64,000 bases of DNA from Sclerodactyla briareus (Eukaryota > Echinodermata > Holothuroidea > Dendrochirotida > Sclerodactylidae). Both the position numbers and the translations under genes were made by a program. Positions within the stretch are counted from its first letter, which is position 1; each line of letters starts with the position of its first letter. Below the pieces are notes generated by a model that was given only the letters and a program-made list of their open reading frames with translations, had not been told where the DNA came from and made no database searches. The stretch covers positions 620,001-684,000 of the forward strand of contig JAODTK010002110.1 in assembly GCA_026419785.1 (NCBI GenBank). The letters run 5' to 3'. Shown one piece after another: positions 1 through 64,000 of this stretch.

Positions 1-349
1 ACAACTATTAACATATTCATTGATGTTCCTTCTAGTGAGGTAGTGTTTTTCGAACAAGACCGACGTTTCATTAGGGGGGTGGTAATTACATATAACTCAT
101 GTATTATTATTTTTCCCCTCTTTTTCACTTAGCATAATTACGATGGGCGAGTGTGTTAAATAACCGTTCCACTCTACCGAACTCGCCCGAGGTTGCTATG
201 GCATGTGCCCCCCACGGCTCCGTGTGCTTTTTTTTCCTTTTTTCTGAAACGTGGGAATTTCCTCGCTGGCGAGATACCTGCCCATTGGCTCTAGCGCAGT
301 TGACCGCCAACTGAGGGAAGCATTTCCTAAATCTCACTCTTCCGTCTAT
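1..349. other. Unassigned sequence
   Basis: No gene, repeat copy or motif that I can support is visible here. It leads into the GC-rich block that follows. Confidence 0.5.
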
Positions 350-2170
350 TGGTCCCGGCTTCAACATCCTGGGGGGGGGGGTCAACCGGAATCTTGCTGC
401 TGGTCGACTCCGGACACGGTCTGGTTTCGGTCTCGACGAGCAAATTCCAAGCGATGGATATTCCAGAAGTGTTCGATTACCTGGGGGTCAACCGTGTTTG
501 TCGCAACGTCGGGCTCGGGGCACTGACGATTTCCTGGCGGACGATCAAGCGCTGCCGCGAGGGCAGCCCAGGCTCCCTCGAATTCCGGTTGATTCCCCCT
601 CCCCACCCGGACGGGCCGGTCCGGTAGAGCCGTGTCGGCGGGGCTGGAGAATGCTCGGAATAGAAACCATCTCCCCACTTAAGGACTGTTCGCCGCGTAC
701 CGGGGCGGTTATGGAACAGCAGCTGTTAACAGCTGGGCAGGCTACGGGTGCGTGAAATCCGAGCTTTCCAGTCCTTCGTCGAACCTTCAGGTGCCATCTT
801 CGGGTGGAGATACTGCCTCCCGGAAGGCGCCCGAAATCTGGGACTAACAGCTGCTGCAATCCTTCTACGCCGAAGTCACCCTTCGTGGTCGGGCAATCGG
901 TGGACTCCAGACTCGTCTGGCCAGAGGCGTGGGTCCCCTGCTGCAAACCGGCCGGAGTCAAACCGGCCAGTAAACCCCACCCACCCCTTGCCCTGGGTGT
1001 GGCAACTTCAAGTTGGCCGTAACCCTACCGCCCTTCCCAAGCCCCTGATACCGGAACAGCTTCCATAATACGGCGCGCCGATACAGCCCGTTGATCTGAA
1101 TGTTTCGTCTTCAATGGCGGTTCCAGGGGCAAATCCGCACACAAGAAGCCCTCGTAACAGATTCCAGCCACTCCAGTAGCGACCCCCCCCCGCCCGGGCA
1201 GGCGCTAGGTCCTGTAGCTTCTTGGTCCTAGCTCCGGAGCCGACGAGAACCTGGAGGATGACCCGGGAAGTAGCTGTCCCGACTCGCATCTCGCGGTTGT
1301 TACCCATCGGGTGGGGCAGCACATAGGATCGATCAGGGAGTGCTTTTCAGGACACATGTGGCGACAGGATAGCCCCGTTTATCCGAGCCCGGGTCTTTCC
1401 GACGAGTACACTGACCAGGAAATAGCTGATCTAACACAGCGACTCCCATCAAGAGAAGACGTAACACCACTTGGACTGGCGTTTGCCGATCAAAAACCGC
1501 CTCCTGAGCTCCCCAGTATGGGGGAGGTTCTTCATTGCGGAAATCTTGGTCGGTCTTTCCATAGCCCCTATGGAGCGGGTAGTTCTCTATGAGTAACGGT
1601 GCCCGTCATCTCCCTCGTGGGTCCAGTCTCGCGATAAACTTCCCTGACCGGTGGCTTCGTGTTTCCATTCGTACTTTCCGGGTCGCCGAGAAAACGTCAT
1701 TGAGGCTCCGTGGGCTGTCCCAGTCCATCAAGTCGGTCCTCAAAGAGCTCCCCTTCTAAGCGAAGACCTTTTCGGGGGGGGGGGAGTTTGGGGGAACGCC
1801 CGCAATCGGAGCCACACGGTGAAGTCCTGAGAAAGGCTGGCCTCAGCGTCCGTAAGGCCATCCAAAGGAGTTCAGTCCTGCAAAAAACCGCTCCCCTTTC
1901 CTGTTCGCTCGCACAGATCTCGTCGGGACTCTTGAACTTCCTCACGACAGGAATCTCGTCGCTAGTGGTCCTCCTACAATCGCCCCGGTTCCAGCTAGCG
2001 ATGTGACCAACAGGATGACTCCTGCTACAAGAGTTCCTGGGCTGAACTGGTCCAACCGGAATGATTCCGACAGTTCTCCAACAGCCGCCCTAACCACCGG
2101 AGGGGCACTTTGCCCTATGGATGCCCCTCCAAACCTGCTTCGCTCCCGGTATAAAGGGGGACCCATTATC
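350..2170 (+). pseudogene. GC-rich decayed coding-like block, possibly a retroelement ORF
   Basis: This stretch is clearly richer in G and C than the AT-rich DNA after it. It holds several short plus-strand frames that read like protein but are broken by stops and frame changes. Examples are VDSGHGLVSVSTSKFQAMD near 400-460, SPGLSDEYTDQEIADLTQRL near 1387-1446, and KAGLSVRKAIQRSSVLQK near 1834-1887. The run of proline, serine and arginine towards 2000-2160 would suit a gag-like or ORF1-like retroelement protein, but I do not recognise the family. No protease, RT, integrase or recombinase motif is visible. G runs of 11 bases at 371-381 and 1774-1784 interrupt the frames. Alternatives are a decayed host gene or a GC-rich repeat with no coding history. 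Confidence 0.3.
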
Positions 2171-2880
2171 GGCCCGACCGCTGATAAACCATATCAACTG
2201 TTGACTGTGCATCTTATTTCCTGTGTATGGATTTTGTTTGCTCGCCCGTGCACTAACGATACTCAACAATACCCAGCGCGTACTTGCGTAGAATTCATGC
2301 GGATATTGATATATATGAAAATTCAATCTCATCACAAATATTTCGCTGCGCGATTCTCGAGATGGAAGGGGATGGTAGGGGGCATGAACAACACTACTTC
2401 AGCCAAACCCGTGGTTCCTTCGCCTGTGTGATCAGGGTTCAGAAATATATCGTACACAAGATGAACTGATAGTTCAGGGACTAAAAATATAACTTCCTGC
2501 CTGCGATTCCTGATGTGAGTCTCGAGTCCAAACTTATGTCCGCGTGTCACTGCCTGGGGTGGCGGACGAACCTCCACTCCCTCTATCGACACCAGATTCG
2601 TTTAGAGTTTTCTAAATGGAACTCCACCAATTGGGTAGAATCAGAAGTCGCAGCGATCGTTTTCGAAATGATACATTCTAGCCATATCGCCTAGCCCTAG
2701 ATTGTGTACAAAGATCCTCTCTTAAGTCGCATGCCTGTTCTTCTCCCCAACGTAGTTTCCAACCTACCAAAGAACACAATGGGATATTCACCATACAAAA
2801 CGGAGCCTAGGTCATTGTTTTGCATTAATGTGAAAGTCGTGAAAGCTACGAAAGCTAGTGTCTCCGCTTACTTTTCGACG
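2171..2880. other. Unassigned AT-rich sequence
   Basis: Only short chance frames are present. I see no repeat copy, RNA gene or splice-bounded exon that I would support. Confidence 0.5.
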
Positions 2881-3150
2881 GAAAAGCACCATTCTGAAAT
2901 CCAAGATGGCCGCTCGTAGTTTTGTTAATATCGTGTTACATTGGATCCGTTGTATGAACAACATGATTTTAGGCACTAAACTCATGTCCGTAGTGATATA
3001 TTGATAATGGGTTATGACCATTGTCCCGGAAAATAATGCGGTATTTTGAAATTCCAAAATGACCGCCAGATTACCGCAATAGTCATTAATGCATAAAATC
3101 AAATTTAGGCAAGTCACTCTCAGATCGCCCATTTTCCACGATGCTTCACC
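2880..3150. repeat. Two-copy repeat with ATGGCCGCC-like core
   Basis: Two diverged copies about 152 bp apart share a 'TTCTGAAATCCAAGATGGCC' type core (near 2891 and 3043), followed by an 'ATTTAGGCA' stretch. The same core recurs in repeats at 38.1-38.4, 45.5-45.7, 53.6, 53.9, 56.6 and 56.8 kb, so it belongs to a widespread repeat type. Confidence 0.5.
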
Positions 3151-3224
3151 ACCCTTAACCATCAACTAGCAGAGGTGGAAAACTTGATATTAGCTCACCT
3201 TAGCCCATGGAAGAAATTTCTCAA

Positions 3225-4215
3225 AGTTAATGGAATGGTCCTTGGTAGAGGCTCTATTGAGGGGGTGTTCGGACTTTTGGGCCCAGAGGCCCGCTTGGCT
3301 TATAGGGTCATTATCTGAAAATACCGAAAAATGTGTATCTTCTACAAATTTTTGTTGCCACAGTGCTGATGTTCCAGTCATAATGATAGTGCTACACAAC
3401 CTTTGGGGGGTTCAGGAATTTCATGAAATGTCACACCAATGGTACTCGAAACGCATTCTCCTCCTACAAGTTTTAATGTAATTTTTCTTCGAAGTTACAA
3501 TGTAATTAGTCATTGGGTGGAGGGCCATCGGGGGTTGTTTGTGGTGGGATTTTGGGTTCAAGGCCAAGTGGGCCCCGGGCCAATCATGTAACAATCACAC
3601 AAAATGCTTCTACTCATTTTTTTCTTCCTAAGTTTGGTGGCACAGTGCGATGTTCAGTCATAATGATGGTGTAAAAGCCGTACCTACGGGCTTCACAAGA
3701 ATGTTGGTCCCACTCGGGCCCGAGGCCCATTTTTATGAATGACACACAATGGTGCATGCCATGCATCTCCTCTAACAAACTGATTTCTTTAAGTTACAGG
3801 TAATGGTCTTGTAGGCCATTTGGGTCTTTGCCACATTCTTCGGCCACAGAGCCCAATGTGACCTTAGGGCCCATCATTGTTAATACACAGAATGAGTTCT
3901 GGCAATTCTGTGTACAGGTGATGTTCGGTCATGATGATGGCCCTCCTTTAATAGCCGTACATTCAGGGTTTTTTCTGGAATTTTGAACCCGAGGCGCAGT
4001 ATGGATCCCCTAGGCGCCATCATGTTAATGTTAAGTCAAGCAAAGCTTCTCCCCTACAAAATTCGGTTTTTGCAGGAGTGCTGATGTTGCAGTCATAATG
4101 ATGGGCAATAAGCATACAGTTGGGAGTTCAAGAATTCTGGGGTCCCAAGGTCCCACTTGGGCCGTATGGCCATTTTACTACACACACTGGTGTTGCTCAC
4201 GAATTTCTACCCCAG
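3225..4215. repeat. Degenerate tandem array, unit about 270-280 bp
   Basis: A recurring anchor close to 'GTCATAATGATGG' appears at 3377, 3657, 3928 and 4092, giving spacings of 280, 271 and 164 bp. Each anchor is preceded by 'GTGCTGATGTT' and followed by a stretch resembling 'GGAATTTTGGGTCCCAAGGC'. The last spacing is short, so that copy carries an internal deletion. Copies differ by many small indels. No open frame is conserved between them, so this looks like minisatellite or repeat expansion rather than coding DNA. Confidence 0.7.
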
Positions 4216-4489
4216 GCCTAGTGTGGGCCCCAGGGAAGGCCCTCCATTGAATGATTATACTTAATAACCTTTGCGAAGGAACCCGGGCGAAAAAGGAACC
4301 TAGTTGCAAAATCATTTGCCTGTGGTCACGTGTGGTATCATAAGCTTATGGTCATTGTCATTGTCCGGGTGGTGGTTGTTTTTCCCTTGGGTTACTCTCC
4401 ATTGCTCTACCCCATCCAGGAATTAAATCGGGATCTGTGAGGAAGTACATCCTGCTCCTGGCTATGCAACTTACTCTCCGGGGATTGCC

Positions 4490-4605
4490 GGAGAACGTAC
4501 CTGTTTCACCATGATCGGAGCAGTATTTGTAAAGCGTCTAGGTGCTGGATAGCGGGGATTAGGGCGCTATATAAAAGCCCAACATTAGCAATTGTAGTAC
4601 AGGAA
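4490..4605 (+). mobile_element. SINE-like 3' tail with 'GGCGCTATATAAAAG'
   Basis: The segment ends in 'AGGGCGCTATATAAAAGCCC'. That resembles the 3' end of the tRNA-derived SINE at 60.04 kb, which ends (minus strand) in 'GGCGCTATATAAGCAC'. The TATA-like string is therefore better explained as a SINE tail than as a promoter, even though an open frame starts 40 bp downstream. No tRNA-like head was found upstream, so the copy is probably truncated. Confidence 0.4.
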
Positions 4606-4629
4606 AGAAGTGTTCATTTGTTCGTGTGT

Positions 4630-5000
4630 GTGGTAGAGGGGTGTTTTACTCGCCGGACATGGGTAACAAACCCATACGAGGCCGGTAAGGGTGCATACCT
4701 GGATATACATCACTCTAATCAGCTGCGAACATTCACCAGGACACGGAATGAGGCAATGCTTCTATGGGATCACCTCGATGTGAAGGAGATAGAAATCACA
4801 AGGAGACGGCAACATGCAAACACCCTTCCACTTATTGTGAGCAACCGGAATAAAGCAGCTTACTCAAGGGCACAACGCGGACCCGAACCCATAATCTCTG
4901 GCATGACAGAATTCTGCACAAAGGAAGCAGGACTAACTTGCCTGACCTTGGTTGGGGAATTTACGGCCGAGTGCCACATTCCAGTAGGTATCACGATCCT
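4630..5000 (-). mobile_element. SINE copy A, related to the copy at 17.4 kb
   Basis: On the minus strand a B-box-like 'GGTTCGGGTCC' (near 4883-4893) is followed by 'TTGTGCCCTTGAGTAAGC', a typical SINE body phrase. Further 3' is a stretch containing 'TATATCCAGGTATGCACCC' and 'TACCGGCCTCGTATGGG'. That second part aligns, with indels, to plus-strand 17.56-17.74 kb, so the two loci are copies of one family in opposite orientation. The 136-codon open frame on the plus strand (4618-5028) lies antisense to this SINE and I treat it as incidental. The A box is too degraded to place. Confidence 0.55.
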
Positions 5001-5339
5001 ATTAGGGATGCCGATGAATACATTTTGAACTTGGACTGTTGTCATAACTTCACGGGAATAATACAGAGGGAAGGCTAACAATCCTCCCCCTTCAGTTGTG
5101 ACCCCGGGTTTTTTCTTCGGCCTTAATAGACCACCCCCCAAACGTTTATAGTAAAAAATTAGGGGATAACAACCCAAGGCACTCAAACAGAACTACTGAG
5201 AGGTTCCTGAAAGTTTTAAAACAGTGATAACTGGTATATTAACAATATTTGGTCTCCGCAAAATTTCAGAATTTTGATCCAAGAATTTTAGTCAATCTAG
5301 ATTTACAAAATATAAGGCCGTATCAAATCTCAACAATTA

Positions 5340-5710
5340 AGATTAACTTACGCGGCGCGTGCCGGCTTTCGATGTCCTCCTTGACGGTGCTGACCTCCTG
5401 GTATCCTCAACCAGCTCCTATAGCTGTGTTGATATCCCGTGTTCATACAGTGTCCAATGATCCCCCGCACTGGAATTTGGTTACCCATACACTCTGTTGC
5501 CGCTGGGTGAATTCCGAACTGTCCACGCCAGACACAGTTAATTGATACCCCAATCGGAAAAAAAAATGAGCCACTCTTCCGGTTACTGTCCCCTCTCCAC
5601 GTCGAAATTCACGTCTCGAATCTCGCCAGCCACGATTTTTCCCACGTTTTTTCCCACAATATGGCGAACGTTCGGTGAATAAAGTCTCTCGATTGATTGA
5701 TCAGTCCGAG
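5340..5710 (+). mobile_element. Possible LINE 3' end with 'GATTGATTGAT' tail
   Basis: The segment finishes with 'GGTGAATAAAGTCTCTCGAT' and a short GATT repeat at about 5691-5701. Such an ending, a polyadenylation-like AATAAA plus a short tandem tail, is common at LINE 3' ends. The sequence upstream has a 65-codon open stretch with no domain I recognise. There is no RT motif nearby, so the assignment is weak. Confidence 0.25.
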
Positions 5711-6324
5711 ATGGACCCCATTTTATATTGAGCGCTAATAATCCTCCAGAAAATTCCCTCCCAGGAATAATGATTCAGCACTGTCGCAACTTCTAACATT
5801 CGCAATTCAAAACAGTTTCTGACGAAATCATTCCCAGAACAGCCCATCTCGATCGACTAGAATCTCAACGAATCATCTCGTAGCCACATTACTATATTAG
5901 GAATTATTATAACGTGTTTGAAAATAACGCCCCCTTCTCGAACATTCTGCTAAAATTGAAATCTATGGATCATTTAATTTTGAAATCAACGTTCAAGCAG
6001 AAACATCATATCAGTTCGAGTATAAAAAAAGTATCCAAAAAGAATTCAGAGCAAGTCAAATCATGGTACAAAAGCTGTAACGAAGCAAGGTTTTGTGACT
6101 TCGACAACTCGGCCAAACTGATCACAAATTCGGCCGAGCGATGTGTGCCGTCACATGGTACAAAAGTACCTAATGGATTACCATGCAGCTTAACGGCCTA
6201 ACGGGTAGACCACCACGCTCGTTGCCCATGCGGAAGATTACGCGTACAGCAGTTTGTGAGAGGGATTCCATGTCATTGTTTTGTCTCATGCTTGTACTCT
6301 CCTTGATATGTTAATAGTTAAATT
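5711..6324. other. Unassigned AT-rich sequence
   Basis: AT-rich with short chance frames. Nothing supportable was found. It would be intron if the exon candidate that follows is real. Confidence 0.4.
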
Positions 6325-6454
6325 TACTATACTGACCTGGGATCTACCGCCAAAATCGAGAGAGCAGATGGAGATGGCGAGAACCGACTGGTCCTTGCCC
6401 AAGGTTTTGCCGAAGGCGTTGTCACCCCGAGAGGACTGGCTATAGACCTCACAG
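6325..6454 (+). CDS. Possible single exon encoding an LDLR class B (YWTD) repeat
   Basis: The frame starting at 6325 reads YYTDLGSTAKIERADGDG, then NRLVLAQGF and TPRGLAIDLT. This matches the layout of an LDLR class B repeat, the YWTD beta-propeller unit of lipoprotein-receptor-like and nidogen-like proteins, with a Y in place of the usual W. The frame ends at a good splice donor, CAG|GTATTA at 6454/6455, which leaves one base of a split codon. The 5' edge is unclear: a TAA lies in frame just upstream and no good acceptor sits next to it, so this may be a pseudo-exon or a damaged one. A working receptor needs six such repeats; no others were found. Confidence 0.4.
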
Positions 6455-6959
6455 GTATTAAACAAGGTTGTCGTGCGACTGTCGTGCGACAGCGTTAATT
6501 GAGGGCAATACTAAAGATGATAAATCACCATGCCGTACGTTGAAAGCGTAAACAAGAGGAAAATCCACCAGAGTTACAAAAATGACAAATCTCATCGGCA
6601 ACAGCGCCTGTGCAAATATTGTTATTCAATACCATAAACCTGTTGTTGTTGTTCCAGAAAATCTTCAAGATTTTATAAATGTACTACAGGGAAAAGTGGG
6701 ACATTCAATCATGATACAAGGTTGTTTTTAAGGAGTGATCGCTGGTAAGAAAGGATTGATCGCAGGTTGCATCTCTGAACATTAGTTAATTTGTTTAACT
6801 CACTCTTTCGAAGATTGAAAGGTTTCTGATAATAGTACCCGTAATACTTGCCGCATCAGGGCGGCATTCCCCCCCCCCTCCTATTTTACCACGACAAGTC
6901 TGAAATCGCTAAGTAGATTACTATAAATGTTTCCGTTTTCCATGTTCTTTCATTACCAG

Positions 6960-7183
6960 TGCAGCGCAACACAAATTGCTTCACACCTTCGACCGAGTTC
7001 TGTATTGGCTCGATTCCTCACGGGTTGGCTTATAGCGTCCCGAGATTACGGGAGTGTCAACTTTCGTTGGCTCAGTATATCGATGAAGATCCATTCAACC
7101 TTGTGCCTCCGATTCCCCACCCTTCATCTTCACGATCCCACCTATGGAAGAATTCCGGTATGATAACCGAGACCCTCACTTAA
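6960..7183 (+). CDS. Possible terminal exon, unknown product
   Basis: A pyrimidine-rich acceptor ('TTTCATTACCAG') ends at 6959. The frame that follows is open for 74 codons to a stop at 7181-7183. It begins with two bases that would complete the split codon left by the YWTD-like exon at 6325-6454, so the phases agree; by chance that happens one time in three. The peptide (QRNTNCFTPSTEFCIGS, then many S, P and H residues) matches no domain I know and contains no transmembrane segment. It could equally be a chance open frame. Confidence 0.2.
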
Positions 7184-8044
7184 CACGCTGCTCTGGGCTA
7201 TCCTTCATGGCACTTCCCGGCACGGGAATAATTACCAGGGCCTAACACTCCGTCCCTTAGTTAATGTATGTATGTGCCAACCGACAATGCAAACTTTTAG
7301 GTTGCATTCAACACCCCATTATAAATAACTGGTTTAACTAGGAGATTTGCATTCGTGTGCCGTATGTCGACAATTGGATGAACACCACGAAATTACCCAC
7401 TTTCCTTTCTGAAAATAAGACGACTAGTTTCCCAGACCTTCACGAGCGCGTGCGTGTCAGACCCACTTGCCGATGTGACGGTCGTCAGTGCATCTCCCAT
7501 GTGAATCCGCTTTCCCACATAAATAGGCACTGGGTTGCAGTTTTAATACAGGGTTGTTAATACCCGTCCAGGGGGAACCGAGATCACCCGCCCTCTACAA
7601 TTTGTCCATTCAATAGCTCAGTAAAGGTTTTATCAAAATGGCAAGGGGTGTTGAGATCGTGTACTTCAGTAGCGGAAGAGAGTGGACAGAAAGGAATTCG
7701 TCCTTAAAAATGCTGAAGCCCATTTTCCTTCGAAAATCCCTTGACTCCGCTGGGATATTCTGGCACACGGGCTTGCGCGCTGAAGTCTTTTACCTGGAGG
7801 GCATGCCCACTGCCCCCACCCCTGCCCTCGAACTTTATCAATTGGATTACTGGTGCTCACATGCGTGTATGTTAATGTCGTTTAACTGACTCTGAGTTTC
7901 AATCGTCTATGGTGGCGCAACTTAAACTTTAGGTTAGTCGTAGTGATAGGCTTTTGTTTTCTAACCTCACGCCCTTTGTGCCTCGCTAGTTTCTGTGTGC
8001 GTTGAACAGCGATATTATATCCAAAGCCACCCTCAGCTCTTTAT
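7184..8044. other. Unassigned sequence
   Basis: Short frames only (for example 7638-7889). No domain, repeat copy or RNA gene is supported. Confidence 0.4.
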
Positions 8045-8640
8045 TAAGGTATCACGTCCCCCACCCAGCTTCTCCGCATATATAAACCTCTCTTAAGTTC
8101 AATCAAATTTTAGCATTGCGAGACAGCAAGTCATAATTTCGTTTCGCTTGCTATACATTTTCTAAACCATCGGCTGCTGAAGCTAGGCTGCGGTAATACT
8201 GGTGAAGAACAACGGTTTAGTGCAATTGATAATTATGCTCAGCTATCACGTAGGTTTATGAATGGCATACATAAATATTCGAGAACCACACTCACCCTGC
8301 CTGAGATTTCTCATAGCACAAATCGCAAGGTACCCATCGGTACAAGTCTCACCCAGCTTCTCAGCATATATAAACCTGCTCCTAAGTTCAATCAGATTTT
8401 AGCATGGCGAGACAGCAAGTCGTCATTTCGTTTCGCTGCTATACATTTTCGAAACCATCGGCTGCTGGAGCTGAGCTGCGGTAGTAACTAGTAAAGAACA
8501 ATTGGTTTAGGCAATTTATTAATTACGCTCAGCTATCAACGATAGGTGGACGAATTGGCATACATACATGAAATATTCAGAACTAACACTCACTCACCCC
8601 TGCCGGAGATTCCTCAGAGCTCAAATCCGCAGTACTGGCA
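8045..8640 (+). repeat. Direct duplication of a 288 bp TATA-bearing unit
   Basis: Two head-to-tail copies start near 8045 and 8336; shared 'CACCCAGCTTCT' anchors lie at 8062 and 8350, 288 bp apart. Each copy contains a perfect TATATAAA (8079-8086 and 8367-8374) and the phrase 'AAGTTCAATCA'. In copy 2 an ATG at 8404 opens a 26-codon frame (MARQQVVISFRCYTF...) ending at 8484. In copy 1 the equivalent ATG has become ATTG. The frame runs into GCG|GTAGTA, which could be a splice donor. The unit could be a duplicated promoter plus first exon, or simply a tandem repeat holding an AT-rich stretch. Confidence 0.55.
8367..8374 (+). promoter_or_regulatory. Candidate TATA box in copy 2 of the 288 bp duplication
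   Basis: TATATAAA lies 30 bp before the ATG at 8404, so transcription from the usual distance would begin almost at the ATG. An equivalent box exists at 8079-8086. Conservation of the box in both copies reflects their recent duplication and does not by itself show promoter function. Confidence 0.25.
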
Positions 8641-8917
8641 CCTTGCGTTTCAAAAAACGAGAGAACGACAAATTTTGGTGTGTAGCTTCCTATGGGTAGT
8701 ACAGAAACACTATAGTTTTTGGTCTAGGTCGGGGGTATGTCGGTCAGAAATAGGAAATATTTGGTGAAAATTAATAATTTTGCCAATTTTGGCTTGTGAA
8801 CACACGATAACTCGACCCCCCACCTGGAATGGAGAACCTTCTACTTGGTATGTGTGTTTCCTCATGAGATACATGAACCCTATTGTTTGGGGTCACCACC
8901 GACCCTAGAGAAAAACG
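8641..8917. other. Unassigned sequence
   Basis: Nothing I can support is visible between the duplicated unit and the tRNA-like inverted pair. Confidence 0.4.
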
Positions 8918-9165
8918 ATATGAACGGGATTCGCACCCGTGTCATTTGTGGCTTAACGTGCACACCTCTCCGCTGGTGAGCCTGTCGTACTCCGCAGGCA
9001 GGAGTAGTCAAAGATGGGATAAACCTGTTCGAACCATCTGTCCTCTTGGACGCCACCCGTATAGAATACCAGTTCGAACCTCGCTTTCTTCTGCCTGGCG
9101 AGTACGATAGCTCAGCATGTTGGAGTTTGTGCACGTTAAACACAAGTCGCAGCCTTCTGTGTGCT
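8918..9165. repeat. Inverted pair of tRNA-like segments
   Basis: The minus strand of 8949-9000 and the plus strand of 9092-9146 share 'GAGTACGA', then 'GCTCA', 'GGAG' and 'GTGCACGTTAA' in the same order. The left copy continues on the minus strand into 'GGGTGCGAATCCC', close to a B box. The right copy contains 'GATAGCTCAGCATG', close to an A box. The central 90 bp holds GTTCGAAC palindromes at about 9029 and 9072. Neither copy folds into a full tRNA by eye, so tRNA-derived SINE pieces in inverted orientation fit better than functional tRNA genes. Confidence 0.4.
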
Positions 9166-9431
9166 CAGTCAGCTATGAATAGACACCCTCTCTCACTCTC
9201 CATGTATTAAGGACCAGTGAACGGATCCGTAATAACCATCCTTACGACCAATGCAACACATGGTTCAGTCGAGTGACAGTGAAAATTTCGACTTCACAAA
9301 CGGATGTCTTCATTGTAATTTTGAATGTATCCATAATCGGAATGGGGCTTCTATGGATCGGATTAATTGTGTTATTCAAGGTCCCTTGACATACCTTTGA
9401 ACGTGACATCTTCCCACTAACTTACACACAA

Positions 9432-9560
9432 TTAACTCTGTGCGCAGCAATACCTTTGTTTTGAATGAACTTCATAGCCTACTTCTCCACTGTATCCATT
9501 CTGAAGAGGCGCAAAATCGCCACAGCGTACCATGTAAATCATGTACTTTTTATTACCGTA
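9432..9560 (-). CDS. Weak sushi/CCP-like exon candidate
   Basis: On the minus strand a frame reads VRCGDFAPLQNGYSGEVGYE followed by VHSKQRYCC. The spacing Cys, Pro, Asn-Gly, then Gly and Tyr before Cys resembles the first half of a CCP (sushi) domain. The second half with its conserved Trp is absent and no convincing splice sites bound it. Treat as a hint of a decayed exon only. Confidence 0.18.
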   Translation of the reverse strand, partial: YGNKKYMIYMVRCGDFAPLQNGYSGEVGYEVHSKQRYCCAQS

Positions 9561-9679
9561 GGTCATTCTTGGGAATAAAATGATAGTCCGTGTTGATGTG
9601 CGTCGTAACCAACAGAGTTCAATCAAAGCCAAAGCGAGATGCCAAAATACGACTATCATGTAATAGTTAGTGCGCATAC

Positions 9680-10734
9680 TACCGGTTCCTGTGATTTTTC
9701 ATTCACAGGGGATGAACTAAATACAAATAAAAAAAATACATAAAAACTTTTGATTTGTTCTGTGCTTCGGTACCTCTTTCAAGATAGCAAGAAGTTGAAT
9801 CAAAATGCTTGTACTATCAGGGCATATGTTTATATTATAATGAAGTCGGTATATTTTTTGTCATTTATACTGCCTTTTTTATGCACTCAGGAGATCCCGG
9901 GTTTGACTCTACGCGACATTGCATTGGACGGTTGCCTGCCAAAAGCCGCAATAACCGGCACAAATTGGTCACAGGTTGAGGGTGGGGCTTGATTGAAAGG
10001 GTGGGGCTTGAAGTGTAGAAGTATTATACAATAATGGCTAAGACAGTCATAGTCGATGAAGCCGCGGCAAATTAAATAATACATAATTTTCTTGGCGTCA
10101 TAATCTAGAATGGTGGTTGGCAGAATGGATGCGGTAAAATGGGCGCAGATGCTTAAAATGGCAGATATGCGTAGATGGGAAACAGAACGATGGTTAGAGA
10201 AGGCGGGATATATGGGAGGTGAGGTAAATGATTGAGATTCTATACTTTTTAGAAAAAACTTGACGCAACAAAGGATCCACCCTATTCGCGGAGTCCGCAG
10301 GGTTTGTAGGACCGTGATACACAATAATTATCAGTTGTTTAATCTTCACCAGTACACGGAATAAGGGCGATTTGCCTCTTTGGCAGTAGTACTCAATGTG
10401 AAGAAGTGGTATTCGCATCATTTTACTCTATTCCAGTCTTTCATGCTGAGCCCTAAAGTGAGAAGGAACAGCACCATTTTGAACTCTCCAGTATCACCGA
10501 TCGGGTTCAAATCCTGGCCTCCTGAGTGAAGTGCTGATGTTCTCACCATGTACACGATTGTAGTACGACTCGGTCAATACGAATATAAGAGGAAGGTAAT
10601 GTTGTAGGAATGGCAGAATGGTGGAAAGGAAAAAAAGAATGGAAACGCTTATATTATTTCCAAGAAGAGGGTAAAATGGCAGGAGATGGTAGAATAACAT
10701 GGACAAGAGAAGGTAGCACTTCTTTCAAGTGATA
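9680..10734. other. Unassigned sequence with purine-rich stretches
   Basis: Two purine-rich stretches (10100-10230 and 10590-10710) share GGCAGAATGG-like phrases on a small scale. A lone B-box-like GGTTCAAATCC occurs near 10504-10514 without an A box in range. No gene is supported. Confidence 0.35.
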
Positions 10735-11110
10735 TGGGCAAAATATCATCAGGTGAATCCCCACGGAAATGGGTTCAGTGTTATTTTATTCTTTTGAAAC
10801 TTCGAAGCAGTGTGCTGAAGCTGCGAGGGAAAGGCAACTGGATGCTTGACTTGATTAGACGTCTCTTTAGTTTCCTTGATAAAAAGCTATGGTTGTCCGG
10901 TTCTGGTTGTTTTTAAGCAGCTGGTGAGACCTCACCTGGAGTATTTTGTCCAAGTATGGAATACATATTCTGAGAGACAAGCGGGTAATTGGGAGGGCAA
11001 CTAGATATTCACTGCGTAAGATGTTTCTTACGACGGAGCGATTAAGCGTCTCGGTCTAACTCGTTGGAAGTGAGACGAATTCGAGGTAGACATGATGGAA
11101 ATTGTGATTC
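10735..11110 (+). mobile_element. CR1/jockey-like LINE, C-terminal fragment
   Basis: This fragment aligns with the 3' part of the LINE at 19.75-21.85 kb: compare 'CATCAGGTGAAT' at 10748 with the same string at 21556. In pieces separated by frameshifts it reads LVRPHLEYFVQVWNTYSERQ and then IKRLGLTRWK. This is the region after the RT core in CR1/jockey-type elements, where 'LVRPHLEYAVQVW' is a well known phrase. No EN or RT core is present, as expected for a 5'-truncated insertion. Several frame breaks make it non-functional. Confidence 0.75.
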
Positions 11111-11426
11111 CGTTGCAGGTGTGTACGTTGCAGCCTTTTGTGTGCTGTGGAACGTGTGAGGAGCGCCTAGTTCGTTGTTTTGATTATGCCATTTACTAAG
11201 GGCTACAGTATTAATACAGTCATACTCCACGTAGACAATTACCCAGACGCGGTGAGGGCGAGATTTTTCTTTTTGGTGCGTCTATCTTATTATAAAGAAA
11301 GGAACCTCTACCCTTTTTCATTGTTTTATCAATAGTATATCACGCCACAGGTAATCTATGCTTGAGAATTCCAGCTCATAAAAATACCCACAAATGTGGA
11401 AACTTATTAGCCTACATTTTTTTCAG
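11111..11426. other. Unassigned sequence before the exon candidate
   Basis: No coding signal. It ends in a polypyrimidine tract and CAG at 11426, which would make it intron if the following exon is real. Confidence 0.35.
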
Positions 11427-11766
11427 ACGACAATCCTTTGCTATTTACAACAATCGGCGTCGAGTGTGCGTGGCCGTCTTGCTTGTAGCTGTGATCATCG
11501 CCACCGTTTTGATTGTACGGTATTGTGTAAGGGCGCCCCCTCAATCGGTGGCAGTAGAGGGTACCGTTAAACCAGACCGCGCCCAGGACCAAGGAGACTA
11601 CAGCACTTGTATATTCAATAGCGAACCTCCGCCTCACTCGGCGGACCCGCACGTTCTCAGCAAGAATTCAAGCCAACCCAGTTCGACACTGCCACAGCAC
11701 ATTTATGAATGCATTCCTTCTCTGCATGCAACTCAATCTCATAAATTGTTGCATGATGAGAGGTAA
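11427..11766 (+). CDS. Possible last exon of a single-pass membrane protein
   Basis: A strong acceptor (CATTTTTTTCAG ending at 11426) opens a frame of about 112 codons that ends at 11764-11766. Near its start a basic cluster (NNRRR) precedes a clear hydrophobic helix, VCVAVLLVAVIIATVLIV (11464-11517), then RYCVR and a polar tail of about 80 residues. The tail is rich in Pro, Ser and His and contains Tyr motifs such as DYSTC and HIYECI. This is the layout of the membrane anchor and cytoplasmic tail of a type I receptor. An AATAAA at 11883-11888, about 120 bp after the stop, could serve polyadenylation. I recognise no family, and upstream exons were not found, so a pseudogene piece remains possible. 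Confidence 0.4.
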
Positions 11767-11882
11767 ACTCTCAATGTGTCATCGAAAGGCTATTTTGATT
11801 TTAACACAGACTTCTCGAAGATGGCAGCACTGGGCATTTTGGAGGTCAGAGCTGCTTGGTGGTATCATTTATATTGTTACAA

Positions 11883-11888
11883 AATAAA
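11883..11888 (+). promoter_or_regulatory. Candidate polyadenylation signal AATAAA
   Basis: A canonical hexamer lies about 117 bp after the stop codon of the exon candidate at 11427-11766. The hexamer is common by chance in AT-rich DNA. Confidence 0.25.
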
Positions 11889-11910
11889 TTTAGAGATTGG
11901 GAGGGGGCAT

Positions 11911-12388
11911 ACTTGGTTAGTACCATCTAAGTCGAGCGCTACGATCGGTTGGTGCGTAGCATTGAAGAAAATCGTTCCACAGACGCCCCCCCCCCCCAAG
12001 ATTGCAGGGAATGGCACTTCCCAGTCTTATGCCAGTGAGAAACATCACTGAAATTGACAATAAATTCCCGAAAACTTATCAATGTTGATACCTTACAGTT
12101 CTTTATCGTGGTTTTCATTCCTACCACACCTCTATCTTTTAGAGTTATTCCACTGCCCATAGACCCTTCCAATTGGGATTAGAGGTTGCCCGCATCTTGG
12201 AATTCGCTCGAACATCACTATGATTGAAAAATGTGTGCATTCCCGGGCATTTGATTAAAAAGAAATCGAGCCCGTCAGCAGAAAATTTGCTTCGTTCAAA
12301 TTGTTGTCGAAATTTTACATGTCCCAAAATTGTTTTGTCTCGTCTCCACGCCTATATACAGTGCCAAACGTCAATCACGTAAAACTCC
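11911..12388 (-). repeat. Dispersed repeat, copy 1 of 2
   Basis: The reverse complement of this stretch aligns with 28163-28600. Shared blocks include 'GATTGACGT', 'CAAATGCCC', 'ATGCACACATTTT' followed by 'AGTGATGT', 'GATGCGGGCAACCT', 'TTGGAAGGGTC', 'TTATTGTCAATTT' and 'GCTACGC'. No open frame is conserved between copies. The family is not identified; a non-autonomous DNA element or a long SINE-like repeat would fit. Confidence 0.65.
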
Positions 12389-13299
12389 ATACTGATGTGC
12401 ACGATCCCCGGCCCTGCTGTTTTTCGTTCGGTGCATTTGTTCATCAAAGAAAGCAGCAGTCAGGCTGGCAAAGCCAGTATGTTATGTAAACACTAAGGAG
12501 GTAGACTAAACTCGAGCCATTGGTTATGTGCCCAGTTTAGGACTGCCGTTGATTCCACCATAGTAGGGGGCCATGAAATCGTGTACCCAAAAACAAATTT
12601 TCTTTGTGGCCTGCCATTGGTGTCACCGCACTTGAATTAACACGTATGGAGAAAAAGCATATTTGCCAACATCTGACGAAGTTATTGTGCAAGGGGCCTA
12701 CTGTATTATATACGGTATGTAATAGAAAAACGGAAAACCGCTCGCGCACCGCGAATTTTTTTACATTGGGGCCTCAACATAAAGTTCAAGCAATCTTATT
12801 AAAAAATATATGTGTTAGGTCTTTGCGTTATGGCCGTTCTGTACTTTCGTTGCTACCCTCATTTCATTTATTTAGGGAGATGCGTGCCTGGATCATTGGG
12901 GGGGGGGGGGTGATCACATAGAGGGGTATCACATAGGACCAGTCAAATTATTGGGGATTGTATCCCCTCCCTCCTTCGTGATAATACATTGAAAAGACCA
13001 CGTGAGGCTCTTCGGCAAGTTTGCTATTGTGAGGTTGTCGACAATTTAATTACAGATTCTTACTGGAATTACACAATAACTTATTTGTTAATTAGCGTTC
13101 TGATACAGATATTTAAAAAAAAATGTTCAAATTCGTCAAAAGTCAGTGAAAGAAAATTGTGGCATCACCCATGGAAATTCAAGGAAGAAGGTGTTGCTGA
13201 TGCCAAAATGGAAGCTCGCCTGTCTCCAGTCAGACTAACAATCATCCTATTCCAAACAAGAGTTATCTCCACATCCCACCATAGACTGATATTACTGAC
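12389..13299. other. Unassigned sequence with a 13-base G run
   Basis: Contains short frames (for example 12604-12921) and a G run at 12898-12910. No supported gene or repeat copy. Confidence 0.4.
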
Positions 13300-14200
13300 G
13301 CTGCTCCAAATGGAATGCTTAAGTCACCGCTGAATGTCCAGATTAGGAAGCTTATGGACCAGATCAAATTTCAGCGAGGTTGCAGATGAACTCACTCCAG
13401 TTCTTGTCGCCTTATTCCAGCAGTCATTCGATTATCGCCCTAAAAAAACATTCCTCTCACAGGTGTTGTTGGGAAGCTATTGTAACATGTTCTTGCCAGG
13501 CATTTCATGATGGATCATCTTGAGAAGAATAACACACTTACTCCACTTCAGCATGGTTTTCCCGAACATTAGGTCAACTGTTCGCCAACTTCTTTCAACC
13601 TGCAACGTTCTCAAGTTGATGGGATACTTCTAGATTTCACCAAGGCCTACGATAAGGTATCTCAAGAACATCTTTTACATGAACTAAACTACTGTGGTAT
13701 ATGGGAACAATTATCTTAACTGGGCCGAATCTTTCTAAGCGTACTCAAAGAACCCTTGTGGATGGTGAGGCCTCTATTTGGAATGAGGTTTCATCCAGGG
13801 TCCTCAAGGCCAGTTAGAGCCTCCTTCTTTTTCTGTTATATAACGACCTTCATATTGTGTATCTTCTAGTGGCCGTCTGCTGACGACGCCCTACTTTATA
13901 GACAAATAAACTCTTCTTACGATCCGACAATTCTTCAGGTAGACTTAGACGCTCTAGACAAGTGGTCCTGAGGACCCTGGTGTATAGCCTTAACCTCCCA
14001 CTAAAGTGTCATGTTCTCACTGTGATTTCAAACCAAGCTATTTATACGTTCTCTGGTCACCCTCTTGATTCTTTGCAGTCTCATCCTTATTTTGGTGTCA
14101 TTTTGGATTCTAGGTTGTTGTGGATGCCACAAATTGGTGTCATGGTTGCTAAACATTTCAAGGACAACTGCATGATGAATTATGAAGGTTGAATATATCA
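13300..14200 (+). mobile_element. Jockey/CR1-like LINE reverse transcriptase remnant
   Basis: Read across several frame changes, the plus strand gives successive RT landmarks. They are ELTPVLVALFQQSFD (near 13388-13432), then the GVVGKLL region, LTPLQHGF, LLDFTKAYDKVSQEHLL (near 13628) as the first catalytic-Asp block, a degraded PQG block, and ADDALLYRQINSS near 13879 as the catalytic ADD block. Next comes HPYFGVILDSRL (14080-14115), the stretch after the RT core. The order and spacing match a jockey/CR1-type ORF2. Stops at several points and the lack of EN and C-terminal parts make it a dead, truncated copy. Its sequence differs from the element at 19.75 kb, so a second LINE family is present. 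Confidence 0.8.
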
Positions 14201-15788
14201 GCTAGAGAAAAAACTGAAGGCCTCAGTTCAAACCCGAAGTTGATACGACTTTCCGTTCCGGTCCTTTGAGTTTGTGCATGTGTATTGCACAAGTTCGGAA
14301 AGCATCCCAACTTGTAATAATAAATGATGTTATACTTGCTCAACCCTACAAACAATCTTTGTTTTCTATTGAAATTCACACATTATTTTCACTTCGAAAA
14401 ACATTTATGTATGGGAGAGTATTGCTGTCGTGTGTTGTAGGTGTTGTTTGTTTACTTTGGTGAGCAAAGACAACGGAACTTCTCCTAAATGCTGAATTAT
14501 TCAACAAATGGAACATTGAATTACATGACATAACTTCCCGGGTTGCCCAGTGTGACATCATGCGTTATTGCGCAGTGGGACTCGCTCCTAATTTCTCTGC
14601 ATAATGGTAGCGGACCTCCATTAGACTCCCCAATTGACACATTAAATTGCCTCCGTTTAGGGGTCCCTGAATCCTTGGGTGCCCTACTTGGAGGCCCAGC
14701 CACCATCTATTTGAAAGCAGAGAGGTGTAACAACAATGGGCACTTACAAATTACTATCATCGATCGATATTTTTCTCGGCTAGAGGAGCTTGAAGTTAGC
14801 AGACGACCTTCACTCGACCTGATCTGTCCAACACGATTCGAATCAAAGTATCCCGTAAAATGTCAAATTAGTGAACATCTACCTGGATTCCGACCAAACA
14901 AACCATTTGTACTTTCGAATATGCCCTTTCACTTGCAGGCAAAGACAAGTCCATCAGATATGATAGGTAACAGAAAAATTAGTTTCGAGAAGTTTTTAGG
15001 TACTATTTTCTTAGGGTTAGCAAGAATCTCCACGTAGGAACATCACTAATGGGCGTCCACTACCTGATGGACCAAACTTTGAAGGCCAATAACTCCACAT
15101 AGAACATCGTATTGAAAATTGGGTTTGGACCATAGATACAGTTTCCATTCTCCACGTTATCACGTCTGTTGTATCCAAGCCTGCACTTGGCCTTTAAGTT
15201 CGCTCTCTATGAATGTTCATCGTTGCACCACCCATGTTAATGCAGCAGCCTACAACTATACGGTATGCTATATCTCAGACACAGCTCAAATATGCCTCCC
15301 AGGTTAGGTCCCCTAATATACAGTTGCTGGGAAAAGAAAAATTGAAAATGTTCAATCTAGGACTGCTAGAGTTTGGTTTCTTGCTGTTTTGGAGGTACCA
15401 ATAGTTTAAGTGAAATTATGTCGGTGTAGAGCGTAATTCCGACTGGATAAGTTCCTCGGGATTATGTGAGCGTTACTACGAGTGATGCCTTACAGTTAAG
15501 CCAGACGAACGTCTGTTGGGTAGCGCGAATATTTATTTTCCATTTTTCAAAATAATACGGACGAAAGTGAATAAAGTCGATGATACTGCTGACCACCAAT
15601 TATCGTTAAAATCCAAGTGAAGATGTAAGGAGGAGAAGGAATTTGCGTATTCTCACACATGGCCTTAATTGACCCCTAGATTACCCTTGACCGCAATTTT
15701 TTACCATACAGAGTCAATACTAGGTATCGTGGACCACGTTTGATCAAAACCAGACTTGTAGACAGGGAAGTAGGTTCAACCAATTCCT
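14201..15788. other. Unassigned sequence
   Basis: Holds a 164-codon open frame on the plus strand (14543-15037) with no domain I recognise and ordinary composition; it starts inside no visible promoter or splice context. The remainder shows nothing I can support. Confidence 0.35.
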
Positions 15789-15819
<31 letters not shown>

Positions 15820-15852
15820 GATAGATAGATAGATGGATAGATAGATGGATAG
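15789..15852 (+). repeat. (GATA)n microsatellite
   Basis: About 16 GATA units with a few interruptions (GATGATA, GATGGATA). It lies just beyond the 3' end of the minus-strand Tx1-like LINE. Confidence 0.95.
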
Positions 15853-16839
15853 TGCACGATCACAATAACTCACCCCAGTTACTGGTATGAGGTGAAAAGC
15901 AGCCACCCATACACAGTAACGCCCTCTAAGGCGATTGTCAGAAAGCCTGCGTCAACAGATCGCCAAACACTCGGAGACAAAACTACCTGTCGACTGGAGG
16001 CTCCAACCATCGCAAGCATGGAATGATGAGTACAAAGTAGAGGGGACCACGTTCTCCATAGTATTTGGCCCACCTTCCTGCACTACGTAGTGAATACCCC
16101 CTTAATATAAACAGGTTGGTGGTTTGCATATGGCCTCTGGCCAACTGTTCGGAGAATACGGTCTGGCCAGTATGACCGTGTACTACAAACCCACCACCCA
16201 AATCTGACAAAGAAGGAGGAAAGGGAAATGAAAAGTTGCCAGAACCCTTTTAGAAGTAGAAAGCGCAACTTTGAAGGCAGGTGGAACAGACCAATCCTAT
16301 AGTCCGCCAATCAAGGAGGTCTATACAAGATAGATCTCTCATCAAATTGGTTGACGCTTACCCCATATAAAATCAAAAGCTAATCTCTCCAATCGTACCA
16401 AGGCGCGGTCCGAAATGAAGAGAACCAGAACCGTGTCGGGGTACTAGAGGAGAGGAACTACATAACAGGAACTTTTCCCGGAAGAGAAAGCTACCTACGA
16501 CTGGAAGCTCCACAGCCGAGGGCCGTTTACTTTAATCCGTTGATCCGTCCAAGGTATCGATTTTATTTATTTTCTACGGTTTCAGAAAGCCAACTAAGTC
16601 TCATCTAGGAACCCTGGCCATATTGATCGTGGATGAGCACCAGCGATAATTCGCCTTCTTTTCTTCTCGGCTAGTGTACAGATGATAACGAGTAGGTGGA
16701 CAATACCAACCTGCTCCGGGACTGCCATTTTCGCCCCCATCCAAAAGGAGTTATAAGTGAAACTCCGACCCCTTTCTCGGCACTGGGGGAGGAGCGGAGG
16801 AAGTTCAAGTTCAAGTGACTGATCACAGCCAACAGACGA

Positions 16840-16985
16840 GACTTATTGTGAAGTGAAGACCAAGACCTTGCCCATCGCAACTGTAAGTGCAGAACCTAGG
16901 GAAAATCGTCCGGTGGAATTCGAACCCGGAATATTTGGTTGTAAAGTGTCACCCATACCACTCTACCATTCTTCCCCGCTTCGAA
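16840..16985 (-). mobile_element. tRNA-derived SINE remnant within the Tx1-like LINE
   Basis: On the minus strand a head with TGGTAGAGTGG (A-box-like) is followed by GGGTTCGAATTCC (B-box-like with one extra T). Next comes 'GGACGATTTTCCCTAGG' and 'GATGGGCAAGGTCTTGG', a body phrase common to many tRNA-derived SINEs. It sits between the RT core and C-terminal parts of the minus-strand LINE, so it probably inserted into it. The 3' end is not clear. Confidence 0.55.
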
Positions 16986-17384
16986 AGGTAACCGACACTC
17001 TCCCCAGACGCAAACACTTTGTCTTGGAACGATTAGGCTCATTAGGATTGTTGCTATTTGGTAAGTTGTGAGTACTCCCGATAAGGCTCGGAAAGCGGCC
17101 AGGTCAGATACAATACGAGTGATGCTATCAGCAATTGCAAAGTAGTTCACTGCTGCTCCACCCGGTACTATAGAAGAGCTTTATTGGGAGCAGTTCTCCG
17201 GTGAAGTGCTGAGCACCTCACTGAATGAAACGTATAACAAGGGGGTAGGGGATGGCAGGGCACCTTGTCTGACCCACCCACCCCCCTTCCTCGGTACTGA
17301 AAAAGAATTGGAGGCTACACCGTTACAGTAACGGAACTAAAAATTCATTCATATGGCAGTGCAATCCAGGTAATTAATCTTGAC

Positions 17385-17755
17385 CGAGTGGTTAGCACAG
17401 TTGGTAGAGCGTCCGCTTTCCACCCGGTAGGCCGGGGTTCGAATCCCGGTCGGGTCATACCAAAGACTTTAAAATGGGACCTGTTGTCCTTCTCGTTCGG
17501 CGATCAGCCTGAGGGGATAGGAACAGTACCGCAAAAATGTGGGGTAGGCAATTTGTGAATTAGTTGCCGTCGGCGTGTAAGTACCCCCGCCTTCACATTA
17601 AGTACGCAAACGAGGCATCGACCTTGTTCCGTGTACCTGGTGAAGGTTTCGCCGCTGACAATTCGTGTGATATATCCAGGTCCGCACCCTTGCCGGCCCT
17701 CGTATAGGTAGGGTCCTTTGTCCGGCAAGTTTTGACTTGGAAGACTATGTTCTAG
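17385..17755 (+). mobile_element. tRNA-derived SINE copy B
   Basis: The A box TAGCACAGTTGG (17393-17404) and B box GGTTCGAATCC (17435-17445) both match the pol III consensus. The tRNA fold is imperfect: there is a mismatch in the T stem, and extra bases lie before the D arm. The head is joined to a non-tRNA body beginning 'ACCAAAGACTTTAAAA', so this is a SINE and not a tRNA gene. The body from about 17560 aligns with the minus strand of 4630-4830 (SINE copy A). It lies inside the minus-strand Tx1-like LINE, in the opposite direction, and so looks like a later insertion. Confidence 0.75.
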
Positions 17756-18264
17756 AGTAGAAAGGCATGACCTATTATGTCGAGAGCTTCCTCTTGATCT
17801 GAATAGATCACTGAACATGGTAGTTAACGATTTTGGCATAATCAACTAGATCTCTCAATTCAGAGGAGATTTATGCTGTTTACCTGCCACTCACAGCACA
17901 AGTTTGGAATGGACCCACAATATCAGGCATTGCTGATGCCAAACGCATCCCCAATGTCTTGGCTAGGATCTTGTGATCGACATTAAGGAGGGTAATTCGC
18001 CGCCTGTACTTGGGATATACAGGGTCCCCAGACTTTGAGAGGGGTATAATATTGGTTAAGATGAAAGCTGCAGTGAATACATCTTTAATGTCCTCCCCGA
18101 TTATCTCCCGGTATCCTTCTTGACCGGTCGGTATTTTCAAATTTGATCTCTGGAGGGGGATAGTGCATCAAACAATAGAACTATCACTGTTCCAGTATAG
18201 ATGCAGATCCCACGCTGAAAGAAATCATGTCTCTCGGGTTGGAGACCGCCGTTGCTAACATGCT

Positions 18265-18400
18265 CCAATGGCATTTGGCAGTGCGCTTGCACGTGAAGCA
18301 AGAGGTCCGCGGTTCGAATGCTGGTGAAGCCATGAGCTTTCAACACTTTTCCGGCATGAATTAATGTGCAGGTTTCTTCGGACGTGATTTTCCGACGAAC
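18265..18400 (+). mobile_element. tRNA-like SINE head
   Basis: A perfect five-pair stem CTTGC/GCAAG enclosing ACGTGAA (about 18288-18304) resembles an anticodon arm. It is followed at the right distance by GGTTCGAATGC, a near-perfect B box, and by 'GGTGAAGCCATGAGC' and 'GGTTTCTTCGGACGTG'. The D arm ('TGGCATTTGGCAGTGCGC') is degraded. The loop base before the would-be anticodon is C, not U, which argues against a working tRNA. It directly adjoins the 5' edge of the minus-strand LINE fragment. Confidence 0.5.
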
Positions 18401-19735
18401 GCTCAACGAGGCCTACCCCAGTTTATAAATTTCAGAAACAGCGAACTGTCCCGGATTATGCAGGATCCTTGAGTACGCCATCCTCCGCCTGCTAAACCTC
18501 GTCAGGCGCAGTGGAGGGTTATACGAATAGGTCTCATTACATGCAGGACAATTTAGTTATTATTCCACAATACCCCATTGGTTTCGGCAATTTGATTGGC
18601 TGTGATGTTTATTCTAGGATTTATTAGGGGATCAGGTCAGGGGTCATAGTGCAGGCCCGGTTATCTGCGTCAGTTTGACGTCACCAGAGGGCGATAATAA
18701 CCCAATTTCTTCTAACTGAGGAAGATAGCCTAAAAATATATTCCAATGGTTCAAGTGGGCAAGGCGACCGTGTATGCCTCATTGTTTGGGCATGTGTAGA
18801 AAAATTCCCAATCTACACCAAAATCACAGGTTTCTTTTACTCTTGCATAGGAAAGCGCATACACAAATCCCTGGACCTCAATATTTGGGGGGAACCTATA
18901 TTTAAGAGGTATTCTTCGATTAATCTAGGCGGTGGAGTTAGCGTGTTTACATGTCAAAACGCTACACATAAATACACACACATGCTCACCACATGGACTA
19001 CTCAGGACTTGCATACGAAGAGACGCTAAGAAACTAACTAACTCTTTTCCATACATAGTTCATTTATCTCTTGTATAATCAACTATCATACATATCATTA
19101 TCAATAAACATTTGCAAAACAAAATTTAGATAATATCTAGATTACTCTCAAAGTTCCATTCAATGCTATTCACCAATGTTCTTGTGTCCGGAGAATTGAA
19201 TTTTTAACTGTCAACAAAAACCGAAATTTATTTGAAAATTAATCTACCACGGGAGTCTTTCTGTCATACTTGCAGGCAAGAATATAAATTGGCATGTGAA
19301 AAGTGAAGTTAACCGGATTATAATGTCACTTGCCCTAACCAAAATATAATATCTCACTCTGTTATAGCTGGTATAAATTTTCCTCCAAACTAACTAACGA
19401 CTAGCTGAACAAAATACAAATACAATTCCGAAAATATAACAAATGAGAGAAAAGAACATAGCCACGATATACTGAAGTGTAAAATTGTTGAGGATTTGGA
19501 ATTCGAGTCTTGTCGTGCACTTTAACTACGGGTTATTAGCATGGAGAATAAGGACCAAACAGTCGTGTTTGCGATCTCATCCTCGGATGATATAAATCCT
19601 GACGATCCGTTAAAAGCTGTTCAATCGTTCGAGAGTCGTGTTGCTTAATTCTCAATAAAAAAAAAAAAACAATAGTCCTCAGGATTCTCAACTCTCAATA
19701 ATATTAACTTCGTTCGTCACTATGTATTTTTGGTC
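18401..19735. other. Unassigned AT-rich sequence
   Basis: No supported gene. A run of 12 A after AATAAA near 19656-19670 could be a retroposon tail but has no partner. A 17 bp direct duplication around 'TTTTGGTCCAGGAACG' lies at about 19728-19763, at the edge of the next element. Confidence 0.4.
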
Positions 19736-19739
19736 CAGG

Positions 19740-21850
19740 AACGAATTTTGGTCCAGGAACGCAAACTGACGTAGTTGGAATTACAGAAGCTTAGTTAAAA
19801 ACGGTGAAATTTCACGTTCCAGTTGAGTGCCTATGGGCAAGATCGGACAGATACTTACTCTTCGTGGCATTGGGGGTGAGTTTTGTTGTATGTCAGGTCT
19901 GACTTGAATAGCATTGAGAAATCAGTTATAGGTGTTCGGCAAGTGACGTCAATTCTGTTTGGTGTGAAATTCCGTCCAACGCTAGCTCTGGTATTCCAAG
20001 ATCCTTCATAGTCGGTGTTGTATACCGTTCTCCCAACAGCTCTGAAAGCAATACCGCTTCTTTTCGACATGCTATTCAAGTTTCCGGTAACCAACGATTA
20101 TTATCGGTGATTTCAACTATCCGGAAAGTTCTTGGTCTGATGGTAGTAGGGGTAGGAAAGGATCTGCCTTTTTTTTAATTTCACCCAAGATTGTTTCTTT
20201 CCTTTTTTTGTTTCTCTGTCAATATTCCACGAGCGTTGAGCTCGTTCCTCGTTTCTCGAGAGCCGATCTGGATGGCATTTCTGAGTTTCTGATAATTGTA
20301 GGATTAGTTAATTTCTTAGGAATCTGAATGTGTTGACTCCCGGAAGGCTTCATTGGTAAAGTTAACGAATTAATGAAAGTTTACTTTCCTTGGAAGAAGC
20401 GTCGCACTAAGAACAAAGGCCTTCTTGGATGAAAAGTGAGGTTGTTCTCGCTGTTAAACGTAAGGGACATCTATGGCGACTTTATGGTCTACTGCCTCGT
20501 TGTCTGTAGAGGCTAGTCAAACGTATAGTTTCAGGTGCTAAGCTCGGTTTCGAAGGCAGATTGGGTCGTTTTATAGCTTATGTTAGGGGGAAGGGCAAAA
20601 GTGAAGGCTGGCTATTGGTCCTTGCATGTTTAGCAACGCAGCGATAGTCGAGATGGCTTAGTTCGTTCATTAATGATCTATATTTCGTGGGTATTCACTC
20701 AGGAAAACTTGGATAATTTCAACGACCTTGTGGTTGGTGCGCCTCATAATACTATTGGCAATGATGTGATAAAGGGGAAACGGCAGAAACTCAAAAGTGG
20801 TAAAGCTCCTGGTCCGGACGGAGTTTATACCTTCTTGTTAAAATCTTTCGCCGACCAGTTGTTGTTCCCTAGCTGTTATTTTTTAATGAAACCTTGCAAA
20901 GAAGTGTTGTTTCGGATAATGGAGGAGAGCAAATGTTCTCCACTTTCAAGAAAGGCAATCGTGCTCTTCCTTGTAATTACAGGCCAGTGAGTCCCATTAT
21001 TCGGCATCATATTGTCGATTTTTTCCTGGAGTATAGTCTATTCGGAGTTCTCGGCATGTTTCCAGGAAAAACGTTTCGTGTTGACCTATCTTCATCTTAT
21101 TAAAGATGTTACTAGTGCAGTTGTCAACGGCAGTGCTGGTGATATAATTTCCTAGACTTCCAAGAAGAATTTGACAAGGTTCCTCATGAGCGTCTCTCGC
21201 TCAAATTGAAAAGTTTGACCTTAAAAAAAAGGGGGGAAATTTCCTGGAGTGGATCCATCAATGGCTTCTCAATAGGAACAACGGGTTGTCATCAATGGGC
21301 GTTCGTCTCCTTGGCAAAAGGTCACTAGTGTTGTCCCCCAAGGATCGGTTCTTGGTCTTTCACTATTTCTGGCGTATATTGACGAATCTCGAAGAAGATC
21401 GGTGATTCATTGATCCCATCCCATGATTGTGCAATTATCCAGAGGGATTTTATATAATCCAAATGGTCGTTCGATTGGCCAATGTGCACTGCTGATAAAG
21501 TGCAAAGTTATGCAGTGTTTCACAATCGCAACAAAGTGAATGGGCAAACTATTCATCAGGTGAATTCTGAAAGGATCTCGGTGTTCATTTTCCTCTTAGC
21601 AGTGTGATGAAGCTCGCGGGAAAAGGTAACGGGATTCTGGCTTGGGAGTAGACGTCACTTCAGTTTCATTGATAAAGATCTTTGCAAAAGACAAGCATGT
21701 AATTGAGAACTTTCAGCGGAGGGCCATTAGATTGATTCACTTAGTAGAGATACCTTCGAAGAAGATGAAGGCGTCTCCGTCTAACTTCAATGGAAGCTGA
21801 GACGTATTCGAGGTGATTTGATTCAGGTTTTCTAATGTTCATGGATTCGA
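19740..21850 (+). mobile_element. CR1-like LINE with endonuclease and RT parts, broken
   Basis: From 5' to 3' there is an apurinic-type endonuclease with DVVGITEA (near 19772), VLLYVRSDLNSIEKSVI (near 19875) and the catalytic IIIGDFNYPESSWSD (near 20100). About 700 bp of RT follow: KLKSGKAPGPDGVYTFLLKS (near 20790), FKKGNRALPCNYRPVSPI (near 20945), VVINGRSSPWQKVTS (near 21285) and VVPQGSVLG (near 21332). The catalytic ADD block is lost. The C-terminal stretch has FQRRAIRLIH (near 21711). The order is that of CR1/jockey-type ORF2. More than ten frameshifts or stops are needed to read through it, so it is inactive. The fragment at 10.7 kb belongs to the same or a close family. Confidence 0.8.
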
Positions 21851-23689
21851 GGGCCTTTCCTTCCACTATTTCTCCCCTCAACCTCCATCCCCTCTGCCAT
21901 GGAATTCCTATCCCAAATCAGTCGGGCGTAATTCAAATCTGTCCCGCTCCCAGTTTCTGCGCCCGCACTACTGATGGTGGTTGACAATTCGATATCCCAA
22001 GCTTATCAGGCACTTCTCGGAATAATCGGCACAGCTCCAGGAGCATCCGACCAATACCCTAATCCTAATCTCAAAACCTGACTGTAAAACACCAATTATA
22101 GACTAAGAGCGCATCTCATTGAACCCAACACCCGACAGCATAATTCTAAAGTTATTTCCATAGATTAAACATCACAGTCAATACACGAAGCAGTTGTGTG
22201 TTCAGTGGAATTTACATACACTGTATTACCTTAAACTTGTGACGTCCATTCTGACATGTTGGGAATATTCTATGCTATTCAATCTAATTTACTTGTCATA
22301 GTGTGTAGAGAATGCACGCAATAAAATCCCATACAAAGATGGCACTAATTCTCATTATGATTCGGGTGGTTTTGCGCAATATCCAAAACATGTAATTCAA
22401 ACGAAGGTTGTCAGAGTTTGACGACATTAAACTCATGAAAAGAATAAACGAAGTGATAGTCGTGCCCTTTAACCTCCGAGTGTGGGAGCAATCAAACAGT
22501 GCCGATGCCTTTGTAGAGCCATGGTCGTCAACTTTTTTCTCATGTTTTACTCGTGATTCCTTGTTATTTACAAAAAAAAGAAACAAGTGATTCCTTAACG
22601 TTAGATTTCACAAAAGGAATCACATTTCATTTTCGACTCCGATTCAAACTGCACCCAATGCAACTGTGACGTTTTGAAATGACGGGCGAATGCAAGGAGA
22701 CAATCCCCCTTATGTCAATCGCGGCCCTGGTTGTAATTTGGTTGGACGTGGCCTGTTGTTGGGGGTCCATGCGCACGTCTCTACGAAGATGTAGACAGAC
22801 AGTGGGGACAACCCATGCACCTGCGATTGTAGTGGTTGGACAGAAATTGAATCACATGAACATAAACGATGTTGCCCAAGATCATTCCAATCTATACAAA
22901 AAAAAAAAAAATAGTGATGCAAGCCCGACTGATACGGCCTGTAGGTGGTGGCGCACTGCAGGAATCTCGTGAGTGTCGGATTATGGAGTAGCAGGTAATC
23001 GGGGATATCAATGTCTCATCACAAGACTACGTGTATAAAAGCGTTAGTGTCGTCCTGTGAGGAGGTTAATGGAAAACAAAAGTCGTGACAGATTATGACT
23101 TATGAATTATGATTGACGTACACTGCTTTGATACAAAGCATTTCTCTTATGATAGATCTCCTGAGCCAGGAAGTGACCATGGCTTGTCTTAGCTTTGCGG
23201 CATGATATGATTCTGATCTTCGGAACGTAAGCGTTCATGAGGAGAAGCCAAGCTCCTTGAGGGAAGAGGGGGGGAAAACGTTGTACGCCTCATTGACGGG
23301 AATAGTCAATGAGGAGGAAGTCGACTGCTCATGAATGACTGGAAACACTTATGTTACCGAGTGTTATAATTCTTGATGCACTCAAAACTACTATTACACA
23401 CAGAACATGATGCAAATAAAGTATTAGAAGTAATGAATCTAACAAAAATAGCGGCAGGATCGGTAATCAATATCAGAATATCTAACCCATTGCGCCAGAT
23501 CTCCAAATCCTATAAAGTTCCGGATTTCAAAATATATTTCTGTGAACCAAAATATTCGTTACAATGAATCTCTGATCCGCAAATAGATGGTTTGTAGTTT
23601 ATAATTTTTACTTGAAAATAATATTTCATCAAAATACCAGCCATTTTGAATCTATCAATATTAAGTGCCGTGTTGTTTTCAGTACTTTC
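21851..23689. other. Unassigned sequence
   Basis: Short frames on both strands and an A run near 22900. No gene, known repeat or RNA is supported. Confidence 0.4.
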
Positions 23690-24190
23690 AAAGTGGGTCA
23701 ATTCTCTTTGAAAACAGGACTCCTATGCCCCTGGAAGCTAGATTGTCTATTCTTTTGAAGGTTCTTGTGATAAGATTCAAACTTACATTGGTAAGACTAA
23801 GAAAAAAACACTTGGCTATCGAGGTCAGTGAGCACCTGTCAGGTAGAACTGCCAGTGCTATCCATGATCACATCAGCAAGTGTGCAGACTGCAATAACTG
23901 CAACTTGGACATTTTCCTATCCAAGCCAGTTGCAACTCAGATTTTGAAATCGGAATCAAAGAGGCTCTTTATAACAAGTTCAATCCAGTCTGAATAACCA
24001 GCTCTACGAACATGGATCTTCTTTCCTACTAAGTGTATATTGATGTATTTTGATGTTTTATTTTGATGCCTTGAAGACTCAAGAGACTACTCGCAATTTT
24101 GTACTCCATTACCTGAAGAGAAAGATGGAATCTCCGGAAACGTTTGTAATTAAACAAGTACTTTCAAAACATTTCTGTTCTAATTTGCTC
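23690..24190 (+). mobile_element. Penelope-like element 3' end with GIY-YIG endonuclease remnant
   Basis: Read with one frame change, the sequence gives a Cys-containing lead (GSCDKI), TYIGKTKKKT, then VSEHLSGRTASAIHDHISKC and DCNNCNLDIF. After another shift it gives IKEALYNKFNPV and NNQLYEHGSS. This is the layout of the C-terminal GIY-YIG endonuclease of Penelope-like elements: the YIG block, the conserved Arg/Glu-His helix, the Cys pair and a final 'P.LN.QL' phrase. A short 3' region follows containing CTGAAGAG and GGAAACG (near 24113-24142). Only the endonuclease end remains; the RT half is absent. Two or three frame breaks make it inactive. Confidence 0.75.
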
Positions 24191-27100
24191 CTTTATTTGG
24201 TTCTATAACTGCAAAACTCTTCCTGAACTATATTCATCAAAATAAACATTCAATTAAGCATACGACTCGTTACAGCCAAACTCTATACCTCTAATCTGGT
24301 AATATTCAGGTTAATGTCCGCATTGGCCAAGCTACTAACAAAATGATGCCTTAAAGCATGACTAACGGACAGTGAAAAATTAAATGTTAAATTCGTCCCC
24401 GAAGAAAGAGGTGCGGCAAGAAGCACAGAATTAATGTATAATGTAGTTACAAAGGAAGAACGTTGAATAATCCGGAACTGAAACCATACCATATGACATC
24501 GTTTGAACACCTGAAAGGAATAGTATAATAGATAGAGTGACCAGTCATCATTTCAGATAACAACATTCAACTTTCACGCCATTTTAACAAGACCTCATTG
24601 TCACAGTTGCGAAGCATAAATTATTGTAGACAAATCTACAAGTTAACTTTCGCTCCAATCTCAGGAGGCACTGAACATTCATGCTAGGCCTGGCAGTCTG
24701 TAATCCAAATTGTGAAGAAAAGTCATTCCAATTTTTATTCCATTGTATTGCAAGTTGAGAGTATTTATACAATGTCCCAAAAGAAGAAATAGAACTTCAT
24801 CCGAAAATAAAATCATTAATGATTGAACATCTGTTTTTACCATGTGATATGATACTGGACAATTGTCAACCGTATTGAACTATTGTAATATATGCTATGG
24901 CGACAATGAATAAAGGTAATACTTTTTTGGATTGATTTTTCATGGGAATCACTGAAATTTTCATTACTGAAACCATTAAAGAAATTTGACTATAAAAAAA
25001 TACAAATCCATTTCATAAAGGACGCGCAAAAAACGATATAAACGCAATACCATTCCAATTGAGCTGAATGCATCTAAGTTGAATGATTTTTTTCATTTAC
25101 TGCGGCATCCCCCTGGTTTGGTGTAACTTTATCCGAGTTGAACATAGTATGCATAGATGGTCCGCGAAGCTCCGATATATCGTAATTTTCAGTAAAAATC
25201 GTAAGAATCAGATGTGGGACCGACTCAAGGCGATTAGGTAATACAAACGGAAACAATTTGTAAAATCCATTTAAACAAAGAATTATGGACCTCAAGTACT
25301 CAGCAGGTTCTAGGTTTATCCTCTCGGGGTTAATAGAAATCGCACTCAATCGTTGTGTAATAGACAAGGAGTTTCTCTCCGTAATTAGGCAATCTTATTA
25401 AGAAAAAAAGTGGCCCAACTAGCCAAACGAACTTATGCAACTTAGCGAAAGCTGCCGAACGGGCGACTTCGATTCTTTTCAATCTAGGAGAGTTTAAGTG
25501 ATACGCTTCATCATATCGCAACGACCTTCTAATGGCTCTGATTCTAATGTAGTAAACACACAATACAAGGGGGCATTTGTCAGGTCAGTTCTCAATAATG
25601 TCATGTGATGTAATGTGATTCATTATGTGATGTGAAACAATGGACTGTGAAACAAGGAAACAAGAATTATCTTACCTAAGTTATTCTGCGTATATACAGG
25701 TATAACGATTTTTCATTGTTCCAGTTCGAATGATAATCAATTCTTTGTCGCATTACGCTTCTCGAAAATTAAGACAGTATTAGTATTTTATCTCTCCTTT
25801 ATCCATTGTCTGATTGTGCTATGCTCGAATTCAGGGACCCGCAATCGTTTCATCTCGTATTTTTCCCACTCTGTTCTAAGGTGGGGGGTGGGGGGGGCCC
25901 CCTTCAATTATCTTTATCTGTTGATTCATTACGGTTCTCAAGCGTTGCCCTCTCAAACAAAATATTTCCTCTCTCAGCTTTTAAGAGTATGACTGCATAG
26001 GAAATAGACATCGGCCACGCAATTGTAAAAAACATCAATTTCGAATCTAAAGTAATCGTTTATTACAAACTGTTTTTCGTTTTTAGGAAACGCTCAAAGT
26101 TCTTATTTTTCATGATAGACACGTATCATCAGTACAATCCTTATAGTATTAGAACTTTATAAACCAAGGAAAGAAGAATAACTTTCAATAAACTCTCGGC
26201 AAGTTCATCACAACAACTGTGTGCTGATTATAGAGTGGTCAGATCGATACTGTAAGACATTCAATTCAGAAGACACCATTTCATAAATACCACTGTTGAA
26301 AACTTGTATGTGAGTTAGTGTGTGAACGGTTTATAACCGGTTATAATTCCAGTTACTAAACACCGGCTAGAGGCAGCACAAGTATGTCTAGGGCGAACTT
26401 AAAGTGGCTGATCAACAGAAGTTTTCACATTGTGCAAGTTGCATACAATCAAAATGTAGGCCTATATCGCGTTCGTACGCATTCTCTTGCCTGAATTCTT
26501 AGGAAAAACCAAAACACATACTCGGTAGTACTAGGCCTAGATATTTCACGAATCTTATTCCGAATAGGTCTAAGGTTAGATAGATTTTATCCCCTTCATT
26601 TAGCACAATTAGGAGGATTAGGCCCCACAAGTAGAACCCACCCTGAATTTTTTTCGTCGGCCTTTTCACGTCACGAGATATGAATTTGGACATGCGTTTA
26701 TTATGGCACATGCAGTTTAAATGCCAAAAATTGCCAGGGTTGAAGTATTAACTTAGGGGTGGATGATGGGAAGACTGAATGGGTGTGAAACTAAGACTGG
26801 TCTGATCAGGGACGTCGCGAGCGAGGGAGGGGTGTCTCACCCCCTCCAAAAAAATCGCAGTTGGAATTTTCGAATATCCAGTCGGAATTTCTGGCATCGT
26901 CCGAGGCCGAGGTCCGAGGCCCAGTCAACTTTGTAAAGTTTCCAACTCAACCAAAAGGAATATTTTTTTTTATTCATGTAAAACGGTGAAACAAAGAATT
27001 GCCATATCTTTTTTTTTCAATATCCCGTATATTGTTCCAAAATTTCGCGTATTATCGATAATTCTTTCTTCAATTAACACGCGTATTCAAAACGACCGCC

Positions 27101-28162
27101 ATGACTGGCTGTCAGTATTGTATAGCAATCAATTGTGTATATTGTTAGATTAGAGATTAGGGTAGGGATTGTTTCGTTGTATAACAAATCGAAAATAGCT
27201 TGTAAATCTGCGAATTCCACCCCAAGCAATTTTTTTTACATCAGGCCAGTGCGGTTTGGTGATTCTGCATGGGATTAAAATATACAACTAGCGTCCTGGA
27301 TAGTCACCTGAAGACGTGGACATACGAGGAGGAAGCACCCTTCCCCATTCTTAGCCCTCCATTTCGGACAGGAGAAGTTTACCATGGTCCAAATGGGTCA
27401 GCCGAAATGGATCTGAAAACTTGAGAGCGAATATCTAGGCAGAAACTTATCAAAATTTTTATTTTTGACCAAAAATGCGAATCAGAAAAAGATGAGGCGA
27501 AAGGGATTTTTTAAATCAAATATCAAAAAATTGTGCAAAAGTTTTGGCGCGCTCGCACTCATGTCATTTGGTGTAATTGACGTACCCGCATCTGTGAACT
27601 CGATGAAATTCGGGAACTTTATGATGATCGAGCATTACGTCGGAAGAAGCGGGAACAATATTTTTGTAGGGGGGCATGATATCAATATCCCCCAATATTT
27701 GACGGACTCGTTAACATAATCTTTTTTTTTTTTTTTGATCAAAGGTTCAGTACGGCTATAACCAAAGGCCTAACACATATTCCTAATAGATTGCCTGAAT
27801 TTTATGTTGAGAAGGCCCAAAATGCAAAAAAATTCCATGTTTTCTGTTTCTTTTCCGTTGCATGTATAATCAGTACGTAGGCCCATGCAGATTCTGACGA
27901 ACATTTTTTTCTCCATACGTGTCATCTACAAAGGAGAATTTGATTTGGGACACGGTTCATGCACACACCCCCCAACCCCAACAATGCTGGAATCCAACTG
28001 CCATTTTCCTAACATTGCAAATAACCAATGTCTAGAGAGTCTACTTCTAATATCCTTATTTTTGTATATAACAGGCTCTACTGGCTGCAGCCTGATGTGG
28101 CTGCTTCGTGATAAAAGCTTGAAGCTATGCAACGTAGACAACAGGGCAGGGGATCGTGGCAC
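24191..28162. other. Unassigned, mostly AT-rich sequence
   Basis: Nearly 4 kb without a supported gene. Seen but not assigned: a short 'CAGGGACGTCGCGAGCG' phrase at 26809 that resembles some hAT-type ends but lacks a partner, a T run near 27722-27735, and an 84-codon frame at 27465-27719 with no known domain. Confidence 0.4.
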
Positions 28163-28860
28163 ATCAGTGGGTACTTGATTGACGTATAGCACTATATAGG
28201 TGCAGCGGCGGGGCAAAACCATTCTGATACATAGAAAAATCCGGACAAAAAATTTGAACAGAAACTATCTGAAAAAAAATGGCAAAATTTCTCTTATTCA
28301 AATGCCCAAGAAATGCACACATTTTCCACGACAGTGATGTCCAAGCAAATTTTCAGATGCGGGCAACCTATTTGGAAGGGTCCTCTAGGGCAGCGGAACC
28401 GCTGCAAATAGGGGTAATGGTAAACGGAAGGCCGCATTGAAGAATTGTCAGGAATACACTCCTTGGATTAGTTTTCGGAATGTTATTGTCAATTTACTGA
28501 TGTCGCTCACTGCCCATAAAGCCCGGGAAGGTGCCTCTCTGTGATCCCCCCCCCGGGGGTTTGGGGTCTGTAGATGACAAATGTTCCTTGTACGCTACGC
28601 GTCAACTGATGGTCGTGCGAATCGTAATGAATAAACATAAATCCGTTTTCCCGAGAGCGTGTTTCGAAATTAAAACTCCGGATATTATTCGTCAATTTCT
28701 AGGGGTACTGCTTACTGTCATACGGTCCGGGAAGTGCCATTTCTGGCAATCTGAGGGGTCTGTAAAACAAAAAAACATTTCTTGTTACGCTACGCGTCAA
28801 ATGATGGTGGCTCGAATTGCAAGGAATGAACATCGACAGTTCTTTCAAAAACATTTCTTG
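28163..28860 (+). repeat. Dispersed repeat copy 2, with an internal 195 bp tandem step
   Basis: The first 440 bp align with the reverse complement of 11911-12388. The 3' part is itself duplicated: 'CGCTACGCGTCAA' occurs at 28593 and 28788, and the phrases 'GTCAATTT', 'GGTCCGGGAAG' and 'GGGGTCTGTA' recur with the same 195 bp offset. Two copies of the family therefore sit 16 kb apart in opposite orientation. Confidence 0.65.
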
Positions 28861-28899
28861 AAATATACATTGCGGTAATTTATTGTATTGAATAATTTA

Positions 28900-30200
28900 G
28901 AAAAAATTGTACTCATCGAAACCTGCATCCTACCTTCCCCTCCTTTCTCTTTCTTTCGGAGGGAAGGTTGGCTGCAGATTTTGATAAGATGTGGGTGGGG
29001 AGATGGCTAAAATAGGTAAGCACGAATATAACTCTCATTTGTCCATGGCTTCATTTGTCTATATCGCCATATATCCGGCAGAGTACGCAGTGTAGAGGGA
29101 GAGTGGTTGGAAAATTTGGGGCCTCACCCTCCCTGTCCAGTAAAGTCAACTGATCTGGCTAGCTAGAGTAGGGGGAGGGGAGTAGGCTGCAAAATTTGAC
29201 ATATAAGTTAATAATTTTTGGGAAATAGCAGTACAATTTTGAGGATTATAAGTACATTGTGAGCATAGAGCACAGGGGTGACTTACCAAGAGAATTTGAC
29301 CTATTTTGGGGGTATGATAAAGTCTTTGCCAAGTTACAGTTATGAATTGGGAGGATAGGAGAAATAGTAAGCTGTAGAACTTGACATAAGTAAGAAAAAT
29401 GGGATCTGGTTGGAGTGGGGGTTATTTGTGATCGGGCCAATCCACCTCCTAATTGTGGAACACAGAATACGCAGTAAATGCTTTTGGCAGTGGGAGAGGG
29501 GGAGGGGTGGCGCAATTTTGAGGCCTCACCATCCTCGTCCTAAAACTAGAAAGAACAAAATATCCACTCAGGGCGTGGCAATCGGAGGCCTCACGCTCTC
29601 TCTGTCCTAAATCTAGTGAAGCCAAAGTATACGCTACAGGTAGAGAAGGGGGGGGGGGGAGGTAGGCTGCAAGATTTGACATGAGTAGAAATTTTGGGCA
29701 TCTGGAAGGGAGGAGGAGTGGTGTCACAAGAGAGAGGGTGGGAGTGACTCATCCATAATTGTACCTAATTGGGGGCTCCAATGATTTCTGGCAGCGAAAG
29801 GGGGAAACCACTTCCTAATGAGGAACGCAGAATACGCAGTGAATGCTTTTGGCAGTAGGAGAGGGGGAGGGGTGGCGCAATTTTGAGGCCTCACCATCCT
29901 CGTCCTAAAACTAGAAAGAACAAAATATCACTCAGGGGTGGAGGGAGGTGGAAGGTAAGCTGTAGGATTTGACATAACTAATTTTTTTGTCATCTGGAAG
30001 GGGAGAAGGCGGGAGGGTGAGAGTGACTCATCCAGGATGGGATCTAATTGGGGACACATATGGCTTTGGCATCCAAAGGGGAATTGGGGGGCCAGCCCCT
30101 CCCCTACCTATATCCAGGAGAGCTGGCTGACATAGGTTTATACCAATAATACTCTTGTTTGTCCATGGCTGTATTTGTCTATAAGGCCATATAAGCTAGC
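28900..30200 (+). repeat. G-rich tandem repeat, unit about 365 bp
   Basis: A near-identical block of about 125 bp occurs at 29448-29575 and 29814-29938 (anchor 'GCAGTRAATGCTTTTGGCAG' at 29471 and 29836, 365 bp apart). More diverged material surrounds them. The array is bordered on both sides by 'TTTGTCCATGGCT' plus 'ATTTGTCTATA' (29039 and 30157). The strand is strongly purine-rich, with many GGGGAGG-like runs. Open frames in it are products of the repeat. Confidence 0.7.
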
Positions 30201-31203
30201 ATTGCTACTATGGATTCTCCTTGGGAACTAGGTGATGACCTTTCATGAGGATAATGTAGTCTGAGTCTTAATTGCCATCCTAATGCTGTACATTGGGTCA
30301 TCAGATGTCAAACAAATCAATACAATGAAAAATGGCCCACAAGGGCTATGGTTGAATTTTAAAGTAAACACACCTACTTAGGTGATTAATACCCCCTCAC
30401 TGTGTTAGTTCTGCAATGATGCTGAAATGTGGTACAGTTGCTATATGTGTGTGGAGAAGGTGAGATTCAAGGCTGTTCAGAGACAGCCCATTGGTATATT
30501 CGCGGGCAGGGCTTAGTTAAACAACAAGTGCAAGTCGGAACGTCTTGGTAGCTGTGGACAGCAAAATTCCTGTGGCGATACACTGCATGTTTTTTCGCCA
30601 TTTCACAGTTATGGGTTGTTGGCTCACATGTAAAAAATGAACTTACGGACATCGGTCATCAAACTGAATGACTTGGAACATGTACACCACATTGGCCTAA
30701 TATTTGCTATCAGTGCCCAGCAACAAGTATATGCACCACAACTCATTCCTAAGCCCTGTGGCAGTGAACAGTGGAAACACACTTCCCACAGAAATAGGCC
30801 ACCAAGAGAAATTGGACCAAGATAAATTGGACCAAGATGTAATGTAAACATCCTGCAGAGGCAAGTACTAATGTAAACTAGGGCGAGATGTGATGAAAGA
30901 CAAATCATCTTCCCCTGGACGATAGGTTTTATTGTGCCCTGGACCTTCGACAGAAAAGGTAAACACTGGTCAGCAGAGAATGGAGAGTAGAATGTAAACA
31001 AACTTTTCTGGCAGTCTGAGAGCTCAAATTAAAGTTGGAAATTGGGGTGATTAATTGGATTTAATTAAAATCTAAGAACACTATGCGAACATAAATGTAA
31101 CTAAGGCTAGCCAGTAGCAAGCTCCATCCACCTACCAATTTCAACCGATCGCATGTATGGTTCAGAAGTTATGAATGAACGTGACGAACAGAAGGGAGGA
31201 ACT
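30201..31203. other. Unassigned sequence
   Basis: No supported gene. The last 80 bp ('CGATCGCATGTATGGTTCAG' onwards) lead into the CGAA microsatellite in the manner of a repeat element's 3' end. Confidence 0.35.
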
Positions 31204-31257
31204 AACGAACGAACGGACGAACGAACGAACGAACGAACGAACGAACGGACGGACGGA
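31204..31257 (+). repeat. (CGAA)n microsatellite
   Basis: About 13 tetranucleotide units, mostly CGAA with CGGA variants at both ends. Confidence 0.95.
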
Positions 31258-32539
31258 GAGACATGATGACTTGTAGAGCTGCTCTCCCGCAGCTAAAAAT
31301 AGGCCAGTTGTCAGCCACATAGCCAAATGCTACAATATAGCCACAGCCAGCCATTAGCGGCCTATAGTCAGGCCCTGCAATCCCATGTGGGACTTGCCAG
31401 TGTTGACATCTCCAATTGATTTGGTTATTGGGAGATGATACATTTATATACATTGTGTCAGTTTCCAAAAAAATTCCAATAGGTTCTAACTGGCATGCTC
31501 ATTTATTGTGGGGAGACTGAGGTCAACTGGAGAGTGAGAGTAGCAGGGAATTACGCAGGTGGGGTTACGGAATAGCACATGGTTCCTGGTATACCAGTAA
31601 AGGACAAGTATGTCCTGTCCTGTATGGAACATTTGATTGAGTCCCAAACATTCCAATTCATGTATGCATGGAATAGATATTTGCAGATTGAACCTTTAAA
31701 CTGATGTAATGTAAGCGCTAATGTCTCATGCCCAATGTTGTTTCTGTGGAATCAAAATGTGGTTAAGTGTGGCAGAATTGATTGTGTGTTTGAGGGTTGG
31801 GTAGAGGTAAGGGTGGGTGAAAAGAGAAGGTTGGGGAGCGGTTGCTGGGATGTAGGGCTATGTGATTGCACACATTCCAACCCCACACCCTGGTCCTTTA
31901 AGCTGAGACATCATGGTACTGTCTGATTGTGTAATTGTCTGTCGAATAGCTTGTTGTATTTGCCTAGTGATTTTAGGACCAGCTACGATAATCACAATCA
32001 ATACTATACTCCCCCAAGGTCAGCCGTCCCAGTGTGCTTTTTATTGAACAGAGTGTTGACAAAATAACTTCAGTGCGTCATTGGAAAATAATAGGAATAA
32101 TAACCCTGATAACTTCCAGGGAATTAAAGGGATCGCTCTGCCTCCCAAAAAGGTTACTGATTTATATGAGTACCAAACGAGGTATTTCTACATCTCAGTG
32201 CAGTGGACATAGCAAGTACCAATAATATTCGTTCAGTGGCAGGGCTGCATTTAATCATGTCTGTCTATAGGAGCCAGACTGAGATAGGAGTAGGCGTAAC
32301 GCGAGAGAAAATTAGCCAAGTGCAACACACATTGCAGACCACATGTTTTTGAAGGCAGCGCAGTAGCTGTATTTTAAATGTAGACCCCTAAATGACTTTG
32401 GGTGACCGATGAGCAAGTTCACTGCTAGTTTGAAATTGATACTCTACCCAACTTACTACTAATACCGAACAAACCACCTTGGCAACCTTCCTTCTGGAGA
32501 TTACTTTTAATTTTCAGGTTTTGGTCTCTCATTGACCTT
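31258..32539. other. Unassigned sequence
   Basis: Short chance frames only; no supported gene or repeat copy. Confidence 0.4.
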
Positions 32540-33240
32540 TGGTGAACCTTAGCAGCCAAACAAAGGAAACAGGGTACCACTACACCACATTGCAAAAGCT
32601 ACATGACAGATATGACGCTCATGTCATTTTAATGGTTCCCAAGTTTCTGATTACAAAATGGCCAAACGTTATGGGCCCTACTAGGACATTGCGTGACCTT
32701 GACCTACTAGGAAAAAAGGGGTTGCTCACTCTACAGAGGAAGCTACATGCCAATGATCCAATCGACATTTACGGTTTCCGAGTTTTCTCGATTAGAAGAT
32801 TTGAAAGTTTTGGGCCCTACATGACCTTTCGTGACCTGACCCATTCATGAAAAAAAGCCGGTCATCTACTCAACAGGACGACAACATGCCATATATGGGA
32901 TAATGTCATTAAACGGTTTTCCGGAGTTTGCTCGATTACGAAGATTTAGAACGATGTGGCCATACAATGATCGTTCGTGACCTTGACCCATAGAAAAGAA
33001 ATGGGGTGATCTACACACATGACGAACACTACATCCCCAATTATGACACTGTGTTATGTACGATTTCGAGTTTGCTCGATTACAAGATTCCGAATCGTTT
33101 CGGGCCCTACAGGACCTTTGGGACCGTGACCCATTAGAAAAATAGAGGGGTGATCTACTCCTATACAGGTAAAGCCAAGTAGACACTTTGTCTTTACTGT
33201 TTTCGGAGTTTGGTGCTCGATTACGAGAATTCCGAACAGA
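32540..33240 (+). repeat. Degenerate tandem array, unit about 138-148 bp
   Basis: At least four units share 'TTTGGGCCCTACATGACC', 'CGTGACCTTGACCCAT', 'GGGGTGATCTAC' and 'GAGTTTGCTCGATTACGA'. The 'CGTGACC' anchors lie at 32692, 32830, 32976 and about 33123. Units differ by many small indels. Confidence 0.75.
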
Positions 33241-33246
33241 CATCAG

Positions 33247-33310
33247 ACACGCACACACAACACCCACGCACACACACACCACACACACAACCCCTACACA
33301 CCTCACATAC
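33247..33310 (+). repeat. (CA)n-rich microsatellite, interrupted
   Basis: CA repeats with CCA and CGCA interruptions, directly after the tandem array. The minus-strand frame across it is low complexity (Val, Cys, Gly) and not a gene. Confidence 0.9.
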
Positions 33311-35929
33311 AAAAGTAGACACATGGATCCTTTTGCAATGAATTAAAAACATTTTTGACTCCATTCCGCGCCAACCATGGGTGCTGCTCCAGGTCGAAGT
33401 ATCATCAAAGTTACACTCAGTCTTTGAAATATACGATAAAAATAACCTCAACCCTCATGATATTGAAAATGAATGCCATCTTCCGATCCTCTCTACAAGG
33501 AGAACTTCAGTTCAAAACTCCATCATTTTCTATTCTTGGAGAAACATATGATCAGTCCGCTAATTTAAAAAAAACCGAACGGCCGCCAAATGTTTCGCCA
33601 CAGGAAACTCTTCTACTAAATTACGAATTTTGATCTCATATAGCGTTTCAAGAGAGTATTTTTTCAATGTAGTTTTTATATCAGTCGATACAAAGAATAC
33701 TACAGTATGGGGTAGCTTTGAGCTAGGAAGAAGAAATGAAAATGAAGGCTGAAAGGACCATTGATTATCCGGTAGAGATTTTTTTCGTACCAGGTGCACT
33801 AGGCCTCTCAAATTCTTTCTCAATAATTACCTATCTTATTGAGTGAACTTCCCTCGTTCCACGCTACGAAGCGTGGCACCTCCTCTCAGAGTATTACTAT
33901 TAGTCCTAACATAGCGTAACAATAAAGATGAACGCGTTCGAACTTACCCCCCCCCCCTTTCAAGGCCAACCCGTACGCCTATGTAGATCTTGTTCAAAGG
34001 ATAGTTCAAACAAATTTACAAGAGATAGTCATTATCCAAAACCACTGAATAATATTGAAAAGAGGTGAGAAAACCACAGTTGGCAGAGATTCGATTTTAG
34101 GGGGGGGGGGGGGGGAAGAGGAGAAAGAACTAAGAAGCGTTTCCCGTCCGTTTCGTGCTTAGACATGCGAGACTTCGGTGGTTTATAAATTCCCCAAGAA
34201 CTGAAAGCTCTCTTGAATGGGACCTCAAGTTGAAAATCGCAGAAAAGCTTCCGGAGAGTTAACGGATTCCAGCTAATGACATAACGATACAAAAAGTCCC
34301 GACACTTAGCCGTCAGTCATTCCATTGTATGGTTATTGTTATAACATGAGCGAACGATCACCTAATCTTGAGAGATTTCATTTCTTTTTTAGAGATTCAA
34401 CACTTCCAGGAATAGAAAAGGCGACTAATTCCCACCTTTATGAGATACTACAATCTTATTAGATTCACGCCCTTCAAGGAGAAACCCCCCACCGGAGAAC
34501 CTTGAGCATGGTAACAACAGCATCAGTTTGTTCACGAGGAGTGAGGACCTGAGTATAAGGGCCCAAATTGCCAGAACAATGGAAGAATATTCCAAAAAGG
34601 GACGCACACTTAAACACTTGAATCTATCTGGTAATTTGTGGAATATATTCGCACGAGGAAAGATTATTGGAAGCGTAAAACAAGGCAAATTGTTTGTTGC
34701 AGGATGGAGTTACCAAGTCTAAAAATTACATTCTAGCTTGGGACTCCTAACGTGTGAAACTCTCATGACATAACACTTGGACGCATTGAGAGAGACTTAT
34801 CAAGTCTACTGACAACCTACTGTGTTCGACACCGGCAAATTCGACACCACAACCAACATTAGTAGCTCTAACACCGACATCACTTTCAAAATTAGTTCAA
34901 ATGCTAAACATTGTGATAAAGTCCTAAACAACGAGTTGTGTGCATTTTAACATATATTTATTATTTGCAAGTGGGGTGTTGATTCGATGACATGTTTAGA
35001 TTTTGGAAGGTTCCAGATGTGATGGCCAAATAGTATTTAGGAGAGTGCCCACTCCTGAATTGTTTTGCTTCCAAGTGATCCAACTAACAATAGACGCTCT
35101 GACTGAGAGTTCAGAGTGTTTATAATGGCATGTATTTTTATTCTCCAAAACCGTGCAAACCTATTAAACCCAAATCCCCAATGTTGTCCACCTACGTGAT
35201 GAGTGGATATTCTACTATTGAAGTTACTACAAATCTCGCTCAGGTATATCTACCAGGCTTACCGTCCCTACAATCATACGTCAAATGGGTAGGACCTGGT
35301 AACTGCTGCCGACCAGGTCATTGGAATAGAGGAAATTGATAAATAACTACACCAGATGTTAAATAACTATACTTGCAATCCTTTGTATTGCTTTGTCAAA
35401 CTAAATAACAATGTTATGACGAAGACACACCTCACTGGACGAAACCCTATAGTAAAGCACTCGAACCCTTAGTCATGAACTTGGACAGCTAGGACAGTAG
35501 CTGGTGCTGTGAAGATGGACTCATCTATTCTGGACTGATTTGTTTATAACGACTCGGAAGAATGCACTCGGTTATGTCGTATTGTCGATCCTGTTTTGGT
35601 TATTTATACAACTGGGTTCCATATTTCCGTTTGGATTTGACTTGGATTGCATGAAAGGTCACATCCAGTTCACCTACATGTAGACAATGTTAGGGCCTCT
35701 ATATTTGTCTGTTTGTTTTTGTTTTATTTTTTTTTTTTCATTCGTGCTCTATACAGTCCCGAACACGAGTGAGAATACAACAACTACGTATGGCTGTAAT
35801 GCATGGACTACCCCGGGTTCTTTGTGTTGTTTCGTGTGATTGGTGGTCGTATCCTGGAGTTCACTGACCGTCCTTATGTTGGAGTACGTAAAATGGCGGC
35901 CAGGGAGCAGTTGCATTGATTAATCCCTG
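33311..35929. other. Unassigned sequence with C and G homopolymers
   Basis: Contains an 11-base C run (33947-33957) and a 16-base G run (34100-34115). A 64-codon frame at 34528-34722 includes TLKHLNLSGNLW, which looks like one leucine-rich-repeat turn but is isolated. Nothing else is supported. Confidence 0.35.
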
Positions 35930-38000
35930 CTCATATCTCTAGCACTATCAGGAGGAATTGCGATATATAAAGGATGCTAAAATGTCTCGAGAACTAGATA
36001 TGATCCTTGTCAGCATGCGTTTAGGCTATTTCAAGTTCAAAGTGACTTTCCTTTCTGTCTATCACAATCGACGGATCTTCATTTCAACAGTTTTGTAAGA
36101 AGAGTAGTGATACCCTCTCCATCCACTCCATTTATTCCGTTGGCGTAAGACTCATGGCTTCCCCCCAGATAAAGACCGTTCAAGTTCGATCCGTGACACC
36201 GGGTATCCACCAACCACCTTTATACACAGCGGCACAGCGGCACAGCTGTTATCATATAAGTCATTGTCGGCGTCTTTGGTTCGAGAAGGGATGGTTCGCG
36301 TGACCCCCCAAGGAATTCCCTGTGTGAACAAGAAAGCGTTTCGAAGATAAACAAGTACAGAAACATCTTCGCTTAATAATGAGGTGGCAAGGTGCCAGGG
36401 GATTAGTGCACAACCCCACCCCATTACATTCGGGAGAATGATTCTCGGAGAGACTAGTGTTGCTAACCACCAACGGTAATCTCTTCATATTTGCTGTGCC
36501 GCTATAATTCCCAAGAATCAATTGGTACTTGTGTCGAAGAAAACAGTTTCGAAGATAACGAGATTCGTACAAAGACATCTTCGCCTGGTAATGAGGAGGC
36601 GAGGTGCGAGAGAGTGTAGACTCCTCCCCCCCCCCCAACCTCCCTCGCATTCGGGAGAATCATTCTCGGAGAGAATAAATGATGCTACCCATCAACGCTA
36701 ATCACTTCATACCTGCTGTGCCGCTATAATTCCCAAGAATCAATTGGTACTTGTGTCGAAGAAAACAGTTTCGAAGATAACGAGACTCGTACAAAGACAT
36801 CTTCGCCTGTAATGAGGAGGCGAGGTGCGAGAGAGTGTAGACTCTGCCCCCCCCCCTCTTCCCCTCTCGCTCCTGGAGAATGATTCTCGGAGAGACTAAT
36901 GATGCTACCCATCAACGCTAATCACTTCATACCTGCTGTGCCGCTATAGCTCCCTAGAAACAGTTGGTACTTGGTCTCCTCGTCTCCAATCCGGAAGTGG
37001 TCATTATGAAAGCATACCGACTCTCCCCGTCGAAGTCTTCCAGGATCAAACTCGTAGATCATAGGACCCCTGCGCTGTCAGGTGGAAAAGTCTCTCGTTT
37101 CCAAGCCAGTATTCTGAGTTGACGTTCCCAAAACCGGATTTATAGTCTGCCCAGTCGCGGAAAAACCCGACGGAGCCATCAACTCGCCTTTGAAGGATCT
37201 ATTGACCAATTGAAGAAGGCAAAGAAGAATATTTATTTCAAAATGAACTGTTCGCTGATGCGGGAGACAATAACTCAGCAGCCCATGCCTTTCCATATAT
37301 TTGATTGGTGTTTAACATGAGAAAGTCATAACTAAAAATAGCCAAAAAAGCAATGCGGCAAATCAATGCGAAGCATCAGTACGAGGGTTACATTGCCTAT
37401 TCCGTGTTAGTTTCTTTATTTCGACAGATGATTGCCTCTATATCTCTAAACCGAATACAAAATATTCAAGACATTTCTAGTATGCGTTCACGTGAATTTG
37501 ACATCTATGGAGTTATGCCGCATAACGCATCCGTAACAAAGCCGATGATTGTTAGGAGGAAGGAAATGCATGAAAATAAATATGACCGTCTATCTCCATG
37601 AGGGAATGAGACCTCAATTGAAAAGGAATTTGTCTGTCCGACCGCATCAGCAAACGATCAGTCGGAAGTAAAGTAACTGCAAGGCCCAACTCGACTCCGA
37701 ACTCGATAGTCTTCACTTAAGAACTGAGAATCAGCAGCACCTTGCACTTTGTTACACAAAACGACGTAACATAGAACGCACCAACAAACAAAATAAAGAA
37801 ACAATCCCAGCTGAATGGGGAAATGTTTTGAATTTCTCACTTACGATAAGTGATGACTATGCTTCCTGGTTCCAACCCCCTTGCTCTTCAATCACCGCCC
37901 GTCTCCTGCCCTCTCTATCTCTCTTCTTGCTGGGCACTGTCAGACTCATGTGCTATTTTTAGCGAGATTCCTAGGAATATTATTCATTTTCTCTCCTTGT
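35930..38000 (+). repeat. Large palindrome, left arm, outer part
   Basis: The reverse complement of this part aligns with 62450-63920. Clear anchors: 36145-36180 against 63689-63724 (nearly identical over 36 bp), 37096-37145 against 63184-63233, and the 'CCGTCTCCTGCCCTCTCTAT' stretch near 37900 against 62530-62555. Alignment begins close to 35930, where the right arm enters a TA microsatellite. No frame free of stops is shared by both arms over any long distance, and no known domain is present. Confidence 0.8.
36320..36955 (+). repeat. Tandem repeat of about 221 bp inside the left arm
   Basis: 'GCTGTGCCGCTATA' recurs at 36493, 36715 and 36935 (steps of 222 and 220 bp), with 'TGGTACTTGTGTCGAAGAAA', 'AGACATCTTCGCCT' and 'GGAGAATCATTCTCGGAGAG' in each unit. 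The matching place in the right arm (63350-63560) has a single unit, so the expansion is specific to the left arm. Each unit carries a C-rich run of 9 to 11 bases. Confidence 0.8.
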
Positions 38001-38127
38001 AGTACGGCAGATAGTGAAATATTTGTGTTTGTGGGTTTGGTTAAACAAGCATAAATTTTGTATGCAGGTAGACTAAACCCTTGTGATCATTTTTAGATGT
38101 AGGGCCATCTCAGATTTGACCTGTGTG

Positions 38128-38385
38128 ACAAAAAAATGGCGGCCATTTTCAAAATTTTGCGGCCATTCTCGAAAAACATAAAAATCAATATATCTGCCCA
38201 AGTAGGTAAAATACAAGAAAGTTTTCCTTTCCATATTATATTGGGCATGACTAATCCAATGGAATGTCATATTGAACCATTTTGGGCTTCACAGGGTACC
38301 CAAATCCAAGATGGCTGCCATATGCCATTTAGAAAAACATAAAATCCACAATCCCGCCCCCAAATAAATTAAAATGACAAAAAGG
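38128..38385 (+). repeat. Inverted subrepeat near the left end of the 7.8 kb block
   Basis: About one and a half copies of a roughly 185 bp unit with 'GGCATGACTAATCCAATGGA', 'TTGAACCATTTTGGG', 'AGGGTACCCAAATCCAAG' and 'ATGGCTGCCATATGCCATTT'. The reverse complement occurs twice near the other end of the block (45455-45745). Confidence 0.8.
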
Positions 38386-38391
38386 TGGACT

Positions 38392-38697
38392 CTTCACGAC
38401 TGCTGCGGTTGATAACATTGACCACAACCCCAGCTCTACCAGTTCCCACGACTATTCCATGGAACTGGAATATCGCTGTTCCAGCACCCGGACAATGACT
38501 TTAGTGGAACTTCCCGAGCTGTTGCCTACACTCATCGTGATGCTACTGGTTGTCAAAAAGGATGCTAGCATCTCTCTCACAGGATACGACGAGTACAACT
38601 TGTTGCTCTTCCAAGGCAAGACCACCGGTGCCGAAGCAGAAGGTCCAAACGAGCAGACTGTCAGCTCATACCTAAGCCTTGCGGACGGATATCAGTA
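38392..38697 (+). pseudogene. Uncharacterised multicopy protein family, N-terminal part
   Basis: Read in shifting frames this gives AVDNIDHNPSSTSSHD (38404-38451), then GTGISLFQHPDNDFSG and, in another frame, GPNEQTVSSYLSLADGYQ. I recognise this as part of a large protein family seen in many copies in invertebrate genomes and left unnamed in databases. The recognition is from memory. The following parts of the same family lie downstream on the same strand at 39515-40235 and 42360-44345. At least two frame breaks occur here. The part ends abruptly at 38697, where AT-rich inserted sequence begins. Confidence 0.6.
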
Positions 38698-39514
38698 GGT
38701 TGCACATCCTTGATTTACATAGGTATCTACCACTTTATCCACAAATTAGCCAAGTTGTGCAGTGTGGAGGGGACACCGAAAATGGAGAACTTCTTTGAAA
38801 TAAGTAAAAAGTGTGCTATTGTTAAGGAATGATACTGTTTATGCCTATTTTTTAAGTTATAACAAATTTAATGTTTGTTATTACACTTAAAATCAATTTT
38901 CTTGATATTCGGTGATTAGGGCTAACGTGTAAATGGGGCAACCAATTATTAATTAAACTTCTTTTTACCAAACTCAACGGAATAACTTTTGTGCCAGTAA
39001 ATATTTCGGAATGTGTTCATGTTTGGCATCATAACAGTAATAGTACTGGTATGCGTTTTTCATTTCGCTTTAACCTTTGTCTACTTTAGTTGCACGTGTA
39101 AAGGGGACACAAAAAGATGGGATCCTTAGTCTAAAATCGTTTCGACATGTGAATTATTTGAAAGAAAACAGAAAGTGAATCATGATTCTTATGATCTACA
39201 ACAACTACCTTTACAGTTTTAGTCGCAACTTCTCTACGTTTGGGATGAACTTAATAATTCATATTGATTTTTGTTTGTGGTGTCCCCTGTACACGGTACA
39301 CTATCGAGAAGTATTAGAAAACCAAAAACAAAAAAGTTGACAAATAAATTTCAGTAACTTAATAGTGGGTTGCGTATCTTGATAAATATAAACAAAGGGA
39401 ACTTAACAAACGAATGTACTTCAAAATTGGCCTGTGCCCTACTAATAAGAATACTCACCCACTATCATCACATTTACAAGATTAAATATAAATATAAGGA
39501 ATATGAAGAGAGAT
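38698..39514. mobile_element. AT-rich insert with 'GTGTAAAGGGGACAC' motifs
   Basis: This stretch separates two consecutive parts of the decayed gene, so it is an intron or an insertion. It holds three direct versions of a 15-mer (GTGTGGAGGGGACAC at 38762, GTGTAAATGGGGCA at 38927, GTGTAAAGGGGACAC at 39096) and one inverted (GTGTCCCCTGTACAC at 39280). This fits a small non-autonomous element with internal repeats. No coding potential was seen. Confidence 0.4.
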
Positions 39515-40235
39515 GATTCCTGGGCTGCATACCCGCAAGCCAGCAAGAAGCACGACTACAGAAAGACATGAATGGGCTCTCTCGTCTTGACTACCCTGTT
39601 CCACGAGAGGCACATTTCAGTAGCCATGATTCGCCACTCGAGAACATCGTGAAGATGGCAGTGATTGTCCTGAACCATGGTCAGATCTACAGTCCTCAAA
39701 TGCGAACCAGCCACTCTACACTCTGGCCAAGCCCATCCAATTGGAGCTGGCCTACAAGTTACGGAGAGGGGTCGATTCATAGGCTGTTGGTGGCCTACAC
39801 ATCGAAATGGCGTCCAACAAGGTCCGGGAGGATCTTCGGGTGGTTTAGCGGTGGACAGGAGCACTTGTGCGGCCGGCGTTGCTACCAGTTAGAACAGCAG
39901 ATTGTTTCTAAAGCATCCACACAGTGCACGCACAATACCGGCTCACAACCTAACGCCAGTAGCTGTTCTTCTTCGCAGAATGCCTACAGAGAGTAACTCC
40001 AGACCTGGGAAGATTGCAACGTGAAGTGGTCATTTGAGACTGGTATGATGCACGGTCCCAAGGCATGTCACAATTCCAATTCTGGTACCTCATCATGCAG
40101 CTAGAGCTGCTGTGATGGTCTCATGGAGAGAGTACGTGAGGCGGAATTCTGCTATACAACAGGACGCCCTGTCCAAGATCGTTCCTTGGTTTTTCAGCCC
40201 TCGACCGTCCTGGGCGGCGATCCGTATCCTCAAGT
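39515..40235 (+). pseudogene. Uncharacterised multicopy protein family, central part
   Basis: Frame-shifted pieces in family order: SWAAYPQASKKHDY (near 39519), ISVAMIRHS (near 39612), GGLHIEMAS (near 39790), RWTGALVRP (near 39850), SQFQFWYLIMQLELL (near 40068) and ALSKIVPWFF (near 40167). The GGLHIEM and QFQFW phrases are hallmarks of the family as I remember it. The product's role is unknown to me. At least five frame breaks and several stops show it is dead. It is interrupted after 40235 by unrelated sequence with a G-rich run and an AAACGTTTT-rich stretch. Confidence 0.65.
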
Positions 40236-42359
40236 GGGGGGGAGGGGGGAGGACATGTTGTGTGAGACTATCTAAGCGGAGCGGTCACCATGGGTGGCGC
40301 GGATCGTGAATATAAAAATGTTTTGGGAATCCACAACCCTCTAGTGGCCGGACAGCACTTCTCGTGGTTATCAAGAGGCATATACCCAGATCTAAAATAG
40401 AGATCATAAGTCAGAAATATCCATATCAACCTTCAAAGTATTTTCTTCTCAAGTTTTTTTTTTCGGGCAATGCGCTACCTTCTAATTTTCGAGGGCTCCT
40501 TATATTATCCCATGGAGACACAGCCTCACTAGCTATTCATGCCATGGCATATAAGTGGGGTCGTAAGTCTTTTTAGTATCATCAATAATCAAATGCTTTT
40601 TTTATTTATTAAGATGCTGCGTTATGTTGTTTTTAAAAACAGGTTTTACGGAAGCGTGTGTCTCTCTCCTCTTACAGAAGTTTTAGCCCGTCTTACTCAG
40701 TTATCAGCAACACAAAAACAACCTGAGCAAGGGAACCCCAGCAAACACGAACGTTCTCAAACATTTTTTCTTATATGTTTTTAAACGGTTTATGTTGAGT
40801 ACACGAATGTTACGGAAAAGTTTCCATACCATCCCAAAAAAAGTTTTCGAAAAAAAATATTCTTAAACATTTCCATTCTCCTTCCAACTTGGAGTTAACA
40901 AGCAACTTTGGAAATCAAAACAATAATAAATATACTTCGCAACACTACCTTAAATCCGTTTGGCGCCAAATCGTTTGCCACCACAACCCTTCTAGAACAC
41001 TTTCAAAAATTTTTGAAATGTTTTCAAAACGTTCTTCGAAACGTTTTTGTGACCGTTTTGGAACATCCTCATAACCTTCGTGTTATTTCACAAAAACGTT
41101 TTCGAAACAATCAGCGAAACATTTTTAAAAATTTTTGTAACCCGTTTTGGTGTTTGTAGGCCACGCGTGACCCCCCTCCCCCCCCCCCCTCCCCCCCCCC
41201 CCCCTGCCGCCCGACCCCCACAACCGACTCCACAACCACAATGTAGATGTAAATTTTATCAAGGCTTTCCATCCGCTACCTCAATCTCAGACTAATTAGT
41301 TTCCGATTTTGTCTGATGAACAATATCTCTGTTAGCAGGTTAGTGGATTGTTACGAGAAGCACCCAACCACTTCCTTCCTTCGTTCGTCGCAACTTTCAT
41401 GACCTTCTGGGTCAATGAGTTGGGGGTCGATTCTCATCAGGAATTTGGGATGTACTGAGCATCACCATCAGGTGGTTCCAGCGTTGCCTGTCCAGTTGTA
41501 TTCCTTAACCAGGTTTTGATACGCTGAGTGCACTGAAAGACTTTCAGCTGAACAGGAGCTCGCCGGAGGAAAGCCCGAGCCGCAGGAGCTGCTCACTACC
41601 GCAGGGAACATCCTTCTGTCTGTAACCTGTGGTTTCAGTGCAACCCAGATTTTCCTGATGTCTTCAATCAAAACCGTCATAGACGGTATGTTCCTCATTT
41701 ATTCAGAGGAAAAAACGGAGTTCCGTTTCCAAGTCTTCCGATAGCTCGGTACTTCTGGATCACTGACTTGTCAACCTCTCCGTCACAGCATTGGTGACGG
41801 CCCTGCCACCGAAGTGATCGTTGGGTTTTGTCCATAAGTGTTTCTTCAGTTTAACCAATGTCTGTGGAAATTCTGTGCAATCGACCAGTAACGTTAGACG
41901 GTCCTCAGGCTGCGTCTGTAGATCTATCATCTACGTCGCGACTCGCTCGATTACAGTGAAATAGCATGCAGCATGCAGTGCTGTCCGACCTGTACGAGCG
42001 CCGCTAAATATGTCTCATAGTTTGACTGTTCGGGACTACACGTGACTCGGTGGCGCGCCTGCCAGTTTATAACCATTGGCGATTTATCTCACCACTATTG
42101 GTTGATGGCGGACAGTATAGAACCCCCCCCTGGTACCGTACGTCATCCTATATCAACGGCCTATTCTCACAATTAACCCCACACTTTCCTGATGTCTTTG
42201 CTCAAATCTTGGGGGGGATATGGTATAACATATCCCCCTCACACTGTTGGGTGGGTGGGATACATCCCCCCACATCCCCCCCCCCCCCCCAGTATCGCCG
42301 CCCCTGGACCATACACACTACGCGAGACGGGGTCGATCCACCTTACGAGACATTGTGTC
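40236..42359. other. Sequence interrupting the decayed gene
   Basis: About 2.1 kb without recognisable family motifs between the PWFF part and the next part. It includes a stretch rich in AAACGTTTT-like words on both strands (40780-41150), a C-rich tract (41171-41214), GC-richer unassigned DNA (41340-42050) and a short imperfect palindrome around 'GGGGGATATGGTATAACAT' followed by a 15-base C run (42276-42290). Some of it may be further decayed gene that I cannot read. Confidence 0.35.
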
Positions 42360-44345
42360 ACTGAAAAGCTCAAATCAATGATGTCCATGCTGAGGTTTCA
42401 TGAAGGTGAACTTGTGTCAAAGTCAGACGTTCATTCGCTTCTGTTGCTATTGACACATGCCATGAGTCAGAACAATGCTTCTGTGAATATAGACGTGGGG
42501 CTTTTGGCCTGACGAGAACCCCGTCGCTCTTTGTCGTAGATGGTATCTGGTCCCGAGATGGCCGTTTAATTCAGAACTCGGTGATCACCGAGAAAGACAA
42601 TACACAGTTTGAACGTCCCCACGAACAAAAGAGACTTTGGACCATTGGCATTTGTACAAGAATGGTGCGATCACAGAGTCGAGTAATGGAAGAGATGGGA
42701 AACCCGTTCACTGAAAGCAGCAGGATCCTCATTGTCCTGGACAGCGAGATGTTATGGACACAGCAGTGGAGACCGGCACGGCAGATGGAGAAACTTTGGG
42801 CTCGAGAAGTATGGAGACATATTTTGAAGAGATGCTTGTGAAACCAGACGTACCTATCCACATGATCCCATCAAGCGGAACAATCTCCATCTATTCAGCC
42901 GCCCACCATCACATAGAGTTAGTCAAGGGAACAGCTACACAGATATCCTCCCGGGAGAACGACTGTTCGCTCTTCTCCCGCCTGTACAATTGCCTCCCAG
43001 TGATGTTGATTTGGACGAGTGTCTTCCAGCACGAAAACCGGGCATGTCCACCATCTCTGTCTAGATGGGGGGCCTAAGAACTGGAACCAAGTCTAAGCTT
43101 GATGCACTGGCTGGAAAAACTTGTAACCGTGAAAGATGATCTCTCCACCCCAGATAGAAGTCACCATCTTCGAGGGGTGCTGCCATCTCACATGCCTGCG
43201 ACCAGGACTGAAAGACCATTCCAAGGTTATGCCACTGATGTCTTCGTGCCGTATGTCACATCCCAGCTGCAGCTTGTCAACAGACTAGACATTGTGTGGA
43301 ATCTTGTACCTGGCATACAGCTTAAAGGCGGACCACTCGCGCAAAAGAGGGAAAGGAAGCTAGGCGACGAGTCGAGCCAACAAGTGCAGTTCCTGGGAAT
43401 TGCCAAGAGTTTTTCCCGCGCATGACGGCAACGAGACGGAGCTGTTCTCCTCCTTGGCCTCTAACATAGCAAACATTGACACCAACAAACATATCATCAC
43501 CACACAAGGCACTGGAAGGTATTTGGCTCTAACGTCAGAACGTGTCAGTTAGCGGCCATGCACACATGAAGGGCTGACACCGTATCTTCCTGCACCTACA
43601 GGATGCCGTACAAGGGATACAGCAAAGTACGATGCGCACAGTTGATACAGACGTGATAGTCATGGCCATATAACCAGCCACTCGTCTTAACATCTCTGCA
43701 CTGTGATTGCCCTTTGGAGTTGGGAAGAAAAAAAAAGCTTCGGTTCCTCGCTGCTCATGAGATTGCCAAAGTTCTTGGTCCTGACCGATGTGTGGCTTGC
43801 CGATGCTCGCCCTCCTTCACATGTTGTGAACACCGTGTCCTGTTTTGGCGGCCGGTGGGCAGAAGACTGCATGGGCACCTGGACCACCTGTGGAGACGTC
43901 ACACCCGCATTATCTGCCTTGGGTGCCAAGCCAACCCAAGTGCCATTGGACGATTGGATGACAACACCTGGAGCGGATTCGTGGTGCTGTTATACGATCG
44001 ACCACACAGATGGAGGTTGTGAATCAGGCGAGAAAACAGCTGTTCGCAAGAAAGGCAGAGCTATTGATGGTTGCTCTACACAGACTGCACTCAATCCAAC
44101 CCCGAAAGAGCTTGCCTACCAGCTGGTCACTGTTGGAACTAAATGATGACCCCTGTTCCACGGTTCCGTCACCAAGTGAATAGGGCTGAACAAGAAACCT
44201 GATGTGGATGGAGGATACCTGGACGCACCTACCAGAAGCATCAGACGTATCAGGTTACTCTTGATGGTAGCTGTCAAACCGTTGCAGAGGACGCTGCAAT
44301 GCCAGAAGGCAGCACTCCGGTGTACAGCTCTTTGTCCAGTGCGGT
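42360..44345 (+). pseudogene. Uncharacterised multicopy protein family, C-terminal part with CXC-like end
   Basis: In order: FHEGELVSKSDVHSLLL and MSQNNASVN (42396-42500), GLTRTP, MGNPFTESS (near 42694), DPIKRNNLHLFS (near 42863), YATDVFVPYVTSQLQ (near 43231), TVDTDVIVMA (near 43638), KLRFLAAHEIAKVLGPDR (near 43735), HVVNTVSCFGGR (near 43819), and at the end CQKAALRCTALC (near 44300). The final Cys pattern resembles half of a CXC (tesmin/TSO1-like) motif. The middle, with TVDTDV followed about 180 bases later by the NTVSCFGGR phrase, has the conserved acidic look of a nuclease core, but that is only inference. Stops and frame changes occur roughly every 60-100 codons, so the copy is inactive. 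This and the two upstream parts together correspond to a protein of perhaps 1200 residues or more. Confidence 0.7.
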
Positions 44346-44485
44346 GGACAGTGCTCCGAGTGAGCCATCCCATTGGATTTAGTTCCTTCAAATGTTATGT
44401 GAAATGGACCCTTATTGTTATTCAACTTATTTGGGGGGCCAGATATATGGAATTTTTTATGTTTTTTCAAAGGGGGACGCGCCTA

Positions 44486-44910
44486 TGTTCATAAGGCCTT
44501 TTATTCCATAGGTCTTTTGTTCATGAGGCCCGTTATTCCAATAACGTGCAAATTTCGAAAAAGGGTCCTTATTCATAATGACCGAAAAGGTCCTATTCAT
44601 CATAAAAACAGGTTCTTTGTTCATTAAGTCCGATATTCATTATGAACCAAAAAGGCCCCGTTTTTCATAATCATCAAAAGGGTCTGTTATTCATACAGAG
44701 CCAAAGGTCCGATATTCATAATGTAAAAAAGTTCCGTATTCCAGCAATGGCGAAAAGGGTCCGTACTCATAGAAGGCGAAAGGGACCGTTATCATAATAG
44801 CAAAAGGTCCGTTTATTCACAATCGCAGAAAAGGCCCGTTATTCATAATATGAAACGGGTCCGTTAATTCATAATGCAAAAGAGGTCCGTTATTCATAAT
44901 CAGTTTTTTC
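44486..44910 (+). repeat. Foldback array, left half
   Basis: A degenerate array of short units (roughly 24-37 bp) built around 'AAAAGGTCCGTTATTCATAAT'. About 13 units can be counted, each with variants of GGTCCG or GGCCCG followed by TTATTCATAAT. Its reverse complement forms the array at 45060-45440, with about 150 bp of unrelated sequence between. It begins some 140 bp after the last family motif of the decayed gene. Confidence 0.85.
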
Positions 44911-45059
44911 CGTTTCTTTCTTCTTTCCAATGATAAAAACTTGCCAAGCCGATGATTCTACCTTGCGAGGTCCGGCAAGGATGCAAACCCCCCGAAAACT
45001 GCAAAACCTTTTTGTCAGCTGCGATGTTTTCCCTGGCAGAATCCACGACCGGTGTTTTT

Positions 45060-45440
45060 GGTTTTCCTATTATGACTACGGACCCTTTTTCCTAGTATGC
45101 ATATCGGACCCTTTTCCCTATTATGATAACGAACCTTTTTTTCCTATTATGAATATCGACCTTTTTTACTATTATAATATCGGACCTTTTTTCCTATTAT
45201 AATAACGGACCTTTTTCCCTATTATGATAACGACCTTTTTGTTCACTATTATGAATAACGGAACGAGTTTACTAATATGAATATCGAACCTTCTATTGTG
45301 AATTATGAATATCGGCCCTCTGAATACGAACCTTTTCGGCCATATATGAATAACGGGCCTCATGAACGAAGACCTTATGATAAAAGGCCTTTATTGACAA
45401 ACGGACTTTATGAATAAAACCCTTATGAACATCGTGCTGT
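45060..45440 (-). repeat. Foldback array, right half
   Basis: About 12 units of 'ATTATGAATATCGGACCTTTT' type, the reverse complement of the array at 44486-44910. A transcript or single strand could fold on itself over about 400 nt. The subrepeat pair that matches the far end of the 7.8 kb block follows immediately (45455). Confidence 0.85.
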
Positions 45441-45454
45441 CACCTTTCAAATGC

Positions 45455-45745
45455 GGATGCAAGCCATCTTGGATGGGGTACCCTGGGCAAAAAAAAAAAA
45501 AACCCAAAATGGTTCATATGCCACTTCCATTGGATTAGTCATGCAAACATTAATGGGAAAAGAACCCTTTGTGTCAGTTTACTTATTGGGGCGGAAGAAT
45601 ATGTGGATTTTGATGATTCAAAATGGCAGATAGCAGCCATCTTAGATTTTGGTACCCTGGGAATCCCAAAATTGTTCGCAATAATGCATTCCATTGAATC
45701 AGTCCATGCAATATTATGTGAAAGTACACCTTTTTTTCGCGGCAT
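45455..45745 (-). repeat. Inverted subrepeats near the right end of the 7.8 kb block
   Basis: Two tandem copies, read on the minus strand, of the unit at 38128-38385. Each holds 'CCAGGGTACC', 'AAGATGGCTGC' or a variant, and 'CATGACTAATCCAATGGA' or a variant (near 45540 and 45695). An A run of 14 at 45491-45504 interrupts the outer copy. Confidence 0.8.
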
Positions 45746-45772
45746 TTTAACTTACCTTTGAACTTACTATTG

Positions 45773-48700
45773 AATAGAGAGAACACTCAAACTCACGTCC
45801 CAGCGCCTCACGTCTGTGTCCATATCACAGTGGACGTAAAAGAATCCAGGTAGGTTCAGTGGCTGTATCCTGTAGACGCCGCTTTGAATTTGACCAGTTT
45901 CGAAGATCTCAGAGCAATCGACCGGAAAGCTACCATCCGCCAGTGCCTGACAATGAGGTATAAACAGCAGAGAAGTTAAAATGTAGCCTTAACACAAACG
46001 GGTTGAAATGACATATCATGAACGCTATTTCTCAGTTTTCTGTTTAAGGGTTGATAGGGAAACGGAAGGAGGTTGTTAGCGTGAATAGAAAAAAATGTAA
46101 GAGAAAATAGTCGGGTCCCGGAGATCACTGATCGTCTTAGAAGAATTGCAATGACGTTCCCGGCAGCAGTTTTGGAACATGGGTAACCCCTGCTCGATAT
46201 CATCTGAGCACTTGCTGAGAGCAGAAGCGATTTATCGCCGAGCTCATCCACATCAATTCGCCAGGGTTCCTTGATTGAGCCTCACCTGGCCTTTTCCGCA
46301 ACCAAGAATAAACCAAGTCAAATCAAGCAAAATCAAATCTAAATTATATTTCTGACGAATCCTACTATTCCGGACAGTTGGCAATTGGAAGTACTAATGG
46401 GTTAAAACGGTAAACAGTTATAAGACATAGGATTCCTTTGTAATTGTTCGGAAATGTGAAACGTTTCTCCGTCAAAGTATACGGAATAGGATTGATTGGA
46501 GCAGAAATTTTTCAGTTATAGCCACATTTCTACGAATAATCTAATTTCCAAGAGATGTTGTGATGGAATTGCTAAGACGGCGTCATATTTCAAGTTGTTT
46601 CATACATATTCTCCAGGGTAGCAATTAGGTTCACCATGACTCCAATGAGACTGCAAACTCGCGTGGATTGCCTCACGCTTTTTCTATTTATATTTGTGGA
46701 AGTGCTGGGAGTCGTGCGGCAGGTTTCCGGCCTCTGTGCTGTCACAGGTGAAGAAGAACATGTCTAAACCTCACGCCCACTCTTGATTATGTGAGTTTTA
46801 TTTCACTTGAAACGAATTGTGTCTGCGGTCACAAGTGGTGGGGTAGAAATCCAGGGCTGCTCATGAATGTTAACAACATTCTTTAACCTCATTTCACGGA
46901 GGCATATTGTGCAACAACAGTTGTGTCGTATTTTTCCACACCTGTCGCTAAACTGTATGCTTGTATTAGATCTCTCATTGCTCATAGGGCTAGGATCCTT
47001 CATGACGTAATTTAGGTTGAATTCACACGAGTCTGAATATGAAAAGTGTCTGAAAAGACTGTAATTAGCTTGCAGTAATACCGATAGGTTACATGAGTAC
47101 TACCCCAACAACCATTTGCTCCACTGCGGTGATGCCGCATCAACGTAAGGAATTTATCAATTATCTTTGTCTTAATGCAATTTTACATCCCTATACATGC
47201 GTGAGTTACTGGATATTCATAACAACTGTCCCTAATAATACAGTTTATTAATAACTGAAAATCACCCGTTTTCGCTGAACTATGATTTTGACGTTCATAT
47301 TGCACATCGCATCCGTATCTATATAATCCTAGTAGCCTTACTGACATCCAGCTTACATGCCCCTTCGCCTCGAAACGAACGTTGGCTCAGGAAAATAGTT
47401 TTGAGCGAGAGGGGGGATGACATGGGGGTCTAAGGGTAGGGGGTTCCTTTATAGCACACCTGAACAGCCACTCCGTATTGGGAACACTTTTGCATTTCAC
47501 CCATGTCTCACTATTTCGGGAAGATGACGACATTTTCGAGCGGTGGCTGCTGATGCAAGTCGGTGCCCGAAAACCCATCTTGTTTTGGAAACCATTTTGC
47601 GTTTTCAGCTTGCGTTGGTATTTTGCGGAAAATCCGGCATTTCCAGGGGTCTTTTGATGCGTAATTTGTTGGAATATTACACGCCTAAACAGTAAACACC
47701 CACTTCCAGAATAATCTTGCATTTCCACCTATACTTACTACTGATACATGGTTCCTTGTCCCTCCGAGGCTCTGGATGCCATGGCTCCCTACTTCGTTTT
47801 ACTCCACCTAGTCTAGTATTCTTAGAAAATTGTTGTCCCAGGCGCTGTTTTACGGGGGATGGGCCCCCATCATCTCAGCCCCAAAATGCTGTCTATGAAA
47901 GGCTAGAATAGATTAATGCTCCCCAATAGGCAATGGATTAATGCTTTTCCCCGTGATTTGGGGTCCTACTTTCTCCGTGCGAACTTTCATAGAGGTGGAA
48001 ATACATGAAAAAAAAACATGAGGGGCATTTCTATTCTCAGCTAGACTAGGTCTTCCACCAATTCAACTAGAGTTCATAAACAGATTGTAGCAGTTTTGAA
48101 CAGTTTGACAGTGTTTACTTTTGAATTTTCTAGAATACCTCTGACTCGCGTAATATATTTAGCGATTCGAGTGTGTTCAATTTGATAACCACATCAGATG
48201 TAAACCTCCAGTAAATCCAAACTTATATAGGCTTTATCAACACCGAGAAATTATTTTCGAAAATGATTTCATAAATTTATCCTCACAAATGTCGTCTTCT
48301 CTCCAAGCCCTCGGACAGTTCGCTACAGCATTCTGGCGGTTAGGAATAGAGTAGAGAACCAATTTTATTATGCTGTTGACACAAGTTCAGGGCCCGATTC
48401 GTAGGTCATATTCGGAATTTAATTTTTCCGTTTTGTTGCTCTATGACAATTGCTGGTTAATTCAAAGAGACAATGGGCGTCTACTACAACTGACGGAAAA
48501 GCGACGGCGACGTTCGCATGACATCACGATGAAGAATCGTCCCAGTGCATTTTGATATCCTTACGGTATATCGTCACAATAATTCGTCAATGTGGAATTA
48601 GCTCCAATATACTGTGAGACGACTTTTCGTCTATCGCCGTGTAAACAGGACCCACATTATTCGCTGGGTGTTGCGAAACGATGATAAAGAATGAGGTAAA

Positions 48701-51030
48701 TCTTAGCACTAGGTTTGGTTCTATCGATATGTGAAACACTATATTATTGACCAGAGAATGTGCATAAAGTCCGTTTCCCCCACAAACTATTTTAGTTGCG
48801 TCTGACCACGATAAACTGCAATTGAACATCCCAAGATGCTGAGTAGGGTAGGCAAATATATTTGAGGGGGTTTTGATTTGAGTCCATGAGCCATCCTGAT
48901 TGGCCAGTGTTTAACAGTGCTGTAACAAGTCGCGACTTGTCGGGAATGTGTGGTTGGAAAGTTCTGGCGACAATAATTGGTGACTTTGCTACCGATTGAC
49001 TTTGTACAGGGACTTGCTTGAAATGACTTGACTTGCACAATATTTTGGGTGAATACGACTTGACTTGAACAATTTCTGGTGTTTAAACTTTCGCAAATGT
49101 CTTCTAAAATTGTCCATATTATCCATGCAAAAAGTCGTGTTTTGATTTCCATTAATATATGCTGAACAGGCAGAACTCTTGTGGATTTCCAAAATGGCAG
49201 CCTCCTCGTATTGTGCGGTGAAAAATTACACAGTGTAACTTTGATGACAGTATCTCGAATCGTGGACATTGACGGTGATGGGTTCGGGAACAGACGTAAC
49301 TCGTTAACAAACACAGTACATGCACTAAAGTGCGTGTATATGGAGCAAAGAGAAACGAATAATCTTCCAAATTATGGTTTCCTTTCCCGATTTCTTCTCA
49401 TTAGGTCCCATGATAGCGGATCGAAATCCGATTAGTCGATTGAATTGTCAGAGCAACCGAATAAGAAAAATCCGACTTCACGGATTTGTGCACTTCATAG
49501 ATATGCACCGTGTGGCCAAATATCAAATTAACGAGTACTTGCTTATATATTTAGTTTCTCCCATGGGCTTACCATAGCAACGGCACAACTAATTCGGGAG
49601 TCCCTCATAACTATGCAACATAGGAAGCATCATATGTGGTGACCATGGTATGACTGGCTATTATACACGTCAGAATATAAGTTGTCAAACTTTGACCCAC
49701 TGACCCCTCCACCCCCCTTCTATATGTAAAAGTAAATGTTAGCGATTGCAGGCCATGTGAGCCATGTAGCCTAACTGATATTGGCTAATTAAATTATCTA
49801 CACGGTCGCGTTATGAAGTGTATTTGGGTTAAGGAACCGTGCACGTCGGAGCTGACCAAAGGCGGCATTGTGAATCAGCAACCTCAAATCGTTAGTTGCT
49901 CATTCTATTAGGATCACATGTACACATTTCATACTTCCCCTCACAACCTGTACACGTTTCTTTGAATAATCATAATTAAATGTCAGCCCCTCCCCCTTGG
50001 CGGTTAGACCAAGTATTCTAAGTTTTCCTCTGCGAGTATTCCAGTAACCCAGTGGAGACCCATCATCATCGGAGCAGATCCAAATGCAATTCCAAAAATG
50101 CAGTTTGTTCGAAAGTTAGTGAAGCATAAAGGTGTCAAAATTCATCACAACCAGAATGATCGCTGAATCGACAAGAAAACATTATCACTGCACAATTAAA
50201 GCTCGCTTAATGGATGACAGAAACGAAGGCACAGGCGACGACGAAGGCAAGTTTTGTTGACCATGATGAATTTTCAGTACAATGAAAAACAGTTATTGAC
50301 GAAAAAATATATTCTGAACTTGCTCCACTAACTGACGGTGTTATTAACGCATGCAGAGGCTTTCGTAACTAAAATTGTGGAGATCTTGCGTCTCGTGCAA
50401 ACCATTCGTTCGAAGCACGCAAATTGGGAACTCCGGTATTACAGGAATTATTCCTTATCCTTTACCCTTCACGGCGAGAAGCAAAATCCAGCGATGTCCT
50501 GTTTCAGGGAGTTTAGTTGCAGGAAATATCATGATCACATAAATCTTATCACAGCAACACCGGATAATCCAACCCCAGTCAGGACCACCTTCCCGATTAA
50601 ATTGCGTAGATGATACAACAATCAGGAAAACATCTAGCGTTGAATTTCTGTTCAGATTTGAGGTTACGGTGTCAACTTACAGTGAACGCATAAGTATACA
50701 GATCGGCCAAATATACTAAAATAAGCAAAGGAAGTGACATTCAACATATCGGCTGTACTTGGTTCTGAAAAAGGGAAACGCAGCCCTTTATGGTTCATTG
50801 CTTCAAAAATGCAGCTAACCTATAACTACCAATGAATATAAATATAAATGATATCATTAATGATAATGTAAATCTAAATTGGTTCCGATTGAGACGATTT
50901 CCTGTGGTTACGTCATGTACATGACGCTGCCCATTATTCGCCGGGTGTTTGCCAGACGATACTGCCTCCTAAAATGAACTTAGATAACACGACGGTTCTT
51001 TTAACTACAAATAATGATGAGAAACTCTAT
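45773..51030 (+). repeat. Large palindrome, left arm, inner part
   Basis: The reverse complement aligns with 57490-62446 in order. Anchors: 45800-45950 with 62290-62440; 46815-46860 with 61680-61740; 47270-47340 with 61250-61320; 47740-47780 with 60680-60730; 48300-48420 with 59755-59870; 49570-49650 with 58810-58890; 50080-50600 with 57890-58440; 50900-51027 with 57490-57610. Near 57.5 kb the arms differ at only about 6 to 7 percent of positions by eye; elsewhere more. A segment of about 235 bp (about 48872-49105), rich in 'GACTTGACTTG', is present only in this arm. No known protein domain was recognised. Confidence 0.85.
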
Positions 51031-51345
51031 TTCAAACCAGTCTTTGACCCCTTATGAATTGACGAGGCATCACTTTCTCGCTACACATGGCGAAGAGGGT
51101 AGCTGTGGAAGAAAAGGGAGAACCAGAGCGTTGATCCTTTCCTCTCCCATAGTTGAATTTAACAAATCGCAGAGCAGAATTGATGCGCACGACACTTCTC
51201 AGTCCCTTCATCCGCGATCAACTTCAGAGTTTCTGAGATAGTTTCCGTAGATCTTCTCGGTCAGAGAAATAGCGCTGTCATAGCCTCAGCTCCTGCAGGA
51301 ATAGATCTATGGAATTTTTTATACTATTATTATGATTATTATTAT

Positions 51346-51380
<35 letters not shown>

Positions 51381-52032
51381 TAAAAATAAAAATTATTTTT
51401 GACCCTATAACATTACAAAGACAGAGGAAAGTAAAATGAAAAAAGAAAAAAAAAGAATAAGAAAATACTCTCAGTCCATATATTTTGTGAGCATAAAGCT
51501 TTGTTGATGATCTGAATAGTCAAATACTCCGAAAAATAGATGATGGATATGTAAATTATCCTTCCCAGAAGTTAGGAAATCGCATTTAGGCGCATCTGGA
51601 TTCAATTCGTTAGCGGGGGTCCCCCAAACTCCATGCCGTGGCTTCGCGATTTTTCAGAATCCTGGATCAGCGCCAGGCAATAGCGAAGTGTTGTATTACA
51701 TAATGATGGTGTCAGTTCAAACACTCCAATCATGTTACCTTTTAAACGGCAGTATGCTAAATTTGGCAGTTTCAATTCATACAGACGATAGCTGATGTTT
51801 TGGAAACTAGGTTACATTATTGTTGCTCTCCTTTGAACGTTTCCCGAAATCTCGCTCTTTGGAGCTTAGCCCCGAACGATGGTGATTGTTCCACATCTCG
51901 CAACTCTCACAGAGAACCCAAATGCCCTCCATATTACGAAAGAAATACTATAACACCAAACACACATCTCCATCACTCTATTATGACGTCGGTGACCTGA
52001 TTAGGCATTAGGGAGGAATGGTGAATAAGGCT
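51031..52032. other. Unassigned sequence in the palindrome loop
   Basis: Contains an (ATT)n/(AGT)n microsatellite and short frames. No gene is supported. Confidence 0.4.
51323..51380 (+). repeat. (ATT)n then (AGT)n microsatellite
   Basis: A few ATT units change into about 12 AGT units. Confidence 0.95.
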
Positions 52033-52417
52033 GGGATTTCATAGCTGCGTATGCGTATGTGAAATCGCCGATTGACGTGAACTGAGCGGGGGCTAGTGTT
52101 GAACATGTTCTATTTAGTTTTCAAAGATGGTTATTGGTTCCACAGAAGCAAAAAAATTCATAAGTGAAAGCAAACCAACGCTGAATAGGCGAAATAAGCA
52201 ATGTTTCAATGCGTATGCGGATGCGTATCACCGCGAATGAATTATATGGAATATCTTCCTTAAAAAGCAAGCAACGACAATATGCATGGGCTGCTGCCTT
52301 TGTATGGTCTTTTCGCATACACTTATAGTGTTTTCTCTTCTGAAATAAACGTTTCTTTCCATAAATATATGATTCTGACATCCCGCCCGGATACGCATAC
52401 GCATCTATGGAATCCTA
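52033..52417 (+). mobile_element. MITE-like unit 1
   Basis: Begins with 'GGATTTCATAGCTGCGTATG' and ends with 'CGCATACGCATCTATGGAAT' plus CCTA, so the two ends are inverted repeats of about 22-24 bp. The interior has no coding potential; the two short minus-strand frames in units 1 and 2 (MSESYIYGKKRLFQKRKHY...) arise from the repeated interior. Units 2 and 3 follow head to tail. Confidence 0.75.
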
Positions 52418-52428
52418 AGCCTTAGGCC

Positions 52429-52808
52429 TAGGATTTCATAGATGCGTGAGTATGTGGAAAATCGTCAATTCACGTGAACTGAGAGGGGGCTAGTGTTTGA
52501 ATGTGTTTCGATTAGTTTGCAAAGATAGATATTGGTACAGACGCTAACCATCTAAATTAGGGCAAACCAATGCCGAATATGCGAGAAAAGCACATGTACC
52601 AATTCGAGCGTATGCGTATCACCGCGAATGAATTATATGGAATATCTTCCTTAAAAAGGCAAGCAACGACAATATGCATGGGCTGCTGCCTTTTCATGGT
52701 TTTTCGTATACACTTATAGTGTTTTCTCTTCTGAAATAAACGTTTCTTTCCATAAATATATGATTCTGACATCCCGCCCGGATACGCATACGCATCTATG
52801 GAATCCTA
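52429..52808 (+). mobile_element. MITE-like unit 2
   Basis: Same structure as unit 1, with ends TAGGATTTCATAGATGCG and CGCATCTATGGAATCCTA. It is separated from unit 1 by 11 bases containing CCTTAGG, and the same CCTTAGG lies between units 2 and 3. That word could be a target-site remnant or part of the unit. Confidence 0.75.
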
Positions 52809-52816
52809 CCTTAGGC

Positions 52817-53045
52817 TAGGATTTCATAGATGCGTATGCGTGTCCGGTACGCATGTGAAAAATCGCCAATTTACGTGAACTGATTTATGTCTGTATATGT
52901 CCTATTCAGTTTGCAAAAATAGATATTGGTCCCACAGAGGCAAACAATCATAGATGAAGACAAACTAACACCGCCGAATAAGCGAAATAAGGACAGGTAC
53001 CAATGCGTATACGGAGGCGTATCACCGCGAATGGAATCTATGGAA
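52817..53045 (+). mobile_element. MITE-like unit 3, internally deleted
   Basis: Begins with a perfect left end (TAGGATTTCATAGATGCGTA) and ends near 'GGAATCTATGGAA' after losing about 150 bp of the interior and most of the right end. Confidence 0.65.
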
Positions 53046-53399
53046 ACCCGCCATTTCCGATCGTTTCTAGAACTTTTCCGATTTGTATTTAGGAATGAGG
53101 ATAGGGTGCCTCGGTCTTTCAATGTATTTTAGGAGCTCGCACTCCTTGATGCAAGGAAAATACTGGTATTTATTCTCTCAATATCGTCTGGGAGTCACTG
53201 GCGAAAGGCGACGTGGTGTCCGCATGACTTCAGACGGAAAATCGTATCTCCGTCGTGACGTTATACGAGCAGCGCAGTAGGCCTACCCTCCTCGTCATGT
53301 GTAGCGAGACTCCTCAATTCATAAGAGGGCAAAGACTTGTTTGAACTAGGCATGTGTAGGCGGGTACCCCGCCCACGTGTATATCCCGCTTTTGAGCAA

Positions 53400-53810
53400 T
53401 CATTGGGAAGAAGTATCTAACACCCCATAAAGACCCCCATTTTTAGTTGGGTCATCTGGGGCACTCCGTGACCGTGGAGGGCGGAGGTTGGTTTTTTCGA
53501 TAGTTTTGACCTCCTCAAAGGTCAAATAAAAAATAGGCGAGGGTGCCTCTCGCCAAAGTGTGGGCGGAAGTCGTGAGTGGTCAAAATCCAAAATGGCCGC
53601 CGTCGGCCATCTTGAAAATTGGTATTCAAATAGTTTGAGGTACAAACAATCGTAGCTTAAAACATCATTCCTGGGGTTTGGGGCCGAGGAATCATTTTTA
53701 ATGTCAGTTTAATGATTCGAAATAAATTGATATCCCAATCCAGATTCCCAGCTTTCGATTGGTCGAATTTTGAGCGCAAATTTCGATTCCGTGTTCAGCG
53801 TGGAAAGCGA
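53400..53810 (-). repeat. Nested inverted repeat in the loop, left copy
   Basis: The reverse complement matches 56470-56990. Shared blocks include 'GGGTCATCTGGGGCA', 'TTTGACCTCCTC', 'GGTGCCTCTC' with 'AAAGTGTGGGCG', 'AAAATGGCCGCCGTCGGCCA' (itself nearly self-complementary), 'TTCCTGGGGTTTGGGG' and 'GATTGGTCGA'. A further diverged copy of the central core follows at 53920-54150. Confidence 0.75.
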
Positions 53811-56469
53811 AGGTTGATTCCTAAGCTTTTGTCCTCTTGGAAGTTAAACTATAATATTTAGAAGGGAGTTCCTCGTGAATGTGAGGGTAGAAATTGAGGG
53901 TGGGCTCTACTGGTCAAAATGACTGCTGCCGGCCATCTTGAAAATTAGCTGTGCCATCGGAACATCATAGCTCCTCAATATAATATTTCACAAGCTTGGA
54001 AAGGTCAAGGAGTACATATTCCCGATCAGTTGCATATGACCTAATTTTGACTTACAAATACAAGGTAGCCGCCAATTAACAGCCAATGGTTGGTCAATCT
54101 CCAGATTCGTCGCACTTTAATCGACATCGTGTCGCTCGATTAAAAAAAAAGCTCACCACATAGTTGAAGTGAGCGAGGAATTATGAAAATGAGATAGTTT
54201 TCCTGGCAATTTGATAACTGGCTAAAATTATTGATAAATCTAAAATATCTAAGTGTTTAACATAAGCGCTTTCTCGACGTAAATAAGCGCTTAACAGATA
54301 TTTCATGCTCTGGGTACCATTTGAAATACTTGAATGACACATTAAGCATAGATTGACGCGTCAACTCAGTACTCGCAATAGTAGTTTCCCTTGGCCAAGA
54401 TATGATCACTTCATTTGCCGGTACGTGGTAGTGGTTTGCCCTCTGGTTAGAACAGGTTCAAAATACGCAGCCTATATATTACATCAAAACAGTGACTTGT
54501 TATCTAGCGGACCATTCTGGTATAACTTCCGATCTCCATTGTCCCGTCTGAGTAGCATTGTAAACAATCGAGGAGCGCAGTAGTCTCATTTGATACAAAC
54601 TATTCATCTGGATCGGTCGAGATAATCATCTCACTATCACCATCCGGTACTTTGCGAGAAAGAAGCGGATTGGACAAGGGTGAGATGTGCGGCGGACTGG
54701 TCGGCACTTCCTCATCATCAACTCGTGACCCTTATGGGAGCGGTGTTTCTAGTCTCAGCAGATGGTGGTTTAATGTGTCGTCATCTCAATGGTCATCTCC
54801 ATGGTCTAGCCTGCCCACAGGTAACAACGTCATTTTGGGTACAGGACAAATGTTTTCATATCTCCTTATTTCGTTCCGCAAGTCAGCTCGCCTCCCCTAC
54901 CCTCCCAACTAGCTCTTGTGCTCTGATCAGTCAATCACTTCCTGTAAAGATTTCTTCCTGACGTTGGCAATAGAAGCCTGGTGTGTTTTTACTACTATTC
55001 AGTGCGTACCCACGGGGGCGGGGTCGGAACCCCCCCCCCAGAACCCAATTCATCAAATATTTTTTTAACAGCAAAAAAAAATCATTTCAGTAGAAGGTAT
55101 TGCAACTGTTATTTAGCACATATTGCAGCAGCATTAATCTAGGGGCCCTCAAATTGTACTTATTTGCAATAGGGAAGATGAGGCCATTTAATAGTTGTGA
55201 ATCCTTTACTTGGCAAGGGCGGAATAACAGTGTTGTTGTCTGCCTCCAACTGTTGGAAACACGGAGGCCTCGCGTCTCGCCTTACGCTTTAAATAAAGTC
55301 GCATCCCGCTCGATCAACCAGTGATATTACGTGCATCCCTTTACATACTTCGTAAGTTCTGCCTTGTTACTGGAGCCAGTCATAGGTCCTTTGAACTCCA
55401 CGGCACAAGAGAATGCGTCGTCGGGCTTAGAGGAGACTTTGGGATGTGACATGTTTGCTGCCCATCGGTCGTGGTCATCATCTTCATGCTCCAGTTCGAT
55501 TCAACCCATCCGACTGCAAGAGCAATGAGGACGTAGCCCCACCTCTTCATGAGTCTACTCTCAATAGATGCACTGAAAGAGTCACGTCATCTGCTCATTC
55601 ACGAATTGCGTCCTTATTCAGTAGATGGTTGCATGAGAGACCCGCTTCTGTAAACCACCCTTTCCTGCACAATGGTGCACCACTCTGGCCAGTCCTGGGG
55701 AGGACTGTATATGACCTCATCACTGAATTTGATTCATTTGGTTCGACTTCGGAGTCTGTCAGAAACTATCCACCAAGTTTCGCGAGATGCCCCGAGATAC
55801 TGCGAGACGGTGGAAAGTGATCGAACTGTCATATTTTCTCTAACAGCCTATAGGTAACAACACAATATTGTATTCATATTGATTCCCTAACCGACGCTGC
55901 ATTTCAAAGACATCGGAATGTAGAGGGTTGATGGGCCGAAGACCCGTTCGCACCGAAACATCGAAGTTATCAAATGTAAGTGTGTAGCAGCTGTCTACTC
56001 CCTCGAAGCCGTGCGTCGCCGGGAGAGTTGGGGGCGGGGGTTCCTGCGACTTTCATCTGTTTTTCCTTCTGGAATTGTGTTAATAATGTCCTCCAGGGAG
56101 GAACGTACTGTATAGTTTTGCATCAATCTGCCAGAGAACTTATTCCTGAGATGGTTGACAGGGCTGAACAGGGAAGGTACAATGCTGTCTTCACCTCCCA
56201 TTTTCATTATCCCACAGTACATATAATAAACAATGCCATCAATGAATCGTTCGAAGTGAGTTCTCAATTGTGCCCATTCTGAAAGCCTGAGAGGTGGCGA
56301 ATTTAGGAGTTGACCCAATGTTCGTTGTTATTGAATCGACGAACATCTTAGGGAGTGGAGGGGGGGGGGGGGCTACTTGGGCATTTCAATATTATATATG
56401 GTGAACTCCTCTCTTCACTCACTTCTATTATAACCCCACTCAACCAGTAGGTGGGAGCTTTCATTTCAG
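53811..56469. other. Palindrome loop centre, mostly unassigned
   Basis: Holds a partial second copy of the ATGGCCGCC-type repeat (53920-54150), a C-rich spot at 55030-55039, and several frames of 75-124 codons without known domains (for example 55446-55820). A phrase 'GGGCCGAAGACCCGTTCGCA' then 'CCGAAACATCGAAG' (55931-55967) resembles 3' ends of Penelope-like elements but has no endonuclease remnant beside it. Confidence 0.35.
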
Positions 56470-56990
56470 CCTATCAGGTATACGAAGCGACGAATTCGAA
56501 TATCGACCAATCGGACGCGTTTCATGTAAGGAGACATGGAATCATGAAACTGATATGGAAAATGGAATCCTTGACCCCCAAAACCCCAGGAACGATGCTT
56601 TAATTAGGAAGATGTACCTCAAACTTTCTGAAAACCAATTTTCAAGATGGCCGACGGCGGCCATTTTGGATTTGTGTGATGGTGGCGCTCGGATTCATGA
56701 AACTGATATGAAAAATGGAATCCTCGACCCCTAAAACCCCAGAATAGTTTTTAAGTACGATACCTATACTATTCGAAAACCAATTTTCAAGATGGCCGAC
56801 GGCGGCCATTTTGGATTTTGGCCACTCACGACTTCGCCCACACTTTGGAGAGGCACCCTCGCTTATTTTCTTATTTGACCTTCGAGGAGGTCAAAACAAT
56901 CGAAAAACCAACTCGCTCTCCACGGGGGGGTCACGGGATTTTATTTGCCCCAGATGACCCAACTATTTTGGTCACTAACCAAGATAAACG
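56470..56990 (+). repeat. Nested inverted repeat in the loop, right copy
   Basis: Mirror of 53400-53810. Here the core is doubled in tandem, with 'ACCAATTTTCAAGATGGCCG' at about 56634 and 56780, roughly 146 bp apart. The open frames on both copies (TFEEVKTIEK) come from the repeat. Confidence 0.75.
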
Positions 56991-57275
56991 TCATCCACCA
57001 AGTTTGTTGTAATCCATGGAAATTAAAGGCACATAATTATGAAAAGTTGACTCACGATGGTTTTGAAATGACTTCTAACTTTGTGAGTAACAAATGCAGC
57101 CCCCATCCACCAAGTTTCGTTCAAATCTGACAACGTCAGGAAAATCACATAAATTCGCAAATTTGAACTCCGATGACCTTGAAATGACCTCCACATTTTT
57201 CGGGATCAGTTATAATCCCTACCCACCAAGTTTCGTTCAAACCCGACTAACTTGACAATTCGCGTAAATTATGCA
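56980..57275 (+). repeat. Short tandem array, unit about 110-115 bp
   Basis: 'CACCAAGTTT' recurs at about 56996, 57108 and 57223, each after a 'TGACCT' or 'TGACTT' phrase such as 'TGACCTTGAAATGACCTCC'. Three diverged units. Confidence 0.65.
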
Positions 57276-57489
57276 AATTAGCGGCCCAGCATTGCAGTGA
57301 TGCCCACTTTCGAACTCATCCGAGATTTTACTGGGGCGGACTTGTGTACCAAGTGTTAGATCAATCAGAAAAAGCTTTAAAGAGTTATTGCGCTAACGAC
57401 TTCAGTTTCCGGCGGCGGCTACACACCCAAAACCATAATATCCCCGGACACTTCCAGTCCAGTGTAGAGGGGATATAAATACGGGTTTT

Positions 57490-60400
57490 CTCATCATTAT
57501 TTGTAATTAAAAGAACCGTCGTGTTATCTAAGTTCATTTTAGGAGGCAGTATCGTCTGGCAACACCCGGCGAATAATGGGCGGTGCCGTGTACATGACGT
57601 AACCACAGAAAACCGTCTCAATCGGAACCAATTCACATTTACATTAAGCATATTATTAGTTGATGTTAGTTAGCTGCATATTTGAAGCAATTAACCATGA
57701 AGAGCTGTGTTCCCCTTCTTCAGAACCAAGTACGGCTCGATATGTGAAGGTCACTTCCTTTGCTTATTTTAGTATATTTGACCTGATCTGTAACTTATAG
57801 GTTCACTGTAAGTTGACACCGTAACCTCAAATCTGGATAGAAATTCAACGCTAGATGTTTTACTGATTGTTGTATTTTCTATACAATGTGAATCAGTAAG
57901 GTGGTCCTGACTGGGGTTGGATTATCCGATGTTGCTGTGATAAGATTTATATGAGCATGGTATTCCCTGCAACTAAACTCCCTGAAACAGGACATTGCTG
58001 GATTTTGCTTCTCGCGGTGAAAGTCAAAGGATAAGGAATATTCCCTGTAATGCCTGAGTTCCTGGAACGCTTCAATAATCGTTCGCGTGCTTCGAACGAA
58101 TGGTTTGCACGAGACACAAGATCCCCACAAATTTAGTTAACGAAAGCCTCTGCATGCGTTAATAACACCGTCAGTTAGTGGAGCAAGTTCAGAATATATT
58201 TTTTCGTCAATAACTGTTTTCATTGTACTGAAAATTCATCATGGTCAACAAACTTGCCTTCGTCGTCGCCTGTGCCTTTTGTTTCTGTCATCCATTAAGC
58301 GAGCTTTAATTGTGCAGTGATAATGTTTTCTTGTCGATTCAGCGATCATTCTGGTTGTGATGAATTTTGACACCTTTATGCTCCTAACTTTCGAAAAAAT
58401 GCATTTTTGGAATTGCATTTGGATCTGCTCCGATGATGATGGGTCCTCCACTGGGTTAATGAATACTCGCAGAGGAAAACTTAGAATACTGTCTACAGCC
58501 GAAACATTATTATGTATGATTATCCAAAGAAACGTGTACAGGTTGTGAGGGGAAGTATGAAATGTGTTCAAGTGATCCTATTAGAATGAACAAGTAACGA
58601 TTCGAGGTTGGTTTGACAATGCCGCACCTCTGGTCAGCTCCGACGTGTACGGTTTCTTAATCAATTAAATCAGCTAATATCAGTTGGGCTACATGGCTTA
58701 CATGGCCTGCAATTTCTAACATTTACATTACATATGAAAGGGGGGGGGGTGGATTAGAGGGTAAACGTTCACAGCCTATACTCTGACGTGTATACTAGCC
58801 AGTCAGACCAAGGTCACAACATATGATGCTCCCTTTGTTGCACATAGTTATGAGGGACCTCCGACTCCCGAATTAGTTGTGCTATGGTAAGCCCCTGGGT
58901 TGAACTGGGAGCAACTGTAACTATATAATGCAAGTACCCATAATTCATATTTGGCCACACGGTGCAAATCTATGAAGTGCACAAATCCGTGAAGTCGGAT
59001 TTGTTTTTATTCGGTGCTCTGCTCTATCATGGAAACCTAATGAGGAAGAAATTGGGATTCTTCAGTTTTGAAGATAGTCGTTCTTCATATACACGAGACA
59101 TTTAATGCATTTACTGTGTTTGGTTAACAAGTTACGTCTGTTCCCGAACCCATCACCGTCAATGTCCACATTTCGAAATGACGCCATTGAAGTTACACTG
59201 TGTACTTTTTCACTATCCAATACGAGGAGGCTGTTTTATATTTGCAGTTATAAAACACGGCTTTTTGCATGGAAAATATTACAATTTTACACCCCCGCCT
59301 TAAAAATAATCTGCCTACCCTAGTAGGCAGATTAGAATTAATGCAGTTTCTCGTGGACTTCGACGCAACTTGTGTCAGTGAGCATCCTAAAATGGTTTAT
59401 GGGGAAAACCGACTGTATGCTCAATTTCTGGTCAATAATACCGTACCTCACATATCGACAGAACCAAACCTAGTGCTACGAGTAACCTCATTCTTATCGT
59501 CGTTTCGCAACTCCTAGAAACAATGTGTGGTCCTGTTTACACCACGATAGACGAAAAATCGTCCACAGTATATTGAGCCAATTCCACATTGACGAATTAT
59601 TGTGACGATATACCGTAAGGATATCGAAATGCATTGGGACATCTTCATGTGACGTCATGGAGAATTCGCCGTCGCTTTTTCGTCAGTTGCAACCAGACGA
59701 CATTGTCTCTTTGAATTAACCAACAATTGTCAAAAGCAACAGAACAGAGAATTAAATTCCGAATATGACCTACGAATCGACCCTGACTTGTGTTTTACAG
59801 CATAATAAACTGGTTCATTACTTTATTCCTAACCGCCAGAATGCTGTAGCGAACTGTCCGAGAGCTTGGGGAGAAGACGACATTTGTGAGTATTCATTTA
59901 TGAAATCATTTTCGAAAATTATCTTCAGTGTTGATAAAGCCTGTATAACTTTGATTCACTGGAGGTTTACATATGATGTGGTTATCAAATCAAACACACA
60001 GCTCCCTGACATACTACCGTTCCAAGCCAATCCCTCAGATAATAATAATAATATCTCAGTGCTTATATAGCGCCTTTCCACCGAAGTGCTCAAGCGCTTT
60101 ACAGATATAACCCTGTTCATAGGAACTGGTACGCACTCCGACAACCCGGAGAGTATGTGGCAGCAGCTAACACCGCGCCGGTTATACTCAGTCCTCACAG
60201 GTCCCCAATTATCTCCTGGGTGGAGAGAGGCATGGAGATGGAGTGCCTTGTCCAAGGACACCACGGAAAAGCTGATCGGTCTGTGGGGATTGAACTTACA
60301 ATCTTACGATCAATGTCGGATGCTCTACCAACTGAGCTAATCCGATCTCCAAAGATAAACAAAGACATAAACAAATCCAAGGCTCGAACATGAATCGCTG

Positions 60401-63400
60401 AATATAGGGGTATACTAGAAATTTGACACTCAAAAGTAAACACTATCAAACTGCTAATGAGAATGTCGAACTGCTACAATCTGATTAAAAACTCTAGTTG
60501 AATTGGTGGAAGACCTAGTCTAGCTGAGAATAGTCACATACAGAAGTCTGTCATCGACCGTGCCTCTCAGGTTTCAGGACGTATCCATCTCCATGAAAGT
60601 TCCAACGAAAAAGTAGGACCCCAAATCACGGGGGAAAAACATTAATCCATTGCCAATTTCTAAGGACTAGGTGGGGTAACACGAGTAGGAGCCGTTCCTC
60701 CAGAGCCTCGAAGGGGCAAGGAACCATGTAATCAGTAGTAAGTAGGTGAGAAGCAAGAATTATTCCGAAAGGGGTGTTTTAGGCGGTAAACTGCACCAAA
60801 TACGCATCAACAGACAGGCAGGAAATGCCGGAATTTTCTAAGATACCAACACAGTGAAAACGCCAAAATAATTTACAAACAAGATGAGTTCGGCACCGAC
60901 TATGCATCAACATCCACCGCCCGAAAATGTCGACATCTTCCCGAAATACTAAGACATGGTGAAATGCACAAAGTGTTTCTATAGGAGTGGCTGCCTAATG
61001 GGTGCTATTTGCAGTGAATTGCTTACAGCTATCTGAAAATGCCCATATTTCCCACGGATACTAGACCAAGGTCGAACGAAAAACACATTTGGAAAAGAAC
61101 AGATTTTGAGGTGTGCTGATTAGCAGCAAATGTTTCTAAGGCGACCTCTAAATGCGAAAGGAGCCCCCTACCTTTAGACCCCATGTAAGCCCCCCCCCTC
61201 TTCTCACTCAAAATATTTTCCTAAGCCAACGCCAATTGTAAGCTGGATGTCGTAAGGCTTACTAGGATTATAGAGATACGGGTTTGCAATGTGCAAATGG
61301 ACGTAAAAATCACAGTTCAGCGGAAACACGGATAATTTTCAGTGAAATAAACTGTATTTAGGAACAGGTGTTACGATTCGTAGTAAACTCACACATATTA
61401 TAGGGGACGTAAAATTGCATTATGGGAACATAATGTGAATTCCTTACGTTGAGCGGCATCACCGCACAGTGGGAGACATGGTTATTTGGGTAGTACCTGT
61501 AAATAGTAAGCAATGGACAGGTCTTTTTGGACGCTTTTCATATGTATGCTCGTGTGAATTCACCAATCTAGATTACGTCATGCGTAGCCTAGCCTTATTT
61601 TAGAAGATGGTAAATGAGAGCCGATATGTGTGGGGAAATAATGCCTTCGTGAAAGGGGAGATTAAGAAATGTGTACTTCTATGAGCAGCCCTGTATTTTT
61701 CTACCCTACCACTGTGACCGCAGACACCGATTCTTTTCAAGTGAAATAACTCACCAAAACTCAAGCAGTGGGCCGTGCATGTTTTTTAAACCTGTTCTCC
61801 CTCACCTGCAGAAACCTGTCTCGCACGCTCCAGCACTTCAGAAAAAAATTGGGTGAAATGGCACCCGACTATACACCATCTCATTCGGTCCTCTGGGACC
61901 GAGTTTTAGACTATCGTCATGACAAGTGTACGTCTACACGACAAGCTCAAATTTGAAGAACTTACAACAGCCATACAAGTGTGACAATTTTCCAAACTGA
62001 GGTTTCTATTTACCTGTGAACCAGGTACTATTGCATCCGAGATATGAGGAGTCATTCGATGGTATCTTAATAGCCAATTCTTTCAAACTGACGAATCGTC
62101 TTCCCGGTTTCACGTTTCCGTGCAAACGCTTTCAGGCGGGGTTGGTTAACGCTTACAACCCCTTTTCGTTTCCCTACCATCCCCTAAACGGAAAAATAAG
62201 ATATGTTCAATGAATGTGTCGTGAACCGGTTGAGGTATAGGAAATTTTAAACACTCTCCTGACTGTATACCTTATTCTTCAGGCAATGCGGATGTAGCTT
62301 TCCGTCGATTGCTCTGAGATCTTCGAAACTGGTCAAATTCAAAGCGGAGTATACAGGATACAGCCACTGATCTACCGTGGATTCTTTTACGTCTTAATGT
62401 GATATGGACAAAGACGAGCGGCTGGACGGTGAGTGTTCTCTCTATTTAAGATGAGAAAAGGGATAATAACCTAAGAATATTCGCTAAAAAAAATAGCACA
62501 GGAGTCCGGCAGGGCCCTGGCAAGAAGAGAATAGAGAGGGCAGGAGACAGGGCGGTCATAAAGAACAAGAGGGGGTGGAACCAGGAAGCATAGTCATTAC
62601 TTATCATAAGGGGGAAATTAAAAAAAACCCCATTCAGCTGGGATTTTCTTGTTTTGTTTGGTTGGGTCGTGTCTATGTTACGTTCGTCTTCGTAGTAAAT
62701 AGTGGCAACGGTGCTGCTGATCTCCGTTCTTGAAGATATTGACGCTCGGGGTCGAGTTGGTGGCCTTGCAGTGACTCTGATCGATCGTCTGTGATTGCGG
62801 TCGGGACAGCAAAATCCTTTTCATGTTACGGATACGTATGTGGTACCTGACTACACTGATTGTCAAATCACGTGAACGCAGACAGACCATGTCTGAAAAT
62901 TTTGTATTCGGTTTAGAGATAAGATATTGAGTTCCATAGAGGCAAGTAGTCGTCGAAATAAAAAGAAACTGACACGGAATAGACAATGTAACACTCGTAC
63001 CGAAGCAGGCAATAATGCCGCATTGCTGCTAATCGCGTTCTCCTACAACAATAAAGTTTATGAAACAGGCATGGGGTGCTGAGTTCTCATTGTCGCCCCG
63101 CATCAGCGAACAGTCCTAAATTGGTCTATAGATCCTCCAAAGGCGAGTTGACGGCTCCGTTGGATTTTTCGCGAAGGGGCAAACTATAAATCCGGTTTTG
63201 GGAACGTCAACTAAGAATACTGGCTTGGAAACGAGAGACTGTTCCACCTGCAGCGAAGGGGGACTACGAGTTATCTGGAGGACTTCGACGGGAGAGTCGG
63301 TATGCTTCATATGACCAAGTCGGATTGGAGACGAGGAGACCAAAGTACCAACTGTTCTAGGGAGCTATAGCGGCACAGCAGGTATTGAGAGATTAGCCAT

Positions 63401-63920
63401 TGGGGGGGTAGCATCACTAGTCTCTCCGAGAATTCTTCTCCCGAATGAAGGGGAGGGCTGCACTATTGGCACCTCGCAACCTCATATTAGGTGAAGCTGT
63501 TTCTGTTAACTGTTTATCTTCGGAACGTTTTTCTTGCTCACACAGGGGATCCTTGGGGAGGGGGGGGGGGGGGCACGCGAACCATCCCTTCTCGACCAAA
63601 GACGCCGGGACATGACAGATATGATAGCAACTGTGCCGCTGTGTTTAAAGGTGTTGGTGGAAACCCGGTGTCACGGATCGACACTTGAACGGCCTTTATC
63701 TGGGGGGAAGCCATGAGTCTTACGCCGACGGAATAAATTGACTGGATGGAGAGGGTATCACTACTCTTACAAACTGTTGAAATGAAGATCCGTCGATTGT
63801 AACAGGGGGGCAGAAAGGAAAGTCACTTTGAAACTTGAAATAGACTAAAAGCATGCTGACAACTGCACCATCTAGTTCTGAGCATCCTGTATAGCATCTT
63901 TAATATATGATATATATATA
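57490..63920 (-). repeat. Large palindrome, right arm
   Basis: Reverse complement of the left arm parts 35930-38000 and 45773-51030, with the join at about 62446-62475. Relative to the left arm it lacks the 7.8 kb block, the extra 221 bp units and the 235 bp 'ACTTGACTTG' segment, and it carries a SINE at about 60036-60350. The outer end runs into a TA microsatellite at the window edge, so the true end is not visible. Confidence 0.85.
60036..60350 (-). mobile_element. tRNA-derived SINE in the right arm
   Basis: On the minus strand, starting at 60350, the A box TAGCTCAGTTGG (60328-60339) and a B-box-like GTTCAATCC (about 60288-60297) lie 30-40 bp apart as in tRNA genes. A body follows with 'CCTTGGACAAGGCACTCC', then 'GGCGCTATATAAGCACTGAG' and a short ATT-repeat tail (60038-60053). 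The left arm has no trace of it. Around it, CAAATCAA (near 59988) and CAAATCCAA (near 60373) may be an imperfect target-site duplication, though they lie outside the clear SINE edges. Confidence 0.85.
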
Positions 63921-64000
63921 TTATACTATAATTTATACTATATAGATATATATATATAGATAATATATATTATATATATATATAGTATATATATATATAT
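63905..64000. repeat. (TA)n microsatellite at window end
   Basis: TA and TATATA stretches with interruptions up to the last base. The repeat continues beyond the window. Confidence 0.95.

Follow-up and report, generated by a model that had tools for sequence, protein, structure and literature searches.

A decayed inverted-repeat DNA transposon of probable Academ (AcademX) affinity, with the remains of its likely transposase gene, in Sclerodactyla briareus

We conclude that a 7,770-bp block in the genome of the holothuroid Sclerodactyla briareus is a dead copy of a terminal inverted repeat (TIR) DNA transposon, that the large gene inside it is most likely the transposon's own transposase gene, and that the nuclease-encoding Academ elements (AcademX) are its likely relatives, a membership that we infer by comparison with published descriptions. 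The block lies in the 64,000-nucleotide stretch analyzed here (the window; positions 620001-684000 of contig C1955, JAODTK010002110.1), and the genome searched for further copies comprises 319,486,128 bases in 3,171 contigs. A first-pass annotation had proposed the block as an undescribed mobile unit. Its mobility is borne out by ends that recur elsewhere, by 3-bp target duplications, and by an empty site, whereas the word "undescribed" is now less supported, as the duplication length, a size of about 5 kb, and nuclease-like motifs point to Academ (AcademX).

An old inverted repeat of about 28 kb holds the element (38000-45769) in its left arm and lacks it in the right. In self-comparison of the window, the arms pair at approximately 36.0 to 51.0 kb and 57.5 to 63.9 kb, with aligned pieces 71 to 87% alike. 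The segments that bound the block are 37619-37993, which pairs with 62823-62453, and 45770-46085, which pairs with 62449-62146, so that the block is missing between 62453 and 62449 on the right arm (empty site, 62449-62453, minus strand). The trinucleotide TTG stands directly outside both edges (left copy, 37997-37999; right copy, 45770-45772). The reading of the empty site compares ..TCTCATCTTAAATAGAG with ..TCTCTCCTTG and TTGAATAGAG; the right arm has TTA at the target, and its length is that expected for duplication of three bases. The absence from the right arm that had been noticed earlier therefore stands, with the edges corrected to 38000 and 45769, and the limits of the element rest on this empty site together with a terminus held in common with other copies. 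The inverted repeat as a whole spans 35963-63908, with a spacer of about 6.5 kb, and both arms are old and decayed. Tandem duplications with periods of 222 bp and 391 bp occur inside or between the arms, at 36427-36973 and 52028-53045. Elsewhere in the window, an Rfam tRNA match at 17386-17457 scores just above the gathering threshold (31.1 versus 29); ARAGORN finds no tRNA there, and the match is therefore perhaps a tRNA-derived repeat.

The same edges hold at other loci. With its first 1.5 kb as the query, the block had 93 matches in the genome (best E value, 6.9e-264), and at least 100 bp of end sequence was found on 15 other contigs. Both orientations are present on 11 of these, and a single orientation on the remaining four (C184, C1391, C2102, and C3087), of which C184 is short and terminates close to the end sequence. 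Copies from the 15 contigs and from C3108 were taken with their flanks and compared with the window copy. Nine two-ended copies range from 2,499 to 6,812 bp in length, and their terminal arms are 81 to 93% alike across 135 to 148 ungapped positions. The gene described below travels with the unit, as had been predicted: other copies hold it between their ends with its parts in the same order. The copy on C1391 shows an internal duplication, the same gene part standing twice in tandem (L076 1414-2254 and 2496-3415).

The flanks of these copies fit an element that duplicates a 3-bp target site on insertion. With ends placed by extrapolation, identical flanking triplets are found in 5 of 11 two-ended copies (L070, TTC; L072, AGG; L074, TCT; the C3074 copy, CTG; and the window copy, TTG), a count reached by 9 of 100,000 shuffled pairings (permutation P of about 1e-4). 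Exact duplications of 2 bp or 4 bp occur in none of the 11, although at 4 bp the flanks, too, share more letters than expected (P = 0.018, 11 copies). The exact triplet is absent, as extrapolated, in 6 of the 11; L069, L077, and L081, which would match after a shift of one decayed end by 1 or 2 bases, were excluded from the count. A separate test on nine copies yielded P = 0.0038 when letters were counted and P = 0.0071 when exact triplets were counted; letter counts were raised at 4 and 5 bp too. Longer duplications of the AcademH kind were not detected: at k = 9 and k = 10, the average match did not exceed chance (P = 0.63 and 0.57). Across the join of the L071 flanks runs a single open frame of 30 codons, and by eye this copy appears to have inserted in a retroelement; the sole Pfam match stayed below threshold and was to an unrelated family.

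The ends have a composite structure. In other copies, a full end consists of a unique terminus of about 170 bp followed by one or more subrepeats of about 162 bp, and a full copy is laid out as an end, the gene in either orientation, and an inverted end. The window copy has on its left the unique terminus (38000-38173, plus strand, beginning TAGTACGGCAGATAG.. and aligned with 24 ends from other copies) and subterminal subrepeats (38174-38385, plus strand), the unit length being taken from an expanded array in L078. These subrepeats pair in inverted orientation with 45462-45736 at 71 to 78% identity in self-comparison. The right end (45445-45769, minus strand) has subrepeats only; it lacks the unique terminus of about 170 bp and stops at TAGTAAG, read inward. 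Thus, the inverted subrepeats reported near both ends by the first-pass annotation are real, but their unit is about 162 bp instead of 185 bp, and a unique terminus has to be added to them. Lining up 25 ends, the left end of the window included, gives the terminus form TAGTAC(T/G)GCAGATAGGTG. TAGTA stands at the extrapolated start of 14 of the 25, and the remainder deviate by substitutions or small indels. The right end of the window copy matches the terminus consensus weakly, ranking third among the eight TAGTA starts in the element. Because the TTG duplication is seen at this edge, the element may nevertheless have moved using an internal end. On C3074, one end has expanded into a tandem array of 22.8 units of 162 bp (L078 3829-7579), as if a transposon end were seeding a satellite. 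Motifs of the CCAAAATGGCCGCC type, which resemble those of the subrepeats, also occur at 53588-53603, 56654-56669, and 56799-56814; the window holds 15 matches with 3 or fewer mismatches, against 1.3 expected.

Two segments of the window copy are later insertions and not part of the element, since the other copies are continuous at both places. Insert A (40206-42302, 2.1 kb) has no clean target duplication in its flanks, and part of it recurs outside an element, in L070. Insert B (44472-45444) carries inverted 25-bp tandem arrays that form a foldback, with arms within 44493-44901 and 45063-45391 in self-comparison. TTTCAAA on both sides of it is a candidate 7-bp duplication, and parts of it recur elsewhere, with a similar array in L083 (6275-6486). 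The foldback array that had been counted among the contents of the unit is therefore real but belongs to a separate insert of about 1 kb, which has no match in any of the 10 other copies whose alignment reaches this place.

The gene is represented in the window by ordered fragments on the plus strand from 38402 to 44360, the remains of a large, probable transposase gene interrupted by insert A as well as by stops and frameshifts. The earlier description of ordered remains of one large protein family is thereby upheld, and the protein is also recovered from 12 further copies by frameshift-aware alignment. The 13 aligned copies have from 0 to 4 in-frame stops each and 10 to 60 inferred frameshifts, the latter counts probably inflated by the alignment method; as every one is broken, none looks functional. 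Searching the genome with the protein returned 30 matches, distributed over the window's contig and 11 others; all of these 11 carry TIR sequence, 10 of them on both sides. An N-terminal mosaic query gave 81 genome matches, including more divergent gene remains on 17 further contigs (E value of 1e-3 or less). One of these, C166, has 6 kb without long inverted ends and with only short inverted pairs of the CAAGATGGC type. Differences between copies at codon positions 1, 2, and 3 are 0.233, 0.190, and 0.262. For dN/dS, 13 copies were compared, and an alignment was used in a region only if its score was at least 150; 76 of the 78 pairs fall below 1 and the median is 0.67, although guiding the alignment by protein lowers dN. 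These values suggest that the protein was under selection while the family spread.

No intact relative of the element came to light in further searches, and no named family could be matched to the protein. Pfam had no match in the three plus-strand frames through the block, and searches of Pfam, NCBIfam, and PDB returned no relevant relative of the protein. Viral contigs, searched with the protein query, with patterns, and with an alignment of the C-terminal region (A1, below), yielded no relative. A pattern scan picked out 58 loci on genome contigs and 2 viral ones, among which the best tblastn match had an E value of 0.35, and a further pattern search of viral contigs picked out three loci with a best E value of 0.59. 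Phages gave no DNA match and one protein match with an E value of 1, plasmids no match at an E value of 0.01, and a literature search on the large protein family found no paper. The earlier remark that the unit holds no known transposase is nevertheless less supported, since the features of the element point to Academ, a known superfamily of animal transposons that has received little study.

The C-terminal half of the protein carries an ordered series of acidic motifs resembling those found in nucleases of the Rad2/XPG/FEN group, and after them, in several copies, a Cys-rich tail. In the window, the gene part with these motifs lies at approximately 43560-43900 and the remains of the tail at 44280-44360, both on the plus strand. 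The tail presumably resembles CXC domains. Alignment A1 comprises 10 of the 17 rows of this region (region C), L071, L074, L075, L078, L085, L116, and L117 being excluded as partial or unreliable, and its majority sequence reads, in order, HEEADTR, VDTDV, TGCDTVS, and GGRGKKTAW. With decay, the motifs are intact in 6 of 9 rows for EAD, 5 of 10 for DxD, and 7 of 9 for GCD, and the window copy has CCE in place of GCD. The majority spacing is 24 from the D of EAD to DxD and 57 from there to the D of GCD; G follows at +9, T at +12. In human XPG, the metal-binding carboxylates include E789, E791, D810, D812, and D861, and G870 and T873 belong to the DNA-binding H2TH motif, according to passages of PMC7515719. 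The order and similar spacing of E/D, DxD, and GCD and the following G..T are thus shared with Rad2/XPG/FEN proteins; in contrast, the element protein has Thr where the usual Tyr follows GCD, and it has no significant profile match to them. The ordered EAD-DxD-GCD pattern appeared in 3 of 20,000 shuffles, a pattern defined after the sequence had been seen. When hhalign was run against five FEN1 chains, the score of the real alignment was equaled or exceeded by 88 of 100 shuffles, and a simple profile alignment selected the GCD..KKA stretch with a z score of only 1.6. XPG_I has one match elsewhere in the genome and none in any copy, and a pattern intended for viral FEN1 sequences returned two unrelated proteins. 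A DDE triad or core in the protein is suggested by eye.

It is the 3-bp duplication, the size, and the nuclease-like motifs, judged against published descriptions, that make AcademX the fitting group. Common to both are a 3-bp target duplication, TIRs, a length of several kilobases, a large gene with nuclease-like motifs, and an animal host; the nuclease of AcademX is of the XPG type, whereas the putative one here is indicated by motifs. In the part of PMC10045372 that treats them, AcademX elements make duplications of 3 or 4 bp and AcademH elements of 9 or 10 bp, lengths that are related to the encoded nuclease and helicase, respectively. Our element, at about 5 kb (nine copies, 2.5 to 6.8 kb), is near the mean Academ length of 5,565 bp given for bivalve genomes in a passage of PMC10294476, where Academ among molluscs is found mainly in bivalves, with a few in two annelids. 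Academ is listed as a DNA transposon (in a section of PMC4455052) and with the superfamilies that have a DDD/E transposase (in a section of PMC9587614); the sources for Academ and AcademX are Kapitonov and Jurka (2010) and Kojima (2020), as cited in passages of PMC4455052 and PMC10045372. AcademH does not suit the element, which has no duplication of 9 or 10 bp above chance. Pfam matched no helicase in the three plus-strand frames of the decayed window block.

That the protein was tied to no named family by any tool leaves some room for a TIR transposon outside Academ, either undescribed or from among the known groups that also duplicate 3 bp, EnSpm/CACTA and Harbinger being examples. We consider this unlikely: EnSpm/CACTA termini start with CACTA or CCC, and the ends here start with TAGTAC, with TAGTA in 14 of the 25 that were lined up, while size and nuclease-like motifs suit AcademX. 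Kolobok, whose target duplication is TTAA, is not indicated either, with exact 4-bp duplications in none of 11 copies. A separate superfamily, in which an RNase-H-like transposase core, a flap nuclease of the Rad2/XPG type, and a zinc tail rich in Cys would be joined in one large protein that acts on inverted ends of tandem subrepeats able to expand into satellite arrays, seems to us rather doubtful.

The first-pass annotation had left open whether the gene was cargo or engine. As cargo, of host or foreign origin, it would ride on an element mobilized in trans by another enzyme, and since every aligned copy is broken, enzyme activity cannot be seen. Long ends with tandem subrepeats also recall Foldback (FB) elements, whose inverted ends are partly built of such repeats, but the element here has in addition a unique terminus of about 170 bp, duplicates 3 bp of its target, and encloses a large conserved gene. 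The divergent gene remains on the 17 further contigs might also be taken to favor cargo. Against it, almost all copies retrieved hold the gene or part of it, no further coding remains were recognized in the block, the three plus-strand frames have no Pfam match, and codon-position differences and dN/dS values below 1 suggest selection during spread. We therefore regard cargo as improbable and the engine side as favored; a gene that lies between inverted ends with 3-bp duplications is most likely the transposon's own, its enzyme (transposase). A history in which the right arm lost a block that was never mobile is conceivable for arms so old, decayed, and diverged (71 to 87% alike), but it is contradicted by the same edges on 15 other contigs, with 3-bp duplications, and by an empty site of the expected length, and we give it hardly any weight.

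If the gene is the element's transposase, the protein would bind the element ends, perhaps at the subrepeats of about 162 bp, excise the element, and insert it with a 3-bp stagger, and the XPG/FEN-like domain in its C-terminal half may process DNA ends or flaps. For the window itself, the asymmetry of the palindrome and the block within it become a piece of transposon history, and the puzzle that they posed is removed. The large protein is, we presume, abundant in invertebrates under the label "uncharacterised," and were the separate superfamily true, a large number of such proteins would be explained by it. An unannotated large protein family is now anchored to inverted ends with 3-bp duplications, and the connection that the literature proposes for AcademX versus AcademH, here between a short duplication and a domain like that of a flap nuclease, can be tested on it.
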